This document shows, in pieces, positions 1 through 64,000 of a stretch of DNA of 64,000 bases. Both the position numbers and the translations under genes were made by a program. This stretch comes from Ignavibacteriota bacterium (GTDB lineage Bacteria; Bacteroidota; Ignavibacteria; UBA10030; SZUA-254): assembly GCA_016212665.1 (NCBI GenBank), contig JACREZ010000016.1, positions 186,001 through 250,000 of the forward strand. The letters run 5' to 3'. The notes beneath the pieces were generated by a model, which saw only the letters and a list, made by a program, of their open reading frames with translations, searched no databases and had not been told where the DNA came from. How positions within the stretch are numbered: the first letter of the stretch is position 1; every line of letters begins with the position of its first letter.

Positions 1-224
1 CGCTTCTTCATCAGGGAAACACGCCGTACGGAATCATCGGAAAAAAATACTATCAGTCATTTTGCAAAGCAGATTACCTTGTGCATAATGCGGAGCGACC
101 GTTTGCGTTGAACGACAGCACGTTGATTCCGTTATTCACAAAAATGGTCGGCAGTTTACGCATCGGTGAAACTGCGCCGCAGTATTATTCAGTCTATCAG
201 GTTCGTCATTCGGAGATTCAGTAA
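1..224 (+). CDS. 3' end of an unrecognised protein (partial)
   Basis: An open frame enters from the left edge (first full codon at base 3) and ends with TAA at 222-224. About 73 C-terminal residues are visible, including KKYYQSFCKADYLVH and the end SVYQVRHSEIQ. I do not recognise the family. The stop overlaps the next start codon (TAATG), so the two genes are probably translationally coupled and in one operon. The reading is supported only by the open frame and the tight coupling. Confidence 0.6.
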   Translation, partial: LLHQGNTPYGIIGKKYYQSFCKADYLVHNAERPFALNDSTLIPLFTKMVGSLRIGETAPQYYSVYQVRHSEIQ

Positions 225-1213
225 TGGAAAATAAACTTAAGGTTGGTGTCATTGGCGTTGGTCATCTCGGTTCGCTTCATGCGAAGATGTACGCGGGAAT
301 CGATTCGGCGCAACTTGTCGGTTTGTTTGATGTTGATTCAGCGCGGGCAAATGAACGCGCCCGTGAGTACAACTGTAAAGCGTTTCTTTCGGTTGAGGAA
401 TTGCTCGATGCAACTGACGCAGTGAGTGTTACGACTCCGACAACATTACATTGTGGAATTGCAAGTGAGGCAATCAAACGCGGTAAGCATGTCTTTATCG
501 AAAAGCCAATTACGACAACGATTGAAGAAGCGAAAGAGTTAGTCAAACTTTCCCGTAAGCACAACGTGAAGATTCAGGTCGGACATATCGAGCGGTTCAA
601 CCCGGCGTTGCTTGCGTTGGAGAAATATCGGATTCGCCCGATGTTTGTGGAATCGCACCGGCTTGCGCAGTTCAACCCGCGCGGGACGGATGTTGCCGTT
701 GTACTCGATTTGATGATTCACGACATTGATATTATCTTAAGTCTCGTGCAATCAAAAGTGAAAAATATTCAGGCAAACGGCGTTGCGGTTGTTTCCGATA
801 CGGCGGATATTGCCAACGCGAGAATTCAGTTTGAAAACGGATGCGTTGCCAATGTTACGGCGAGCCGCATCTCTCAAAAAAAGATGAGAAAAATGCGGTT
901 GTTCCAACGCGACGCATATATCTCCGTTGATTTTTCCGATGGCGTAGCGGAAGTGTTCCGGCTTGTGGATGAGGATGATGAAAGCGCAAAGCACACGATG
1001 CGTCTCGGCGCAATCACACAGGGGAAAGTGCAACGAAAGATTGTCTATGAGCAACCGGAAATCAAAGAAGTGAATGCGCTGAAGTATGAACTTGAACTGT
1101 TCGTTGATGCCGTGTTGAATGACAAACAGCCGCCCGTGACGGCGGAAGAAGGTTTGCAGGCGCTGGAAGTTGCACAGCAGATTGTTGAGACAATCAATCA
1201 GAATAAAATGTAG
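224..1213 (+). CDS. Gfo/Idh/MocA family NAD(P)-dependent oxidoreductase
   Basis: Residues 8-16 (GVIGVGHLG) form the Rossmann glycine motif, EKP at 93-95 is the family signature, and the DLMIHDIDI stretch near 161-170 carries the usual catalytic-region histidine. Length (329 aa) is normal. Such enzymes oxidise or reduce sugar-like substrates. The GHIERFNPA segment at 120-128 resembles UDP-GlcNAc 3-dehydrogenases (GnnA type) that feed amino-sugar lipid A synthesis in some bacteria, but no GnnB aminotransferase is visible here, so that substrate is only a suggestion. The start codon overlaps the stop of the upstream gene. Confidence 0.85.
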   Translation: MENKLKVGVIGVGHLGSLHAKMYAGIDSAQLVGLFDVDSARANERAREYNCKAFLSVEELLDATDAVSVTTPTTLHCGIASEAIKRGKHVFIEKPITTTIEEAKELVKLSRKHNVKIQVGHIERFNPALLALEKYRIRPMFVESHRLAQFNPRGTDVAVVLDLMIHDIDIILSLVQSKVKNIQANGVAVVSDTADIANARIQFENGCVANVTASRISQKKMRKMRLFQRDAYISVDFSDGVAEVFRLVDEDDESAKHTMRLGAITQGKVQRKIVYEQPEIKEVNALKYELELFVDAVLNDKQPPVTAEEGLQALEVAQQIVETINQNKM

Positions 1214-1258
1214 TGAATTTTGTTTTGAGTCAATTGTTGTCATGGAAATTTCTTTGTA

Positions 1259-1375
1259 GTAGCATTGCCGTAAACGGCAACGCTACAGTTCGGCAAGCAT
1301 TCTTGAAGAATGCTTTTTCCGTTCAGTCGGATTTATCCGACTTGGAAACTTTAGCGTCACCGTTTACGGTGATGC
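1259..1375. repeat. Cluster of four consecutive short palindromes
   Basis: Four hairpins follow each other between two genes. 1259-1286 has 12-base arms around TAAA with one mismatch. 1295-1315 pairs AAGCATTCT with AGAATGCTT and is followed by TTT. 1325-1342 pairs AGTCGGAT with ATCCGACT. 1354-1375 has 10-base arms with one mismatch. The second could act as a weak terminator for the oxidoreductase gene. The third recurs with two mismatches at 2931-2953, so this looks like a dispersed extragenic palindrome family. Confidence 0.75.
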
Positions 1376-1410
1376 GGTTGAGTCATCAATCAGTTTAATT
1401 GTTCTTTTGC

Positions 1411-2838
1411 ATGAAAGTAGAATCAATAAAAATTACAAATGAAACGCTTCTCCGCATCGGGAAGATTGCGGATGAATTAAATGTCAAAACGTATGTTGTC
1501 GGCGGGTACGTGCGCGATAAACTACTCGGCAAAGAAGTGCAGGATATTGACATCGTTGTCGTCGGTGACGGCGTGAATTTTGCACGCCAAGTTGCAGAAC
1601 GATTCGGAACGAAGAATGTTATCGTGTTTGAGAAGTTCGGAACGGCAATGCTTCCGCTTGAATCAGGGAAAATTGAGTTTGTCGCCGCGCGGGAAGAAAG
1701 TTACTCGAAGGATTCACGCAAACCTGTTGTAAAACCCGCTTCGCTTGAAAGCGATTTATCGCGTCGTGATTTTACCATCAATGCGCTTGCGGCTTCCATC
1801 AACAGAGAGAAATTCGGAGAAGTGCTCGACCCGTTCGATGGGCAGACTGATTTGGAAAACAAAATCATCAAAACGCCTCTTGACCCCGAGCGAACGTTTG
1901 ACGATGACCCGCTCCGGATGATGAGAGCGTTGCGTTTTGCTTCACAATTGGATTTTTTCATTGAAGCGACGACGCTGAATGCCGTCCGAAATATGGCGGA
2001 ACGGATTGCCATTGTTTCCAAGGAGCGAGTGAGCGATGAGTTCTTCAAAATACTCGCATCGCCGAAACCATCCGTCGGATTGAAGTTATTTCAAAAAACC
2101 GGACTCTCGAAATACCTCATGCCGGAACTTGACGACATGGTCGGCATCGAGCAGAGAAAAGATTTTCACCACAAAGATGTTTTCCTTCACACAATGAAAG
2201 TGATTGATAACATCAGCGAGACGACAGAAAATGTGTGGCTGAGATTTGCCGCGCTTGCACACGACATCGCCAAGCCCCGAACGAAAGCATTTAAGGATGG
2301 CATAGGATGGACGTTTCATGGTCATGAAGAAATCGGGGCGCGGATGATGAAATCCATATTTCGCCGGATGAAATTTCCGATGGAACATCTCGCCTACGTT
2401 GAAACGTTAGTCCGTCTCCATCTTCGCCCGATGGTGTTGGTGAGTGAAGAAGTTACAGACTCTGCGGTTCGCCGTCTGATGTTTGATGCCGGAGATGCGG
2501 TTGACGATTTAATGCTACTCTGCCGCGCAGACATAACCTCGCAAAATCCTCAGCGGGTAGCAAAGTTTCTTCAGAATTATGATGTCGTCATTCAGAAAAT
2601 GAAGGAGGTGGAGGAGAAGGATAAAATCCGGAATTGGCAACCGCCGGTTCGAGGGGAAGAAATCATGCAGGTGTGCGGTATCGGTCCGAGCAGGTTAGTT
2701 GGCGATTTGAAAGAAGCGATTGAAGAAGCGATTCTTGATGGACATATTCCGAACGAACATGACCCGGCGTTGGCGTTTCTTCTTTCGGTGAAAGATAAAA
2801 TTATTGAAGAGTATCAACGTTCGAATTCTACAATATAA
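1411..2838 (+). CDS. CCA tRNA nucleotidyltransferase / poly(A) polymerase family protein with HD domain
   Basis: The N-terminal nucleotidyltransferase domain shows GGYVRD at 31-36, the metal-binding DID at 45-47 and RRDFTINALA from 118. These are followed by the tRNA-binding linker (DPFDGQTDL, DPLRMMRALRF) and an HD phosphohydrolase domain with HHKDVFLHT and LAHDIAK near residues 245-290. It adds or repairs the 3' CCA of tRNAs. The encoded tRNA-Phe in this window lacks CCA, which fits a need for this activity. I chose ATG 1411 over an in-frame TTG at 1399 because the extra residues (MFFC) precede the domain without benefit. No clear Shine-Dalgarno sequence is present. Confidence 0.88.
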   Translation: MKVESIKITNETLLRIGKIADELNVKTYVVGGYVRDKLLGKEVQDIDIVVVGDGVNFARQVAERFGTKNVIVFEKFGTAMLPLESGKIEFVAAREESYSKDSRKPVVKPASLESDLSRRDFTINALAASINREKFGEVLDPFDGQTDLENKIIKTPLDPERTFDDDPLRMMRALRFASQLDFFIEATTLNAVRNMAERIAIVSKERVSDEFFKILASPKPSVGLKLFQKTGLSKYLMPELDDMVGIEQRKDFHHKDVFLHTMKVIDNISETTENVWLRFAALAHDIAKPRTKAFKDGIGWTFHGHEEIGARMMKSIFRRMKFPMEHLAYVETLVRLHLRPMVLVSEEVTDSAVRRLMFDAGDAVDDLMLLCRADITSQNPQRVAKFLQNYDVVIQKMKEVEEKDKIRNWQPPVRGEEIMQVCGIGPSRLVGDLKEAIEEAILDGHIPNEHDPALAFLLSVKDKIIEEYQRSNSTI

Positions 2839-2930
2839 ACGTTACATACTTCGACTTCGCTGTTGTTACTAATGACATCTCCACAAAAGGTCTGATTTCG
2901 ATTCCCATAAAACGGGATTGATTTTGTCCG

Positions 2931-2953
2931 AGTCTGATTTATCGGACTTGGAA
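2931..2953. repeat. Second copy of the AGTCnGATTTATCnGACTTGGAA palindrome
   Basis: This 23-base segment differs from 1325-1347 at only two positions and keeps the palindromic shape (AGTCTGAT / ATCGGACT, one mismatch). The two copies lie on either side of the nucleotidyltransferase gene in the same orientation. Confidence 0.6.
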
Positions 2954-3007
2954 TAATTTGATGAAAAGCGGACAGAATTTAAAATGATTTACAAACGGTC
3001 AACTTGA

Positions 3008-3660
3008 AAACCTTAGTAACCATTACGACAAATGAATAAATACCTTATTACCTTGTAAAGCACAGCGCTATGAAAGTAGAATATTATAACCTTTACACAC
3101 ACTTCATACTAATAACAAAAAACCGACAGCCAATGATTCTGGAGTTTCATCGGGAGAGAATTGAGAAATACGTAACGGGAATTATCCAGAATAATGAATC
3201 GAAACTTTATAGTATTTATGCAAATCCCGAACACGTGCATTTTCTTGTTTCCCGTTCTCCTCATTTGTCGGAAGAAGCTTTCGTTACTATCATTGCTGAC
3301 AGTTCTACAAAGTTTATTAATGACAATAAATTATCTCAGGGAAGATTTGATTGGCAACAATCGTGTTCTGCCTTTTCTGTTTCTAAATCTGATGTTGATA
3401 AAGTTTGCAAATATATTCTCAATCAACGAGAACATCATAGAAAAACTTCTTTTATGGAGGAGTATGATACATTTATGAAGCACTATCAGAGAACACTGAA
3501 ATGGGAAAGAAGGGAATAAGGTAAAAATTCTTTTTTTTCCAATGTTACTAAGGTTTGAAATTGTAAAGATGTAAATCAGTGAAATCGAACGAGTAAAAGA
3601 ATCGAAAATGAAATGTGAAACCGGGGAACGATAACAACAAATGAATAAACGCTTAGTAAC
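3008..3660 (+). mobile_element. IS200/RAYT-like single-gene element with flanking repeats
   Basis: An HUH transposase gene is bracketed by structured repeats. AAACCTTAGTAACCATT at 3008-3024 reappears inverted at 3541-3556 (one base shorter). A third, direct CTTAGTAAC lies at 3652-3660. The 13-base ACAAATGAATAAA is directly repeated at 3028-3040 and 3637-3649. IS200/IS605 elements lack classical terminal inverted repeats, whereas REP-associated transposases sit between inverted REP copies, so the arrangement is closer to the latter. Exact ends cannot be set from one copy. Confidence 0.6.
3070..3519 (+). CDS. Transposase, IS200-like (HUH, Y1)
   Basis: This 149-residue protein has the size of a Y1 single-strand transposase. 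HVH at residues 55-57 (context PEHVHFLVS) is the HUH metal motif, and Tyr115 in KVCKYILNQREHH is the expected nucleophile with its trailing Gln119. The enzyme would cut and rejoin single-stranded DNA at hairpin ends. No TnpB/IscB accessory gene is present. The frame is intact, so the gene may be active. Base composition is AT-rich relative to the flanking genes, consistent with acquisition. Confidence 0.85.
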   Translation: MKVEYYNLYTHFILITKNRQPMILEFHRERIEKYVTGIIQNNESKLYSIYANPEHVHFLVSRSPHLSEEAFVTIIADSSTKFINDNKLSQGRFDWQQSCSAFSVSKSDVDKVCKYILNQREHHRKTSFMEEYDTFMKHYQRTLKWERRE

Positions 3661-3942
3661 TATTTCGTCGTTCAGCAATAAATTTAAAACACATTTTTAA
3701 AACATTACAATGTCATCAATTTGAATAACAATGACAATCTATAGTCGACCTCAGCATGACGAGTATTTTTAATCAGATGAAACAGGATGATTGAGTTAGA
3801 AGTCTAAGTGAATACAAAACTTCAAAACCTCCATCAAAAAATACCCTGTTTTTCTTGTAACTTTTTTTTCCACTATTCCGTTAAACAAGGTGCTTACTTT
3901 ATGAAACATTACCCTAACTTCTTATTACAGGAGAACTTACGC
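3520..3942. other. Non-coding gap between transposase gene and efflux operon
   Basis: About 420 bases of AT-rich DNA. The first 140 hold the right-hand repeats of the IS200-like element. The rest shows no convincing gene. An in-frame extension upstream of the tolC-like gene is open from GTG 3808, but it lacks protein character and precedes a good signal peptide with its own ribosome binding site. The efflux promoter presumably lies here; I could not fix it. Confidence 0.5.
3929..3934 (+). promoter_or_regulatory. Ribosome binding site of the TolC-like gene
   Basis: AGGAGA lies 8 bases before ATG 3943. It decides the start in favour of this ATG, directly ahead of a classical signal peptide, over the upstream in-frame GTG 3808 or ATG 3901. 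Confidence 0.7.
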
Positions 3943-5271
3943 ATGAATCGAATCGTGCTATTGTTGTTGTTCGTTGCATTGGCGGCAAGCGTTGTCACTG
4001 CGCAAACAACACTCACGCTCGACAAAGCCGTCAAACTTGTCACCGAACGAAATACCGTTGTGGTGCAGGCGCGCAATACACTCGATGCAAAACGCAGCGC
4101 AGTCCAAGCGGCATACGGCAATCTTTTTCCTACCGTCGGCATCAGCGGCGATTACTCGACGAGCCGGACGAAATCAACATTTTACAACGGCATTCAACTC
4201 GGAACATCGTCTGATGTTCAAACTAACTCACAATACTCGACCGGAGTTGGCGCGAACGTGACGTTGTTCGATGGCTTTGCAAACACATCAGGCATCGAAC
4301 TGGCAGAACAACAGGAAGGCGCGTCGCTTCAGGATTTGAATCAATCAGAGAAAAATGCTATTTACCGGACGCACTTACTCTTTTTAGATGTCTTCCGAAA
4401 ATATCAATTATTAAAAGTGAGTGAGGACAATCTGAAGCGAAGTCAACAGCAACTGACGCGCATTTCCGAAGCGAATAAAGTCGGTTCGGTGGCGTTGGCA
4501 GATGTCTATCGTCAGCGCGTGCAGGTCGGAAGCGATGAACTCGCTGTGATTCAATCACAAAATGATTTTGACAATACGAAGGCTGACCTTCTTGCATATC
4601 TCGCTGTGGATAATCCAACGGAATATACTGTAGATTTTGCAGGCATAGCAACGGATGTTGATGCCAACGAATTTCAGGAAGTCAACGCGAAGTACTCAAA
4701 CTTCGATAACCTTCTCAAACAAGCAATCACAAACCGCCCGGATTATCTTTCTGCGGTCTATTCATTCAATGCCTCAGAAGCAGGAGTTACATCGGCAAAA
4801 GCAAGCAACTATCCAACGGTTTCTGCAAGTGCAAGTTACGGGTACAGCAGTAGTGAACTGAGCAAATTGTTTGATAACAATTCACTCCGTTTCGGACTTT
4901 CGTTGAACTACAGCCTTTTCAACGGATTTCAAACAACATCGCGCATTGAACAGGCGCAAGTCGGAAAACGAAATGCAGAAGAGCAACTCAATCAAACCAA
5001 ACGACAAATACAAGTGGAGTTGAGGAAAGCATTGCTCGATTTGGAAGCGGCTCAAAAGCAAGCGGTGGTAACAAAGACAAGTGTTGAATCGGCGGAGATG
5101 GACCATAAAATTGCACAGGAAAAATATAATTTAGGCGCAGGAACATTACTTGATGTTCTTATTGCGCAGGCAAACTATACAAACGCCTTGAGCAACAAGG
5201 TCAATGCGGTCATCGGATATTTACTCTCGAAAAAGCAAGTGGAATTTGCACTCGGAACGATTAGTCAATAA
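3943..5271 (+). CDS. TolC family outer-membrane efflux protein
   Basis: The protein of 442 residues begins with a signal peptide (MNRIVLLLLFVALAASVVTAQ) and continues with TLTLDKAVKLV, the usual opening of outer-membrane efflux proteins. Two homologous halves follow, each with long helices rich in Ala, Gln and Asn (for example LEAAQKQAVVTKTSVESAE) and beta segments such as SASYGYSSSELSKLF. TolC-like trimers form the outer-membrane exit duct of tripartite pumps. It is the first gene of an operon with an adaptor, an ABC ATPase and MacB-type permeases, so it is likely their dedicated channel. Confidence 0.9.
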   Translation: MNRIVLLLLFVALAASVVTAQTTLTLDKAVKLVTERNTVVVQARNTLDAKRSAVQAAYGNLFPTVGISGDYSTSRTKSTFYNGIQLGTSSDVQTNSQYSTGVGANVTLFDGFANTSGIELAEQQEGASLQDLNQSEKNAIYRTHLLFLDVFRKYQLLKVSEDNLKRSQQQLTRISEANKVGSVALADVYRQRVQVGSDELAVIQSQNDFDNTKADLLAYLAVDNPTEYTVDFAGIATDVDANEFQEVNAKYSNFDNLLKQAITNRPDYLSAVYSFNASEAGVTSAKASNYPTVSASASYGYSSSELSKLFDNNSLRFGLSLNYSLFNGFQTTSRIEQAQVGKRNAEEQLNQTKRQIQVELRKALLDLEAAQKQAVVTKTSVESAEMDHKIAQEKYNLGAGTLLDVLIAQANYTNALSNKVNAVIGYLLSKKQVEFALGTISQ

Positions 5272-5294
5272 CGGAATTTACAAAAGGTAGCATT

Positions 5295-6563
5295 ATGGCA
5301 AACGGAAAAAAATCAAAGAAAAAAATCATCATCTTCTCCATCATGGGCGTAGTGTTGATTGGACTCGCGCTCTTTGTTCTCCTTGGAACGAAGAAGGAAA
5401 ATGTTGTAACAATTCAAACGGAAAAAGTACAGCACCGGACAATAACACAGTCAGTAACAGCAACAGGAAAAATTTATCCTGAGATTCAGGTCATCATCAC
5501 GCCGGAAGTAAGCGGAGAAATTATAGCACTACCGGTGAAAGAAGGAAATCGTGTTCAACGCGGCGACCTTCTCATGAAAATTAAACCGGATATTTATGCT
5601 GCGATGCGGGACCAGGCATCTTCAGGCTTGTCATCTGCAAGAGCAAGTTTGACGAAAAGCCAGACTGACTACAAACGTGCGCAGGAATTGTTTAACAAGG
5701 GTTTGATTTCGAGCGCAGAGTTAGAACAGGTGAACACAACGCTCGAAGTTTCCAGAGCGCAATACGAACAAGCAGAAGCGGAAGTGAAACGTGCGACGGA
5801 AAGTTTATCGAAGACGACTATTTATTCTCCGATGGAAGGAACAGTCAGTCAGTTGAAGGTGGAACTTGGAGAGCGTGTTCTTGGAACGAGTCAGTTTCAG
5901 GGAACGACCGTGATGACGGTTGCCGACCTTTCGCGGATGGAAGCCCGTGTTGATGTCGGTGAGAATGATATTGTGTTGATTTCCGTCGGCGATACGGCAC
6001 GTGTGGAAGTTGACGCGTTTCAGGAACGAAAACTGACCGGCGTTGTGTACGAAATCGGAAACTCGGCAAAGACTTCCGGGCTCGGAACTCAACAGGAAGT
6101 GACAAACTTCGAGGTGAGGATCCGGATACTTGATAAAGATGTCATTCTCCGCCCCGGTATGTCTATGACGGCAACAATCGAGACAGAGACGAAACAAGAT
6201 GTTATTTGTGTTCCGGTTCAGAGCGTCACGACTCGTTCACCCAATAAAGATAAGGGGAAGGATGGCGGACCGCAGGAATCGAATGAGAGCGACGAGATGG
6301 CGGCGAACGACTCAAAAATCAAACAGAAAACAGAGAAGCCCAAAGAAGTTGTGTTTGTTGTTGAGAACGGCGAGGTGAAAATGGTAGAAGTGAAACGGGG
6401 CATCGCTGATGATTCTTACACGGAAATTGTGGCGGGTCTGAAGGAAGGACGTGAAGTTGTTTCCGGCAGTTACAAAGCCATCAACCGTGAATTGGAAGAG
6501 GGAACAAAAGTAAAAGTCGAAAACGAAAAGAAGAAGAAACCTGAAACGACGGCTTCAAACTAA
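5295..6563 (+). CDS. HlyD/MacA-type periplasmic adaptor subunit
   Basis: A cytoplasmic Lys-rich start is followed by one membrane segment ([20 protein letters not shown], residues 12-31). Then come the barrel-sandwich (lipoyl) halves around [18 protein letters not shown] and [19 protein letters not shown], separated by a helical hairpin, then a beta-barrel domain and a C-terminal membrane-proximal domain. A hydrophilic Lys/Asp/Glu-rich insert (about residues 314-348) interrupts the C-terminal part. It links the TolC-like channel upstream to the MacB-type transporter downstream. Start supported by AAAGG ahead of ATG. Confidence 0.9.
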
Positions 6564-6583
6564 AAAGAGAAAAGAAAACATCA

Positions 6584-7309
6584 ATGAATAATTCGGTTGT
6601 CATTAATCTTCAGCAGATTAAGAAAAGTTATGATATGGGCGGAGCGGAACAGGTGCAAGCGCTTCGCGGTGTCTCACTTGCAATTCATAAAAACGAATAT
6701 GTCGCAATTATGGGACCGTCGGGCTCCGGGAAGTCAACACTGATGAACATCATCGGTTGTCTTGATACGCCATCATCAGGACTGTATGAATTCAACGGAG
6801 TGAATGTGAGCGAGATGAATGATAATTCACTTGCACGCGTTCGTAATAAAGAAATCGGTTTTGTGTTTCAGACGTTCAACCTTCTTGCCCGCTCCGATTC
6901 GTTGCACAATGTTGAACTGCCCCTTATCTATGGCGGCGTCTCTTCGTCGCTGAGAAAGAAAATGGCACATGAAGCGCTGGAGCAAGTCGGACTTGGCGAC
7001 CGTGTTCACCACAAGCCGAATGAACTTTCGGGCGGACAACGTCAACGCGTTGCAATTGCCCGCGCGCTCGTGAACAAGCCTTCTATTCTGCTGGCTGATG
7101 AACCGACGGGAAACCTCGATTCAAAAACCGGTGATGAAATTATGATATTGTTTGAAGAACTTCACGCTCAGGGAAACACGATCATTCTTGTAACGCATGA
7201 AGAATACATCGCTGAACACGCACATCGTATTATCCGTATTCGCGACGGCGTCATTGCAAGTGATGAGACTGTTGCGAACAGAAAACTACTTAGTCCGACA
7301 TTAGCGTAA
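6584..7309 (+). CDS. MacB/LolD-type ABC transporter ATP-binding protein
   Basis: Walker [10 protein letters not shown] at 44-52, Q-loop FVFQTFNL near 94-101, signature LSGGQ at 148-152, Walker B ILLADE at 168-173 followed by PTGNLDS, and the H-loop in LVTHEE. The PTGNLDS sequence and short size are typical of the MacB/LolD/FtsE branch. It is only 6 bases ahead of its permease gene. In MacB of proteobacteria the ATPase and permease are fused; here they are separate polypeptides, as is usual in this phylum. It probably serves all four permeases of the cluster. Confidence 0.92.
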
Positions 7310-7315
7310 ACTCCC

Positions 7316-8539
7316 ATGCACTTTTGGTTTGAAGTAAAAGAAGGATTAGTGATTGCATTCAGGGCAATCCGCGCAAATAAAATGCGTTCCGTTCTGACAA
7401 CGCTTGGCATCATCATTGGAATTGTTTCGGTGACGTTGATGGCAACGGCGATCGAAGGAGTGAACCGCGCGTTTGAAAACAGCGCGTCGGCGTTTGGCTC
7501 AAAGGTTCTCTACATTCAGAAATTCCCCTGGGTTGGCGGAGATGATTGGTGGAAATACCGGAATAGGAAAGAACTGAAGCCGGAAATGTCAACCTATATT
7601 GAACGACATGCAACCCTCATTGATGCTGTCGCGCCCGATGTTACGACTTCGAAAGATGCGACCTACGGAACGCGCTCAATGATTGGTTGCTGGGTGACAG
7701 GAACCACCGATGCGTATCAACAAGCATCGGGGACAACCATCATGGACGGAAGATTTTTCAACGAAGATGAATCGGACGGCGGACGACCTGTGTGCGCAAT
7801 CGGTGCGAACGTTTCGGAGACGTTGTTTCCCGCCGTTGACCCGATTGGTCAGACCATCAAAGTTGCCGGCTATCCTTACAAAGTCGTTGCCGTGTTTGAA
7901 AAGCAGGGCGGAATGTTTGGGGAGTTCACTTCAGACAATAGAATTTACATTCCCATCAAATCTTTCATGGACCATTTTGGCTCGCACCATGATGTAACAC
8001 TGAATGTGAAAGTCGCCAAAGAGGCAGATACTGAGGATGCAAAAGAAGAATTGCGCGGTATTATGAGAAAAGCCCGTCGCCTTACTCCTGTGCAGGAAGA
8101 TGACTTTAACATCAACGAGCAGGAACTTCTTATGCAGGTGTTCGGAACGATTACCGGAGTTATTGCCGGAGTTGGATTTTTCATTACCGGATTGTCCCTC
8201 TTTGTTGGTGGCATCGGAATTATGAATATCATGTTCGTTTCGGTAACGGAACGAACGAAAGAAATCGGAATCCGGAAGGCGATTGGCGCACGGAGAAGAA
8301 CGATTCTTTTTCAATTCTTAGTCGAGTCGGCAATTATTTGTTTGATTGGCGGTATCATCGGATTGATGATTGCGTATCCGCTCAGCCTACTTGCCGACCA
8401 AATTCTCCCGACTGCGATGCCATTATCGGTTGTGTTTCTTGCGTTGTTTGTTTCACTTCTTGTCGGTGTTATTTCCGGTTTTTTGCCCGCGTACAAAGCG
8501 GCGAAAATGGATCCTGTTGACGCTTTACGCTACGAATAA
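7316..8539 (+). CDS. MacB-type ABC transporter permease (FtsX family), first of four
   Basis: The topology is that of MacB permeases: one membrane helix near the N-terminus (SVLTTLGIIIGIVSVTLMA), a large periplasmic MacB_PCD domain of roughly 220 residues, and three C-terminal helices with the FtsX core (GGIGIMNIMFVSVTERTKE, then IGIRKAIGARRR). It ends in MDPVDALRYE. It is more distant from the three permeases that follow than they are from each other. The products likely act in mechanotransmission-type export of peptides, lipids or drugs through the upstream adaptor and channel. Confidence 0.9.
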   Translation: MHFWFEVKEGLVIAFRAIRANKMRSVLTTLGIIIGIVSVTLMATAIEGVNRAFENSASAFGSKVLYIQKFPWVGGDDWWKYRNRKELKPEMSTYIERHATLIDAVAPDVTTSKDATYGTRSMIGCWVTGTTDAYQQASGTTIMDGRFFNEDESDGGRPVCAIGANVSETLFPAVDPIGQTIKVAGYPYKVVAVFEKQGGMFGEFTSDNRIYIPIKSFMDHFGSHHDVTLNVKVAKEADTEDAKEELRGIMRKARRLTPVQEDDFNINEQELLMQVFGTITGVIAGVGFFITGLSLFVGGIGIMNIMFVSVTERTKEIGIRKAIGARRRTILFQFLVESAIICLIGGIIGLMIAYPLSLLADQILPTAMPLSVVFLALFVSLLVGVISGFLPAYKAAKMDPVDALRYE

Positions 8540-8577
8540 AAAGTTCAAAGTTCAAAATTAAAAGTTAAAAATAATTC

Positions 8578-8946
8578 ATGAGGTCTTTTATGACAAATCA
8601 AAAAGAAGGGATACAAGAGAGAACGTATGATTTTTCTTTGCGGATAATCAAACTCTGCAAAAGTATTCCAACAACACGCGAGGGGAATATACTTGCAAAG
8701 CAAGTGATGCGTTCTGGAACCTCCATCGGAGCAAACGTAGAAGAAGCGACAGGTGCGTTCAGTAAAGATGATTTTACATACAAGATGAACACTGCCTTAA
8801 AGGAAGCACGAGAAACTCATTACTGGCTCAGACTCATTCGTGACTCTGAACTTCTTCCGGCAAAACGTATGTCGGATATTATTCAAGAGATTGAAGAAGT
8901 GAAGAAAATTCTTGGTGCTATTGTAAGAACATCAAAAAAGAAATAA
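8578..8946 (+). CDS. Four-helix-bundle protein (S23/IVS-like family)
   Basis: A 122-residue, all-helical protein with the family pattern: DFSLRIIKLCKSIP, then QVMRSGTSIGANVEEATG, then the paired segment ALKEARETHYWLRLIRDSELL. Members were first found encoded inside 23S rRNA intervening sequences and also occur as free-standing genes of unclear role, sometimes as nucleic-acid-binding accessories such as Avd of diversity-generating retroelements. There is no rRNA or retroelement here. The gene is wedged between two permease genes and flanked by AAAGTTAAAAGT-type repeats. ATG 8578 and ATG 8590 are both possible starts. Confidence 0.82.
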   Translation: MRSFMTNQKEGIQERTYDFSLRIIKLCKSIPTTREGNILAKQVMRSGTSIGANVEEATGAFSKDDFTYKMNTALKEARETHYWLRLIRDSELLPAKRMSDIIQEIEEVKKILGAIVRTSKKK

Positions 8947-8979
8947 CTTTTCACTTTTCATTTTTAACTTTAAACTCAC

Positions 8980-10239
8980 GTGTATCACTCAGTCGAAACC
9001 ATCATACTTAACCTGAAGGAAAGTTTCTTCATGGCTCTGAATGCTATTCGCACGAACAAGTTGCGTTCAATCCTGACGCTGCTTGGAATTGCGGTTGGAG
9101 TGTTTTCCATTATTGGCGTGATGACTGCGATGGGCGTTTTGTTGAACAGCATTCAGGGGGAGATGAGCGCGCTCGGAGTGAACACATTTCAGGTTCAGAA
9201 GTACCCGATGTTCCAAACAGGAAGTGCGAAAGAACAGGCGAGTCTCCGGAACAGAAGAGACATTACGTACGAACAGGCACTGCGAGTCAAAGAAGATGCT
9301 TCGCTTGCAAAACTTGTCGGTATGTTTTGTTCTGATTGGGGAAAGATTATTCAATCACCGAGCGGACTGAAAACGAATCCGAACATTTCTCTTTCAGGGC
9401 GAGACATCGAAGGATTTACTGCAAACAGTTGGACGATTGGAGATGGAAGATTATATACGCAAAGCGAACTTGAGTCGGGAAAACGAGTGGTCGTGCTTGG
9501 GATAGATGTTGTGAAGAAAATTTTTCCACGAGTGAATCCCATCGGAGAAAAAGTCAGAATTGACGGGCATGAGTTTGAAGTTGTCGGCGTTGTTCAGCCG
9601 AGAGGAAACATGCTCGGTGGAAACGGGGACAACTTTGCTGTCATTCCTATCACGACGTATTTTGACATCTACGGAAAAAACGAGACGATTCAAATCAAAG
9701 TACAATCGAGAGATGCAGAGTCGTATGACGATTGCATGGAACAAACACGCGGCATTTTGCGCGCCGCGCGTCATGTAACTCCCGGCGCTGATGATGATTT
9801 TTATTTCTGGTCGAACGATTCGATGATTCAGCAATTCAATGATTTGACAAAGTATGTTCGTCTCGGAATAATGCTGGTGAGCGCAATTGCGCTTCTTGCC
9901 GCCGGGGTTGGCATCATGAACATCATGCTGGTCTCTGTTACCGAGCGAACGAGGGAAATCGGAATCCGCAAAGCAATCGGAGCGAAGAAGAGTAATATCC
10001 TCACACAGTTTGTTCTCGAAGCGGTCTTACTCAGTGAGTTTGGCGGCGTGGTCGGAATTGTTGTGGGAGTCCTTGCCGGAAACATACTTGCGTTTTCGAT
10101 GGGAATTCCTCCCGTCGTTCCGTATGATTGGGTGGCAATCGGGTTTCTCAGTTGTTCTGTTGTAGGAATTGTCTTTGGCGTGTATCCTGCATGGAAGGCA
10201 TCGAACCTTGACCCGATTGAATCGCTCCGTTATGAGTAA
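8980..10239 (+). CDS. MacB-type ABC transporter permease, tandem paralogue 1
   Basis: N-terminal helix around RSILTLLGIAVGVFSIIGV, a periplasmic domain with NTFQVQKYP and FDIYGKNETIQIKVQS, and the FtsX core GVGIMNIMLVSVTERTREI. It ends in ASNLDPIESLRYE, as do the next two genes. The start is a GTG; I accept it because GTG-Tyr-His-Ser aligns exactly with ATG-His-His-Ser of the third paralogue. It is one of three very similar neighbours, pointing to local duplication. Confidence 0.88.
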   Translation: MYHSVETIILNLKESFFMALNAIRTNKLRSILTLLGIAVGVFSIIGVMTAMGVLLNSIQGEMSALGVNTFQVQKYPMFQTGSAKEQASLRNRRDITYEQALRVKEDASLAKLVGMFCSDWGKIIQSPSGLKTNPNISLSGRDIEGFTANSWTIGDGRLYTQSELESGKRVVVLGIDVVKKIFPRVNPIGEKVRIDGHEFEVVGVVQPRGNMLGGNGDNFAVIPITTYFDIYGKNETIQIKVQSRDAESYDDCMEQTRGILRAARHVTPGADDDFYFWSNDSMIQQFNDLTKYVRLGIMLVSAIALLAAGVGIMNIMLVSVTERTREIGIRKAIGAKKSNILTQFVLEAVLLSEFGGVVGIVVGVLAGNILAFSMGIPPVVPYDWVAIGFLSCSVVGIVFGVYPAWKASNLDPIESLRYE

Positions 10240-10344
10240 CGGAGTTAAAAGTTATCAGTTAAAAGTTAAAAGTGTTTGAACACATTTTAACTGAAATCAT
10301 TTGAAGAAATTTTAACTTTTCATTTTTAACTTTTAACTATCAGT
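10240..10344 (+). repeat. Spacer repeat, copy A, with self-complementary arms
   Basis: About 100 bases between permease paralogues, nearly identical to 11602-11710. It is built from AGTTAAAAGTT units. The arm at 10257-10274 is complementary to 10321-10338 over 18 bases with one mismatch, and an inner stem surrounds GTGTTTGAACAC. A transcript would fold into a long AU-rich hairpin just ahead of the next start codon. It was evidently copied together with the gene. Confidence 0.7.
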
Positions 10345-11601
10345 ATGAATCGCTCTCTCCACACATTTTTCCTCGAAGTAAAAGAAAGTCTTGTGATGGC
10401 GCTTGTTGCCATCCGGACGAACAAACTTCGGTCTTCGTTGACGTTGCTGGGAATAACAGTCGGTGTGTTCTCGATTATTTCCGTGATGACGGCGATGGGA
10501 GTATTGGTGAACAGCATCGAGAGCGGGATGAACGATTTGGGAGTAAATACATTTCAAGTACAAAAGAACCCGCGCTTTGGCGGAGGCGGACATGCGCGTG
10601 ACCGTTCAAAATTCAGAAATCGAAAGAACATTACCTTTGAACAAGGACAGCGAGTGCAGGAACAAACCCCGCTTGCAAAATTAGTCGGTTTGGAATCGTT
10701 CAACTTCGGGCGAGTAGTTGTGTCGGATTTCGCGAAGACGAATCCGAACAGTTTGTTGTATGGTGAAAATGTTGAAGGCATTTCGACAAACAACTGGATT
10801 GTGGGTGAAGGTCGCGCGTTTACACAGGATGAAGTGAACAGCGCAAGACCTGTTATTATTCTTGGTGACGAAATTGTCAAAAAAGTATTTCCGAAAGTTG
10901 ATGCGGTCGGGAAATCCGTTCGTGTTGATGGACAAAATTATCAGGTGATTGGCGTGTTTCAACCGAAGGGACAGGCGTTCGGCGGCGGCGGAAATATTAT
11001 CGTCATCCCGATTACGACATTTTTTTCCGAATACGGAAAAGACCGCTCGGTCAATATCATGGTGCAATCAACGAGTAAAGAGACATACGATGATTGCATC
11101 GAACAAGTACGGGGAATTCTCCGGGCGTCGCGCGGCGTACCTCCCGGAGCGGAAGATGATTTCGACATCTGGTCGAATGATTCTCAAATCCGTGAGTTCA
11201 ACAACGTCACGAAATATGTTCGGATGGGAATTCTCATCATCAGCGCGATTGCTTTGCTTGCCGCCGGCGTCGGTGTGATGAATATTATGCTCGTTTCAGT
11301 AACGGAACGGACACGGGAAATCGGAATTCGGAAAGCAATCGGTGCACGAAAGAGTAACATTCTCACGCAGTTTATTCTGGAGGCGATTGTCCTGAGTGAA
11401 CTCGGGGGATTGCTCGGAATTATTCTCGGAGTTGTCGGAGGAAATGTTGCCGCAATCATGATGGAAGTTCCTCCGGTTATTCCGTGGGATTGGGCGGCAA
11501 TCGGATTTGGTATTTGCTCACTCATCGGGATTGTATTCGGCGTCTATCCTGCGTGGAAGGCATCGAACCTTGACCCGATTGAATCCCTGCGTTATGAATA
11601 A
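10345..11601 (+). CDS. MacB-type ABC transporter permease, tandem paralogue 2
   Basis: 418 residues with the layout of its neighbours: an N-terminal helix (SSLTLLGITVGVFSIISVM), a periplasmic domain containing the Gly-rich RFGGGGHARD and GGGGNIIVIPITTFF, and three C-terminal helices with GVGVMNIMLVSVTERTREI. The membrane core is almost the same as in paralogues 1 and 3, while the periplasmic domain is more diverged. This pattern suggests that the periplasmic parts have specialised for substrate or partner. All lack their own ATPase and probably share the one encoded upstream. Confidence 0.9.
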   Translation: MNRSLHTFFLEVKESLVMALVAIRTNKLRSSLTLLGITVGVFSIISVMTAMGVLVNSIESGMNDLGVNTFQVQKNPRFGGGGHARDRSKFRNRKNITFEQGQRVQEQTPLAKLVGLESFNFGRVVVSDFAKTNPNSLLYGENVEGISTNNWIVGEGRAFTQDEVNSARPVIILGDEIVKKVFPKVDAVGKSVRVDGQNYQVIGVFQPKGQAFGGGGNIIVIPITTFFSEYGKDRSVNIMVQSTSKETYDDCIEQVRGILRASRGVPPGAEDDFDIWSNDSQIREFNNVTKYVRMGILIISAIALLAAGVGVMNIMLVSVTERTREIGIRKAIGARKSNILTQFILEAIVLSELGGLLGIILGVVGGNVAAIMMEVPPVIPWDWAAIGFGICSLIGIVFGVYPAWKASNLDPIESLRYE

Positions 11602-11710
11602 CGCAGAGTTAAAAGTTATCAGTGAAAAGTTAAAAGTGTCTGAACACAATTTTAACTGAAATCATTTGAAGAAATTTTAACTTTTCATTTTTAACTTTTA
11701 ACTGTACTAT
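11602..11710 (+). repeat. Spacer repeat, copy B, with self-complementary arms
   Basis: Near-identical to 10240-10344. Long stretches such as GAAATTTTAACTTTTCATTT are unchanged. The arm 11621-11638 pairs with 11686-11703 with two mismatches. A shortened relative (TAACTTTTCACTTTTCATTT) precedes paralogue 1 at 8945-8979. Confidence 0.7.
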
Positions 11711-12970
11711 ATGCATCACTCCTTAGAATCAATATTTCTCAGCATCAAAGAAAGCCTCGTCATGGCGTTAGTCGCCATCAAGACGAACAAACTTCGTTCG
11801 TTTCTCACGTTGCTGGGGATCGCTGTCGGTGTTTTTTCTATTATCGGCGTTATGACAGCGATGGGCGTGCTGGTGAATTCAATCGAAAACGGGATGACGC
11901 AACTTGGCGCTCACACATTTCAGGTTCAGAAATATCCCGCATTCGGGCATGGCGGACCGCGTGAACGAGTCAAGTACCGCAACAGACGTAACATTTCGTA
12001 TGAAGAGGGATTACGCGTGAAAGAAAATGCATCATTGGCAAATGTTGTCGGACTGGAAGTATGGTCAGGCAGAAAGATTGTGAAAAGCCCGGAAGGGACA
12101 AAGACAAATCCCAATGTCGGCGTTGCCGGTGAAGACCTTGATGGAATGACGACGAACAATTGGCTTATCGGCGAAGGACGCATGTACACGAGTGAAGAAT
12201 ATGCGTCGGCGAAAAGTGTTGCCATTCTTGGGATGGAGGTTGTGAGAAAATTATTTCCGCACGGCAACGCAATCAATCAGAAGATTCAAATTGATGGCGA
12301 ACAGTATGAGGTCATCGGTACGATTGAAGAAAAAGGAGGAATGCTCGGTGGGAATCAGGATAATTTTCTTATTATTCCGCTTACTGCGTTTTTTCAGAAG
12401 TACGGCAAAGACCGCAACGTAAATATCATGGTGCAGTCAACAAGTGTGGAAACATTCGATGATTGTGTTGAGCAGGTGCGGGGTATTTTACGCGCCGCCC
12501 GCAAAGTTGACCCGGGCGATGATGATGATTTCGAAATCTTCTCGAATGATTCAATGATTGCACAGTTCTCCGAGATGACAAAATATGTACGGCTTGGAAT
12601 TTTACTTATCAGTGCGATTGCGCTTCTTGCCGCAGGTATCGGCATCATGAACATCATGCTCGTTTCCGTAACAGAACGAACGAGAGAAATCGGCATCCGG
12701 AAGGCGATTGGCGCGCGGAAGAGCAACATCCTGACGCAGTTTATTCTTGAAGCAATCATGTTGAGTGAAATCGGAGGTATTATCGGAATTGTTCTTGGTG
12801 TAGTGCTTGGAAATATTCTTGCAGTTCAACTTGAAGTACCTCCCATTATTCCGTGGAACTGGGTTGCAATTGGTTTTGTCGCCTGCTCAGTTATTGGAAT
12901 TACGTTTGGGGTCTATCCCGCGTGGAAAGCATCGAACCTTGACCCGATTGAGTCGTTGAGGTATGAATGA
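11711..12970 (+). CDS. MacB-type ABC transporter permease, tandem paralogue 3
   Basis: 419 residues, collinear with paralogues 1 and 2. The N-terminal helix is SFLTLLGIAVGVFSIIGVM; the periplasmic domain includes AHTFQVQKYP and IIPLTAFFQKYGKDRNV; the FtsX core is GIGIMNIMLVSVTERTREI; the end is ASNLDPIESLRYE. It closes the efflux cluster; the next gene is convergent and begins only a few bases later. Repeated gene duplication with conserved spacers is the striking feature of this segment. Confidence 0.9.
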   Translation: MHHSLESIFLSIKESLVMALVAIKTNKLRSFLTLLGIAVGVFSIIGVMTAMGVLVNSIENGMTQLGAHTFQVQKYPAFGHGGPRERVKYRNRRNISYEEGLRVKENASLANVVGLEVWSGRKIVKSPEGTKTNPNVGVAGEDLDGMTTNNWLIGEGRMYTSEEYASAKSVAILGMEVVRKLFPHGNAINQKIQIDGEQYEVIGTIEEKGGMLGGNQDNFLIIPLTAFFQKYGKDRNVNIMVQSTSVETFDDCVEQVRGILRAARKVDPGDDDDFEIFSNDSMIAQFSEMTKYVRLGILLISAIALLAAGIGIMNIMLVSVTERTREIGIRKAIGARKSNILTQFILEAIMLSEIGGIIGIVLGVVLGNILAVQLEVPPIIPWNWVAIGFVACSVIGITFGVYPAWKASNLDPIESLRYE

Positions 12971-12974
12971 TGGT

Positions 12975-13490
12975 TTATGTTAACCAATCCTCAAATGTAA
13001 TATCATTTCCTGCTATGTCTTTTAGTGGATTCATTTTGTCGTGAGTGACGAAAATTAGATTATATGTCATGGCTACAGCGCAAAGCCAAACGTCGTTTTC
13101 TTGTACCTGCAATTCTTTAGAAGTTGTAGGGTTAATCCATTCTTCAACTCTGTTCTTTTTAGATTTCCCCTTTTTATCTTTAGGTGCATATTTATCAAAA
13201 AGTCTTCCTCGAAGAATACCATATGTTTCGGTGACATAAGGATTAATATCTAAGATAGGGAATTGATTAACTGTATATCTTATAAGTTGATGTTGTTCTG
13301 CGTTAGGAGTTGGTGAGATGTTTAGACCATATTCTATTTCCCCTTTAGTAATAACAGATAGGAAAATTTTTGAAGAAGTTTGAAGTCCTTTTATTTTGCT
13401 TTGAAGTTTCAAACATTCGGGTGAAATACAACCGTTTTTCATCTCAAGATAACAAGGAATAATGTTTGTATCTATTAAGTAGTCGCGCAT
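12975..13490 (-). CDS. PIN-domain nuclease (VapC-like), coupled to the upstream methyltransferase
   Basis: The PIN acidic residues are in place: Asp7 in YLIDTNII, Glu51 in KGEIEYG, Asp133 in ENDVWLCAVA and Asp151 in FVTHDK. PIN proteins are metal-dependent ribonucleases, usually toxins. At 171 residues it is longer than a minimal VapC, with an extra Lys-rich insert (KDKKGKSKKNR, residues 104-114). No small VapB-type antitoxin gene is next to it. Instead, its ATG overlaps the stop codon of the DNA methyltransferase gene (TAATG), implying coupled translation and a joint role. Confidence 0.8.
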   Translation of the reverse strand: MRDYLIDTNIIPCYLEMKNGCISPECLKLQSKIKGLQTSSKIFLSVITKGEIEYGLNISPTPNAEQHQLIRYTVNQFPILDINPYVTETYGILRGRLFDKYAPKDKKGKSKKNRVEEWINPTTSKELQVQENDVWLCAVAMTYNLIFVTHDKMNPLKDIAGNDITFEDWLT

Positions 13491-16117
13491 TAACCTTCAA
13501 TGTCCACAGTTTTCAAATGCTTGATTAATCTTTTGTCTATATTTGGAAGTCGTTCAAAGATTTTCTTGGGTGTACTTTCTTGATATTGCCGAGAAAGATA
13601 AATGTGAAGTGGGATCCATGATTTGAATTCTGGAGGGTAATAACCTTTGAATTCAAAAGGAACGGGGCGTTGTCTTCCCCAAAAAATATCTAATAGTTTT
13701 CTTTCTAAACGTGGGGGAAGAGCATACAATTTTAGAACCTCTGCGTCAATTTGTAATAATATATCCTTTGCGTCGTTAATTAAATCCGATGGAACGTTAA
13801 TATATTCTGACACTAAAGAAGAAATAGTATTGAGTTGAATGTTATGAATCTGGGGAATTGGTATACCGGAATACGCTCGCTTAGGAATACCGCGCTGTGA
13901 ACTGAAACCATATATGAAAGCTTGAGCTAAAGGTGAGTTTAACAATGCAGCTAGTATTTCGACATTTATCTGGTCATTTTTTGGCCAGACAGCATAAAAA
14001 TCTCTTGAAATTATTCTACTCTCGTTATCAATAATAGCAGCATAACGCCATGCGTGGCGGGACATTCTTCCTGCGGGGATAACCACCTTTGGTTTTTTCC
14101 AGTCAAGCTCCCATGCACCAAGTGCTCGATAACGGCGAAGTTCTTTCTCTGTCGCCATATAAACTGTATCCTGACAGAAGAATTGAAAGAATTTATTTGT
14201 TACATTAACAATAGCCGGTGATGAATTTTCAAAAGGCTTCTGTTTTATATAATTATTAATTTTCCCATCAACAATTCTAGGTTCGTATTGTACACCTATT
14301 TTTATATCAGCAATACTACTGAGGGTTGGGAGCCACTGTAGATTATCCCAAATTTCCTTTAGAAATGGAACGACAAGTTGTCCCTTCATTTGTTGTGTAA
14401 AGTATATGGATGGTACTGTCTCCTCCCAAGTCGTTTGATAATTTTTTTCAAAATCCTTTCTATTTTGATCGCGGACTTCGCGATAAACAGTTGTTATTAT
14501 TCTCTGCTTTTCGGTTCGTTTGGCAACCACAACTGCCGTCTCTGAATCCGCATGTTTGAATATTTTATCGGGTAACGTTGTAATAGAAATGATTTCAAAA
14601 CCATTTAGAATACTTTCGCGTTCTTTTCGATAATCAGAGCCATCAAGGAATGAGCGTGGTAATACTAGACCTATAAAACTTCCTTTGGATAATTTGGGAA
14701 ACACTCTACGTAACAAAAGAGCAGGTTTGGGAACATTATGACCGGATTCCTTTTGTACCTCAAAAGGAGGGTTCCCAACAAGTATCGAAATATTCGATAC
14801 CAATTTCTCAAGATTATTATTTTCGAATACATCCTGGCATTGAATATTCCAACCATTTGATTCAGGGAAATCTGCTAATGTTAGGCACATTCTTGCAACT
14901 TGCGTTGCAAATTCATCTTTGTCGTTTCCAATAAGGTGTTCAATGAAAAATTTGTGCCTTTGTTTTCCACTCCAGTCTCTTGGCAATAATCCTCTCATTC
15001 TTCTCATAGCGGCAATTAAGAAGATACTATGGCCACACATAATATCTCCCACATTCCATTTCGCACGCGGTATATCCTCAAAGGGAATTTGCCCTAAAAT
15101 GTAGTCAGCAAGGTAGGGTGGCGTACTATGTATGCCAAGCTCTTTTCGTGCTTCGGAAGTTACGAGAGTATTTTCATAAACATACGTGAGCGAATCAACT
15201 GACAAATTTCTAAAAGAAAAACTATCACCAATCTCGGTTGAGATATCTTTCAATAATGATGAAGGTATGTTTAGAGAGAGAGTATTAAATTTATCGTTGT
15301 AATAATCCTGAACGGATTTCAGTGTTTCACGAGGCTGTGAAAAATCAATATCAAGATTAGGTACTATCTTGCTATCTTTCAAGAGTTTTGCCGTAAGTAA
15401 CTTGAAGATAAGATCAAAAATCCCTCTATCAGGAATTTTTGTTTTGGAGAGTTTTTGATGGTTTACAATTATATTAAGAACGCGTTTGATAAGCGTATCT
15501 ATTTTCCCCGATGCTTCATGCTCTAAGGCTTGGAGTAAGCCTAAATCAATAAAATCATATTGTTGAGGAATCGGCTTTAAGTTTCCAAGTCCGAGTTTAT
15601 ATCGAATCAGTGCGTCCGGATTCCACGTCTTTCTATGCTCTTTAATTAACTTTACTAAATTATCAGTTGGAAAACGTTCAATAAAGACAGGGGCTCTTTC
15701 AGCATTTACCCACCGCTCGGTTTGCCCATTTATGATAATAAAATATTGGGTAGCTCCGAAAGAGCGAAAATTTTTCGCAACTGACTCTGTGTCAGTAGCG
15801 TTATCTGAAAAATGGATACCAAAGCAAGCGGAACGGTAATTCAATGGTTCTTGACCATAAATACCAAGATGTATTTTTCTTAATAAAGCATTTTGAGAAA
15901 AAAAATCCGTAAACTCACAATCTTTTTTGATCAAATTGCGGGTATATCCGATATCAGTAAAAGCGTTGACAATATGTTGAACGTTATGTTCCAAATCTGG
16001 AAAATGTTGTATAAAAAATAATCTGAATGAGGTTTCTATATTAAAAGGGAGACAGTTATAGCCTGAATGACTGTTTGAAATATAGCCATTCACAAGATTA
16101 ACACAAAGAATAACCAC
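13490..16117 (-). CDS. N6-adenine DNA methyltransferase, Eco57I/type I M-like, with specificity region
   Basis: Residues 312-341 (YVYENTLVTSEARKELG to TPPYLADYIL) match the stretch ahead of the SAM site in type I/IIG methyltransferases. DIMCGHSIFLI at 358-368 is a variant motif I, and VGNPPF at 447-452 is catalytic motif IV. The last 300 residues look like a target-recognition domain (KIGVQYEPRI, RGIPKRAYSGIPIPQ). The first 200 residues are unassigned; no PD-(D/E)XK core is obvious there. The start is GTG, and a second GTG at 16093 is an alternative. The gene is AT-rich and stands alone except for the coupled PIN gene, suggesting a horizontally acquired defence module. Confidence 0.82.
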   Translation of the reverse strand: MVILCVNLVNGYISNSHSGYNCLPFNIETSFRLFFIQHFPDLEHNVQHIVNAFTDIGYTRNLIKKDCEFTDFFSQNALLRKIHLGIYGQEPLNYRSACFGIHFSDNATDTESVAKNFRSFGATQYFIIINGQTERWVNAERAPVFIERFPTDNLVKLIKEHRKTWNPDALIRYKLGLGNLKPIPQQYDFIDLGLLQALEHEASGKIDTLIKRVLNIIVNHQKLSKTKIPDRGIFDLIFKLLTAKLLKDSKIVPNLDIDFSQPRETLKSVQDYYNDKFNTLSLNIPSSLLKDISTEIGDSFSFRNLSVDSLTYVYENTLVTSEARKELGIHSTPPYLADYILGQIPFEDIPRAKWNVGDIMCGHSIFLIAAMRRMRGLLPRDWSGKQRHKFFIEHLIGNDKDEFATQVARMCLTLADFPESNGWNIQCQDVFENNNLEKLVSNISILVGNPPFEVQKESGHNVPKPALLLRRVFPKLSKGSFIGLVLPRSFLDGSDYRKERESILNGFEIISITTLPDKIFKHADSETAVVVAKRTEKQRIITTVYREVRDQNRKDFEKNYQTTWEETVPSIYFTQQMKGQLVVPFLKEIWDNLQWLPTLSSIADIKIGVQYEPRIVDGKINNYIKQKPFENSSPAIVNVTNKFFQFFCQDTVYMATEKELRRYRALGAWELDWKKPKVVIPAGRMSRHAWRYAAIIDNESRIISRDFYAVWPKNDQINVEILAALLNSPLAQAFIYGFSSQRGIPKRAYSGIPIPQIHNIQLNTISSLVSEYINVPSDLINDAKDILLQIDAEVLKLYALPPRLERKLLDIFWGRQRPVPFEFKGYYPPEFKSWIPLHIYLSRQYQESTPKKIFERLPNIDKRLIKHLKTVDIEG

Positions 16118-16256
16118 TGAATTATTTCAGTTTGATAAATTGAACAGTGGCAAGGTTTCGTATTAGTGGTATTGCAACTTAAACTTCTTATTTTAAAGGG
16201 ATTCCATAATCATTATTAAAAAATAATTCATTGGCTCATTCTACACTTGTCAATGC

Positions 16257-17507
16257 TTAAACCTTCTCCAGTGCCTGCCCAATATCCCAAATCAAATCTT
16301 CCGCATTTTCTACGCCGACAGAGAGACGAACAAGTTTCTCGGAAATCGAGAGCATCTTTTTTTCTTCCGGTTCGACATCAATGTGTGTCATGGTCGCAGG
16401 ATGCTCGGCGAGGGATTCCGTGCTTCCGAGACTGACGGCAAGTTTAATCAATTTCAAATTGTTCAGAAATGTAAACGCTTCTTTCTCTCCGCCTTTGATA
16501 TCAAAGGAAATCATCGCGCCGGGGGAGAGACATTGCTTTTTGTAGATTGCATATTGCGGGTCAGTTTCTTTCAACAATCCTAAGTAATAGACTTTTTCAA
16601 CTTTGGGATGATGAACAAGAAACTCAGCAACTTTTTGTGCGTTGTTCATTTGTTGTTCCATTCGCACCTTCAATGTTTCAAGACTGCGAAGCAACAGCCA
16701 GCCTGTCCACGGTCCTGCCATGTTTCCAAGGAATGTTCGGAGAACGCGAACACGAAGGATAAGCGGCGCAGAACCGAGAGCCGCGCCTGCAATCACATCG
16801 CTGTGTCCGCCGATGTATTTCGTGGCTGAGTAGAGAACAATATCCACTCCGTGTTTCAGCGGATGTTGGTACAACGGACCTAAGTACGTGTTATCAACAG
16901 CGACATAACATTTCTTTTCTGTGGTTGAAAATTCATCAGCAATTTCTCTGCACAGTTCAAAGTCAATAAGAGCGTTGGTTGGATTTGCCGGTGTTTCCAC
17001 ATAGATGAACGCGAGTTTGTTCGCCTTGCCTGTCGCCTTCACTCTGTTGATGATCGTTTCTTTTGATTCTCCCGCATAAAACTCCACCGATTCGATTCCG
17101 TATTTCACCAACACTTTTTTGATGAAGTGGTCAGTTCCTCCGTACAAGGGACAACTGTACAAGAGTAAATCGCCGGGATAGAGGAACTCCAAGAGGACAG
17201 TTGTAATCGCCGCCATGCCGCTTTCAAAGACGGCGCAATCTTCCGCGCTATCCCAGAGTGAGAGACGGTTTTCTAAAATTTCAAGGTCGGGATTATTGAT
17301 GCGGCTGTAAATCAGTCCGAGTTCTTCAGTGGCACCTTTCTCGCGCAAACCGTAGGCGACTTCAAAAAACGCCTTACCTTCCTCCGCAGATTTGAAAACA
17401 AATGTTGATGTTTGAAAGATGGGACATTTAATTGCGCCTTCAGATAAGGATGGCTTGTATCCATACGACATCATCAGGCTTTCGGGGTTCAAATTTTTCT
17501 TTTCCAT
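16257..17507 (-). CDS. Cys/Met metabolism PLP-dependent enzyme (methionine gamma-lyase or cystathionine gamma-synthase/lyase type)
   Basis: A fold-type I trans-sulfuration enzyme of 416 residues. Lys230 in YSATKYIGGHSD binds PLP, YSRINNP near 67-73 and ETPANPT at 171-177 are family signatures, and SLGSTESLAEHPATMTH closes the active site. The PLP phosphate-binding region is FESGMAA. It cleaves or builds C-S bonds in methionine, cystathionine or homocysteine metabolism; sequence alone does not settle which. It is downstream of lptB on the same strand but separated by a repeat-rich gap, so it may be an independent unit. Confidence 0.88.
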   Translation of the reverse strand: MEKKNLNPESLMMSYGYKPSLSEGAIKCPIFQTSTFVFKSAEEGKAFFEVAYGLREKGATEELGLIYSRINNPDLEILENRLSLWDSAEDCAVFESGMAAITTVLLEFLYPGDLLLYSCPLYGGTDHFIKKVLVKYGIESVEFYAGESKETIINRVKATGKANKLAFIYVETPANPTNALIDFELCREIADEFSTTEKKCYVAVDNTYLGPLYQHPLKHGVDIVLYSATKYIGGHSDVIAGAALGSAPLILRVRVLRTFLGNMAGPWTGWLLLRSLETLKVRMEQQMNNAQKVAEFLVHHPKVEKVYYLGLLKETDPQYAIYKKQCLSPGAMISFDIKGGEKEAFTFLNNLKLIKLAVSLGSTESLAEHPATMTHIDVEPEEKKMLSISEKLVRLSVGVENAEDLIWDIGQALEKV

Positions 17508-17555
17508 GAATATTTCTCTTTCTGTATTTCAGTGTTTTGTAAATTGTCATTTGCC

Positions 17556-17661
17556 TACGGCTCGTAGAGTCAATAGTCATTGGTCATTAGTCATTAGTAC
17601 TCTGTTCTCTGTACTTAGCGCATTGATGTCCAACTGTAAACAGAAAACTGTCAACCGTCAA
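17556..17661. repeat. Stuttering intergenic repeats
   Basis: Degenerate tandem units GTCAATAGTCATTGGTCATT and AGTCATTAGTAC are followed by ACTGTAAACAGAAAACTG and TCAACCGTCAAC (17633-17662). The second block recurs at 52879-52914 with an 8-base insert, and similar text occurs at 47088-47115 on the opposite strand. Confidence 0.6.
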
Positions 17662-18420
17662 CTACTCATACCTGTCTAACTTAAATTTTTCTCCAAGATA
17701 CAACCGTCTCGCTTCCGGGTCGTTAGCAAGTAGTTCTGCACTGCCGGACATGAGAATCCTTCCTTCAAACAAAAGATATGAGCGGTCGGTGATGGAAAGT
17801 GTTTCGTGCACGTTGTGGTCGGTGACGAGGACGCCAATGCCGCGGTTTTTCAAATCATGCACAATGCGCATGATTTCTTCGACAGCAATCGGGTCAATGC
17901 CGGCAAAGGGTTCATCGAGCAGAATGAATTTCGGTTCGGTGGCAAGCGTGCGTGCGATTTCCGTTCGTCGGCGTTCGCCGCCGGAAAGCATGTAGCCCTT
18001 ACTTTTTGCAAGATGGCTGATGCCAAATTCTTCCAGCAACTGGTCGCACCGTTCCTCGCGGCGTTTGCGGCTCATGCTCATCATTTCAAGAATTGCCATG
18101 ATGTTTTGTCGCACTGTAAGTTTCCGGAAGATGGATGCTTCCTGCGGCAGATAACCAATGCCCATGCGGGCGCGTTTGTACATTGCCTTGCGGGAAATTT
18201 CCTCTTCACCAAGAAACACTTTCCCTTCCGTCGGACGAATCATTCCGACAATCATATAAAATGTCGTGGTTTTTCCGGCTCCGTTCGGTCCCAGCAACCC
18301 GACGACTTCGCCCTGTTTTACATCAACACTGACATCGTTGACGACGAGCCGCTTTTTGAATCGCTTCTGTAATCCTTTTGTCCAGAGAGTTTTGTTCTCG
18401 TTTTGTAATTCTTCTGACAC
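17662..18420 (-). CDS. lptB: LPS export ABC transporter ATP-binding protein LptB
   Basis: Walker [10 protein letters not shown] at 44-52, signature LSGGE at 145-149 within [16 protein letters not shown], Walker B ILLDE at 166-170 followed by [13 protein letters not shown], and the switch HN in [26 protein letters not shown] is characteristic of LptB. As a cytoplasmic dimer with LptF and LptG (not in this window) it would power extraction of lipopolysaccharide from the inner membrane. It is 3 bases downstream of the OstA-like gene and completes the lptC-lptA-lptB set. Confidence 0.95.
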
Positions 18421-18423
18421 GTG

Positions 18424-19704
18424 TTATCGTTTGATTATTGTTTTCAACTTCCGGTTAAATCCGGTAAGATTGTATTCTTCTTCTTTCCCCGTGACCAATC
18501 GTTCGGGAACATATTTTCCCTCAACACCGCCGACGACTTTCAGTTGGTCAATTCTGCCATCGAAAAAAGAAATCGTTACATGGTCGCCTGTCGTATTATT
18601 GAATCCGTTCGGAGTTGTATCATCGAACAAAAAATAAAGAATTGTTGCGGTTCTGTCAACTTCGATGCGCTCAATTTTTTTTGAATGGAAAAACATCGTG
18701 AGGTCCTGTCCGCTCAGTTGATGGAACCGTTTCGGGAGCGTAAGGTCTGCTTCCGAGATGGCAAAGGAATGTCCCCGAACGTACATCGTTTTTAATTGTC
18801 GCTTGTCCAACTTGATGAACATCGAATCGCCGGATGATTGTGTTGTTGTGCCGTTGGTTTGCGTGTACCAGACGAACGGTGAACGGCGGAGTTGAATGCT
18901 GTCGAGTTTCGTGTAGAAAATTCCGCTCCCGGCTTCTGCGGCAATTTCGCTTCTGTTCATGACGACATTTCCGGTGGCAACCAATCGTTGAAGCGTATCC
19001 TGATATGTTTCCATCGTATCGGCAACGATGATGAGGGTATCGGAAATTCCGTTGGATGTATCAACGCTGAACGCCCGCGGGTGTTCGAGCATCCTGCTGT
19101 ATTTTGTGCTACGGTAATTTTCAAAATGGTCGCCGGTGATGGTCATGTTACTTTCATTTCCTTTGATGGAAACATTTCCCTCGGCGATTGTTTTTTGCTC
19201 GTTCCGGTAGTACGTCAACACATCAGAAAACATTACGCTCGAGGTATCATACACCTTGACGTTCTCTTTGAAGTATGCTATTTTGTCGTTGGAGTAATAC
19301 GTTCCTTGGTCAGCGTAGAGTGTCATTGTTCTATCGTCAAGCCGGACTCGCCCGTATGCTTCGGCAACACGGGTGTTCCCGTAGTACACTCCCTGATTGG
19401 CAACCATCGTCATGCTGTCTTCCGTAACAACGACTTCCCCTTCAAGCGTTGCCTTGTTGCTTTGCAAAAACTGAATCGCTTTTCTGCATGTCACGGTTGT
19501 TCGTCCGTGAGTGAATTTTACATTGCCGATAAGTTGCCGCGCCCGTTCGCCGTTGATATCCATCCCGATCAAACTGTCTGCGTGATGAAGATAAATCAGG
19601 TTATCGCTCTGCGCATTTGCATGAGACACAAGCAGAAACGCGGCGACGAGAATTACTCCAATCCTCCAATCCTCCAAAATTCCAGTCAGTAGTTCCAGTT
19701 TCAT
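18424..19704 (-). CDS. OstA/LptA-like LPS transport protein (periplasmic bridge)
   Basis: After a signal peptide ending near SHANAQ, the protein is a series of beta-strand repeats typical of the OstA/LptA jelly roll: NVKFTHGRTTVTCRKA, TLEGEVVVTEDSMTMV, AYGRVRLDDRTMTLYADQG and TIAEGNVSIKGNE. At 426 residues it is more than twice as long as proteobacterial LptA. Extended OstA-like proteins are usual in this phylum and may span the periplasm with fewer subunits. The N-terminal signal region is encoded by a GGAGGATT-type tandem repeat, which is unusual. It overlaps lptC by 4 bases. Confidence 0.85.
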   Translation of the reverse strand: MKLELLTGILEDWRIGVILVAAFLLVSHANAQSDNLIYLHHADSLIGMDINGERARQLIGNVKFTHGRTTVTCRKAIQFLQSNKATLEGEVVVTEDSMTMVANQGVYYGNTRVAEAYGRVRLDDRTMTLYADQGTYYSNDKIAYFKENVKVYDTSSVMFSDVLTYYRNEQKTIAEGNVSIKGNESNMTITGDHFENYRSTKYSRMLEHPRAFSVDTSNGISDTLIIVADTMETYQDTLQRLVATGNVVMNRSEIAAEAGSGIFYTKLDSIQLRRSPFVWYTQTNGTTTQSSGDSMFIKLDKRQLKTMYVRGHSFAISEADLTLPKRFHQLSGQDLTMFFHSKKIERIEVDRTATILYFLFDDTTPNGFNNTTGDHVTISFFDGRIDQLKVVGGVEGKYVPERLVTGKEEEYNLTGFNRKLKTIIKR

Positions 19705-20330
19705 TGGTCGGTTTTTGCTTGCCCTGTTACTCTGAAGATAGTATAATTCCGAAGCCCTCGGTCGGATTCAAATCCGTGTCCCTGAATGTGTTCGGTTGGT
19801 GAAGTGATATCCACAAATTTTTGTGTGTGAACTTTCTTCCGGTAATTACTCCAGAAGAGTTCATCTGTTTTCAAGACGGTTCCGCTATCGGAAACAACGA
19901 CGACATCCCCGTGTGCTTCGAGGTCTTTCGTTACATCGTCCACTTTCCCGGTCTTTGCCGTCATAACGGAAGTGTGTCGTTCCTGTTCATCATAAAAATC
20001 AACTACAATGTTTGAATCGAACAATGTGTAACGCTTGTCGGCGTAGGAGGCAATGTGTCCCGCTTTCAGGATTGCCACTAATTTTCCTGAGTCGGTGAAT
20101 GTGATGGTCGTGTTCCAACTTTCCTGAGTCGGAAGGTCTTTGCCGACGATAGTGTTCGTTACTGCCGGTTTGAGTTTTTCTTCACAGCCGGTAAGTGCGA
20201 TGAGCGTTGAGCAGAGAGCGAGGATGAAGAGATTTGAGATTTGCGTTTTGAGATTTGCGTAGAAAGCAGGATGAAGTAAATCATAATTATATTTATGATT
20301 GTTTTGCATTTTGCATTTTGATTTTTTCAT
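19701..20330 (-). CDS. lptC: LPS export periplasmic lipoprotein LptC
   Basis: A lipobox (STLIALTGC) near residue 49 is followed by a single LptC-type beta domain with repeats such as SGKLVAILKAGHIASYADK, NIVVDFYDEQERHT, DLEAHGDVVVVSDSGTVLKT and HIQGHGFESD. LptC hands lipopolysaccharide from LptBFG to the OstA-like bridge. The roughly 37 residues ahead of the hydrophobic segment (starting MKKSKCKMQNNHKYN) are encoded by repeat-like DNA resembling intergenic stutter sequences, so the true start may be internal. It overlaps both neighbours by 4 bases. Confidence 0.85.
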   Translation of the reverse strand: MKKSKCKMQNNHKYNYDLLHPAFYANLKTQISNLFILALCSTLIALTGCEEKLKPAVTNTIVGKDLPTQESWNTTITFTDSGKLVAILKAGHIASYADKRYTLFDSNIVVDFYDEQERHTSVMTAKTGKVDDVTKDLEAHGDVVVVSDSGTVLKTDELFWSNYRKKVHTQKFVDITSPTEHIQGHGFESDRGLRNYTIFRVTGQAKTDQ

Positions 20331-21313
20331 TGATTCTCGTTTCCGAATCCTGCCTTCACTAATTCATGAAGGTGAATCATGCCGACGGGGCGATTGCCGG
20401 AATCAACGACAATGAGTTGCGTGATGGAGAATGCTTCCATCTCGTTCAACGCAAGTTCGGCGAGAAGGTCTTTGGAGATAGTTTTCGGTCGTTTCGTCAT
20501 CGCCATTTCGGCGGTGATGTTGGTAACGTCCGTCGTTTTCTGAAGCAAACGCCGTAAGTCTCCGTCGGTAATGATTCCGATAAGATTGTCATTCGCATCA
20601 ACGACACACGTCGCGCCGAGTCGTTTAGAGGTTATTTCAAGAATCGCATCGCGGAGCGGGACAGTATTCTGAACTTTCGGGACAGCATCCCCCGTCATCA
20701 TCAATTCTTCAACTTTCAAGAGTAACCGCTTCCCGAGATTTCCGCCCGGATGGAACATGGCAAAATCTTCCCGCGTGAAGTTTCGCTTATCTAACAAGGC
20801 AATTGCCAGCGCATCGCCCATGACAAGCATCGCTGTTGTTGAAGCAGTCGGAGCGAGGTCGAACGGACACGCTTCTTCACGTACGCTCACATCCAGCACA
20901 ACGGAAGAATGTTGCGCGAGTTTGGAACCGGGATTTCCCGTCATTAAAATTATCGGAACACCGATGCGTTTGAATAACGGAATCAATTGTTGAAGTTCAT
21001 TCGTGTCGCCGCTTTTGGAAAGACACAACACAACGTCCTCGCTTCGAACCATCCCAAGGTCTCCGTGAATTGCATCGGACGGATGGAGAAACATCGAAGG
21101 TGTTCCGGTAGAGTTGAACGTGGCGACAATTTTTCTTGCAATCAACCCGGATTTTCCCATTCCCGATACGACAATTCTCCCTTTGCAAGTGAACATCGTC
21201 TCGACTGCAATGGCAAAATTCTCGTCAATCCGATTTTGTAACTCCGTCACGGCATCTAATTCGATGCGAACGACTTCTTTTCCTTTTTTGATTGCTTGTT
21301 GATGCCCGGTCAT
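20327..21313 (-). CDS. kdsD: D-arabinose 5-phosphate isomerase (KpsF/GutQ/KdsD family)
   Basis: The N-terminal SIS domain contains GRIVVSGMGKSGLIARKI and FLHPSDAIHGDLGM with LSKSGDTNEL. Two C-terminal CBS motifs follow (IGIITDGDLRRLLQ and RPVGMIHLHELVKAG). The enzyme converts ribulose 5-phosphate to arabinose 5-phosphate, the first step to Kdo. The 328-residue length is standard. It overlaps kdsC by 4 bases and lptC by 4 bases, placing Kdo synthesis and LPS transport under common control. Confidence 0.94.
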   Translation of the reverse strand: MTGHQQAIKKGKEVVRIELDAVTELQNRIDENFAIAVETMFTCKGRIVVSGMGKSGLIARKIVATFNSTGTPSMFLHPSDAIHGDLGMVRSEDVVLCLSKSGDTNELQQLIPLFKRIGVPIILMTGNPGSKLAQHSSVVLDVSVREEACPFDLAPTASTTAMLVMGDALAIALLDKRNFTREDFAMFHPGGNLGKRLLLKVEELMMTGDAVPKVQNTVPLRDAILEITSKRLGATCVVDANDNLIGIITDGDLRRLLQKTTDVTNITAEMAMTKRPKTISKDLLAELALNEMEAFSITQLIVVDSGNRPVGMIHLHELVKAGFGNENQ

Positions 21314-21828
21314 ATCAGGTTCTTTGCTTTCAAAATCATATCGAGAACTTCGCGCACTGCGCCGCGCCCGCCTTCTTTTTTTAATACAATGTGAACATGC
21401 TTTTTGACTTCATCCATCGCATTTGCCGGAGCGAAGGAAAGCCCGACGGTGTTCAACAACGGCACATCAAATTCATCATCGCCGATGAAACAGGCTTCGT
21501 AATCTTCGAGATGATATTTCTGTTTGATTTCTTTGTACGCCGCGACTTTATCCATCCTGCTTTGATACACGTCGGCAATCTTCAATCGCTGTGCGCGATG
21601 GTCAACCGATTTTGAGGTGCGACCGGAAATGATGGCAAACAAAATTCCATGCTCACGTGCCCGTGCAATTCCATAGCCATCGTGAACATCGAAACTCTTG
21701 TACTCAATTCCCCGCGCGTCAATGATGATGCGTCCGTCCGTCAGCACACCGTCAACATCCATGATGACGATGCGAATCTGTTTCAGTTTTTCTTTCAGTG
21801 TTGTTGAAGAAGGTTTCTTCGCCGGCAT
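21310..21828 (-). CDS. kdsC: Kdo-8-phosphate phosphatase KdsC (HAD family)
   Basis: The HAD nucleophile motif DVDGVLTDG is at residues 24-32; FAIISGRTSKSV is motif II and CFIGDDEFDVPLL is motif IV. It has no cap domain, as expected for tetrameric KdsC, and 172 residues is the family size. It removes the phosphate from Kdo 8-phosphate made by the adjacent kdsA product. Confidence 0.94.
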   Translation of the reverse strand: MPAKKPSSTTLKEKLKQIRIVIMDVDGVLTDGRIIIDARGIEYKSFDVHDGYGIARAREHGILFAIISGRTSKSVDHRAQRLKIADVYQSRMDKVAAYKEIKQKYHLEDYEACFIGDDEFDVPLLNTVGLSFAPANAMDEVKKHVHIVLKKEGGRGAVREVLDMILKAKNLI

Positions 21829-21829
21829 G

Positions 21830-22660
21830 TTACTTCTTTACAACTTCATCAATAGCGATAACTTGCCTCAGCAATTCTTCGAGCAAATCAAGTTTCAACT
21901 GACTTGCCGCATCGCTTTTTGCTTTCGCCGGGTTCGGATGTGTTTCGATGAACAACCCGTCGAGCCCGACCGCCGCGCCGGCACGCGCAAGCGGGAAAAT
22001 AAATTCCGGCTGTCCGCCCGATTTGCTATTCGCTCCCCCGGGAAGTTGTACCGAATGAGTTGCATCTAAAATTACGGGATACCCAAGCGAACGCATAATC
22101 ACCAGTGAACGCATATCAACGACTAAATTGTGGTAGCCGAATGTTGTGCCCCGTTCGGTGAGCATGATGTTGTTGTTCCCGGTCGCTTCAATTTTTTTTG
22201 CCTGATGTTTCATATCTTCCGGCGCCATGAATTGACCTTTTTTGATGTTGACAATTTTCCCGGTCTTACCCGCCGCCTGAAGCAAATCCGTTTGCCTGCA
22301 GAGAAACGCGGGAATCTGAATGACATCGGCAACTTCCGCCGCGATGGCAACTTCCTGCTCCGTGTGAACATCGGTAAGAATCGGAACTTCAAACTCGCGT
22401 TTTACATCCGAGAGAATCTTCAACGATGTTTCCATTTCAAGCCCGACGAATGAGTCGCCGCTTGTTCTGTTTGCTTTTTTGTAGGACGATTTGAAAATGA
22501 ACGGGACGTGAAGCCGTTCGGTGATTTGTTTAATCCGCCCGGCAGTTTTAAAAGTAATTTCTTTTCCTTCAATGACACAAGGACCGGCGACCAAAACGAC
22601 CGGATGACCGTCGCCAATAGAAAAATCGTCCAGACGAATAAAGGGTTGTTTGTTCTTCAT
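21830..22660 (-). CDS. kdsA: 3-deoxy-8-phosphooctulonate synthase KdsA
   Basis: TIM-barrel aldolase with VVLVAGPCVIE near the start, FIFKSSYKKANRTS (PEP/A5P binding), PILTDVHTEQEVA, IPAFLCRQTDLLQAAG, and TERGTTFGYHNLVVDMRS followed by DATHSVQLPGG. It condenses phosphoenolpyruvate with arabinose 5-phosphate. The asparagine in KANRTS, rather than a cysteine in the usual metal position, suggests the metal-independent class. It starts inside the end of the lipoprotein gene (4-base overlap). Confidence 0.95.
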   Translation of the reverse strand: MKNKQPFIRLDDFSIGDGHPVVLVAGPCVIEGKEITFKTAGRIKQITERLHVPFIFKSSYKKANRTSGDSFVGLEMETSLKILSDVKREFEVPILTDVHTEQEVAIAAEVADVIQIPAFLCRQTDLLQAAGKTGKIVNIKKGQFMAPEDMKHQAKKIEATGNNNIMLTERGTTFGYHNLVVDMRSLVIMRSLGYPVILDATHSVQLPGGANSKSGGQPEFIFPLARAGAAVGLDGLFIETHPNPAKAKSDAASQLKLDLLEELLRQVIAIDEVVKK

Positions 22661-23310
22661 GGAATAATAATGATACCGTGTTCCGTCACTCCGCGTGTTG
22701 CTGAAAACTCAAATCCGCCGATATGATATTGCAACGTACCGGCAGGGAGCGTGAACGTGCTGTCCCATATTCCCGATTCATTTGCAGTAATACTGAACAT
22801 TGTATCGGGTGTTTGGCTGAATAACCGGAGTGAAGTTGTTTGAAACGAACGTTCTGCTTTGCTTCGATTTAAAAATTGAAATCGCAGTCTGTAGTTCTCG
22901 GTAAGTGTTGTATCGGAGATGACTCGAATAGTTTTTCTGAAACTGCCGTAATTCCCGATGACGGCAATTTGATATGTACCGTGCCGCGAGAATTTTACCG
23001 AAGCCGAAACAGTCTGCACGCTGTACACTGCCGGGCAGACTTGCTGTGGAACTTGATGAATAATAGGTTGAAGGTTCACATTACCGGAGGAATCGTACGT
23101 GACAATGAGTTTCTTAAATGTCCCGCCGCAGATGTTTGGGAAACTGAGTTTGACCGGAACCTGTGTGTTTTCCTGAGCGGTGTCGGGTGTTACAAGCGCA
23201 AGCACATCGCCGACGACATCCGTTTCATTTGAAGTTTCAGGAAATGAAAGCGGTTCGCACCCGGACAAGAAAATGAGAACAAGGGTGAGAATGAGAAAAA
23301 CGTATTTCAT
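22657..23310 (-). CDS. Predicted lipoprotein of unknown function
   Basis: From ATG 23310 the protein has a lipoprotein signal (MKYVFLILTLVLIFLSGC). The mature part of about 200 residues is all beta-like, with Ig-type strands such as TYQIAVIGNYGSFRKTIRV. An upstream in-frame start at 23364 would add 18 hydrophobic residues and is less convincing. I do not recognise the family. It shares an operon with kdsA (4-base overlap) and follows the secreted carboxypeptidase gene closely, but nothing shows a role in Kdo metabolism. Confidence 0.7.
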   Translation of the reverse strand: MKYVFLILTLVLIFLSGCEPLSFPETSNETDVVGDVLALVTPDTAQENTQVPVKLSFPNICGGTFKKLIVTYDSSGNVNLQPIIHQVPQQVCPAVYSVQTVSASVKFSRHGTYQIAVIGNYGSFRKTIRVISDTTLTENYRLRFQFLNRSKAERSFQTTSLRLFSQTPDTMFSITANESGIWDSTFTLPAGTLQYHIGGFEFSATRGVTEHGIIIIP

Positions 23311-23365
23311 TGCTGAATAAAGTACAAAAATGAGAGCGAAGTACCAAAGAGAAATCGTTCTCAAT

Positions 23366-25756
23366 TTATTTCATAACAATGAGTTTTATTGTTTGATGAT
23401 GACGTTCGGCTCCGTCTTTTTCTGTGACTTTCATTGTCGCAATATAAATGCCGCTCGGTAATTTGTCGGCATCGAAATGTTCGATGTAGGTTCCAGCCGG
23501 ACGGAATTCTTTTGTCAGGACAGAGACTTCTCTTCCAAGCATATCATACACTGCAAGTTTTACAAAGCCCGCTTCCGCAAGTTGCATCTCAATATGCGTG
23601 ACAGGATTGAACGGGTTCGGATAATTTTGTTTGAGTAAAAACCGTTCCGGAAGAGTTTGTTCATCGTGTTGAATACCAACAGGACTTGATTGATACCCGC
23701 GGATTTCTATGTCATCAATGTACCAGCCATCGCGATGGTCAGTGCCGTTGGATAAAAGACGAAACCGTATCCAGACGGAGTCATCAATAAATTCTGTCAC
23801 ATCAAATTCCTGCCGCACCCATTCCATCCCCGGCGTGTAGCCATCGTATCCCCACAACCCGGAACTTTGCCTGTCTCTGCCTGAAGATCTTCGGGAGAGA
23901 GAGGAGTGAAGTGAATACCATGTTTCATTATCGGTAGAAACTTCTACCAAGCCATAGTCAAACAACGGTTGAATTGCCCATGTCGTCCATAACGACAATG
24001 TCACGCGGGAATAATTACTCAAGTCTAACGGTGTTGCGAGTTGAAGAATGCTGTTTGCCATAGAAGGATAATTTCCAAAAGGACTATCGGCAAATGAAGA
24101 AGGCGAACTGTGGAATGTTGTAGTCATTCCCCAATTATTCGTGTTCCAGTTTTGGAGGTCGTTCGAACCGTCGTCTGAAAAAATCAACGTCGAAGGTTCA
24201 ACGCGGAGAGTGAACGTATCGAGAAGAGCATAGCCGCTTGTGTCAGCAATCGAAATAAAAATCCTGAACTCGTTTCCGGCGGAGACAGAATCATGAACTT
24301 CACCGGAAAAATTAACCGGCATGGTAATCAGCGATGGAAAGTACTCGATGGTTTTCGAAGGGGAACTCCAGTGCAGTTCGGTTTCGGAATTGATGGAAAT
24401 AGTCAAATCAAAAATATCTTCTAATCCTTTGTTTCTTACTGTCACCGAAAAATCAAACGGTTCTCCGGCTTCAAGGGAACCATTGTTGTTTTGGTCCAGA
24501 ACCTGCACATCAAGAATGACCGGGTATTTTCCTGCAACATACGCGATGTTAATATTCGAGTTCAGGTTTTCCTTTGCAAAAGGAAGAATCAAAGAAGTTG
24601 AGGGCCAGAAAGAAGTTCCGACTTCCGGCGTCATGGCATAGGTGATGGGTTTAGAAACGTCACCGTACATATAGTCATCTGAATTTCCTCTTGTTCCGTA
24701 ATGGACTGTCTGCAAATCTGTTCCCGTGAGGTATCGGTTCTCTGCTGTCATATCGAACGCGAATTCGCGAAACACTATCGAATCAGCCGATTCCCGTGTA
24801 AGAAATCCCCAAGGATAAATTAAATATTCACCAAATGTATGATAGTTCAATGCGGTTCGTATCGTGTGGTGTTCCATGAATTTTTTTATTGATTGATTCT
24901 CCGGTTCGGAGAATGGGGCTGTTCCACGATACGTATCATCAGCCGGATTCGTTCCGGAACCATTATTGGAAGAATTCCACATGTACTCGGGTCCGTAGTT
25001 TCTGTTCGGGTCAACACCGAAGGTTCCGTCTCCGTTGTTGCGACGATTCTTTCTCCAAAATCCGCCGCCTCCGGGATTTGTTGTTTGATTGTAAACATAT
25101 CCGTCAGGATTGACAACGGGAATAAACCAAAGTTGTCTCTGGTTGACAAGATATGTCGCTGTCGTATTTGTCCCGTAATGTTCGAGAAGCCACCACATGT
25201 AATAGAGAACGGTCATCATTCCTTCCGGTTCACGCGCATGGTGAAGCGCAGTATATAACACTTCCGGTTCGTTTGTTTCTGTTTGATTCGGATTATCGGA
25301 AATTTTCACTGCCCACAACGCGCGTCCTTCGTTCGATGTCCCGATGCTTTCCCTGACGGTAATGAAGTTCGGATAAAGTAACTGCATCGTATCGAGTTGT
25401 TGTTTCACTTCATTGTACGTGTAGTAGCCGCCCATACTTCCGTACCCGAAGCCGAGCGCGTTGAATGCGCCTTTGTGAAGTTGTTGTGCGTAATGTTTCT
25501 CCACATCATCAATGAGAACGGTGTACAAAATATTTTTCTTTGATAATTGTTCGAGCGCATACGGGTCTGCGACAAATTCCATCGCGCCGCCGATGGTCCC
25601 TGTTGTTCCTTCATGGTCAATGCCCGATTCAAAGATGCGGGTAAGCGTTGCTTCATCGGGGACAAGGATGCGAATTTGTTTGTACGTTCCGCGATTGTCT
25701 GTTGCATGAAGAAGTGTGGAAATGAGAAGAAGGAGGAGAGATAATTGGTATTTCAT
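23366..25756 (-). CDS. Secreted M14 zinc carboxypeptidase with T9SS C-terminal sorting domain
   Basis: A signal peptide (LLLLLISTLLHA) leads into an M14 peptidase domain (about 110-400). Zinc ligands are His173 and Glu176 in HHAREPEG and His306 in LNYHTFGEY. NPDGY at 216-220 and NRNYG near 251-255 are substrate-site motifs, and Glu378 in AMTPEVG is the catalytic base. A beta-sandwich region and a MAM-like segment (WYIDDIEIRG) follow. The last 85 residues carry QNYPNPFNPVTHIEM and SGIYIATMKV, the type A sorting signal of type IX secretion. The protein is probably surface-attached or released and degrades proteins or peptides. Confidence 0.92.
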   Translation of the reverse strand: MKYQLSLLLLLISTLLHATDNRGTYKQIRILVPDEATLTRIFESGIDHEGTTGTIGGAMEFVADPYALEQLSKKNILYTVLIDDVEKHYAQQLHKGAFNALGFGYGSMGGYYTYNEVKQQLDTMQLLYPNFITVRESIGTSNEGRALWAVKISDNPNQTETNEPEVLYTALHHAREPEGMMTVLYYMWWLLEHYGTNTTATYLVNQRQLWFIPVVNPDGYVYNQTTNPGGGGFWRKNRRNNGDGTFGVDPNRNYGPEYMWNSSNNGSGTNPADDTYRGTAPFSEPENQSIKKFMEHHTIRTALNYHTFGEYLIYPWGFLTRESADSIVFREFAFDMTAENRYLTGTDLQTVHYGTRGNSDDYMYGDVSKPITYAMTPEVGTSFWPSTSLILPFAKENLNSNINIAYVAGKYPVILDVQVLDQNNNGSLEAGEPFDFSVTVRNKGLEDIFDLTISINSETELHWSSPSKTIEYFPSLITMPVNFSGEVHDSVSAGNEFRIFISIADTSGYALLDTFTLRVEPSTLIFSDDGSNDLQNWNTNNWGMTTTFHSSPSSFADSPFGNYPSMANSILQLATPLDLSNYSRVTLSLWTTWAIQPLFDYGLVEVSTDNETWYSLHSSLSRRSSGRDRQSSGLWGYDGYTPGMEWVRQEFDVTEFIDDSVWIRFRLLSNGTDHRDGWYIDDIEIRGYQSSPVGIQHDEQTLPERFLLKQNYPNPFNPVTHIEMQLAEAGFVKLAVYDMLGREVSVLTKEFRPAGTYIEHFDADKLPSGIYIATMKVTEKDGAERHHQTIKLIVMK

Positions 25757-25786
25757 GGGTTGCTTGTCAATGAGAAAAATTCAATG

Positions 25787-25794
25787 CAAATATA
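25787..25794 (-). promoter_or_regulatory. Candidate -7 element (TAnnTTTG) for the carboxypeptidase gene
   Basis: Read on the minus strand, TATATTTG lies about 30 bases ahead of the start codon and matches the Bacteroidota -7 consensus exactly. The -33 position 20 bases upstream holds CTG instead of TTG. Confidence 0.45.
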
Positions 25795-25856
25795 GCCAAA
25801 GACTTGAACAATTGCAGATTTTGACGTTCCCCGAAACGATTGTATTTTCATTCCCG

Positions 25857-26708
25857 ATGAACGCTGCAAACCTGCATCATGAAAACTTCGCGTTGGAAAA
25901 TGTTCATGGTGATATAATTTTCGGAGATATTCGATATCATGATGATGGAGTGAAAAAGCCGTGCGTTATCATCTGCCACAGTTTTATGGCGTTTAAGAAT
26001 TGGGGATTTTTTCCGTATCTTTCACGCCGAATTGCTGAAGCAGGATTCGTTTCCGTCATCTTCAATTTATCTTTGAATGGTGTTGAAGGAGACGGAAACC
26101 GCATCACCGATTTCGACAGGTTCGCGCGGAATACATTCACGCGGGAACTTGAAGATGTGCAAACGGTTGTTGATGCGTGTGTGAGCGGAATAATCGGTCG
26201 CTATGTGATTGATGTTGAGCGAATCGGGTTGCTCGGTCACTCGCGTGGCGGTGGAATTGCAATTGTTCACTCGGCGAACGACAAAAGAATACAATCACTG
26301 GTGACGCTTTCATCCATTGCTACATTTGACCGATGGCGCGAGGATCAAAAAACAGAATGGAAGAAACACGGTGTTCTTCCTCTTGCGAAAGATTCAACGG
26401 TGAGTCCGTTACGATTGGGCTTAGACTTGTTGAATGATTTGGAAACGAACAGCGAACGATTGAACATCATCCAAGCCGCATCACAAATTTCAATTCCGTG
26501 GCAGATTGTTCACGGCAAAGCAGATGTCACGGTTTCATGCAAAGAAGCCGAAGCGTTGTATCAGGCATCGAACAAGACAAGAAGTGAATTGTTGTTGCTG
26601 GAAAAAGTAGGTCACCTGTACAATGCGGCAACACAAGAAGAAGACAAGTATCAAACACTTGATAGAATTTTAGAACAGACAATACAATTTACCCAACGAA
26701 CGTTGTAA
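25857..26708 (+). CDS. Alpha/beta hydrolase (dienelactone-hydrolase-like)
   Basis: The nucleophile elbow is GHSRGGG, after VERIGLL. An oxyanion-side motif (VIICHSFMAFKNW) lies at the start of the fold. The acid and histidine are likely in VHGKADVTV and KVGHLYN. I chose ATG 25857 (MNAANLHHENF) because earlier in-frame starts run back into the divergent carboxypeptidase gene. Substrate unknown; the fold covers esterases, lipases and peptidases. bioY follows only 9 bases later, so the pair may be cotranscribed, but no functional link is evident. Confidence 0.8.
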   Translation: MNAANLHHENFALENVHGDIIFGDIRYHDDGVKKPCVIICHSFMAFKNWGFFPYLSRRIAEAGFVSVIFNLSLNGVEGDGNRITDFDRFARNTFTRELEDVQTVVDACVSGIIGRYVIDVERIGLLGHSRGGGIAIVHSANDKRIQSLVTLSSIATFDRWREDQKTEWKKHGVLPLAKDSTVSPLRLGLDLLNDLETNSERLNIIQAASQISIPWQIVHGKADVTVSCKEAEALYQASNKTRSELLLLEKVGHLYNAATQEEDKYQTLDRILEQTIQFTQRTL

Positions 26709-26717
26709 AGGAAAATT

Positions 26718-27284
26718 ATGAATCAAACTAAATCAATGACAACATTTTTCCCCGTCGCCGAAACAAAAGTAGTTACTCAGGCGTTGTGGATTGCAGGCTT
26801 TGCAGTCCTCACTGCAGTCGGCGCGCAGATTGAAGTACCGCACCAACCGGTTCCCTACACCATGCAGACATTTTTTGTATTGCTTTCCGGCGCGTTGCTC
26901 GGAAAACGAAACGCAGCATACAGTCAATTAGTGTATCTCGCTCTCGGCGTACTCGGACTTCCGGTGTTTGCTCAATTCGGTTTCGGTGTTGCCCGCTTGC
27001 TCGGACCGACCGGCGGATACCTTCTCAGTTTCCCCGTTGCGGCATTTGCCGTCGGGTATATCATTGATAAAAACAAAAATTTCTGGTGGACTGCATTTGC
27101 GATGGTTGTCGGCTCTCTCTTTATTTTCAGCCTGGGAACGTTGCAATTGCAAATCCATTATTACCGCGAATGGGTTCAATCATTTGTTCATGGCTTTTTG
27201 ATTTTCTCATGGTGGGATGTATTGAAAATTTCCGGCGCGTCCGTGCTTGCTCATCAACTGAGAAAACTCCATTCGGAAAAATGA
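26718..27284 (+). CDS. bioY: Biotin transporter BioY (ECF S component)
   Basis: 188 residues of mostly membrane helices with the family core: VGAQIEVPHQPVPYTMQTFFVLLSG is the conserved first-helix/loop region (seen in parts), followed by GKRNAAYSQLVYLALGVLG and the GPTGGYLLSFP motif. It binds biotin with high affinity; without adjacent bioM/bioN it may work alone or with shared ECF energising subunits. AAAGGA stands ahead of the ATG. Confidence 0.93.
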   Translation: MNQTKSMTTFFPVAETKVVTQALWIAGFAVLTAVGAQIEVPHQPVPYTMQTFFVLLSGALLGKRNAAYSQLVYLALGVLGLPVFAQFGFGVARLLGPTGGYLLSFPVAAFAVGYIIDKNKNFWWTAFAMVVGSLFIFSLGTLQLQIHYYREWVQSFVHGFLIFSWWDVLKISGASVLAHQLRKLHSEK

Positions 27285-27288
27285 TGGT

Positions 27289-27981
27289 ATGAGTAATCTT
27301 CCGCCCCAAGAAAACAGCGACGAAGTCTGGGATGAATTCAAATGGGAGGAGTTCATGCAACAGCAAGACCGCAAGGTTGACAAACTCATGGAGTTGATGG
27401 AGAAGTATCACGAAGACCCGAACTGCGACGATATCATCGCGCGGGAAATGGGATGGACGGCGTTGATGGAACAAGATACCTCGGACGATACCGAAGAATG
27501 GAACAGATTATCCGAGTTGGACGACGATGACGATCTGGAAGGCGAAGAGTGGAAAGCTGCCGCAGGGATTGAGGAGAATGAAAATATACGGGAGGAAAAA
27601 ATGTATAAGCAACTCCCCGCCTTCAGACTTGCACATGAATTCGGTTTGCGCGCCTTCCGGTTTGCCGAACAACTCCCTGAAAAATCGAGAGAAGATTCCG
27701 ATGTTGTAGATTTTGTTTCCAACGCGATGATTCCTGCCGCGAAACTTGCCGGCGGTGCAAGTTTCGATGATGATACAGATATGCTCGGAGGAAGCATTGC
27801 CTACTGCAAACGCGGACTCAATGCCGCCAATAAATGCATCGAAGCATTACAATCAATGAAAGAACGGAAGTTGCTCGATGAAGCATCGTACATGTCGCTC
27901 TTCAAAGATGCAAAAGAAATGCGGGATGCAATTGCGGTGTATGTTTTGGAGTTGAGGGAAAGGTTTAGAGGAGGGAGTTGA
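27289..27981 (+). CDS. Acidic protein of unknown function
   Basis: A 230-residue protein. The first half is extremely acidic (for example LSELDDDDDLEGEEW) and probably extended. The second half is predicted helical (AFRLAHEFGLRAFRFAEQL, then CIEALQSMKERKLLDEASY, then DAIAVYVLELRERF) and reminiscent of a small helical bundle. I do not recognise a named family. It follows bioY by 4 bases and precedes a small antitoxin-like gene whose GTG start lies just after its stop. Confidence 0.65.
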   Translation: MSNLPPQENSDEVWDEFKWEEFMQQQDRKVDKLMELMEKYHEDPNCDDIIAREMGWTALMEQDTSDDTEEWNRLSELDDDDDLEGEEWKAAAGIEENENIREEKMYKQLPAFRLAHEFGLRAFRFAEQLPEKSREDSDVVDFVSNAMIPAAKLAGGASFDDDTDMLGGSIAYCKRGLNAANKCIEALQSMKERKLLDEASYMSLFKDAKEMRDAIAVYVLELRERFRGGS

Positions 27982-27982
27982 A

Positions 27983-28150
27983 GTGAGACCGAAGCAAATT
28001 GATAGGAAAGATAGTGATTTCTGGGATTCTTTTTCTCGGGAACAAAAGAAAGAAATTGAATTGGCTTGGAAAATGAGCGACGATGAACAGCAACTTGTTA
28101 GTCATGAACAAGTTATGCGTGAGGCGAAAGATCTGATTTTACAATCTTAA
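27983..28150 (+). CDS. Small antitoxin-like protein (orphan)
   Basis: A 55-residue frame starting with GTG, with a strong GGAGG 8 bases upstream (27970-27974). The sequence FWDSFSREQKKEIELAW, then LVSHEQVMREAKDLI, fits the C-terminal pattern of short antitoxins that pair with RelE/ParE-type toxins (helical segment, then a HEEVM-like motif). No toxin gene is adjacent: the next gene is a convergent acetyltransferase overlapping the last 12 bases. It may be an orphan or a remnant. Confidence 0.6.
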   Translation: MRPKQIDRKDSDFWDSFSREQKKEIELAWKMSDDEQQLVSHEQVMREAKDLILQS

Positions 28151-28597
28151 CTTCATACACACCGCCGACGCACAACAATTCATCCGAAACTCACTCGATG
28201 ATGCAATCTCACCTGTAACTTCCTCTCTGTTAATTTTTGTAAATCCTTTTCGTGCAAAGTATATCTCAGCCGTGTTGGTGAACAAGTACAATTCTGTAAG
28301 TTGCTTTTCTTTGGCGATACTAATGAGTGAGTTATATAGTTTTGTCCCGATTCCTGATTTCTGAAATTCAGGAAGAACGGCGGCAGAGCGAAGTAATCCG
28401 ACTGTGCCTGCCGCAGGCATGGCGGAAGGATACACCTCTAAACCAATCGTACCGATAATGGTATTTTCAACTTCAGCAACAAGAAAATTTCCAACGTGTT
28501 CGGCAACTCCTTCAATTGGTAAACTTACTTGGTGGAGGAGAGAATGGATATTGGGTAAGTCGTTTTGTGTTGCAGTTCGGATGTTCATTGGTTTCAA
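28139..28597 (-). CDS. GNAT N-acetyltransferase, ArsN2-like
   Basis: The acetyl-CoA motif is AVLPEFQKSGIGTKLYNSL. FTNTAEIYFARKGFTKINREEV and the C-terminal CCASAVCMKL are typical of the ArsN2 subgroup, which is often linked to arsenic resistance, although no ars genes are nearby. Between GLEVY and VGLLRSAAV lies an additional PSAMPAAGT encoded by a palindromic repeat (see 28403-28429). The family normally runs directly from the LEVY strand into GLLRS. The protein may remain functional because the insert falls in a loop. Confidence 0.82.
   Translation of the reverse strand: MKPMNIRTATQNDLPNIHSLLHQVSLPIEGVAEHVGNFLVAEVENTIIGTIGLEVYPSAMPAAGTVGLLRSAAVLPEFQKSGIGTKLYNSLISIAKEKQLTELYLFTNTAEIYFARKGFTKINREEVTGEIASSSEFRMNCCASAVCMKLRL
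28403..28429. repeat. Palindromic repeat inserted in frame in the acetyltransferase gene
   Basis: A 27-base segment contains the perfect palindrome TGCCTGCCGCAGGCA (28405-28419, 7-base arms). It adds nine codons without breaking the frame. A related GC-rich motif (CCTGCCAAAGGCGGGCGGG) lies in the pyr leader gap at 48777-48795. Confidence 0.55.
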
Positions 28598-28674
28598 GGG
28601 CCAATCACTTCACATGAAAAAAGAGAAATATCTTTCGAGTTGCTTTTTTTTGAATTTACGTGAGGGGCACATTC

Positions 28675-28911
28675 TTAAAACTCGAAAGCAGGAACGCTCA
28701 AGTTTCGTTTTGGTTGGCGGTTGTCAAGTAGTTGTTCAATTTTTTCCAAAATTGGACCGTCGAAATATTTCTCACCGCATTGATTGCAAACCCATGCAGG
28801 TACGTTCTCAACAACTCCAATAAGTTCTTCCTTAGAAGTTTGAATTTTTGTAACCGTTCTTTGCTCTAATAAACCACCACACAGGAAACAGTATTCGATT
28901 GTATCATTCAT
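28675..28911 (-). CDS. YgiT-type zinc-finger protein (MqsA-like antitoxin N-domain)
   Basis: 78 residues with two CxxC pairs (YCFLCGG and VCNQCGEKYFDG), the pattern of YgiT/MqsA zinc fingers. A short helical tail (ILEKIEQLLDN) follows. Free-standing members usually sit beside a DUF4258 or MqsR-type toxin gene; none is adjacent here (neighbours are an acetyltransferase and a methyltransferase). It could regulate a distant toxin or be a remnant. Confidence 0.8.
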   Translation of the reverse strand: MNDTIEYCFLCGGLLEQRTVTKIQTSKEELIGVVENVPAWVCNQCGEKYFDGPILEKIEQLLDNRQPKRNLSVPAFEF

Positions 28912-28966
28912 AAATATTTATTTCTCTTGGATTTTTCTAAGAACATTGACGGAAAAATGTACTTAT

Positions 28967-29617
28967 TTAGATTCTTCTTTCCAACACTCTCACCTGCCAC
29001 ATCAGCGTACTGTTCCTGTATGTTTGTTTGAATCCCCGCTTTTCAACTTCTCGAATGACTGCATCCCAATCGTGCCAATAGGGACGGAACACCCACTTGA
29101 ATGTTGTTCCGAGTAAAATCAATCCATGGAAACTTGTCTTCACAAGAATGTTGGGATTGGGATACGTGAACGCATACGCTTGTTTTGATTTCATCGAAGA
29201 TTGTTCAAGCAAGTCAAGAATGTTTTCGTAACAGCAGACGACTTTATCAAGGACGACAATATCGGCTTCAGGGACGACTCCGTTCATTTGCACAACATCA
29301 CCGAGGAGGTAGTTTGTGTTGTGTTCCAAGCCGAGTTCGAGCGAAAGCCGTTTTGCGCCGTTCAACATTCCTTCCGAAATATCAATGCCGGTTGCAAACG
29401 ACGCGCCTTTCTTCAACATCGTAAGATGCAGTCCGCCGACTCCGCACCCGATTTCCAGAATGGATTTTCCTTTAAGTCCGAGCGAAGAGATTCCTTCGAG
29501 CAAGAGTCGTTGCTCTTTCGCCAATCCCTTTTTTCTGAATTGCTTCAGGTAACGGTCGGATTGCTTTGTGAAAAATTTATCGGTACCGGACAGTGTTTGT
29601 GTTTGACAACAGTTCAT
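28967..29617 (-). CDS. Class I SAM-dependent methyltransferase
   Basis: Motif I is ILEIGCGVGGLHL, motif II is ATGIDISEGML, and motif IV is ADIVVLDKVVCCY. The size (216 aa) and arrangement suit a small-molecule methyltransferase; the overall look recalls Mg-protoporphyrin methyltransferase relatives, but no tetrapyrrole genes are nearby. Substrate unknown. The gene is 6 bases downstream of the DnaQ-like exonuclease gene, on the same strand. Confidence 0.82.
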   Translation of the reverse strand: MNCCQTQTLSGTDKFFTKQSDRYLKQFRKKGLAKEQRLLLEGISSLGLKGKSILEIGCGVGGLHLTMLKKGASFATGIDISEGMLNGAKRLSLELGLEHNTNYLLGDVVQMNGVVPEADIVVLDKVVCCYENILDLLEQSSMKSKQAYAFTYPNPNILVKTSFHGLILLGTTFKWVFRPYWHDWDAVIREVEKRGFKQTYRNSTLMWQVRVLERRI

Positions 29618-29623
29618 AAAGGT

Positions 29624-30451
29624 TTATTCTACTAATTTCACATCAAGTATTTTATCGAAGCGGAACGTTCGTTCACCTGCGGAAGCGAAGCAGTACGCAA
29701 GCAGATAGGGCGAGTGCGAACGGTTCTCTTTCACTTCGACAATTTCCTTTGGTTCAACAACCCGTTCGGAGATTTGATTTCCGTACGACGAAAGATATTG
29801 AATCCACAATTTCGTTTTCGACATCATCGCTTCTTCGGTAATAGTCCGTTTTCTGAATTGGAGAATTTTCTTCAAATCATTTCGTGTCAAATCAGAAACA
29901 GTTGTCAGGTCTTGTGCTTTCAGCATTTTGATGAACAACATGAGCAATTGTGCTGTCACGAATGTATCTTCGAGCGCGCGATGTTTTGTAGGAAAAGGAA
30001 TGTCGGCAACGCGTGCAACATTTTCAAGAGCATATTTTCCGATGCCCGGAAATAATTGCCGTGCAAGAGCAAGCGTATCAATGATTGGATTTTGAAACTG
30101 GGGAAATCCAATCAGCCGAAATTCATTTCGTATGAATGAAACATCGAACTTCACATTGTAGCCGCTGAGAATTGAATGTTCGAACATCGAAGCGAGTCGT
30201 TCGGCGATGTCTTCAAAGTACGGTGCGGCGGCGAGCATTTCGGGAGTGATTTGATTGACGGAAAACGCGCTGGGAGAGATTCTTCTTTGCGGATTGATGA
30301 TTGTATCAAATGATTCGACGATTGCCCCGCCGCGGATTTTTACTGCGGCAAGTTCACAGACTCTGTCCCCTTTTTCGGGAGAAAGTCCGGTTGTCTCGAC
30401 ATCAATGACGGTGAACTCTACATCATCAAGATGCGTAGGTGAATCAAACAT
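29624..30451 (-). CDS. DnaQ-type DEDDh 3'-5' exonuclease with C-terminal WYL-like segment
   Basis: Asp17 and Glu19 (VIDVETTGLSPEKGD) form Exo I, GYNVKFDVSFIRNEF holds Exo II, and HRALEDTFVTAQL holds the His and Asp of Exo III. This would be a proofreading-like epsilon-family exonuclease. After residue 190 comes a helical linker, and then a tail (SPYLLAYCFASAGERTFRF and DKILDVKLVE) that looks like the core strands of a WYL domain, a ligand-sensing module common in transcription regulators. The family identity of the exonuclease is firm; the WYL call is tentative. Confidence 0.85.
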   Translation of the reverse strand: MFDSPTHLDDVEFTVIDVETTGLSPEKGDRVCELAAVKIRGGAIVESFDTIINPQRRISPSAFSVNQITPEMLAAAPYFEDIAERLASMFEHSILSGYNVKFDVSFIRNEFRLIGFPQFQNPIIDTLALARQLFPGIGKYALENVARVADIPFPTKHRALEDTFVTAQLLMLFIKMLKAQDLTTVSDLTRNDLKKILQFRKRTITEEAMMSKTKLWIQYLSSYGNQISERVVEPKEIVEVKENRSHSPYLLAYCFASAGERTFRFDKILDVKLVE

Positions 30452-30510
30452 GGAATGTAAGGGTGGAATGAAATATTTTAGATGCTAGAGCGCACCATCT
30501 CACGTTAGGA

Positions 30511-30625
30511 AATCCGAAATTCAAATATCGAAATTCAAAACAAATTCTAAATCGTAATGAGTCAAACAGGTCAATTGGGAATGTTTCAAATTTTAGAAAT
30601 TCGAATTTGTTTTGATATTCGGATT
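30511..30625. repeat. Long imperfect inverted repeat (AATCCGAA...CAAATTC type)
   Basis: The left arm (30511-30547) reads AATCCGAAATTCAAATATCG and ends in CAAATTC. The right arm (30603-30625) reverse-complements to AATCCGAATATCAAAACAAA ending in TTC. A shortened version of the left arm therefore faces it across about 55 bases. The gap between the two exonuclease genes (217 bases) holds nothing else that I can identify. Confidence 0.6.
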
Positions 30626-30668
30626 CAGTTTTTAGTATTTCAGCACTCAGACACTGTGTTAGTGAATT

Positions 30669-31337
30669 TCAGATATTAAGGAACTCGTTCCAGCGATGAA
30701 ACAACTCTGCAGTCGCCTGAACATCGCCTGCACAATACAACGCAATTTCCCGGTAGCGTCCTTCCTGAAATAACTTGCCCATATCTCCGCCGGAAAATCC
30801 TTCGCTCTTCGGACTTTTGATGCCGAACGATTTGCAATAAAAATCGAGATTGAATTTTCGTGTTGCGTTGTAGAACGTCAATTGTTCAAGCAGGTCGCAG
30901 TGGATTTTGGTGTCGTAACGGTAGGGGTTGAGATTGCGCGTCGGATTGATGCCGAGAATTCCCGTTCGAAGCATGATGAACGGGCAATCAAAACTTCGTC
31001 CGTTGAACGTGATGAACTGGTCATACTTGGCAATCGTTTCCCAAAACGAGGTGAGAATTTCCCGTTCGTCGCCGGAGATATATTCCATCTTCCCGTCCTC
31101 GGAAGCAAACTGTTCTTTCTCGTTTGCCCGATAAAATACTTTTCCCGCTTTTGTGTCGGGGTTCATCATGCCGATGGCAAGGACTTGTGCTGTCAATGGA
31201 TAGAGACTGAGTTTCTCGATTTCCGTTTGCCGCTCTTCTTCATTCGTGGCATTCTTCACAAGATATTCCTGCTGAACCGTATCGAAACTATCGAACGGCA
31301 AAGCAATCGTTTCAATATCGAAGACAACGCGGGTCAC
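30669..31337 (-). CDS. 3'-5' exonuclease, PolB-like RNase H fold family
   Basis: FDIETIALPFD at the N-terminus supplies the first acidic pair. FITFNGRSFDCPFIMLR is the second motif, and YCAGDVQATAELFHRW carries the final acidic residues of a DEDDy-type site. LNPYRYDTKIHCDLLEQL and KSFGIKSPKSEGFSGGDM are typical of the predicted PolB-like exonuclease family. The role is unproven but likely in DNA repair, in keeping with recX and recA directly upstream in the same operon. Confidence 0.85.
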   Translation of the reverse strand: MTRVVFDIETIALPFDSFDTVQQEYLVKNATNEEERQTEIEKLSLYPLTAQVLAIGMMNPDTKAGKVFYRANEKEQFASEDGKMEYISGDEREILTSFWETIAKYDQFITFNGRSFDCPFIMLRTGILGINPTRNLNPYRYDTKIHCDLLEQLTFYNATRKFNLDFYCKSFGIKSPKSEGFSGGDMGKLFQEGRYREIALYCAGDVQATAELFHRWNEFLNI

Positions 31338-31338
31338 G

Positions 31339-32004
31339 CTACTCCAACTCTTGTTGAGTGAACGAAGAATTGTTCGAGGAAATTTTTCTCAGAGCCGATT
31401 GAATCGTAGAAAAAGAAAATCCCCGGCTTGAAAGATGAGCAACAATTTTTTGTTGTCGTTTTTTTGTATCCTTCATTGCTGATGAACCGCGCAATCGTTT
31501 CATCACTTTCATTGCGGCGTTGCAGGCAAGTTCTTCTTCGTTCCTTTCCTGAAGCGTTTCCTGCAACACTTCTTTGATGAGCGACGAACTGATTCCTTTT
31601 ATCCGTAGTTCCCGCTGAAGCAATGCTTTGCCCGATGGCTTTCGGGATAGAATATGATTGGTGTAGAGTCGTGCAAAGTTTTTGTCGTCAAGAATTCCCA
31701 TCTCGTTCAGATGTGTTACAACCATGTTAATGGTGTGCGGATGAAACTCTTTGTTGCGGAGTGAATCGCGAAGTTCTTTCTCGCTTCGCACACGGCGACT
31801 CAACATTCCAAGCGCTTTTTCTTTCGCGACAACAAACTCTTCCGACGTCTTCAGTGTCTCGAGTGTTTCCTGCTCAAGTTCATCGCCTGTTCTCAATCCG
31901 AATTTAACAAGGACTTCTTCATGAACCCGAAGCAACGGCTCCCCGTCAACATACAAATTGTAACAGCGATTGTTCCTGAGCCGCTCGATTTTTGAAAGAA
32001 TCAT
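31339..32004 (-). CDS. recX: Regulatory protein RecX
   Basis: 221 residues, basic, with three-helix repeats: LGMLSRRVRSEKELRDSL, LNEMGILDDKNFARLYTNH and GKALLQRELRIKGISSSLI, all standard RecX sequences. RecX binds RecA filaments and limits their extension. It lies 15 bases downstream of recA, the common arrangement. The N-terminal NLYVDGEPLLRVHEEVL strand region is also typical. Confidence 0.93.
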   Translation of the reverse strand: MILSKIERLRNNRCYNLYVDGEPLLRVHEEVLVKFGLRTGDELEQETLETLKTSEEFVVAKEKALGMLSRRVRSEKELRDSLRNKEFHPHTINMVVTHLNEMGILDDKNFARLYTNHILSRKPSGKALLQRELRIKGISSSLIKEVLQETLQERNEEELACNAAMKVMKRLRGSSAMKDTKKRQQKIVAHLSSRGFSFSTIQSALRKISSNNSSFTQQELE

Positions 32005-32019
32005 ACAACGAGCGTTCTG

Positions 32020-33078
32020 TTATGATTTTCCTTTTTTCGGTGTGGATTGAGGAGCAGGTTTTTCCTCATTATTGTCGGGAAGGAGACCTAATTTTTTTCT
32101 GACCAACATTTCGATTTCCTTCGCCATTGCCGCATTTTCTATCAAATATTTCTTCACGTTATCGCGACCCTGACCGATACGTTCTGCACCGTACGCGAAC
32201 CACGAACCGCTCTTGGCGATAATGTTTTGTTGAATTCCGATGTCAATCAAATCGCCCAACTTGGAAATTCCTTCGTTGTAGAGAATATCGAACTCGGCTT
32301 CTTTGAACGGCGGTGCGACTTTGTTCTTCACACATTTCACTTTCACTCGATTGCCATACGCGCTCGTTCCGTCTTTCAACGTTTCAATCCGACGGACATC
32401 AAGACGGAGTGAAGCATAAAACTTGAGAGCGTTTCCGCCCGTCGTCGTTTCCGGGTTCCCGAACATCACTCCGATTTTTTGCCGGAGTTGATTGGTGAAG
32501 ATGACAGAAGTTTTCGATTTGCTTATTGCCGATGTTAGTTTGCGTAATGCCTGCGACATCAAACGTGCCTGCACACCCATCGAAGGGTCACCCATTTCGC
32601 CTTCGATTTCGGCGCGGGGAGTAAGTGCGGCAACAGAGTCAATCACAATAACATCGAGCGCGCCACTCCGAACGAGCGTCTCAACAATCTCCAACGCCTG
32701 CTCGCCGAACTCCGGTTGCGAGAGAAGAAGATTATTAACATCCACGCCAAGTTTCTTCGCGTAGTTGATATCAAGCGCATGTTCTGCATCAATGAAGGCA
32801 GCAATGCCTTCCCGTCGTTGGGCTTCCGCTATCACGTGTAAACAAATCGTTGTTTTGCCGGACGATTCGGGACCATAAATTTCTATGACACGCCCGCGCG
32901 GAATCCCGCCGATGCCGATGGCGCTATCAAGCGAAATCGCTCCGGTCGAGATACAATCAATTTTTGCAATTGGTCCATCTCCAAGTGTCATCACGGCCCC
33001 TTTGCCATGTTGTTTCTCGATTTGTTCGACGGCAAGTCGTAGCGCCTGTGCGCGTGATTCTTTATTCGTTTCTTCCAT
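32020..33078 (-). CDS. recA: Recombinase RecA
   Basis: Walker [10 protein letters not shown] at 69-77, [19 protein letters not shown] (Walker B and L1), [20 protein letters not shown] (L2 with the invariant Gln), and the C-terminal region [17 protein letters not shown]. The 352-residue size is normal. RecA forms filaments on single-stranded DNA for strand exchange and SOS induction. The upstream gene is a receiver-domain protein 16 bases away. I see no LexA-like palindrome immediately ahead, so SOS control cannot be claimed. Confidence 0.98.
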
Positions 33079-33094
33079 TGTTCTTTTCTCTGAA

Positions 33095-33502
33095 TTAGAT
33101 AGTTGGTTTGATAAATTGTGTTAATAATTGGTTGATGGTTGTTTTCGCATCGTCAATATCGTATGGCTTGGCGACGTAGCCGTCTGCGCCAAGTTCTTTT
33201 GCAACGTGCATCGCATCGTAATCATCAATCGAAGACATGAACACGTACGGTATGTTTTTATTCTTCGTTTCCGAGCGGACTTGTTGGTACAAATCAAATC
33301 CGTTCATGACCGGCATCCTGACATCGCTAAGAATCAAATCAGGAGTTTTACGCTGCAACATTTTTAACGCTTCCGTGCCGCTCTCCGCCGCCATCACGCT
33401 GAACGATTTCTCCTTCAGCACATGCGACATAATTTCGAGCCACGGCTTTTCGTCATCCACAAGCATAATGGTCTTGTGTGATGGTTTACCCCGGTTTGTC
33501 AT
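33095..33502 (-). CDS. Single-domain response regulator (receiver only)
   Basis: A CheY-like protein of 135 residues: acidic pocket in MLVDDEKPW, phospho-acceptor Asp in [13 protein letters not shown], switch Ser in YVFMSSIDD and Lys in DGYVAKPYD. There is no output domain, so it acts by protein contact. Its partner could be the large sensor kinase encoded about 4 kb upstream in the same direction, though such pairing is not shown by adjacency. Confidence 0.9.
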
Positions 33503-33514
33503 AATAAATTTTCC

Positions 33515-34081
33515 CTATTGTTGTAATTGAATTGTTTGTAATACTTCATATTCGGAACCTGACGGTTGAAGAACGCTTTTCATCACAACAATCTCATTGA
33601 TGTGAAAAGTTCTTGGCGTTAAGGTAACTTTTTCCATCAAGGAAACCAAGTTTTGAAGGTTTTTCTCACCTTTTACTCTGCCGATGGTAATATGAGGCGT
33701 AAAATGGTTTTTCTCACGTTTGAAGCCGAATGAAATCAATTCATCTTCGATGGTTGATTGAATTTCTTCCAATTTACCATCGGTATTATGCGCTCCTACC
33801 CAAATGATTTTCGGGAATTTTTTATTCGGGAAACACCCCAAATTATTATATGTCAGATCGAAGGAAGAGAATTCCCGAAGCACCGAATCAAGATGGCTGA
33901 GCATTCCCGGCATTGTTGTTTCTTTTACATCGCCGAGGAATTTCAATGTGATGTGAAACTTTTTTTCCTGTTCCCATCGCACTTCCGAACGAACTCCTTT
34001 CAACATGTTCTGAACTCTGCTGATTTCCGGTTTGAATTCTTCCGGCGTATCAATGGCAATGAATGTGCGAATGAACTTCAT
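33515..34081 (-). CDS. thpR: RNA 2',3'-cyclic phosphodiesterase ThpR (LigT family)
   Basis: The two HxT motifs of the 2H phosphoesterase fold are FHITLKFLG (residues 42-50) and FTPHITIGRVKG near 125-136. The N-terminal RTFIAIDTPEEFKPEI is the family start. It opens 2',3'-cyclic phosphates on RNA ends and was originally noted as a tRNA ligase in vitro. It overlaps cinA by 4 bases; the cinA-thpR pairing near recA is commonly seen. Confidence 0.92.
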   Translation of the reverse strand: MKFIRTFIAIDTPEEFKPEISRVQNMLKGVRSEVRWEQEKKFHITLKFLGDVKETTMPGMLSHLDSVLREFSSFDLTYNNLGCFPNKKFPKIIWVGAHNTDGKLEEIQSTIEDELISFGFKREKNHFTPHITIGRVKGEKNLQNLVSLMEKVTLTPRTFHINEIVVMKSVLQPSGSEYEVLQTIQLQQ

Positions 34082-35316
34082 TCGAGTAGCAATAATTTTT
34101 TTCTGAGGAGATTCAACGCCGCTTGGGCAGTTCGTTCTTTGAACCTCAACCGGTCATCTCCGAAATTAAATTTCAAAGCAAGTGTTGTGTGCCTGTCCGA
34201 GTAACCGATGAAGACTAGTCCGACAGGTTTCTCCGGCGTGCCGCCTGTTGGTCCGGCAATGCCCGTTGTTGAAAGTCCGATGTTTGTTCCCGTTCTTGTG
34301 CGAATGCCAAGCGCCATCGCTTCTGCGACTTCCTTACTCACAGCGCCATGTTGTTCAAGCAATTCACCCGGAACTCCGAGCAGTTCCATCTTCGAACGAT
34401 TGCTGTACGTTACGATGCCCCGCTCGAAATATTCTGAACTGCCGGAAACATTCGTGATTTGATTTGCGATGTATCCGCCGGTGCATGATTCGGCAGTCGA
34501 AATCGTGTAGCGTTTTTCTTTCAGCAATTTTCCTATCGCCTCAGCCATCGTTTCATTCTCGATTCCATAGATATACTCATTCGCTTTGGCGCGGATATTT
34601 TCTTCTGCTTGTTTGATTTGTTGTTCGGCAAATGTTCTCGTTGTTTCGATGATGGACAAACGTAATCGCGTTCCGCTTGGCGATGGGAGAAACGCCAACT
34701 TCACATTGCCGAGAAGTTCGTTCAGGTTTCCAAGTTTCTCAAACAACACTGCTTCGCCGATGCCGGTCGTGTTCAATGTTCGGTGAAGGATGAACTTCTT
34801 GCTTTTCGATTCAAAGAACGGAATGACAAAGTTCTGCATCATCGCTTCCATCTCGAACGGAACGCCGGGCATGGCTATCAAATACCGACCGTTCTGTTCA
34901 AACATCAATCCGGGCGCGGTACCGTTGTTGTTCCGAATGATTTGTGCCGATTTCGGAACTAATGCCTGTGTTTCCGTCGCCGCAGACCAGATAAGATTTC
35001 GCTTTTGCATCAATTGTTTGATGTCTTCGATGACTTCATCGGAACGAACCAATTCGGTTTGAAAAAAATCGCACAGTACATTCTTTGTGATGTCGTCATG
35101 CGTCGGTCCGAGTCCGCCGGTGAGAATGGTCAAATCAAACAAAGAAAAACTCTCTCTCATGGCAGAATGCATCACCTCTTCATCATCACCGACTGTCACC
35201 ATTCTGACGACATCAATTCCAATCGTGTTCAATTGACGCGAAATGTACGCCGAGTTCGTGTTCACGACTTGTCCAATCAGGAGTTCGTCACCGACGGTAA
35301 GTATCGAACATTTCAT
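34078..35316 (-). CDS. cinA: CinA family protein (NMN deamidase / ADP-ribose pyrophosphatase)
   Basis: The N-terminal molybdopterin-binding-like domain begins ILTVGDELLIGQVVNTNSA and contains LTGGLGPTHDDITK. The C-terminal CinA domain has STAESCTGGYIANQITNVSG and STTGIAGPTGGTPEKPVG. The 412-residue two-domain form recycles pyridine nucleotides by deamidating NMN. Its place beside recA is a widespread arrangement. Confidence 0.94.
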   Translation of the reverse strand: MKCSILTVGDELLIGQVVNTNSAYISRQLNTIGIDVVRMVTVGDDEEVMHSAMRESFSLFDLTILTGGLGPTHDDITKNVLCDFFQTELVRSDEVIEDIKQLMQKRNLIWSAATETQALVPKSAQIIRNNNGTAPGLMFEQNGRYLIAMPGVPFEMEAMMQNFVIPFFESKSKKFILHRTLNTTGIGEAVLFEKLGNLNELLGNVKLAFLPSPSGTRLRLSIIETTRTFAEQQIKQAEENIRAKANEYIYGIENETMAEAIGKLLKEKRYTISTAESCTGGYIANQITNVSGSSEYFERGIVTYSNRSKMELLGVPGELLEQHGAVSKEVAEAMALGIRTRTGTNIGLSTTGIAGPTGGTPEKPVGLVFIGYSDRHTTLALKFNFGDDRLRFKERTAQAALNLLRKKLLLLE

Positions 35317-35372
35317 TGGGGAAGTTAAAAGTTAAAAGTCAAAAGTTAAAAATAAAAAGTAAAAATAATCAA
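35317..35372. repeat. AAAGTTAAAAGT-type stutter repeat
   Basis: Tandem GTTAAAAGTTAAAAGTCAAA, then AGTTAAAAATAAAAAGTAAA, between pgpA and cinA. It is the same type of sequence as in the permease spacers at 10240-10344 and 11602-11710, about 24 kb away. Confidence 0.6.
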
Positions 35373-35396
35373 GCATCCTGTGTCGCGTATCCAGCA

Positions 35397-35942
35397 TCAA
35401 GTAGTAATTCCGATGAACTCTAAACCAAACAGAACTATTCTCACAGAGATGTTTGCATAAATACCCGCGACAACATCGTCAAGCATTATCCCAAAACCAT
35501 TCGGGATTGCTTCAAGTTGTCGGGCGGGAGGAATTTTTACAATATCATGCGCACGAAAAAGAAAGAAGGCGAGTGTTACAGCAAGAAACGTCTGCGGAAG
35601 AAAAAGAAGCGAAATCCACATTCCGACGAATTCATCAATCACAACGATTGATGGGTCGTCACCGAACTTTTTCTCCATGATTGATGAAACAACCGTCCCG
35701 ATAATAAATGTCGCTGCAATGATGGTTCCGAGCGTCAGAGGTTGTTCAAACCCGGGAATGAAATAGAGAAGAAGAGCGACGAAACTTCCTGCCGTTCCCG
35801 AAGCGATGGGAGAGTAGCCCGAAAATAATCCGGTAGCGATACACCGCGTCAGGAAAGAAACTGAACGTGTGTTAGGTTGTGTTTCGTTTGCCAAGAGTGT
35901 TGGAATAAATTTCTTGAATGAATTTCCGGTATTCGAAAACAT
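35397..35942 (-). CDS. pgpA: Phosphatidylglycerophosphatase A
   Basis: The family core is present: ATGLFSGYSPIASGTAGSF, then IVVIDEFVGMWISLLFLP, and FRAHDIVKIPPARQLEAIPN with GIMLDDVVAGIYAN. Four hydrophobic segments are visible. It dephosphorylates phosphatidylglycerophosphate, the product of the adjacent pgsA enzyme. The start at 35942 lies 71 bases inside pgsA. The extra N-terminus is weakly conserved-looking, but I see no better start codon. Confidence 0.9.
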   Translation of the reverse strand: MFSNTGNSFKKFIPTLLANETQPNTRSVSFLTRCIATGLFSGYSPIASGTAGSFVALLLYFIPGFEQPLTLGTIIAATFIIGTVVSSIMEKKFGDDPSIVVIDEFVGMWISLLFLPQTFLAVTLAFFLFRAHDIVKIPPARQLEAIPNGFGIMLDDVVAGIYANISVRIVLFGLEFIGITT

Positions 35943-36486
35943 ACATCGCTCCGGTACCGACGGACATAAGAGTTACGAGTAACATCATCCCGAACAGCAC
36001 ACGCGAATCCATCAGTGTTTCGATGAGAGAACCGTAATCCGGCTGAAGTAAATGTACCGAACTTGCGACGTGGAGAATTAAAATGTAATAGATAACAACG
36101 TACTCGCCGAAGGTTTTCGCCTGCGCGGGGCGCGAGGTGACAATCGGTTGGTCTTTATACTCAGCGTAACTGCGGAGCCCGGTGATAAGAAAATCACGAA
36201 CGACAATAATCCACACCATCCAGCCGCTCACTAAATCGAGATAGACATACGAAAAAAGGGCGGCAGAAGAGAGAATTTTATCCGCGAGCGGGTCAAGATA
36301 TTTTCCGAAACGGGTACTATCGCCGTACTTTCGGGCGACCCATCCATCATAATAGTCGGTTAATGCCGCGACAATAAAGACAACCAACGAGAGTTGTTTG
36401 AAGAACGGAGACTCTGAAAACAGGAACGCCACAAAGATGGGCGTAAGAAGAATCCGAAGAGCAGTGAGTGAATTAGGAAGCGACAT
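35872..36486 (-). CDS. pgsA: CDP-diacylglycerol-glycerol-3-phosphate 3-phosphatidyltransferase
   Basis: The CDP-alcohol phosphatidyltransferase signature DYYDGWVARKYGD followed by TRFGKYLDPLADK is complete. N-terminal NSLTALRILLTPIFV is typical of PgsA. Several membrane helices follow. It makes phosphatidylglycerophosphate from CDP-diacylglycerol in the inner membrane; pgpA, which overlaps its 3' end, catalyses the next step. Confidence 0.93.
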   Translation of the reverse strand: MSLPNSLTALRILLTPIFVAFLFSESPFFKQLSLVVFIVAALTDYYDGWVARKYGDSTRFGKYLDPLADKILSSAALFSYVYLDLVSGWMVWIIVVRDFLITGLRSYAEYKDQPIVTSRPAQAKTFGEYVVIYYILILHVASSVHLLQPDYGSLIETLMDSRVLFGMMLLVTLMSVGTGAMYVFEYRKFIQEIYSNTLGKRNTT

Positions 36487-36552
36487 GGTTCAACCTGCTC
36501 AATGTAGCAGGTTGACGCGGAATTTGCAAACGACAGGAAGGAAATTTTTCCG

Positions 36553-37329
36553 TTACGGACGGAAATGTTCGTCTATCCCAATCACTCCCATCATTCTTCC
36601 GGAGTTCAGTTTCTCCCGTCGGAAAGAGTAGAACAGGCTCGGGGTGCAAATGGTACAGTACTCCGACATCTCAATGTTCTTGTCCCGGAGTCCCGCATCA
36701 ATCAATTGGATTTTTGTAAAGAGTTTCAAATTGAGGTGCGGCTTCTTCGTGGAGTAACGGACCAAATAACGTTGGTCAAAATCGCGCGAGACTTCGTTCC
36801 CGACTTCGTAACAACACACACCCGCAGAGGGACCGATGAACGCAAATAAATCTACAGGATTGATGGTAAACTCTTTTATCATCCGTTTCACTGTTTTTTC
36901 AACTATCTTGAGTTTCGTTCCGCGCCAGCCGGCATGAACAGTTGCAATCGTTTTCGTGACCGGGTCAAAAAGAAAAATCGGCAAACAATCGGCTGTAGAA
37001 ACACAGAGATAGACACCACGTGTTTGCGTGATGAGTGCATCGCACAAATCATAAATACCGGGCGAATGAATAACTTTGATGAAGTCGCCGTGAAACTGTT
37101 TTGGAATGGCTAACTTATCAATCGGGATTTCCAATTTTCCAAAGAAACGCTCGCGGTTTTGGTCAACGTTATTCGGGTCGTCGCCGACCATGTAACTCAG
37201 GTTCAGTCCGTAGGGAATGTGACTGACCCCACCTTTCTTCGTACTGAATCCGAACCGCAATTCGGGAAATTGTTGGAAGAGTTTCGAGTGAAGAACAGTG
37301 ATTTCAGAAAGCGAGGCAGAGTTAATCAT
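36553..37329 (-). CDS. pgeF: Peptidoglycan editing factor PgeF / laccase-domain protein
   Basis: Metal-site motifs of the YfiH family: CLPIFLFD after STAD, ATVHAGWRGTKLKIVEKTV, and FIGPSAGVCCYEVGNEV. The N-terminal FGFSTKKGGVS and PKQFHG are also typical. Members were called polyphenol oxidases, and the E. coli protein removes mis-incorporated L-Ser from peptidoglycan precursors. It overlaps the upstream sensor kinase gene by 8 bases. Confidence 0.9.
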   Translation of the reverse strand: MINSASLSEITVLHSKLFQQFPELRFGFSTKKGGVSHIPYGLNLSYMVGDDPNNVDQNRERFFGKLEIPIDKLAIPKQFHGDFIKVIHSPGIYDLCDALITQTRGVYLCVSTADCLPIFLFDPVTKTIATVHAGWRGTKLKIVEKTVKRMIKEFTINPVDLFAFIGPSAGVCCYEVGNEVSRDFDQRYLVRYSTKKPHLNLKLFTKIQLIDAGLRDKNIEMSEYCTICTPSLFYSFRREKLNSGRMMGVIGIDEHFRP

Positions 37330-40300
37330 TCATTCTCGACGATTGATGATGATAGAGTGGCAGTTGAATTATTACTGTTGTCCCACTTCCCGCTTCACTT
37401 TCGATATTGATAGAGCCGCCGTGGTCGTCAATTGTTTTTTTGACAATAGCCAAGCCCAATCCCATTCCATCGGTCTTGGTGGAAAAATTCGGTTCAAACA
37501 GATGTTCACGCGCCTCTTCCGCGATGCCGGGTCCGGTATCGTGGAAGCGAATGTTCACCATTGAGTGTTCAATGTTTGTTCTGACTTCGATTGTTCCCCG
37601 TTCGTTCATTGCTTGAATGGAGTTTTTGATAATATTCATAAACGCTCGACGTAACTCTTCTTTGTCTGCTGAAATGATAGGGGAATTCGGGCAGAATTGC
37701 AAATCAAGCATAACACCGATGTGTTCTTTATATAAGTTGGTGACATCAAACAATAGCGCGTGTACATCGCACTGTCCGATTTTCCGCTCAGGCATCCTGC
37801 CGAAATGTGAAAATTCGGAGGCGATGCGGCTTAGTGTTTCTATTTGCTCCAGGATTGTACCGCTGACTTGATGCAACAGTTTATCAAAATCGCCAGCCCG
37901 GTCAACGTATGCTTGCCGTAGATGCTGAATCGAAAGTTTCATCGGAGTGAGCGGGTTTTTGATTTCGTGCGCGACTTGTTTTGCCATTTCTTTCCAAGCA
38001 AGTTCCCGCTGTGCTTTGATGATTTCATCCTGCGATAGTTTGAGATTGTGAAGCATCGTTTCGAATGATTGTTCAAGTTCACCGAATTCATCCGTTCTGT
38101 CCGAACGAATACGCACATCAAAATCTCCTGTCCCGATTTTTTTTGTTGCCTGAAGCAAGCGATGAAGCGGAGAAGAAATCTGACGCGAAGAAATAAAACC
38201 AACAACCGATGCAACGAGCATTGCAAACATAAACGCACCGAACAGGTACGCGTTGCGTTGTACGATTTCTTCATCAATCTCCTGAAGCCGGAACAACGTC
38301 GGCACAGCAACAACGCCAAATGTTGTTCCTGCCTCCGTCAGCAACGGGCGATACCCGACGATGTATTGCAACGTTCCGATTGATTGGACGTTGGTATAAA
38401 ATCCTTTTTGTTGCAGAACAATGTTTGAATACGCATCCGAACTCATTCGTCGGTCGAATAATTCGGCACGGAATAATTCCGGTTTACTGCTTGCCGATTC
38501 AAACGCATCCGAGAACACAGTAAAATCTATTTGTACATCGTTCGCAACGGTAATTGCGTGTCTGTCTTTGAATGTTTCCAAATCAAACGGGGTAAGGATT
38601 GTCCACTGACGCTGAAGCGCAGACGCAATGGTGGTCGTTTCCCGTTTCAATTGTTCGATGATGGATTTCTCTGCATGTTCGATTGCATATTGGCGATTAT
38701 AATACGCAAGGATTGCCGTCGGTATCAGGGCGACCACAAAAAATGCAAGAATCAGTTTGGTGCGAAATGATAGTTTCGAACGTTTGCCTTGCACGAATGA
38801 AATCGAAACGTACACGAGAAAACAAACAAGCAAACAAAGTGCAAAAAAAAGCACAATCCGGAGAAGGTTGAACAAATGCCATCCTGCATCCAACTTTTTC
38901 ATGCTGAGCGAATACCATGTCCCGGCAATTGGCGAGTCAATTGGTCGGAAGAAATATGTCTCATACGTTTCGTTATTGATTCGTTCATCAATCCAACAAT
39001 TTATTTGATGCTGTGTTTGATGTTGTACCTGTACGGGGAGTTCGTTTTCCAAAGGAAACGTTTCCGAAGAAGAATACGCGAGTTTGCCGTTCACGTATTC
39101 AGAAAAAATAAATTGCCGGGCATGGGTATTGAAATTGTTCCCGGAAGAATTTCGGAAGAATTCCGGCGTCTCGCCTCCGAGCAACGATTGCGCCCCCGCC
39201 GAGACCTGAACCGAAACGCCTCCTTCAAGAAATCCGGTTTCATTCCGAACGGGTGCGTAGCCTTCATACACATTGACGAGGTGTGAACCGATGGAACGCT
39301 CCACGAGTTCAACCGATTTCGGATAGGCAAGCGAATCGGGGTGAACGCTTGGAGACGACCAATCTGCGCCAAGATAAAACGTGCTGAGAATTGTTCCGTC
39401 ATTGGTATAGAAGGTGACAGAGCAGTTGTATCCCTCACGGCTGAGAATGCTTCGTGCCCACGCCTTGAACGCGAGTTTCTTCAAAACATTCGGTTCGGTT
39501 TCGCGAAACGAATTGATGATTTCGCTGTTCGATAATTCCTGCAATGCCTGCCGCGTCAGGATTTTCAAATAGTTATCCGCAGGTTGAATGATATTCAACG
39601 CATGGTCTTCTGCATGGGAGCGGTCATATTCGTGTGTCTGTTGGTCGAGCGGATAGAGGAGTGCAACAATACTGGTTGCAGAAAGAAGAACAAGAGATTT
39701 GAAGTTGGTGAAAATATTTTTTTGTGAGAATGACTGTGAAACGCTCATCGCCCCAACGATAAAGAGTGCGAGATATCCAAATCGTTCATACAAGGAAAAG
39801 AGGGGACTCGGATGGAGAAGTTCAAAGAGAATAGTTCCCGCCACCAAGAGTCCTGCGATAATCATCCATACGCGAAGCGGTGATGATGGAGAAAACCTTT
39901 TATTGATTGCAAAATATGACGCGATGATGCCCGTGACGCATGCAATAATCAACGCAACAGAAATAAGAACGAGACTCAGTAACATAACGCCGAGCGGAAA
40001 TTGCGGAAGAATGTACATCGGGTCGTAGTAACTCAGCGTTGAATCAAACACGGCGCTACGGATGACAGCCGCAAAACCGCGGAGGAACAGTGGCGCCACC
40101 AGTGCGAAAATGAAAATACAACCCCACGTGGTAATTGGATTCGAATTCTTCTTTGTTAACCAATTTCCGTTCATAAGTGAGTTTGCCAAGAGAATAATCG
40201 TTCCAAGGAATGCGATGGAGGTAAGGAACAAGTCGCCGACAGATTTAGCAATGCCGAACCCGAACACCGAAGCAAAGTATGTCGGCTCGAAGATTTTTAA

Positions 40301-41233
40301 TTGGACAAATTCAGAAGGAATGTCGAACCAAACGAGAAGGTAACGAGCAAAGCAAATGACGGCTACCCACATGAATAATCGGATGCCGTGCCGTTGTTGC
40401 ACTCGTTTCAAAGAAGCAATGCCAATGACCAAACTCAAAAACAATAGAATCAGTAAGACGTGGAAAATATTCCGCTCGACAGTTTGTGTCCTCTCTTTTT
40501 GCTCTTCTAGATGTAATGATGGAAGAATCACCGTGCAAATCCGGGAACCATCAATTCCGTTCAGTGGAACGGAAATCATTCCGTCTGTAATTTTTGAAGA
40601 AGAAGAAAACTCCAATTGAACAGTCATCCCCAAGCGCGAAGTGAACGTTGAACTAAACACATCGGCGTTGATGAAGCGGTTGTTGATTGGATAATTCACA
40701 TCGAACAAGCGTTTGGAAACAACATAGCCGCTCACTCTTGAATTGCTGAGAACGGGATAAGCGACAATGAGAAACGAATAAATCGGTCCCTGCACGACCA
40801 ATGAATTTGGTTTTGGCTTCAACCAAAGTGTGTCCGTCCGAATTCCTTCGTTTCCGTTCCAACTAAGAATTGTTTTTGAAGAATCATACAATTCGATGGT
40901 TTGTTCGGCGAACGGGAAAATTCCAATTTGTTCGAACAATGATTTCGTTGAAGTGGACCCGTTTGATAAAGAACTGACGATGGTCGAATGTTGTGCAATC
41001 GTTTTGACTGCGTCAACAGATTCATCCTGAAATTTTTGAAATGAAGTTTGAACGGAGTGAATGAGCGATTGTTCTTTTTCTGTTTTGATGGAAATCCAAT
41101 CTAGCTCAAGATTGCTCACGAGAATGTTCTTGCCGATGAAAACAAGCGCCAACAACAACAAAAGAGAAATGACGATAACTCCATATCGTCTTCGATGAAG
41201 TGAGAGAGAGAAGTCGAGGTTCAGCCGACTCAT
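37322..41233 (-). CDS. Very large membrane sensor histidine kinase (NtrY-like)
   Basis: 1303 residues. An N-terminal helix (GVIVISLLLLLALVFIG) and a long extracytoplasmic region are followed by a block of about ten hydrophobic segments (residues about 255-520). A second extracytoplasmic domain, a further helix pair and a HAMP domain (SSPLHRLLQATKKIGTGDF) come next. The phospho-acceptor is His1089 in VAHEIKNPLTPMKL, the N box is IIKNSIQAMNE (about 1200-1210), and the G boxes are DTGPGIA and GMGLGLAIV. The kinase core resembles NtrY. No response regulator is directly adjacent; a receiver-only protein is encoded farther downstream. Confidence 0.9.
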   Translation of the reverse strand: MSRLNLDFSLSLHRRRYGVIVISLLLLLALVFIGKNILVSNLELDWISIKTEKEQSLIHSVQTSFQKFQDESVDAVKTIAQHSTIVSSLSNGSTSTKSLFEQIGIFPFAEQTIELYDSSKTILSWNGNEGIRTDTLWLKPKPNSLVVQGPIYSFLIVAYPVLSNSRVSGYVVSKRLFDVNYPINNRFINADVFSSTFTSRLGMTVQLEFSSSSKITDGMISVPLNGIDGSRICTVILPSLHLEEQKERTQTVERNIFHVLLILLFLSLVIGIASLKRVQQRHGIRLFMWVAVICFARYLLVWFDIPSEFVQLKIFEPTYFASVFGFGIAKSVGDLFLTSIAFLGTIILLANSLMNGNWLTKKNSNPITTWGCIFIFALVAPLFLRGFAAVIRSAVFDSTLSYYDPMYILPQFPLGVMLLSLVLISVALIIACVTGIIASYFAINKRFSPSSPLRVWMIIAGLLVAGTILFELLHPSPLFSLYERFGYLALFIVGAMSVSQSFSQKNIFTNFKSLVLLSATSIVALLYPLDQQTHEYDRSHAEDHALNIIQPADNYLKILTRQALQELSNSEIINSFRETEPNVLKKLAFKAWARSILSREGYNCSVTFYTNDGTILSTFYLGADWSSPSVHPDSLAYPKSVELVERSIGSHLVNVYEGYAPVRNETGFLEGGVSVQVSAGAQSLLGGETPEFFRNSSGNNFNTHARQFIFSEYVNGKLAYSSSETFPLENELPVQVQHQTQHQINCWIDERINNETYETYFFRPIDSPIAGTWYSLSMKKLDAGWHLFNLLRIVLFFALCLLVCFLVYVSISFVQGKRSKLSFRTKLILAFFVVALIPTAILAYYNRQYAIEHAEKSIIEQLKRETTTIASALQRQWTILTPFDLETFKDRHAITVANDVQIDFTVFSDAFESASSKPELFRAELFDRRMSSDAYSNIVLQQKGFYTNVQSIGTLQYIVGYRPLLTEAGTTFGVVAVPTLFRLQEIDEEIVQRNAYLFGAFMFAMLVASVVGFISSRQISSPLHRLLQATKKIGTGDFDVRIRSDRTDEFGELEQSFETMLHNLKLSQDEIIKAQRELAWKEMAKQVAHEIKNPLTPMKLSIQHLRQAYVDRAGDFDKLLHQVSGTILEQIETLSRIASEFSHFGRMPERKIGQCDVHALLFDVTNLYKEHIGVMLDLQFCPNSPIISADKEELRRAFMNIIKNSIQAMNERGTIEVRTNIEHSMVNIRFHDTGPGIAEEAREHLFEPNFSTKTDGMGLGLAIVKKTIDDHGGSINIESEAGSGTTVIIQLPLYHHQSSRMND

Positions 41234-41239
41234 CCGGAG

Positions 41240-41713
41240 TTAGTAGATATTGAATTGGGAAATCAAATACGAGGGACCGGATTTGATAAATCCGATATAC
41301 ACCTGAACTACCTCCCGTTTGCCGCGAATGAACAACGTTCCACCTCCGGTCGCATACAATTCTTCTCCCGAAGTTCCTTTCGAGGTGAACCGGAAATTGT
41401 TCAGTTTTTGTTTCGAGAAAAATTCCTGCACAATGTAGTGGGCTTGATTTGCGCTGAAGGTTCCGCTTTCTACTCCTCGAAGACTGAGGGACACTTTTTT
41501 TGTAAACCGTTTTGAAATTTTTTCAACAGAATTATTTTGGAGAGCGGTCTCGATTTCATTGACGATGGAAGTTAAATGTTCGGCTTGCGTCGTTTTTTCG
41601 TGAAGCGAATCGTTTGAAGCGGTCGTGGAAATTGAAAGTGAATGTTCCTGTGCAAAGCACAACGTACAGGGAAGCAATACAATCAATAGTATATTTATAA
41701 ATGCGTGTTTCAT
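41240..41713 (-). CDS. Secreted DUF4783-like protein
   Basis: From ATG 41713 the protein begins with a signal peptide (FINILLIVLLPCTLCFAQ). A compact NTF2-like alpha-beta domain follows, with IVNEIETALQNNSVEKISK, then VSLSLRG, AHYIVQEFFSK and YIGFIKSGPSYLISQFNIY. This matches DUF4783, common in Bacteroidota and relatives, of unknown function. It lies 6 bases upstream of the large sensor kinase gene, so the two are likely cotranscribed. An earlier in-frame start adds 26 residues ahead of the signal peptide and is unlikely. Confidence 0.75.
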   Translation of the reverse strand: MKHAFINILLIVLLPCTLCFAQEHSLSISTTASNDSLHEKTTQAEHLTSIVNEIETALQNNSVEKISKRFTKKVSLSLRGVESGTFSANQAHYIVQEFFSKQKLNNFRFTSKGTSGEELYATGGGTLFIRGKREVVQVYIGFIKSGPSYLISQFNIY

Positions 41714-41880
41714 TCTACCATCGGGATATAAAATACTCACAAAGTCGAACATAGTCAATAATTGATACTCTCGAACTATACGCTTTCTCAAATACTCAAC
41801 TACTCATCTACTCAACTACCAATCAATTGTGGATAGTTAATTATTTACAAGAAACGATTGGGAGAGCGTACAAAAAGAAT

Positions 41881-41926
41881 CAGGGACACCGTTTTCATGC
41901 TTGGGTCAGCAGAAGCGATGTCCCTG
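41881..41926. repeat. Isolated palindrome (CAGGGACA...TGTCCCTG)
   Basis: Eight-base perfect arms enclose 30 bases that can form an inner stem (GCTT with AAGC). It lies in a gap without genes, next to a stretch of ACTCAACTACTCATCTACTC repeats (41790-41820). The form recalls solitary REP-like hairpins. Confidence 0.4.
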
Positions 41927-41945
41927 TTCCATCCACTAATCAAAC

Positions 41946-42773
41946 TTACTTTCTCGTGTTTGCGCCTTCACCTTTAATTAAGGGATTGCGGTCATCAATG
42001 ATTGCACGTTTCAGACGGGGATTGCTTTTTTGTAATTGATACGCCCAATCAAACGTCACCCGGCTTGACGAAACCGAGTTGACACGAATCTTTGCATAAT
42101 GGTCGTCCCACGTCCAGACGACATACGTGTGTCCGGGAATTACTCGAACATCTTTTGTTGGCGACCAACCCGAAGCGGGAGCTTCGCCAATCTCGTAGAG
42201 AGATTTAGTGTATCCCATATCCTGGATATCAGTATCTTCCCAGACCACGAGATAGAAACTACCTTCGTAATGCTCAAAATAAACATCAGTGTACTTATCA
42301 TTGTAATCTCCTATTGTGTATGATGAAAAATCGTAGCCCGCTGAGTTGGGCGCAGTTCTGAAATTTGCAAGCGGGATGTTATATCCTTCAGGACGAGGTG
42401 TATCGTAGGCAACTTCCTTGCTGAGTGCGCTTTCATTGTAGTCATAATCGAATGCTGTGACGGCGTAGTAATATGTGTAACCATTTCGTGCGCCGTTGTC
42501 GGTGAAGGAAGTTCCGCGTGTTGTTCCGAATAATGTATAGGTTCCGTCATACGAAGAACTCACCAACACATTGTACCCGGCAACATCCCGCTCGGGATTT
42601 GCGAGCCAGTAAATATCAATAACATTATCACCAGTGCTTGTAGCAATGCCGCGTGGCGCAGAGGGTGGAGTAATGTCGGGTTCGATGATTCTCTCGTGAC
42701 ATCCGAAGAACATCAGAGAGAACGTCATTGCAATGGTTGTCAAAATCGTTTTCATGTTCATGTCCTTGTTCAT
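41946..42773 (-). CDS. Lipoprotein with fibronectin type III domain
   Basis: A lipobox (FSLMFFGC) follows the signal sequence. A FnIII domain lies at about residues 35-125 (PPSAPRGIAT, YNVLVSSSYDGTYTLFG, GYTYYYAVTAFDYDYNES). The C-terminal 130 residues form an aromatic-rich beta domain (EHYEGSFYLVVWEDTD, HTYVVWTWDDHYAKI) that I do not recognise. It is probably an outer-membrane lipoprotein in an extracellular or periplasmic binding role. Confidence 0.8.
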   Translation of the reverse strand: MNKDMNMKTILTTIAMTFSLMFFGCHERIIEPDITPPSAPRGIATSTGDNVIDIYWLANPERDVAGYNVLVSSSYDGTYTLFGTTRGTSFTDNGARNGYTYYYAVTAFDYDYNESALSKEVAYDTPRPEGYNIPLANFRTAPNSAGYDFSSYTIGDYNDKYTDVYFEHYEGSFYLVVWEDTDIQDMGYTKSLYEIGEAPASGWSPTKDVRVIPGHTYVVWTWDDHYAKIRVNSVSSSRVTFDWAYQLQKSNPRLKRAIIDDRNPLIKGEGANTRK

Positions 42774-43050
42774 TTGTTTGAATGAATAATGACAAGCGAC
42801 GTGCCAAACGAATAAATAAGAAAAGAGAAGAAGAATAAGGAATTATTCTTCAGTTCGAAGAAGAAATGTATTGTAATGAACCGAGTTAGTAGGGGATTTA
42901 GGACAAAATTGAAAAAGTACAGAAAATATTGTACTATCTAACGACTAAATATTTAGGGCATATAATTATATCTAAACAAGTGAACAACGTTACGATTATC
43001 AAAACTCTAAATGAATACTCTCCATGAATTTTAATAAGTAAAAAAAAGTT
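42774..43050. other. AT-rich gap ahead of the kinase island
   Basis: 277 bases without a convincing gene, separating the divergent lipoprotein gene and the kinase operon. Both promoters must lie here. AGTAC at 42916-42920 and GTACT at 42931-42935 form a short inverted repeat around AGAAAATATT that could be an operator; this is only a shape observation. Confidence 0.35.
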
Positions 43051-43968
43051 ATGATTCCTTACGTCCCCAATGTTGAACAGTTATTAGAAAAATTACCGCA
43101 ATTCACAAAACTACATTCTCATAAAAAAGGAGGATTCAAAATATTTTATCCTGCAGAGAGAAATGATGGGACAATGGAGGCATTAAAATTGGCATATGTC
43201 CCAGCATTTGATGATATAGACGAAAAAGTACGTTTTGACTTGACAGAGGAAGTTGAGAAGCGGTTACAAAGAGAGATTGGATTGCTTGGAAGAAGCAAAA
43301 GTCAATACATTGTTAAGCTAGGAAATCTTGCCCCAACTTCACTTTCATTTTCTGGCTTTAAATTTATCGCATACACTGAAGAATTATTAATCGGTGATGA
43401 CTTGCATTCATTCATTCAAAAAGGAAAAGTTCCCGATGAGAAAGAACTACGACTACTTGCAACATGTATTATTGAGGCAATTAAGGATTTATGGTTCAAT
43501 TTAAATACAGTACACAGGGATATAAAGCCACTTAATGTAATTAAGACAAATGATAGTCATAGACCATTTATAGTACTTGATTTAGGTTTAGCTTTTTCAA
43601 TATATGAATCTGCGCTAACGATTGATCCGCATTTGAGATTTCCACCACCAGGTACAACAAGATACTTGGCCCCCGAAATGTTAAACCCAAATTTTCGCGA
43701 TACCCTTGATTACCGGAGTGATTTATACGCAATGGGAATCACTTTATTCGAATACGCTGCGGGGATACATCCGTTGGCAAGAAATAGAGATGATTTATTA
43801 CAAACATTAACAAGAATTATACGTGAGATTCCAAAACCGTTAGAAATATATCGTTCTGATTTATCTAAAGAATTTACGTCGGCGGTAAATCAGTTGTTAA
43901 AGAAAATGCCTGCCTTGAGGCCAGCAAATTTAACAACACTCAAAAAAATGATAGGAACTGAATTATGA
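43051..43968 (+). CDS. Serine/threonine protein kinase (eukaryotic-like)
   Basis: A kinase domain fills the 305 residues. Lys46 in EALKLAY is the ATP-anchoring lysine, HRDIKPLNV has catalytic Asp157, the DFG position is DLG at 177-179, APE is at 207-209, and Asp224 in YRSDLYAMGITLFEYAAG is the subdomain IX aspartate. All catalytic residues are present, so it is probably active. There is no membrane segment or sensor domain, unlike PknB-type kinases. It is AT-rich and overlaps the next gene by 4 bases (ATGA), so both form one operon. Confidence 0.88.
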   Translation: MIPYVPNVEQLLEKLPQFTKLHSHKKGGFKIFYPAERNDGTMEALKLAYVPAFDDIDEKVRFDLTEEVEKRLQREIGLLGRSKSQYIVKLGNLAPTSLSFSGFKFIAYTEELLIGDDLHSFIQKGKVPDEKELRLLATCIIEAIKDLWFNLNTVHRDIKPLNVIKTNDSHRPFIVLDLGLAFSIYESALTIDPHLRFPPPGTTRYLAPEMLNPNFRDTLDYRSDLYAMGITLFEYAAGIHPLARNRDDLLQTLTRIIREIPKPLEIYRSDLSKEFTSAVNQLLKKMPALRPANLTTLKKMIGTEL

Positions 43969-45158
43969 AATTATTAGCACAACATGGATATGCAGAAGGG
44001 ACAAAAATATATGAAGGACTGGAAAAAAACATAATAGATGGCGTAATCTTCAGCCCAAAGGATATTCGACCAGAGAATCTTATTCAAAAAATAGATGGAT
44101 TACTTTCAACAAATATTTCAGCTGAGATATATTTCGATCCACAGGTTTATGCTGCTATTTTTACAAATGATTCAAGAATTAATTTGGGTAAACTTATAGA
44201 TTACAATGATTATTTTTTGCCTATTAATAGAAATCGTCTTGAGATTGAAAAGCATGTTATCGAAGTTCTTAGGACGACTATAAAATATCAATTACAAACA
44301 AAAGTAACAGGTATCATTGGCCCCAATATTCTAATTTCACGCTCGCTTGATTCAAGAGAAGCAGCGATAGCCAGATCCTTTATAAGATTAACCAAGCAAG
44401 TTTATTCTGAATTCAATGACAAGAGACCTGTTTATGCAACAATCGCAGTATCAAAAGATGCTTTAGTTAATTTAAATGAGTTACAAGAATTTCTCAATGA
44501 TATTACTTTCATAGAATATCCACCCGATGGTTTCTACATTTTGGTTGCAACAAAAAGCAATGACATGAAATATGAAATATTCAATACAGATGTTATTGCA
44601 GGATGGATGCTTATCAATTACAGTTTCAAAATAAATGGATTTAAAGTGATAAATGGATATTCTGATTTGTTGTCTCCATTTTTAGGTGCTGTCGGTGGTG
44701 ATGTAGGAGCAACTGGTTGGTGGTCGAATCTTAGAACATTTTCAATGGAACGTTTCTTACCTTCGTCTTCAGGCGGAAGAATGCCAATATTAAGGTATCT
44801 TAGTGTTGCACTTTTCAATAGAATTACCATTTTTGAGTATCAGTCGTGGCGGAGGTTGTTTTCTGAGATTGTGAATGGACTTTCCTACGATGAAACTTTT
44901 AATGATCCAAATATAGAGCCAGAGCGTTCAAAAGAAGTTTTACAAAATTGGGAAGCCTTAAAGAAAATGACACAAAATATTGTTAAAGAAGATGTTGTTT
45001 TGGGGTTAAAACAATGCGAAGTTTCTCTTGATGTTGCACAACAATTATACGATAAAATCCGTAGTGTTGGTCTAAGACCAGAAACCAAATCAAACGATGA
45101 TCACTTAGAATCACTTAAAGAAGGAATTAGAGAATTTAGAAAACTAGCTGAGTTATAA
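43965..45158 (+). CDS. Unrecognised protein coupled to the kinase (predicted alpha/beta barrel)
   Basis: 397 residues with alternating strands and helices: DGVIFSPKDIRPENL, then AEIYFDPQVYAAIF, GIIGPNILISRS, VYATIAVSKDALVN and FIEYPPDGFYILVAT. A Gly-rich segment with GAVGGDVGATGWW and the positively charged FLPSSSGGRMP comes next, and then a helical C-terminus. The order suggests a TIM-like barrel; a distant tRNA-guanine-transglycosylase-like fold is one guess, but no catalytic motif can be confirmed. The tight coupling makes it the likely partner or substrate of the kinase. Confidence 0.7.
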   Translation: MKLLAQHGYAEGTKIYEGLEKNIIDGVIFSPKDIRPENLIQKIDGLLSTNISAEIYFDPQVYAAIFTNDSRINLGKLIDYNDYFLPINRNRLEIEKHVIEVLRTTIKYQLQTKVTGIIGPNILISRSLDSREAAIARSFIRLTKQVYSEFNDKRPVYATIAVSKDALVNLNELQEFLNDITFIEYPPDGFYILVATKSNDMKYEIFNTDVIAGWMLINYSFKINGFKVINGYSDLLSPFLGAVGGDVGATGWWSNLRTFSMERFLPSSSGGRMPILRYLSVALFNRITIFEYQSWRRLFSEIVNGLSYDETFNDPNIEPERSKEVLQNWEALKKMTQNIVKEDVVLGLKQCEVSLDVAQQLYDKIRSVGLRPETKSNDDHLESLKEGIREFRKLAEL

Positions 45159-45707
45159 TTGGGCGGTAAGAAAAGATAAAGTTTTCCTCTTTGCTTGTAT
45201 ATTTAGTGGACGAGAGTAATGTGGGGTATAAATTTTTTGAATTTCCTTTGTTCTTTTATTGAAAGACCATAAGCCGACATGCAACGATTTAAAGGTTCCG
45301 GAAAAATATTTTGCTCTTGAAATATTATTGTCTGGTAATACAACGATTACCCTATTTGCGAAATAACGATAGCGCATTGCCTGTGATAAAGCTTTTTGCC
45401 AATCATTAATTTTCATTTCAAACGCGGTGACAAATTTACGTGTTCGAATTTCATCCCTATCATTCCATTTACTCTGGGTTATTTTTAAATAAATTAAATC
45501 AGCTATACCATAACCGTTTAATGAAAACTCTTTTGCAACGAGTCCATTTTGATTTGTATAAAGATTGAGAAATGCTTTAAGGAACGCGTTGACGAATAAT
45601 GATTCTGTTTTTTTTCTAGAAACCTTTAAAGGTAAATTTTTCCTAGGATTATATTGAAGAGTTTTGTTAAGTACAACGATTTGATTTATTTCATTATTTT
45701 TTATCAT
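45153..45707 (-). CDS. PD-(D/E)XK nuclease-like protein
   Basis: 184 residues with a restriction-endonuclease-like core: Asp70 in GYGIADLIYLKI, Glu97 and Lys99 in FVTAFEMKINDWQKAL, then a helix with Gln (ALSQAMRYRYFANRV) and the strand VIVVLPD. This is the D-(E)xK arrangement of many nucleases. It converges on the kinase operon, overlapping its end by 6 bases, and shares its low GC content. It is probably part of the same island. The nuclease family assignment comes from motif order only. Confidence 0.7.
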   Translation of the reverse strand: MIKNNEINQIVVLNKTLQYNPRKNLPLKVSRKKTESLFVNAFLKAFLNLYTNQNGLVAKEFSLNGYGIADLIYLKITQSKWNDRDEIRTRKFVTAFEMKINDWQKALSQAMRYRYFANRVIVVLPDNNISRAKYFSGTFKSLHVGLWSFNKRTKEIQKIYTPHYSRPLNIQAKRKTLSFLTAQL

Positions 45708-45794
45708 TGAAGGGATTTTTTGTGTGTGTACTTTACAAAGTTGTTTTAGTAAATATCTACAAAAATTGAAAGGGAAGCAAATAGTAGATGATTT

Positions 45795-47078
45795 TTATAG
45801 AGAAATATAAATCACTCCGTTATTCACCACTCCCCAAGCCTTCCCTTTCAATTTGTACCCATCAAACGGTGAGTTTTTTGATTTCGATTTGAAGTTCGCT
45901 GTCTTAACAGTCCATTCATAATTCGGGTTGAGGATAGTGATGTTTGTCTTTTCACCTTCCGCAATTTTGATTGAAGGAAGCCGGAGAATCTTCCTCGGGT
46001 TGATGGAAAACTTTTCGATGAGTTGTTCTACAGATAATATTCCCGTGTGCACAAGTTCGGTGAACGCTAAACCGATTGCCGTTTCCAATCCGACAATACC
46101 GAACGGCGCGTATAAGAACTCAACTTGTTTTTCATCGTACGAGTGCGGTGCGTGGTCGGTGGCAATCACGTCAATCGTTCCGTCGCGTAATCCTTCTTTC
46201 ATCGCTTCAACATCATCACGGGTGCGGAGCGGCGGATTCATCTTTGTGTTTGTATCGAACGAACGAACTGCTTCATCCGTGAGAGTGAAATGATGCGGCG
46301 TTACCTCACACGTTACAGGCAATCCTTTTGCTTTTGCCGAGCGAACCAATTCAACCGCACCCGCGGTGCTGACATGCGCGACATGGTATCGCGCCTGAAC
46401 ATATTCAACTAATGTTATATCTCGTGCAACCATGATATCTTCCGCAATTGAAGGAATCGGAGCCATGCCGAGTGAGGTGGAGATAAATCCTTCATTCATC
46501 ACGCCTCCTTTTGTCAGCGATGATTCTTCTGCATGTTGGATGATGCACATATCGAGCATCGAAGCATACTCAAGCGCACGGCGCATATTTTCAGAATCAC
46601 TGACAGGCGCGCCGTCATCAGAAAACGCAACCGCGCCAGCTTCTGCAAGTTCGAGCATCGGCGCAAGTTCTTTTCCTTCACGCGCTTTTGTTACCGCGCC
46701 AATTGGAAACACATCAACCAAACCACTGTTGACCTGTTTTGCTTTCGTTCTGATATCTCGAACAACTGAGGCGTTATCAATTGCCGGGTTTGTGTTCGGC
46801 ATACAACAGACAGCAGTGAATCCGCCATGCGCCGCCGAAAGCGTTCCCGTTTCAATCGTCTCTTTGTGTTCAAATCCCGGCTCACGAAGATGGACGTGCA
46901 TATCAATAAATCCGGGAGCGATAATCATCCCATTCAAATCGTGAACCTGCACATCCTTTCCCGCCGCAATGTTCGGTTTCATTTTTTCGATGATGCCGTC
47001 AACAATCAAAACGTCCGATTCGGTGTCTGTTCCGTTTGTAGGGTCAATCACTCTGCCATGTTTCAGAAGTATCTTCAT
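45795..47078 (-). CDS. pyrC: Dihydroorotase
   Basis: Zinc-site signature DMHVHLREPGFEHKET near residues 58-73, central motifs GFTAVCCMPNTNPAIDN and QHAEESSLT, and the C-terminal ATDHAPHSYDEK carrying the catalytic Asp. This is the class I amidohydrolase form that works with aspartate carbamoyltransferase. I start at ATG 47078 (MKILLKHGRVIDPTNG); the longer frame adds residues encoded by intergenic repeat. It converts carbamoyl aspartate to dihydroorotate, the step after pyrB. Confidence 0.93.
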   Translation of the reverse strand: MKILLKHGRVIDPTNGTDTESDVLIVDGIIEKMKPNIAAGKDVQVHDLNGMIIAPGFIDMHVHLREPGFEHKETIETGTLSAAHGGFTAVCCMPNTNPAIDNASVVRDIRTKAKQVNSGLVDVFPIGAVTKAREGKELAPMLELAEAGAVAFSDDGAPVSDSENMRRALEYASMLDMCIIQHAEESSLTKGGVMNEGFISTSLGMAPIPSIAEDIMVARDITLVEYVQARYHVAHVSTAGAVELVRSAKAKGLPVTCEVTPHHFTLTDEAVRSFDTNTKMNPPLRTRDDVEAMKEGLRDGTIDVIATDHAPHSYDEKQVEFLYAPFGIVGLETAIGLAFTELVHTGILSVEQLIEKFSINPRKILRLPSIKIAEGEKTNITILNPNYEWTVKTANFKSKSKNSPFDGYKLKGKAWGVVNNGVIYISL

Positions 47079-47271
47079 AAAGTTTCCTGTTTTCAGTTTT
47101 CTGTTTCCAGTTGTCTCAAAATTGTCATTTGTCAATAGTCATTCGTCATTTGTATTTAGTGAGTTGTTAGTCGTGAGTGGTTAGTAGAGTTTAGTTTGAA
47201 CTTTCAGAGACTCACCACTAACGACTCACTAATCACCAATTAACCACTCACTAATTAACCAATCACCAACT
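47079..47271. repeat. Repeat-filled spacer between pyrB and pyrC with a long inverted repeat
   Basis: The spacer holds three stutter types: TTTTCAGTTTTCTGTTTCCA, GTCATTTGTCAATAGTCATT and CACTAATTAACCAATCACCA. AGTGAGTTGTTAGTCGTGAG at 47158-47177 faces 47210-47230 as an inverted repeat of 21 bases with two mismatches. In the pyr mRNA this would form a stable stem between the two coding regions. Confidence 0.65.
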
Positions 47272-48192
47272 TCACTTTCCCGTTCCCAGTAAATACAGAA
47301 CTGCCATGCGGACCGCAACTCCGTTTAACACCTGGTGGAGAATCAACGATGCATCACTGTCCGCAACGTCGGCAGAAAGCTCGACATCACGGTTGATTGG
47401 CCCGGGATGAAGGATGGTAATTTCTTTCTGTGCTTGTTTGAGCCGTTCTTTTGTCACCGCAAAATATTCACGGTATTCCCGGAGCGATGGGAAGTACGCT
47501 CTATCCTGACGCTCAAGTTGGATGCGGAGAACGTTCAAGACATCCGCTTCACGAATTGCTCTGTTGATGTCATAAAAAACATTCACACCCAACTTCTCAA
47601 TCTCTTTCGGGATGAGGGTTTTCGGTCCGCAAACGGAGACGGTTGCGCCCATTGTTTTCAATCCGAAAATGTTGGAGAGCGCAACGCGACTGTGAGAAAT
47701 ATCTCCGACGATGCACACGTGAACACCCTCAAGCGTTCCGAATTTTTCGCGAATCGTGTACATATCGAGCAACGCCTGCGTAGGATGTTCGTGAGAGCCG
47801 TCGCCTGCATTGATGATGTGTGCGTCCATAATTTTTGTGAGAAAGTGAGGCGAGCCTTGAGCGGCATGACGAATCACCACCATATCAATCTTCATCGCTT
47901 CAAGATTACGCACGGTGTCTTTCAGCGTTTCACCTTTCTTGAGACTGCTGACGCTAGCAGAAAAATTCACCACGTCGGCAGAGAGTCGTCGCTCCGCCAA
48001 CTCGAATGAAACTCGTGTGCGTGTCGAATCTTCAAGAAATAAATTGACGATGGTTTGTCCCTGCAACGTCGGGACTTTCTTCACCGGGCGTTCCAATACT
48101 TCTCGGAAGTTTGTCGTGGTATCAAGAAGTAGATTAATATCTTCTTTCGGCACGTCTTCCAAGCCGAGTAAATGTCGTGAGGATAAAGGCAT
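47272..48192 (-). CDS. pyrB: Aspartate carbamoyltransferase catalytic subunit
   Basis: The carbamoyl-phosphate motif STRTR is at 56-60 (EDSTRTRVSFELAERRL). Further family motifs are SSLKKGETLKDT, RHAAQGSPH, NAGDGSHEHPTQALLDM and the late HPGPINRDVEL. It forms carbamoyl aspartate in de novo pyrimidine synthesis. No pyrI regulatory subunit is visible, as in PyrR-controlled operons. Its start codon overlaps the pyrR stop by 1 base, implying coupling. Confidence 0.96.
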   Translation of the reverse strand: MPLSSRHLLGLEDVPKEDINLLLDTTTNFREVLERPVKKVPTLQGQTIVNLFLEDSTRTRVSFELAERRLSADVVNFSASVSSLKKGETLKDTVRNLEAMKIDMVVIRHAAQGSPHFLTKIMDAHIINAGDGSHEHPTQALLDMYTIREKFGTLEGVHVCIVGDISHSRVALSNIFGLKTMGATVSVCGPKTLIPKEIEKLGVNVFYDINRAIREADVLNVLRIQLERQDRAYFPSLREYREYFAVTKERLKQAQKEITILHPGPINRDVELSADVADSDASLILHQVLNGVAVRMAVLYLLGTGK

Positions 48193-48740
48193 TAGTTGTT
48201 CTCCTTTAATTCTTTGAGATAGACTGCATCTTCTCCGTCAAGTTCTTTCATGCACACCTGTACTTCTTGTTGAAGTGATGTCGGAATATTTTTTCCGACA
48301 TAATCTGCTTTGATGGGAAGTTCGCGATGCCCACGGTCAATGAACACCGCAAGTTGGATTGAGGCAGGTCGTCCCAAATCAACAAGTTCGGAGAGCGCGG
48401 AGCGAACAGTCCGTCCGGTGAAGAGAACATCATCAATAAGAATGAGATGCTTGCCCGTAATATCAAACTTGATGTATGTTCCGAGCAACACGGGTTGCTG
48501 ATGTTTCTCCCGCAAGTCATCCCGGTACAAAGTAATGTCAAGAAAGCCGAGTGGAATTTCTTTTCCTTCGAGCGATTTGATTTTTTCATTAAGCCGCCGC
48601 GCAAGAAATTCGCCGCGTGTTCTGATTCCGACAAGCGCGATGTTTCCGGCGCCTTTGTTTCGTTCGAGGATTTCGTGGGCGAGACGAGTGAGAATACGCT
48701 CGAAGTCTTTTTCATCTAAAAGTCGGGTTCGATTGTTCAT
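48192..48740 (-). CDS. pyrR: Bifunctional pyr operon regulator / uracil phosphoribosyltransferase PyrR
   Basis: The PRPP-binding signature is HLILIDDVLFTGRTVRSAL (residues 98-116); GIRTRGEFLARRL and DITLYRDDL are also typical. In Firmicutes PyrR binds a stem-loop in pyr mRNA when UMP is high and causes early termination. Here it is the first gene of pyrRBC, preceded by a hairpin with a T run about 140 bases upstream, which fits self-regulation. Confidence 0.94.
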   Translation of the reverse strand: MNNRTRLLDEKDFERILTRLAHEILERNKGAGNIALVGIRTRGEFLARRLNEKIKSLEGKEIPLGFLDITLYRDDLREKHQQPVLLGTYIKFDITGKHLILIDDVLFTGRTVRSALSELVDLGRPASIQLAVFIDRGHRELPIKADYVGKNIPTSLQQEVQVCMKELDGEDAVYLKELKENN

Positions 48741-48822
48741 GGTGAGGTTACAGGTTTCTGGTTACGGGTTATTCACCTGCCAAAGGCGGGCGGGGGTTTC
48801 GGGTGTTGAGATTTGAGTTTTT

Positions 48823-48945
48823 TTACTCATTTAGCGAGCATGTTTCAGGAAGGATTTTGAGGAAATCAGGCTCAAAAACGAAAAATCCTTCAGTCCCGCG
48901 TTGCAGGATGAAGGATGGGAAATATCGTTGAGTACTGTTCATCAT
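48823..48945 (-). CDS. Candidate pyr leader peptide (40 residues)
   Basis: A small frame upstream of pyrR opens with ATGATG after AGAAAGGA and ends with TAA. It reads MMNSTQRYFPSFILQ, RGTEGFFVFEPDFLK, then ILPETCSLNE. The attenuator-like hairpin and its T-rich tracts lie inside it, as in the pyrBI leader of enterobacteria, where coupling of translation to U-rich pausing senses UTP. Coding status is uncertain; the frame may be fortuitous. Confidence 0.4.
   Translation of the reverse strand: MMNSTQRYFPSFILQRGTEGFFVFEPDFLKILPETCSLNE
48881..48916 (-). terminator. Hairpin plus T run: candidate pyr attenuator
   Basis: On the minus strand ATCCTTCA pairs with TGAAGGAT. The inner CCTGC/GCGGG extends the stem with one G-U pair, and TTTTTCGTTTTT follows directly. 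It stands about 140 bases ahead of pyrR, inside the leader. A second stem, TTTTGAG/CTCAAAA, follows within 25 bases and could compete as an alternative fold. Confidence 0.6.
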
Positions 48946-49028
48946 ATTCCTTTCTGAACTCACAGGTTCAAACTTAAAGGGAATTTACGGCGGCAAATAT
49001 ACGGAAGTTTTTTTGAACGGCAAATCGC

Positions 49029-49059
49029 TTGACTTTCTTCAAGATTGTGACTACATTTG
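49029..49059 (+). promoter_or_regulatory. Bacteroidota-type promoter for the T9SS cargo gene
   Basis: TTG at 49029-49031, a 20-base spacer, and TACATTTG at 49052-49059 match the TTG/TAnnTTTG consensus exactly, about 33 bases ahead of the start codon. Confidence 0.65.
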
Positions 49060-49091
49060 CATAGAAACTGATAAGAAGAAAGGGCAAAGAT

Positions 49092-50213
49092 ATGAAGTAC
49101 TTTTTTTGTGCAATCATGTTCATCGTCCTCGTCGGAAGTTTTCATAACGAGGCGGTGTCACAACCAATCATCAACACGTTGATTGTCCGGGATGATAGTA
49201 GCGGTGTTGATACGCTTTATTTCGGATGGGCGGATTCTGCGACGTACTGTTTTGATAGTCTTTACGGAGAATATGAACTCCCACCACTTCCTCCCGATGG
49301 AATTTTTGATTCACGCTTTATAAATCATCGAAGCTCGAGCGTAACATGTATGGGGCAAGGCACAAGCATCTGTTTACATGACTTCAATGAACTTTACTAT
49401 AAAGGTCAGGATACTTTCCGTATTCAGTTTCAAGGAAGTGCAATTTCGGGTGGCGCTTATCCATTTCATTTTTCATGGAGTTTTATGGATGGATTCTATC
49501 CCAGTAGCGTTATTCTAAAATATATCCATCCTGATGATGGACCGATTGCTGTTGATATGCTATCCGATTCTTTACATGATATTACATCAGCAGACGTAAA
49601 TAGAATACTGATCATTGTTTCGTTGGGGATGGAATGTAACGGTACGGGACAACCAACTATTACTTCTTGTTTTGCAGACAGCATAACGGAAACATCTGTT
49701 CAGTTAAATGCAGTTATTAATAATCAGGATAGTCCGGTCGGATGGTTTGAATGGGGAACGACAACAAATTATGGAAACAAAACATCTATTCATCCGACAT
49801 CTTCCCTCCATCAACGACTGGATAATTTACAACCGAATACAGAATATCATTTCAGAGCGTTGAGCCATAATTGTAACGGTAGTGACACAAGCGCCGATTA
49901 CACATTCAGAACACTTCCACTTCTTGGTGTGAATGAAGGAAGTCTTCCAAATGAATTTTCGCTCGAACAAAATTATCCCAATCCATTTAATCCGTCAACT
50001 GTTATTCGTTATCAGTTACCCGTTAGAAGTTGGGTAACATTGAAGATGTATAATATTCTTGGGGAAGAAGTTGACATCTTAGTTGACGGGATTCAAGATG
50101 CAGGATTGAAGATTCAGGAATTTCATGCTTCGGGATTTCCGAGCGGAGTGTATTTCTATAAATTAGTTGCAGGCGATTTTGTAAGCGTGAAAAAACTTCT
50201 GTTGTTGCGATAA
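49092..50213 (+). CDS. Secreted protein with FnIII-like segment and T9SS C-terminal sorting domain
   Basis: A signal peptide (YFFCAIMFIVLVGSFHNEA) leads a 180-residue N-terminal domain of unknown type. A FnIII-like stretch follows (ITETSVQLNAVINN, WFEWGTTTNYGNKT, LQPNTEYHFRALSHN). The type A sorting domain starts at FSLEQNYPNPFNPST and ends in SVKKLLLLR. It would be exported by Sec and then carried across the outer membrane by type IX secretion. A promoter and a strong terminator flank it, so it is a single-gene unit. Confidence 0.9.
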   Translation: MKYFFCAIMFIVLVGSFHNEAVSQPIINTLIVRDDSSGVDTLYFGWADSATYCFDSLYGEYELPPLPPDGIFDSRFINHRSSSVTCMGQGTSICLHDFNELYYKGQDTFRIQFQGSAISGGAYPFHFSWSFMDGFYPSSVILKYIHPDDGPIAVDMLSDSLHDITSADVNRILIIVSLGMECNGTGQPTITSCFADSITETSVQLNAVINNQDSPVGWFEWGTTTNYGNKTSIHPTSSLHQRLDNLQPNTEYHFRALSHNCNGSDTSADYTFRTLPLLGVNEGSLPNEFSLEQNYPNPFNPSTVIRYQLPVRSWVTLKMYNILGEEVDILVDGIQDAGLKIQEFHASGFPSGVYFYKLVAGDFVSVKKLLLLR

Positions 50214-50225
50214 GGGAATCTATTG

Positions 50226-50259
50226 ACTGCGGCTCACACTTTCGATTGTGAGCCGCAGT
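50226..50259 (+). terminator. Rho-independent-like terminator
   Basis: A perfect 13-base stem (ACTGCGGCTCACA with its complement) and an 8-base loop, followed by TTGGTTTTCTC, 13 bases after the stop codon of the T9SS cargo gene. Confidence 0.8.
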
Positions 50260-50370
50260 TTGGTTTTCTCATCTTAATCATCAATCCTACATCATCAATC
50301 GTCAATCCTTCTTGGTAATCACTCCAAGAATCCTTACCTTTTCCCCGCACACTTATCTCAGGAAAAAACT

Positions 50371-50871
50371 ATGTACAGAACTATTGCAGATTTTCTTAAA
50401 GACTGGAAGTACGAACATGAAAGCACCGTCAAGTTGTTTCGTTCGCTTTCCGATTCATCACTTTCACAGAAGGTAACGCCGGACGGACGTTCGCTTGGAT
50501 TTTTAGCGTGGCACATCACGGTAACGTTGGGTGAAATGGGCGGAAAGTCTGGTTTGTCCGTTCAGTCGCCGGCTGAAGATGCACCGTTGCCATCGTCGGT
50601 ATCGGAAATTGCAGAGACGTATGCGATAGCGGGAGATACACTCGCAGAGGCTGTGCAAAAAACATGGAACGAAACAATGTTGTTGGAAGAAATTGAAATG
50701 TACGGCGAAAAGTGGACGCGGGGCTACACACTGTTAGTCCTTCTCAAACATCAAATCCATCACCGCGCACAAATGACCGTTTTGATGCGTCAAGCCGGAT
50801 TGAATGTTCCCGGCATTTACGGTCCGTCGAAAGAAGAGTGGTCTCAATACGGAATGAACGCGCCGCAATAA
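50371..50871 (+). CDS. DinB family protein
   Basis: A four-helix bundle of 166 residues with the metal-binding histidines expected for DinB/YfiT proteins: WHITVTLGE near residue 47 and HQIHHRAQMTVLMRQAG near 127-143. The members often act as thiol-dependent transferases or as stress proteins of unknown substrate. AGGA lies ahead of the ATG. It stands alone between a terminator and glmS. Confidence 0.85.
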   Translation: MYRTIADFLKDWKYEHESTVKLFRSLSDSSLSQKVTPDGRSLGFLAWHITVTLGEMGGKSGLSVQSPAEDAPLPSSVSEIAETYAIAGDTLAEAVQKTWNETMLLEEIEMYGEKWTRGYTLLVLLKHQIHHRAQMTVLMRQAGLNVPGIYGPSKEEWSQYGMNAPQ

Positions 50872-50975
50872 TCATTCAAATAAAAACTGGAACAAAATAC
50901 TTTCATCCTCTGTTGAGAGTAGGTCAATGTAATCAAATTCTCAAAACACAAAACTCAAAACCCAAATCTCTCTTT

Positions 50976-52808
50976 ATGTGCGGCATCGTCGGTTATATCG
51001 GTAAGAAAAATTCACTCCCATTAATTCTTGAAGGACTTCATCGGCTGGAATATCGCGGCTACGATTCAGCGGGCGTGGTGCTTGTGAACGGTGGACTTAT
51101 TACTCGAAAAAAAGCAGGAAAAGTATCTGAACTAGTCAAGTTAATTGGGAATGAACAACTTTCTTCGGAAGTGGGAATCGGGCATACGCGCTGGGCAACG
51201 CACGGCGAACCGAACGACGTGAACGCCCATCCGCATTGGGATTGCAACAACGAAATTGCCATCATCCATAACGGCATCATCGAAAACTACGCGACCATCA
51301 AAAAGAAACTTCAGCAAGAAGGACATATCATCCGCACCGTAACAGATACGGAAGTGCTTGTTCATCTCATCGAAGAAATGTACAAGCGATGCAAAGATTT
51401 ATTTACAGCGGTTCGACTTGCATTGCTGGAAGTAGAAGGCGCATACGGTATTCTTGTCGTCTCAACCCTCGAACCTGATAAAATTATTGCCGCACGAAAA
51501 GGAAGTCCGCTTATCATCGGGAAAGGTGATGGAGAGAATCTCGTTGCTTCGGATGCTGCGGCGTTAATTGAACATACGCGGCAAGTGGTGTATCTCGAAG
51601 ATGGAGAAGTGGCTTGCATTACGCGGGATTCGGTCGTCACCAAAACAATTCACGATGAAGAAATCATCAAACAAGTAGAAGAAATAACGTTCGATTTGGA
51701 AGAATTGGAAAAAGGGGGCTACGAACATTTCATGTTGAAGGAAATTCATGAGCAACCGGATTCGATTCAGAACTCGTTGCGCGGGAGATTGTTAGTACAT
51801 GATGGGACAGTGAAGCTTGGCGGACTTGAACCCGTGATGGAGAAGTTGCTCAATGCGAAAAGAATTATTCTTATAGCCTGTGGAACTTCGTGGCATGCCG
51901 GACTTGTCGGAAAAATAATGATTGAACAATTGGCGCACATCCCGGTCGAAGTGGATTACGCATCAGAGTTTCGTTATCGCAATCCCGTCATTCTTCCGAA
52001 TGATGTTGTGTTTGTTATCAGTCAGAGTGGTGAAACGGCGGACACACTTGCCGCTCTTAAAGAAGCGAAGCGAAAAGGAGCGACTGTGTTTGGAATTGTG
52101 AACGTTGTCGGAAGTACGATTGCGCGAGAAACGGAAGCAGGCGTCTATATTCATGCCGGACCGGAAATCGGAGTTGCATCAACAAAAGCTTTTACATCTC
52201 AACTTGCCGTGCTTGGACTTATCGCATTATTGCTTGGGCGAAAGCGCGGATTTCTCAAAGAAGAACAGAGTAAATTGCTTGCCGCTGACCTTGCTTCGAT
52301 TCCCGAAAAAGTCCATAAAGTTTTTTCTCACGTAGAGCAAATCAAGCAAATTGCTGAAGAGTTTAAAAACGTACGAAACTTTTTGTACTTGGGTCGCGGT
52401 AGTAATTTCCCGACCGCACTCGAAGGCGCGCTCAAGTTGAAAGAAATATCTTACATCCATGCTGAAGGCTATCCCGCCGCAGAAATGAAACACGGACCGA
52501 TTGCATTGATTGATGATAACATGCCGGTTGTGTTTATCGTCCCAAAAGATGCTATTTATGAAAAAGTGTTAAGCAATATGCAGGAAGTGAAAGCGCGACG
52601 GGGGCGCATTATCGCCATCGCTAATGAAGATGATGACCACATAGATTCCCATGCCGATTTTGTCATTCGTGTTCCACGTTCGTACAGTTATTTCGGTCCG
52701 ATTGTGAATGTCATTCCGCTACAATTGCTTGCGTACTACATGGCAGTCGCACGTGGCTGCAATGTTGACCAACCGAGGAATCTGGCAAAGAGCGTTACAG
52801 TTGAGTAA
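50976..52808 (+). CDS. glmS: Glutamine-fructose-6-phosphate aminotransferase (isomerising)
   Basis: The start MCGIVGYIG provides the N-terminal Cys2 nucleophile of the glutaminase domain after Met removal. HTRWATHGEPN and LEGAYGILVV-type motifs follow. Two SIS domains hold IACGTSWHAGLVGK with ISQSGETADTLAAL, and LGRGSNFPTALEGALKLKEI. The end NLAKSVTVE is typical. The 610-residue size is standard. It makes glucosamine 6-phosphate for cell wall and lipopolysaccharide. The frame is open 88 codons upstream, but that stretch overlaps the DinB-like gene and repeat DNA. Confidence 0.97.
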   Translation: MCGIVGYIGKKNSLPLILEGLHRLEYRGYDSAGVVLVNGGLITRKKAGKVSELVKLIGNEQLSSEVGIGHTRWATHGEPNDVNAHPHWDCNNEIAIIHNGIIENYATIKKKLQQEGHIIRTVTDTEVLVHLIEEMYKRCKDLFTAVRLALLEVEGAYGILVVSTLEPDKIIAARKGSPLIIGKGDGENLVASDAAALIEHTRQVVYLEDGEVACITRDSVVTKTIHDEEIIKQVEEITFDLEELEKGGYEHFMLKEIHEQPDSIQNSLRGRLLVHDGTVKLGGLEPVMEKLLNAKRIILIACGTSWHAGLVGKIMIEQLAHIPVEVDYASEFRYRNPVILPNDVVFVISQSGETADTLAALKEAKRKGATVFGIVNVVGSTIARETEAGVYIHAGPEIGVASTKAFTSQLAVLGLIALLLGRKRGFLKEEQSKLLAADLASIPEKVHKVFSHVEQIKQIAEEFKNVRNFLYLGRGSNFPTALEGALKLKEISYIHAEGYPAAEMKHGPIALIDDNMPVVFIVPKDAIYEKVLSNMQEVKARRGRIIAIANEDDDHIDSHADFVIRVPRSYSYFGPIVNVIPLQLLAYYMAVARGCNVDQPRNLAKSVTVE

Positions 52809-52825
52809 CAGTGAACGGTGAGTAT

Positions 52826-52920
52826 GGAGTAGGGCATGAGTTTTGGTTGATAAGATTCAAGAAGCATGAAACAAAAAACTGTAAACAGAAAACCGGAAAC
52901 TGTCAACCGTTAACTAAGAG
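52826..52920. repeat. Stutter repeats downstream of glmS
   Basis: The gap contains ACTGTAAACAGAAAA, then CCGGAAAC, then TGTCAACCGTTAAC (52879-52914). It matches 17633-17662 apart from the 8-base insert. It is followed by the promoter region of the FabI-like gene. Confidence 0.6.
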
Positions 52921-52921
52921 A

Positions 52922-52952
52922 TTGCATTTTGTTGGATTTTTTCCCATCTTTG
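52922..52952 (+). promoter_or_regulatory. Candidate promoter for the enoyl reductase-like gene
   Basis: TTG at 52922-52924, a 20-base spacer and CATCTTTG at 52945-52952 match the Bacteroidota-type promoter at most positions (CA instead of TA), 46 bases ahead of the ATG. Confidence 0.4.
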
Positions 52953-52998
52953 CCAATCATTTTCTGATAATTCATATCAATTATTTTACGAACATCTC

Positions 52999-53835
52999 AT
53001 GGCACGAACATTTTCAGAACATCAGTGGGCGCTGATTCTTGGCGCATCAAGCGGATTTGGCGGCGCGACTGCGATTGAACTAGCACGACGCGGCATGAAT
53101 ATTTTCGGAGTTCATTTCGACCGCGCGGCAACGATGCCCAGCGTTGAACGCATCATAAGCGAAATTCAATCCTGCGAGGTGAAGGTGAAATTCTTTAACA
53201 TCAATGCATCAGATGAAGAACGAAGAAATGAAGTTCTGGAAACAATCAAACAGGAGTTTGCATCTGATGCAGAAGCGACCGTGCGTGTGTTGATGCACTC
53301 ACTCGCGTTCGGAACGCTCAAACCTTTTATCAGTAAATCTGCCGGTGAAATGGTAACACAGGCGCAGATGGAAATGACTTCGGATGTCATGGCACATTCA
53401 CTCGTGTATTGGACACAGGGCGTGGTTTTACGGGGATTGATGAAACGAGGGGGACGTGTTTATGCGATGACAAGTTCCGGTGGACACAGTGTGTTACCGA
53501 ACTATGGCGCAGTCTCTGCGGCAAAAGCCGCTCTTGAATCTCACATCCGCCAGTTAGCGATGGAACTTGGTCCCTACGGTATTACTGCAAATTCAATTTT
53601 GGCTGGAGTGACCGATACGCCTGCACTTCGGAAAATTCCCGGCGCGGTGAAGATGATAGAAGTTGCGACGGCAAAAAATCCGCAAGGACGGGCAACGACT
53701 CCGGAAGATGTTGCAAAAGCGATTTCGTTGTTTGCTCAGGATGAATCGTATTTCATGTCAGGAAATGTTATTCGGGTTGATGGAGCGGAAGATTACGTCA
53801 GTTATGTCGGGCAAACTCCGGCAACTCCTGTTTGA
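52999..53835 (+). CDS. SDR-family enoyl-ACP reductase (FabI/FabL-like)
   Basis: The N-terminal nucleotide motif is ALILGASSGFGGATAIELA, VLMHSLAFGTLKPF is the NAG-equivalent strand, and the catalytic pair is in LPNYGAVSAAKAALE (Tyr and Lys). The end GNVIRVDGAEDYVSY is typical for enoyl reductase-like SDRs. Classical FabI has YxxxxxxK with a different loop, whereas this arrangement with YxxxK is closer to FabL. It would carry out the last reduction in fatty-acid elongation, but another SDR role cannot be excluded. Confidence 0.82.
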   Translation: MARTFSEHQWALILGASSGFGGATAIELARRGMNIFGVHFDRAATMPSVERIISEIQSCEVKVKFFNINASDEERRNEVLETIKQEFASDAEATVRVLMHSLAFGTLKPFISKSAGEMVTQAQMEMTSDVMAHSLVYWTQGVVLRGLMKRGGRVYAMTSSGGHSVLPNYGAVSAAKAALESHIRQLAMELGPYGITANSILAGVTDTPALRKIPGAVKMIEVATAKNPQGRATTPEDVAKAISLFAQDESYFMSGNVIRVDGAEDYVSYVGQTPATPV

Positions 53836-53925
53836 TATTTCTGCTTTTGTTTTCTATATTCACACGCCTCAAAACTTTTCATCCACCAATAGGATAGTAA
53901 CTTTACTACAAAAAAAGGTAATGTC

Positions 53926-55116
53926 ATGGCAAAAATTCCGCCGAAAAAAATCGTACCCAAAAAACCTATTTTTAAAAAACCGGTCTTGAATAAGCCGATT
54001 CTGAAGAAGCCTGTCAGCAAACCGGAACCGAAACCTGCTTCGATTGCCGACCTGGTCAAAGAACTCAACTCCTTCAACGTTGACAACTACTGGGATTTGG
54101 GAAAATTCCTTGTTGATAAAGTAATGCCAGCCGCGCGCAAGCAGGGTTTGTTTGAAGAGCAAGTGATGAAAATGATTTCTTCACATCCGGGCGCAAAATT
54201 TCCATTCTCGGTATTGAAACAATGCCAACAATACTATGCGTATTATCCCGATGTCAAGAAACGTCCATTGGCAGAAGTGTTTTATTTTGAACTTGCGACA
54301 AAAGTTGGTGAATCGCGCAAGCGTGACCAATACGAAAAAATGGCATTGGATCAGAAGTGGACGATTTCCGATTTACGAAAGAAGATTCGTGATGATGAAA
54401 CTGCCCGCAGGATAGATGAGCGAACGAAATACGGATTTGATTTACGCGAACGGAATGTCTGGTCATTTGATACTCCCGACCCGCGTTTCGGAAAGCCGAA
54501 CACGAAGGGAAGAATCCCCGGACAGATTGTCGCCAACGCACTCTATTATTATACAAACGCAGGCGATTACATTGTTGACCCGTTCGCGGGAAGCGGTACG
54601 ACAGCAGATATATTAGATTCACTTTCGTTTTTCTCTGACAGAAAATGGAAGATGCTCGATTTGAATCCGACGGACGAAAGAATCATTCGGAATAACATTT
54701 TACAGATGGGTATCCCGGAACAATCTGCATCGGTGGACTATCTTTTCCTCGACCCGCCAAAAGATTTTACATTCAAAGATTCAACAACGGACTATGATGT
54801 AAGTCTTGAAGCGGCAAAAGCAGATTTTGTCTTGAAATTCAAAGGTATTATTCGCGAGTGTGCGCGCATCCTTAAATCCGGCGGGCGCGTTTCCATCGTT
54901 TGTGAACCCGCATTCACACCAACGGGGTACATTGATTTTCCGAACGAGTTAGTCAATCTTTTTAAGGACGCTGGTTTCAAACAAATCGGGAAAGTGTATT
55001 TACCTGCGCACTCAGGAGAGTCTTCAAACAAAACAACGCAGAGTGTTTCCGACATGAAAGGTGTTCGCATGTTGAATTCCGATTGCAGGGAATTGTTGAC
55101 GTTCCAGAAAAATTAA
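53926..55116 (+). CDS. DNA methyltransferase with DUF1016-like N-terminal region and Lys/Pro-rich head
   Basis: Three parts. Residues 1-37 repeat KKP and KPV units (KKPIFKKPVLNKPILKKPV) like a DNA-binding tail. Residues 38-165 are helical (WDLGKFLVDKVMPAARKQG, LATKVGESRKRDQYEKMA) and recall DUF1016/YhcG N-domains. Residues 175-390 form a SAM methyltransferase with DPFAGSGTT at 218-226, LDLNPTD at 245-251 and DPPK at 276-279 in place of DPPY. The end contains KSGGRVSIVCEP. It probably methylates DNA, but the DPPK variant leaves RNA or no activity possible. No restriction gene is adjacent. Confidence 0.75.
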   Translation: MAKIPPKKIVPKKPIFKKPVLNKPILKKPVSKPEPKPASIADLVKELNSFNVDNYWDLGKFLVDKVMPAARKQGLFEEQVMKMISSHPGAKFPFSVLKQCQQYYAYYPDVKKRPLAEVFYFELATKVGESRKRDQYEKMALDQKWTISDLRKKIRDDETARRIDERTKYGFDLRERNVWSFDTPDPRFGKPNTKGRIPGQIVANALYYYTNAGDYIVDPFAGSGTTADILDSLSFFSDRKWKMLDLNPTDERIIRNNILQMGIPEQSASVDYLFLDPPKDFTFKDSTTDYDVSLEAAKADFVLKFKGIIRECARILKSGGRVSIVCEPAFTPTGYIDFPNELVNLFKDAGFKQIGKVYLPAHSGESSNKTTQSVSDMKGVRMLNSDCRELLTFQKN

Positions 55117-55210
55117 CGCCGGAGAATTTGAGCATCTGAAAAACAAAACTCGATACTATTTCAAACAATTATTTAAGTTTTGAATCAGCATCGAAGGTTA
55201 GAATGTGGTT

Positions 55211-55240
55211 TTGCCCTCGATTCAAATTTTTGTATATTGG
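55211..55240 (+). promoter_or_regulatory. Promoter of tRNA-Phe
   Basis: TTG at 55211-55213, a 19-base spacer and TATATTGG at 55233-55240 closely match the Bacteroidota consensus. The tRNA begins 36 bases later. Confidence 0.6.
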
Positions 55241-55276
55241 CACTGCCTTTTCAAGAAAATTTCCCACAAAAAAACC

Positions 55277-55349
55277 GGACGGGTAGCTCAGATGGTAGAG
55301 CAATGGACTGAAAATCCATGTGTCGGCGGTTCAATTCCGTCCCCGTCCA
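55277..55349 (+). tRNA. tRNA-Phe (GAA)
   Basis: A complete cloverleaf: acceptor GGACGGG/CCCGTCC, D stem GCTC/GAGC, anticodon stem ATGGA/TCCAT with loop CTGAAAA (anticodon GAA), T stem GGCGG/CCGTC (one G-U) with loop TTCAATT. The discriminator base is A and CCA is not encoded. A strong terminator follows 12 bases later. Confidence 0.97.
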
Positions 55350-55361
55350 CAACAATATAAT

Positions 55362-55388
55362 GGCGACTCACTGAGTCGCCTTTTTTTT
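55362..55388 (+). terminator. Terminator of tRNA-Phe
   Basis: GGCGACTCA and TGAGTCGCC are fully complementary and are followed by eight T residues. Confidence 0.88.
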
Positions 55389-55396
55389 GCTTCGAA

Positions 55397-55491
55397 TGTA
55401 CCTTCCTGAAATAGGTTGACACATATGGAGATAACTTATGAAAGAACAAGAAGAAAGGACGGGTAGCGTTGAGAAAGTTAGTTGTATGTAA
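55397..55491 (+). mobile_element. Possible insertion-sequence end remnant beside the tRNA gene
   Basis: TGTACCTTCCTGAAATAGGT followed by TGACAC looks like the left end of an insertion sequence. GGAG and an ATG (55438) then open a 17-codon frame (MKEQEERTGSVEKVSCM) that stops early, as a truncated transposase start would. Inside it GGACGGGTAGC (55457-55467) duplicates the first 11 bases of tRNA-Phe. The remaining bases up to the next gene hold nothing recognisable. Element family not identified. Confidence 0.35.
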
Positions 55492-55672
55492 TTGATGGAA
55501 TATCTTTAGTATTTATCCTTTCCTCATTAGCCACAGTTTTGATAGTTGGCTAATCCCTTCACTTGGAGCCTTAAACTTTTCAAAATAGCATATTCTGCCT
55601 ATTGACTCACCCTCCAATTCTTGATATATTTCCCACCAAGCAATAATTTCACTGTAGTTCTTTGAGTAATTT

Positions 55673-58600
55673 ATGAAAACTTGTTCTTCGCTTTCGCTCA
55701 TTTTTGTTTTGTTTGTAATTGGTTTGATGCAAAACTTAGTGCACTCGCAAACACTCAACTTCAACGTTGACAGTCCCGCCGATGACCAATGGGCTTACCC
55801 GTATGATAATCCCGATACAGAAACAGATGAATCCTCCGATGGTATTTGTCGGGATTCTTTGGGTCGGTGTACTTTGAACGCGGCTGTGCAGGAAGCCGGG
55901 AACATGGGCGAAAGCGTTTTGATAAATATTCCCGGGGGAACAATCGTTATGGTAAATACTCTCCCTTCACTTCCCGATGAATCTGTTATTGATGGTCATG
56001 GCACCACAATAATAGATTTTAATACTGCATCCTCAGGGTTAGGTATCGGGAATAGCGGAATCATCAAGAACCTCACAGTTCGGAACGTCGGTCAGGGAAT
56101 TTCTTCCGCCTCGACAATGATTGTTGATAATGTCACCTTCCAGAATTGTGTCATGGCGGCGACGTTGGGTCCGAACAGTAAAGTTATTAACTCAATAATA
56201 AAAAACTGCCAGACGGGAATCATGGTGACAGACAGTTGTATTGTTGGTGAACCGAATAAGCGAAATTATTTTTATGGCACTGAACAAACGGCTCTCTCGA
56301 TTCTGGGTAACAGTGTTACGGTGCAAAATAATTATGTCGGATTACAGGAGGATGGTACTACTGTTACACCAAACATGTTCGGAATTTCTGTGTGGGGAGA
56401 AAATAATACGATTGGTGGAAACTCAGCATCAACAAGAAATGTGATTGTTGGAAGTACAAGTAGCGGGATTGAGATAACCGATATTATGGGAAGTTCACCG
56501 AATAGAATCACCGGAAATTATATTGGACTCACTCCGGCAGGTACTGCGGCGGGAAATAGTTTTGGCATCAAAGTTACGGGCGGCGTTGAAATTGGTTCCA
56601 ATGTTTCGGGAGAGAGAAATATTATTTCAGGAAATCAGATTGGCGTACTCGTGAACAATTCTTTCTTCGGGCCCGGAATAATTAAAATTACAGGCAATTA
56701 CATCGGCACGAATCCGGGAGGGACGGCGGCAAGACCGAATGAAAGCGCGGGGATTCAGATACAAAGTTCAAATCATGAAATCAAAAACAATCTCATCTCC
56801 GGCAATACCGGACCGGGCATTGAAATTTTAGGAGTAGCCGGAGCCAATGAAGCAGATGGAAATATCATTTCGGGAAACATGATTGGTTTGAACGCGGCAG
56901 GTACTACAGGTTTAGCGAATGGTATCGGTATTTCAATTCAGGGAAATGCAGAAAACAATATTATCGGCTCGAACCTGACGACAGATTATTCACCGAACAC
57001 CATAGCGTATAATGGTCAAGCAGGAATTTTTCTGGGGCAAATTCCTAATCCGTTTTCAAATCCTTCCGGAAATTCAATCCGGAAGAACAGCATTTATGAT
57101 AATAGCGGATTGGGAATTAAGTTTCAACAAACAACAGTGCAACATTCCGTCACACCGCCGACGTTGGATAGTTTGGTTGAGCAAGGTGGCGGACTGTTAC
57201 GGTTGTACGGAAGCGGAGCGCCTGCAAATTCGAAAATTGATATTTATACCGCCGCGCCTGACCCGACAGAAAATGGTGAAGGGAAAACCTGGATTCAGGA
57301 TGGAACCACTGACGCTTCCGGAAATTTTCAGATTGATATCAGTGCTTCCGATTGTGGCGACCTGACAGCAACTGCAACGAATACACAGGGAAGTACTTCT
57401 GAATTTTCTCACAACTATAAACGGGAACCATCATCGCTTGGTGTCACAGCATCGTGCGAAGGACCGTTCATTGCCGGAGTTTCGTACAACGTTACCTATA
57501 CATTGAACATTAACTGGGGTGGAGTTTCCACAACAGGGCGTGAAGTAAAATTTTATCTCAACGGAGCGAACGAGCAGACGGGAGTAATTTCCGGTAATAC
57601 TGCAACAGCGACGTACGACATGGCTCAGTCTCAATCGGGGACAAACACAGTGACGTGGCAAATTACAACATGTGTCGGTCAAGCGCCAACTTCACCCGGT
57701 TACACATTTTGTGCGATTGATAAACCATCGTGGCTTCCGACTCCTTCGGCTTCGTGCGGAGGTGGTACAGTTCAGTATGAAGTGTATCTATCGTTTCCCG
57801 ATAACGCCGTTTCATGTGTGACAGAATTTATTCCTGACGGAACAAACGTGTTTGTTGAAGGCGCTCTCGGTTTTGTCGGATTACCGAAAGCATCAACCAC
57901 GTTGAAAATTCCCGGAACATCCGACCCGATGACGACAGGCTTTAGTTTCAAAATCGGGGACCAAGGCGTTTCGCTCAACATCAGCGGAACTGTGAACTCC
58001 GGAATTGATTGCGGCGGGAACACGCTCACAGCGACCGGCACGGCAACAGTGACGGCAAACGTTCACAAAACATTTTCTCTCGGCTGGGATTTCTCACCAT
58101 ATCTGCCTTCGTGTACGGGTTGGCTCGGCTTTCCGCCGGTAAAACAACTTTGCAACAGCGTACATGCGGTGGCAAGCGCGGTGAACATCGGTGCAACTGT
58201 CGGTGGTACAATCACCGCGAACGCTTCTGTCGGACTACCACCGTTGAAATTTCTCGGAGGTTCGGCGAACGCAACGGTGTACATCAGGCCGTTCATTAAC
58301 TTCCTGACATTTCATGCAAATGGAAACGGTCAGGTAACTTTCGGGATTGATATTCCCTCGTTCAATCTTCAAACACCACACGCGCAAGTGGATTTTACCG
58401 CGTCTGAATCTATCACCGGTTGGTCATATCAATTCGGACCATACACGTATCCGGGCGCGCCACCGTTCCGGGAAACATTCATTGCTGATTTGATGCGCGG
58501 GCTGACGTTCGCACCGGAAGGAACACGATATTATTTCCAGGATAGCACAGTCGCAACGAATGTTCCGAATGATGCGATGCCGGTCTTCGCGTTCGGCTCG

Positions 58601-60460
58601 AACGGAAAAGCGGCGGCGGCATGGGTGGCAAAGCATGGAAGTAACGGGCGTCCATCGGGAAATATTTCTCTGAAATTGTTTAATGGCACAACATGGGGTT
58701 CAACCATTTCACTGAACAACGATGTTCAGGTTGACCAGAGTCCTTCCATCGCGATTGATAATGCAAATCATATCATCGTTGCATGGGAGAGAAACAGTTC
58801 TCTGTCTGTGCCTACGGCAGATTCACTTTTATATAGCGGTGATTATTTGAGGGGATTTGATATTCAATACGCGATTGTGGATGCGACAAACGGAAATATC
58901 CAACAAAACAACTCGTTCGGTTTGTCGCTTCAATACGATGCGAAACCAAAACTCTCCAAAGGCTCGGATGGAAAAGTGCTTCTTGTGTGGCAACAAACGC
59001 TCGGCAACTCGTTCTTCGGAGACAGTGATGATTCACTGTATTTCCATGGAACATGGTGGGACGGAACAACGTGGTCATCTGAATTGACCTCCGCAGGATT
59101 GACCGGAGTGTTACATTGGGAACCGGCTGTTCTCAATCAGGATTCAGCACATGTTGCCTATATCAAAGAAATGGATGATGATTTTTCTACGGCGCAGGAT
59201 TGGGAAGTTTTTACCGTCGGGCTGAACGGTATGGCATGGAACGTACCTCAACGCATAACGAATGATTCCCGGCTCGATTATGGAGTTCACACCACATTCA
59301 CACCAGACGGGCAACCGGTGATGACGTGGTTCAGAGATTCTGTAGTTGTTGGAGTGATTGGAAATTTGTTGCAATCTCCGACGACGTGGCTGTTGCCGGA
59401 ACATCAAATAAGCGCGGAGTTCATCAACGGTGCGATACGTGCAACTTCTGATAGTTTGGTAATTGCATGGACAAGCGGTGGAAAAATTCAATACTCAGCG
59501 GCAAGTATCGCGGCGCAGCAATTTCAGAAACAGGATATCGTCAACTTCACAATGGATGCACAACAATTTCCCTCATTGAATATTGACTCGCAGGGACAAC
59601 TACGGCTCGGATATTTACAAACGCCGTGGCGTGCCGATACATCGTTGCTTTCGGATACTGCAACTATTTTTCTTTCAACTGCATCGCTCAATTATTCAAC
59701 GCCGCTGCCGCGGTTTTCTTCTTCTGTCGCCTCGCTTGATTTTGGTTCGCTCGATGTCGGAACAACGAAGACGGATAGCATCATCATCAGCAACACCGGT
59801 GTCGGAAACCTGAACATCACTTCTATTATTTCCGATGACAACGAATTTACTATTACGCCTTCAAGTGCAACAATTTCTCCATCGTCAAGCCAGAAGTTTA
59901 CTATAACATTTGCGCCGACAAAGTCCGGTGTAAAATCGAATACGATAACGTTCATCCACAACGGAGAAACTTCGCCGGATGTTCTTCATTGTTCCGGAAC
60001 TGCAACTGGCATGGGTGTGACAACGCTCAGTCTCAGCTCGAAGTGGAATTTAGTTTCTGTTCCGCGACTTGTTGAGAATGATTCCGTGCAATCGTTGTTC
60101 CCGACTGCGGTATCCCAGGCATTCCGCTTCGACCAATCAGCAGGATACATTGCAAGTACAACGCTTGAAAATGGAAAAGGGTACTGGTTAAAATTCGGAT
60201 TTGCACAGAGCGTGAACATTGCAGGCGAAGACCGTTCGCTCGATACAGTTGAAGTAAAAGCAGGTTGGAATCTCATCGGCGGTTTATCTTTATCGGTGAG
60301 TATTTCAAACATTGTTCAGGTTCCTTCAGCAAACGTACAGTCGAATTATTTCGGATACGATAGCGGATATCTTTCGACCACAACACTCGCTCCGGGAAAA
60401 AGTTATTGGGTGAAAGTAAGTCAGGATGGTTTGTTGATTTTGCAAGCGGGTGGAGAATAA
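55673..60460 (+). CDS. Giant secreted parallel beta-helix protein
   Basis: 1595 residues. A signal peptide (LIFVLFVIGLMQNLVHS) leads to a CSLREA-like opening (GRCTLNAAVQEAGNMG), then a right-handed beta-helix up to about residue 480, rich in repeats such as ISGNQIGV, ITGNYIGLTPAGTAAG and NIISGNMIGLNAAGT. A Cys-containing beta region follows, then a region with repeated SPSIAIDNANHIIVAWERN-like blades, a choice-of-anchor D type domain (LDFGSLDVGTTKTDSIIIS) near 1355-1460, and a C-terminal pair of WNLVSVP/WNLIGGL repeats. Unlike other exported proteins here, it lacks the NYPNPFNP sorting tail. Confidence 0.88.
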   Translation: MKTCSSLSLIFVLFVIGLMQNLVHSQTLNFNVDSPADDQWAYPYDNPDTETDESSDGICRDSLGRCTLNAAVQEAGNMGESVLINIPGGTIVMVNTLPSLPDESVIDGHGTTIIDFNTASSGLGIGNSGIIKNLTVRNVGQGISSASTMIVDNVTFQNCVMAATLGPNSKVINSIIKNCQTGIMVTDSCIVGEPNKRNYFYGTEQTALSILGNSVTVQNNYVGLQEDGTTVTPNMFGISVWGENNTIGGNSASTRNVIVGSTSSGIEITDIMGSSPNRITGNYIGLTPAGTAAGNSFGIKVTGGVEIGSNVSGERNIISGNQIGVLVNNSFFGPGIIKITGNYIGTNPGGTAARPNESAGIQIQSSNHEIKNNLISGNTGPGIEILGVAGANEADGNIISGNMIGLNAAGTTGLANGIGISIQGNAENNIIGSNLTTDYSPNTIAYNGQAGIFLGQIPNPFSNPSGNSIRKNSIYDNSGLGIKFQQTTVQHSVTPPTLDSLVEQGGGLLRLYGSGAPANSKIDIYTAAPDPTENGEGKTWIQDGTTDASGNFQIDISASDCGDLTATATNTQGSTSEFSHNYKREPSSLGVTASCEGPFIAGVSYNVTYTLNINWGGVSTTGREVKFYLNGANEQTGVISGNTATATYDMAQSQSGTNTVTWQITTCVGQAPTSPGYTFCAIDKPSWLPTPSASCGGGTVQYEVYLSFPDNAVSCVTEFIPDGTNVFVEGALGFVGLPKASTTLKIPGTSDPMTTGFSFKIGDQGVSLNISGTVNSGIDCGGNTLTATGTATVTANVHKTFSLGWDFSPYLPSCTGWLGFPPVKQLCNSVHAVASAVNIGATVGGTITANASVGLPPLKFLGGSANATVYIRPFINFLTFHANGNGQVTFGIDIPSFNLQTPHAQVDFTASESITGWSYQFGPYTYPGAPPFRETFIADLMRGLTFAPEGTRYYFQDSTVATNVPNDAMPVFAFGSNGKAAAAWVAKHGSNGRPSGNISLKLFNGTTWGSTISLNNDVQVDQSPSIAIDNANHIIVAWERNSSLSVPTADSLLYSGDYLRGFDIQYAIVDATNGNIQQNNSFGLSLQYDAKPKLSKGSDGKVLLVWQQTLGNSFFGDSDDSLYFHGTWWDGTTWSSELTSAGLTGVLHWEPAVLNQDSAHVAYIKEMDDDFSTAQDWEVFTVGLNGMAWNVPQRITNDSRLDYGVHTTFTPDGQPVMTWFRDSVVVGVIGNLLQSPTTWLLPEHQISAEFINGAIRATSDSLVIAWTSGGKIQYSAASIAAQQFQKQDIVNFTMDAQQFPSLNIDSQGQLRLGYLQTPWRADTSLLSDTATIFLSTASLNYSTPLPRFSSSVASLDFGSLDVGTTKTDSIIISNTGVGNLNITSIISDDNEFTITPSSATISPSSSQKFTITFAPTKSGVKSNTITFIHNGETSPDVLHCSGTATGMGVTTLSLSSKWNLVSVPRLVENDSVQSLFPTAVSQAFRFDQSAGYIASTTLENGKGYWLKFGFAQSVNIAGEDRSLDTVEVKAGWNLIGGLSLSVSISNIVQVPSANVQSNYFGYDSGYLSTTTLAPGKSYWVKVSQDGLLILQAGGE

Positions 60461-60539
60461 TTATTCGAGCAATATCGTTCAACAGTTGGTTTGATTCGAT
60501 GGATTCATTACATTTGAACCGAAACTTTACAGGTTCACA

Positions 60540-60785
60540 ATGACATATTCAATTCTTTTTGAAAAAATAGCTGATACTTCGTTTCCTCAAGGATATTATT
60601 ACGCGCACATCCCCGCATTGGATCTAACCACACACGGCCTGGGTATTGACGGGGCACGTGCGGCAGCAAAAGAGTTAATTCAGGTCTGGATCGAAGAAAA
60701 AATAGAACATGGCGAGTCTATTCCTATCGAATCGGATTCGTTGTATTCCAAAATTGAAATTGAAGATGCCATTTTCAGCGCGTGA
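60540..60785 (+). CDS. hicB: HicB family antitoxin
   Basis: 81 residues with the HicB partial RNase H fold pattern: [35 protein letters not shown], and the end [13 protein letters not shown]. It has no separate DNA-binding domain visible, so regulation may rely on the complex. It is placed ahead of hicA with a 20-base overlap, which is the less frequent gene order but known. Confidence 0.85.
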
Positions 60786-60972
60786 AGTTCTTGCAAAACT
60801 GATTCGAGCTGGATTTCGGGAACGAAGACAAACAGGTTCTCATAAAGTTTTGAGACATGTTGATGGACGGCAAACGTATGTACCGATGCATACCGGTGAT
60901 GTTCCCGAAGGAACGTTTCGAAAAATCCTCAAGCAAGCAAAATTAACCTTTGAACAGTTCGAACAATTATAG
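60766..60972 (+). CDS. hicA: HicA family toxin (mRNA interferase)
   Basis: From ATG 60766 the 68-residue protein reads [17 protein letters not shown], then [10 protein letters not shown] with the catalytic His in the GSH motif, and [21 protein letters not shown], the standard HicA dsRBD-like fold. HicA cleaves mRNA and is neutralised by HicB. The start overlaps the hicB 3' end, indicating translational coupling. An earlier in-frame start (60709) lies deeper in hicB and is not needed. Confidence 0.88.
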
Positions 60973-61015
60973 TATATCTTTTCTCTCTTTCATATTACAC
61001 CATAACTAAAGTCCC

Positions 61016-62332
61016 ATGAACAACGAACAAGATTTCACTCGCCGTAATTTTCTTTCCATGGTTGGTAAGGGTGTTGGGTTAGCCGCCCTGACAACTTCCA
61101 CCGTCGCATCGCTGTTGAATAATCTTTACGCCGCAACAAAACGCGTTGAGATGTTGTCTCCCGAACAGGCTGCGATGGATGAAGATTTCTGGTTTGAAAT
61201 TCAGCAAGCGTTTACCGTATCTCGCGGAATCACCAATCTCAACAACGGTGGTGTTTCACCTTCGCCCCGTATCGTAACGGAATCACTTATCAAATATATT
61301 TGGGAACAGGAAGATTGTACTGCATACAGATTGTGGCAAATTCTTGAACCGCAATCAGAAACCATTCGTACCGGACTTGCTGATGTGTTTGGTTGTGACA
61401 GGGAAGAAATTGCTATCACAAGAAATGCTTCCGAATCGCTTGAGACATTGTTGATGGGAATGGATTTGAAATCAGGTGATGAAGTCCTCAGCACGACGCA
61501 AGATTACGGACGCATGTTGACAACGCTTCGTCAGCGCGAGATTCGTGAAGGCTTGAAACTGAAACTGATTCAGGTTCCGATTGCTCCGAAAAGTCTGGAT
61601 GAAATTGCCGAGAAGTTTGCTGACGGAATTACAAGCAAAACGAAAGTCATTCTCATTTCGCATGTCATCAACATCACGGGACAAATCACGCCGGTCAAGC
61701 AAGTATGCGACCTTGCACGCTCAAAAGGAATCGAGACGATTGTGGATGGCGCTCACTCGTTTGCTCATTTCGATTTCAAGGTAAATGATATTGGTTGCGA
61801 TTATTACGGAACGAGTCTGCACAAATGGCTCTATGCACCGAAGGGAAGCGGACTGTTGTATGTGAAGCGTGACAAGATTGAAAAAATTTGGCCCCTTATG
61901 GCGGCGGATAAAACTCAGAAAAACGACATCAGAAAGTTTGAAGAAATCGGGACGCACTCAGCCGCGCCGCGCCTTGCAATCGGTGAAGCAATTCTCTTTC
62001 ACAACGGTATTGGTGCAAAGCGGAAAGAAGAACGTTTGCGTTATCTCTCCCGTTACTGGATGAACAAACTCAAAGATTTGCCGAACGTTCGTTTCCATAC
62101 TTCGTGGGAAGCAAATCAATCGTGCGCAATTGCCAATATTGAAATTACAGATGTTGATACTCCAAAACTTCAGAGTTATCTTTTCGACAAGCACAAAATT
62201 TTCACCGTTGCCATCATGCACGACGAGTTCAAAGGACTCCGTATCACACCGAATGTTTACACAACACTGAAGGAACTCGACCGCTTTTGTGAGGTGATGA
62301 CGGATGTGGCGAAGAAAGGTTTGCCGAAATAA
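61016..62332 (+). CDS. Tat-exported class V aminotransferase-fold PLP enzyme (isopenicillin N epimerase-like)
   Basis: The N-terminus DFTRRNFLSMVGKGVGLAAL is a twin-arginine signal. The catalytic part has ITRNASESLETLLMG, the PLP-binding DGAHSFAHFDF (Asp244, His247) and Lys270 in YGTSLHKWLYAPKGSG. The size (438 aa) is typical of isopenicillin N epimerase-like members of the class V family. Export by Tat implies folding with PLP in the cytoplasm and action in the periplasm. The substrate is unknown; isopenicillin chemistry is unlikely. Confidence 0.87.
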   Translation: MNNEQDFTRRNFLSMVGKGVGLAALTTSTVASLLNNLYAATKRVEMLSPEQAAMDEDFWFEIQQAFTVSRGITNLNNGGVSPSPRIVTESLIKYIWEQEDCTAYRLWQILEPQSETIRTGLADVFGCDREEIAITRNASESLETLLMGMDLKSGDEVLSTTQDYGRMLTTLRQREIREGLKLKLIQVPIAPKSLDEIAEKFADGITSKTKVILISHVINITGQITPVKQVCDLARSKGIETIVDGAHSFAHFDFKVNDIGCDYYGTSLHKWLYAPKGSGLLYVKRDKIEKIWPLMAADKTQKNDIRKFEEIGTHSAAPRLAIGEAILFHNGIGAKRKEERLRYLSRYWMNKLKDLPNVRFHTSWEANQSCAIANIEITDVDTPKLQSYLFDKHKIFTVAIMHDEFKGLRITPNVYTTLKELDRFCEVMTDVAKKGLPK

Positions 62333-62377
62333 TTTCGGATTTGTCTATTCACGCAACGTTTGTATATTATCATAACT

Positions 62378-63325
62378 ATGAACGGATCGATAAATAGTCC
62401 TTTTCGATATGCCGGGGGAAAATTTTATGCAAGGAAACTTATCCTTGAGCATGTCCCACCCCATGTTGCTTACATTGAACCTTTTGCAGGAGGGGCAAGC
62501 ATTTTTTTTGCAAAAGCCAAGGCTGATTTTAATCAACTCAATGATATAGATAAGGAACTTATTAACGTGTATCTTACGATTAGAGATAAACCCGAACAAT
62601 TGGTCGATATGCTGAAAGTAAGGTTAGGATCAGAAACTAACATCCCTTCCAAACTTACAAAAGGAATTGAAATAGGAGAACCGTTACCAGCTACTAAAGA
62701 ACTACATGGATTTTTTAAAAATGAGTTTCAACCACATAGTGACTTGGAAAAAGCATTGCGGTGGTTTTACTTGAATAGGACATCATATAGCGGAATTATG
62801 AATTCCCAAAATATGTATTGGGGTTATGGAGATCAGTTTTCCATGCAACCTAAAAACTGGCCACAAAATATTTTCAGAACCAGTAAGAAACTACAAAATG
62901 TATGTCTTACAAGTAATGACTTCGAAGAAATTATTGATGATGCACCAGACGGGGCATTTCTGTTTGTTGACCCTCCCTATTTTAATGCAGACCAAGACAA
63001 ATTTTATCAATATGCTTTTTCAAAGGAAGATCATTATCGTTTGGAGAGATGTGTAAGAAGAAACAATGAACGATTATTCTTATTTCTGACATACGATAAT
63101 ACTTTAGAAGTAAGACAACTTTACGGATGGATGAAAGAAATACATGATAAAGAATGGAATTATTGTATTCAAAGAACAGACGATCAAAAAAATGGAACAC
63201 AACGGAAGGGAGAACGTTACAAAGGAAAAGAACTTTTCATTCTGAATTATCATTCAAGATTAATGAATTCAGATATTCGTTTCAGTTTCGCCTTTGAGGA
63301 TGATGAAGTTGCCGTCTCTCGTTAA
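62378..63325 (+). CDS. DNA adenine methylase, D12 (Dam-like) class
   Basis: Motif X PFRYAGGK at 8-15, motif I IEPFAGGASIFF at 33-44, and catalytic motif IV VDPPYFN at 197-203. NRTSYSGIMNS and YTFSK-like late segments (YQYAFSKEDHYRL) are typical. I start at ATG 62378; an in-frame TTG at 62360 is less likely. It converges with, and overlaps by 44 bases, a nuclease-like gene on the other strand. The pair is likely a type II restriction-modification system with this enzyme protecting host DNA. Confidence 0.9.
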   Translation: MNGSINSPFRYAGGKFYARKLILEHVPPHVAYIEPFAGGASIFFAKAKADFNQLNDIDKELINVYLTIRDKPEQLVDMLKVRLGSETNIPSKLTKGIEIGEPLPATKELHGFFKNEFQPHSDLEKALRWFYLNRTSYSGIMNSQNMYWGYGDQFSMQPKNWPQNIFRTSKKLQNVCLTSNDFEEIIDDAPDGAFLFVDPPYFNADQDKFYQYAFSKEDHYRLERCVRRNNERLFLFLTYDNTLEVRQLYGWMKEIHDKEWNYCIQRTDDQKNGTQRKGERYKGKELFILNYHSRLMNSDIRFSFAFEDDEVAVSR

Positions 63326-64000
63326 CAACTTGGAGTAATCGTTCTTCGATATGTGTTAACGGTTTCCAATTTTCGTCGTTAACAAGTTTAACATATGGAG
63401 TACGGGGAATAAAACCTTCTATGGCAATGTCCTTAGGGATACAAAAACGCCAATCACTTTCACTTGCTTGAATTAAGTCCTCATCATTTTCTACATTGTA
63501 GTAATCATACAGTAAACTTTTAAGCTGTAACTCGTGGATAACTTCTAAGTGCTCACCAACGGTATTACCTTCAAAGATTGCATTCGAGGTATTCGTGATG
63601 AGAACATCAAAGCTATCTACGGAATAACGATCATTTGAAGTCCCCGCTAATTTAATGTTACTTCGAGAACGGTGACACTTTACATTAAAATGCGGAACCT
63701 TTAATACTTTGGTTCTCTTGCCATCACTGATACTTCCTCGTACAGCACTTTTACATTCTACCTTCAGAATGATTCCAGACCTGCGATGAGTTATGCTAAT
63801 ATCTTCATCATACGTACCGGGTTGTGCATTTAAGTTAAGTTTTTGAACGCTCCAAATGGATTTTGGCAAGATTTTTTCTAAAAGAAGAAAGGCATTATAC
63901 TCCATTGCCTTACCACGTATCATAGGAGTAACTTTTTGGTCTTCCAGAATCTCGAACAAAAATCCGAGAGGTATATTGAATTTTTTACAATACTGTAAAA
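63282..64000 (-). CDS. Putative type II restriction endonuclease (PD-(D/E)XK-like), 5' end outside the window
   Basis: The frame is open to the right edge (upstream codons read CKKFNIPLGFLFEILEDQK), so the start probably lies beyond 64000; a TTG at 63959 is only a possible internal start. Counting from that TTG, Asp51/Asp53 in GTYDEDISITHRR and Glu68-Cys-Lys70 in ILKVECKSAVRGS give the nuclease core. The C-terminus (RQLHHPQRRN) overlaps the end of the convergent adenine methylase gene. The pairing with a Dam-like methylase supports restriction function. Confidence 0.75.
   Translation of the reverse strand, partial: LQYCKKFNIPLGFLFEILEDQKVTPMIRGKAMEYNAFLLLEKILPKSIWSVQKLNLNAQPGTYDEDISITHRRSGIILKVECKSAVRGSISDGKRTKVLKVPHFNVKCHRSRSNIKLAGTSNDRYSVDSFDVLITNTSNAIFEGNTVGEHLEVIHELQLKSLLYDYYNVENDEDLIQASESDWRFCIPKDIAIEGFIPRTPYVKLVNDENWKPLTHIEERLLQVVNERRQLHHPQRRN

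Follow-up and report, generated by a model that had tools for sequence, protein, structure and literature searches.

A conserved three-gene unit pairing a Ser/Thr kinase and a predicted PD-(D/E)XK nuclease with a protein of predicted transglycosylase fold, found in a probable inserted cassette

In tRNA-guanine transglycosylases (TGTs) the second catalytic Asp is the nucleophile, DpdA is a base-swapping transglycosylase that acts on DNA, and PD-T4-6 is a single-gene system built on a kinase. Control of a nuclease by a kinase through a partner protein has been described for VapKSC, where the authors' data support release of a PIN nuclease from its partner by the kinase, and where the operon gives protection from at least one phage (PMC13373217). 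Members of the sce7725, sce7726 and Beta_protein families appear, in passages of three papers, only as serovar- or strain-specific genes or as genes of mobile elements (PMC12457778, PMC13414232, PMC9394441). Here we analyse a locus in a stretch of 64,000 nucleotides from an Ignavibacteriota bacterium (the window), and consider whether it represents a system of three genes that moves horizontally and whose Ser/Thr kinase would control a predicted nuclease through a TGT-fold barrel protein, a proposal on which we judge the evidence to be evenly balanced.

As shown in Table 1, the three genes are packed tightly, with an overlap of 4 bp between the kinase and barrel genes and a tail-to-tail overlap of 6 bp between the nuclease and barrel genes. 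The original prediction had described an AT-rich island of three genes, and the coordinates and strands of the open reading frames bear this out: the module has a GC content of 33.3%, against 44.1% and 44.3% in about 10 kb on either side, and none of 1,120 same-sized windows outside the module (step 50, within the 64 kb) is equally AT-rich. The cassette is flanked by a gene at 41946-42773 and by pyrC at 45795-47135, which are close neighbours in relatives of the same family (the gene order was viewed in five of them). Matches to these flanking genes are separated by 3,024 bp in the window and by 151-195 bp in every one of the 11 same-family relatives carrying both matches on one contig, a count to which G471, G472 and G482 do not belong, and this indicates that the three genes of the module most likely came in as a single piece.

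Table 1. Features of the locus, with positions in the window.
Feature	Position	Strand	Basis
Ser/Thr protein kinase, 305 aa	43051..43968	+	PF00069 4.8e-24; catalytic residues K46, D157 (HRD), N162 and D177 (as DLG); APE from 207
TGT-fold (TIM-barrel) protein without zinc motif, 397 aa	43965..45158	+	AlphaFold model and structural alignment
PD-(D/E)XK-fold protein, 184 aa, convergent with barrel gene	45153..45707	-	Invariant triad; model pLDDT 89.1
Probable inserted cassette	42774..45794	.	Between two flanking genes; ends approximate

Elsewhere in the window, a second AT-rich stretch (12975-16117) holds a PIN-like gene (12975-13490, minus strand) directly adjoining the gene of an 875-aa protein (13490-16117, minus strand), which by eye resembles the N6 DNA methylase of a type IIG-like restriction-modification (R-M) system. 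A 149-aa open reading frame at 3070-3519, also in an AT-rich stretch, resembles by eye an IS200-type transposase.

The kinase has the catalytic residues that had been claimed for it (Table 1), with a glycine loop that looks degenerate by eye. Its second above-cutoff Pfam match is another kinase model and no Pfam domain beyond the kinase was found in the 305-aa protein. Among 63 kinase matches checked by pattern search across the loci described below, some of them partial, an HRD-type loop with Asn was present in 60 and a DxG-type motif in 57. The kinase is matched by 33 PADLOC models, the best being PD-T4-6 (8.2e-25), and it scores 27.5 bits with the PglW model of BREX (NF033442), under the 990-bit cut-off. 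The third protein is, by its model, a PD-(D/E)XK-fold protein with a D...ExK triad and a predicted nuclease. The D...ExK core read in the original prediction consists of D70, E97 and K99 and is invariant in 59 of 59 aligned sequences, as are W103, Q109 and G145, and the order of helices and strands in the model is that of PD-(D/E)XK proteins. The best structural matches are 3dnx (Z 10.5), PaqCI (Z 9.5) and XisH (Z 8.9), and EndoMS is matched at Z 7.7. Many relatives carry an insert between the D and the ExK, winged-helix-like by weak matches, and the window copy is a short form without it.

When 395 genomes of the phylum were searched with the barrel as seed, three had a relative (the window's own, G139 and G143), and a three-member barrel profile returned the same three; in the order of G139 the barrel is present in 2 of 128 genomes. 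In both G139 and G143 the barrel has a kinase and a gene of PD-(D/E)XK type as neighbours, and G139 also has a PP2C phosphatase. A scan of genome contigs with the single barrel protein gave no result. Seeding instead with a four-sequence alignment of the nuclease, we found 88 relatives in genome contigs and kept 80 loci, which come from more than a dozen phyla of bacteria and archaea (phyla assigned by us from organism titles). A kinase is present at 65 of these loci, a barrel at 78 and both at 64; the barrel count comes from a profile iterated once on these same loci (76 of 80 with the uniterated seed profile) and includes a weak call at L091 (E 0.0005), and the trio was already known at L025, the G139 locus, and L045. 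Orientation within the module varies between loci: convergent arrangements (30 with a separate kinase, 5 with a fused one), co-directional ones with the nuclease last (13 separate, 10 fused) and nuclease-first ones with a separate kinase (6) occur beside 14 loci where the barrel has no kinase match and 2 without a barrel. Kinase and barrel are fused at 15 of the 80 loci, counting the near-duplicates L100 and L101.

The three proteins also appear to have diverged together. Over 39 loci, after near-duplicates (L101, L104) and loci poorly covered by the profiles were dropped, Mantel correlations, which include shared host ancestry, were 0.91 for barrel and kinase, 0.88 for barrel and nuclease, and 0.81 for kinase and nuclease, and the largest permuted value was 0.27 (2,000 permutations per pair). 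The three genes are conserved as a unit: the neighbourhood conservation that the original prediction named as a check is seen at 64 of the nuclease-seeded loci and at both other barrel-seeded loci. Chance neighbourhood is ruled out by this recurrence, together with the finding that none of the three module profiles matches any of 20 control regions, each of 14 kb and all from one phylum. Nor is the barrel a housekeeping enzyme beside a kinase by chance, the outcome that had been named as fatal to the idea; its presence in 3 of 395 genomes and its fusion to the kinase at 15 of 80 loci rule this out.

Of the 15 loci without a kinase match, six lie at a contig end (L027, L035, L047, L063, L091, L092), five are from Patescibacteria (L067, L073, L078, L080, L096), and the remainder are L050, a lone nuclease with neither barrel nor kinase; L085, with nuclease and barrel and no kinase before the contig ends; and L095 (3690-6582, Saccharibacteria) and L097 (3863-6498, Nitrosopumilus), where a nuclease and a divergent barrel are preceded by two small genes. 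At L087 there is no barrel, and the contig end falls inside the kinase. In the five Patescibacteria a PIN-domain gene stands between barrel and nuclease, the nuclease being retained; PF13470 is over its cut-off in three of them, and two further PIN_3 members are presumably the genes of L073 and L080. A PP2C phosphatase is present at 18 of the 80 loci. In L097 the first small gene gives weak matches to winged-helix and Panacea models, and the second looks membrane-bound by eye.

Copies of the module were found on plasmids of Priestia, Natribaculum, Kocuria, Kineococcus, Arthrobacter and Polaromonas. Five of the seven plasmid records examined, among nine matched by the nuclease (H6 and H7 lie outside the seven), carry the trio, with barrels assigned by position and alignment and with kinase-barrel fusions in two; the other two, haloarchaeal records with partial nuclease matches, gave neither a kinase nor a barrel match, and the Polaromonas plasmid is a sixth copy, reached through the barrel. 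A tblastn search of plasmids and phages with the window barrel, a scan of viral contigs with the barrel profile, and a structure search of viral proteins (at E 0.001) all returned nothing. A nuclease scan of viral contigs gave four loci, none with a kinase match and one (L023) with a barrel fragment.

R-M models are matched by a few of 150 neighbouring genes (MTase_I 3, MTase_II 3, Specificity_I 2, possibly overlapping), and the nine models matched by 136 control genes include none for R-M. In the tallies, which list the first 25 families, no Pfam family reaches more than 4 of the 150 neighbours, and the flanks are mostly ordinary genes. The neighbours were drawn at random under a size limit from 312 open reading frames, leaving out five loci, L025 and frames above 900 aa, and the controls in the same manner from 192, again without frames above 900 aa, the controls coming from one phylum and the neighbours from many. 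The flank signal for a defence island is not strong. The original prediction, a possible phosphorylation-controlled anti-phage module, is partly supported: the trio recurs, no library model covers it, and the R-M signal nearby is modest. We nevertheless favour a defence role, which the module probably has, because of its patchy distribution, its plasmid copies, its insertion site and the R-M genes near some loci; the ordinary flanks and the one-phylum control keep this claim moderate.

The plasmid copies, the compactness of the cassette and its one site in the chromosome, and the PIN-domain gene, with no kinase match, of the five Patescibacteria would also suit a toxin-antitoxin or addiction system, in which the nuclease (or PIN) is the toxin, the barrel the antitoxin and the kinase a release switch, and in which the benefit is maintenance of a mobile element and not phage defence. 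We regard this as unlikely. The nuclease stays where the PIN is present, so that the PIN is no simple replacement for it; usual antitoxins are smaller than the barrel; and by eye no mobile-element gene was recognised among the open reading frames between 38000 and 50000.

The remaining explanations turn on the barrel. The original prediction recognised no family for the 397-residue protein, and searches of Pfam, PADLOC, NCBIfam and PHROGs indeed gave only noise-level matches (best E 0.013); it called the protein barrel-like, which was right, and did not recognise the fold, which in the model is that of TGTs. The AlphaFold model, built from an alignment of the window protein and 65 relatives (66 sequences), has a mean pLDDT of 94.8 and a pTM of 0.94. 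In a VIA-align comparison with the 1,000 chains ranked highest by Foldseek, all 50 PDB entries listed are TGTs (Z 19.4-20.4, rmsd 3.4-4.0), the best being the archaeal TGT 1j2b, solved with tRNA (Z 20.4, 298 residues, rmsd 3.5). A Z of 8 is reached by 935 of the 1,000 chains, so the margin of TGTs over unrelated TIM barrels is not established by these scores, and by Foldseek E-value type I dehydroquinases come first, with TGT at rank 18. At the level of sequence, a profile comparison of barrel and TGT was not significant (hhalign probability below 2%), PDB sequence and profile searches with the barrel found no TGT and only apparent noise, and a Pfam scan at E up to 1 gave no PF01702 match to the window barrel.

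Motifs of the wider family point to the same fold. A CxCxxC...H motif is present in 19 of 66 aligned barrels and missing from 47, the window member included, and it is placed where the TGT zinc site sits, 234 residues past a conserved Asp in L096, compared with 217 in the genome's own TGT. Taken as sequence evidence, this motif supports the TGT fold independently; its invariance in a 20-sequence alignment carries no weight, the members having been chosen for the motif. The conserved Asp, D58, is found in 65 of 66 barrels, at a position that fits the first catalytic Asp of TGTs. The column that we infer to correspond to the nucleophile (249) holds T in 31, S in 16, A in 13, E in 3, C in 2 and V in 1 of the 66 sequences and never D, a mapping drawn from order, spacing and a local profile match of 122 columns that is not significant by probability (E 0.028, probability 1.8%), and not from superposition. 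Since this column is never Asp, the barrel family is likely to consist of pseudo-enzymes.

These residues bear on a modification-restriction system, in which the barrel would be an active transglycosylase swapping a DNA or RNA base, the nuclease would cut unmarked targets and the kinase would tune both. The TGT fold of the model, D58 at the place of the first catalytic Asp and the zinc-type motif of some members speak for such an activity, but the putative nucleophile column lacks Asp throughout and most barrels, that of the window among them, lack the zinc-type motif, and we find this explanation rather improbable. Very improbable is tRNA surveillance, with the barrel binding tRNA anticodon arms as TGTs do and the nuclease cutting tRNA or DNA once the tRNA pool has been changed by phage factors: the best structural match of the barrel is a TGT solved with tRNA, but no RNA-binding domain was found in the window barrel by a Pfam scan at E up to 1, and several of the top structural matches to the nuclease act on DNA (PaqCI, a Pyrococcus repair endonuclease, EndoMS), others being of unknown function.

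The module looks like a kinase-controlled system of immunity or stress response. In the explanation that we prefer, the barrel would be a pseudo-transglycosylase that recognises a nucleobase, a modified base, or tRNA or DNA, and that either restrains the nuclease or keeps it directed at its target. Upon an invasion signal the kinase would phosphorylate the barrel, the nuclease or both, and the nuclease could then cut nucleic acid, leading to phage defence or abortive infection. Where a PP2C phosphatase is encoded it might reset the switch, and in Patescibacteria the PIN-domain gene would stand in the kinase's place, a natural swap. A bolder reading, possible but short of probable, is an undescribed immune system of bacteria and archaea in which a pseudo-transglycosylase reads the state of a nucleobase or tRNA and unleashes a PD-(D/E)XK nuclease under a Hanks-type kinase (or a PIN protein in Patescibacteria).

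The trio looks new, judged by the library misses and by the open-access literature: no description of it was found in open-access full texts, whose coverage leaves most subscription papers and bioRxiv outside. Its central protein is in none of four family libraries, yet in very distant lineages members of this family are coupled or fused to both a kinase and a nuclease. If the preferred explanation is true, the module would couple kinase signalling and the action of a nuclease in a new way, and would put the TGT fold to a new use beyond the modification of tRNA. It also makes testable the idea that a TGT fold detects queuosine, 7-deazaguanine bases or tRNA in the course of an infection.

How the module compares with known systems depends on the protein considered. 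With TGTs (PF01702), the barrel shares the fold over about 298 aligned residues and some relatives (19 of 66) keep the CxCxxC...H motif, whereas the window barrel differs in having no Pfam match, no zinc motif, no Asp at the inferred nucleophile position, and a kinase and a nuclease as neighbours. The BRC/Dpd loci are alike in that TGT homologues have been recruited into defence loci; their partners are HerA/FtsK, PglZ and BrxC-like proteins, and the available part of that paper mentions no trio of kinase, TGT and PD-(D/E)XK protein (PMC12839542). PD-T4-6 is the best match of the kinase domain among the 33 PADLOC models that match it, whereas here there are three genes.

On the nuclease side, the closest relatives that have a name are the sce7725/sce7726 and Beta_protein pairs. 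The sce7726 model (NF033832), whose members pair with sce7725 or Beta_protein (PF14350), matches the Balneolaceae nuclease at 8.1e-6 (25.9 bits) and the window copy at 0.0049 (16.8 bits), both below the curated 70-bit cut-off. Four sce7725/Beta_protein members examined by eye (L008-L011) also adjoin a gene with a D/ExK-like core, and L010 and L011 have an ImmA/IrrE-like and an HTH gene upstream as well. The sce7725 and Beta_protein profiles show no similarity to the barrel (two sequences each), and by eye no kinase is present at those four short loci.

The closest tested parallel, by analogy, is VapKSC. VapKSC and CapK-CapS share with the module a small operon of kinase, partner and nuclease, and may serve as a model of how it works; they differ in combining a GHKL kinase with a STAS partner, joined in VapKSC by VapC, where the module has a Hanks-type kinase (PF00069) and a partner of predicted TGT fold (PMC13373217).
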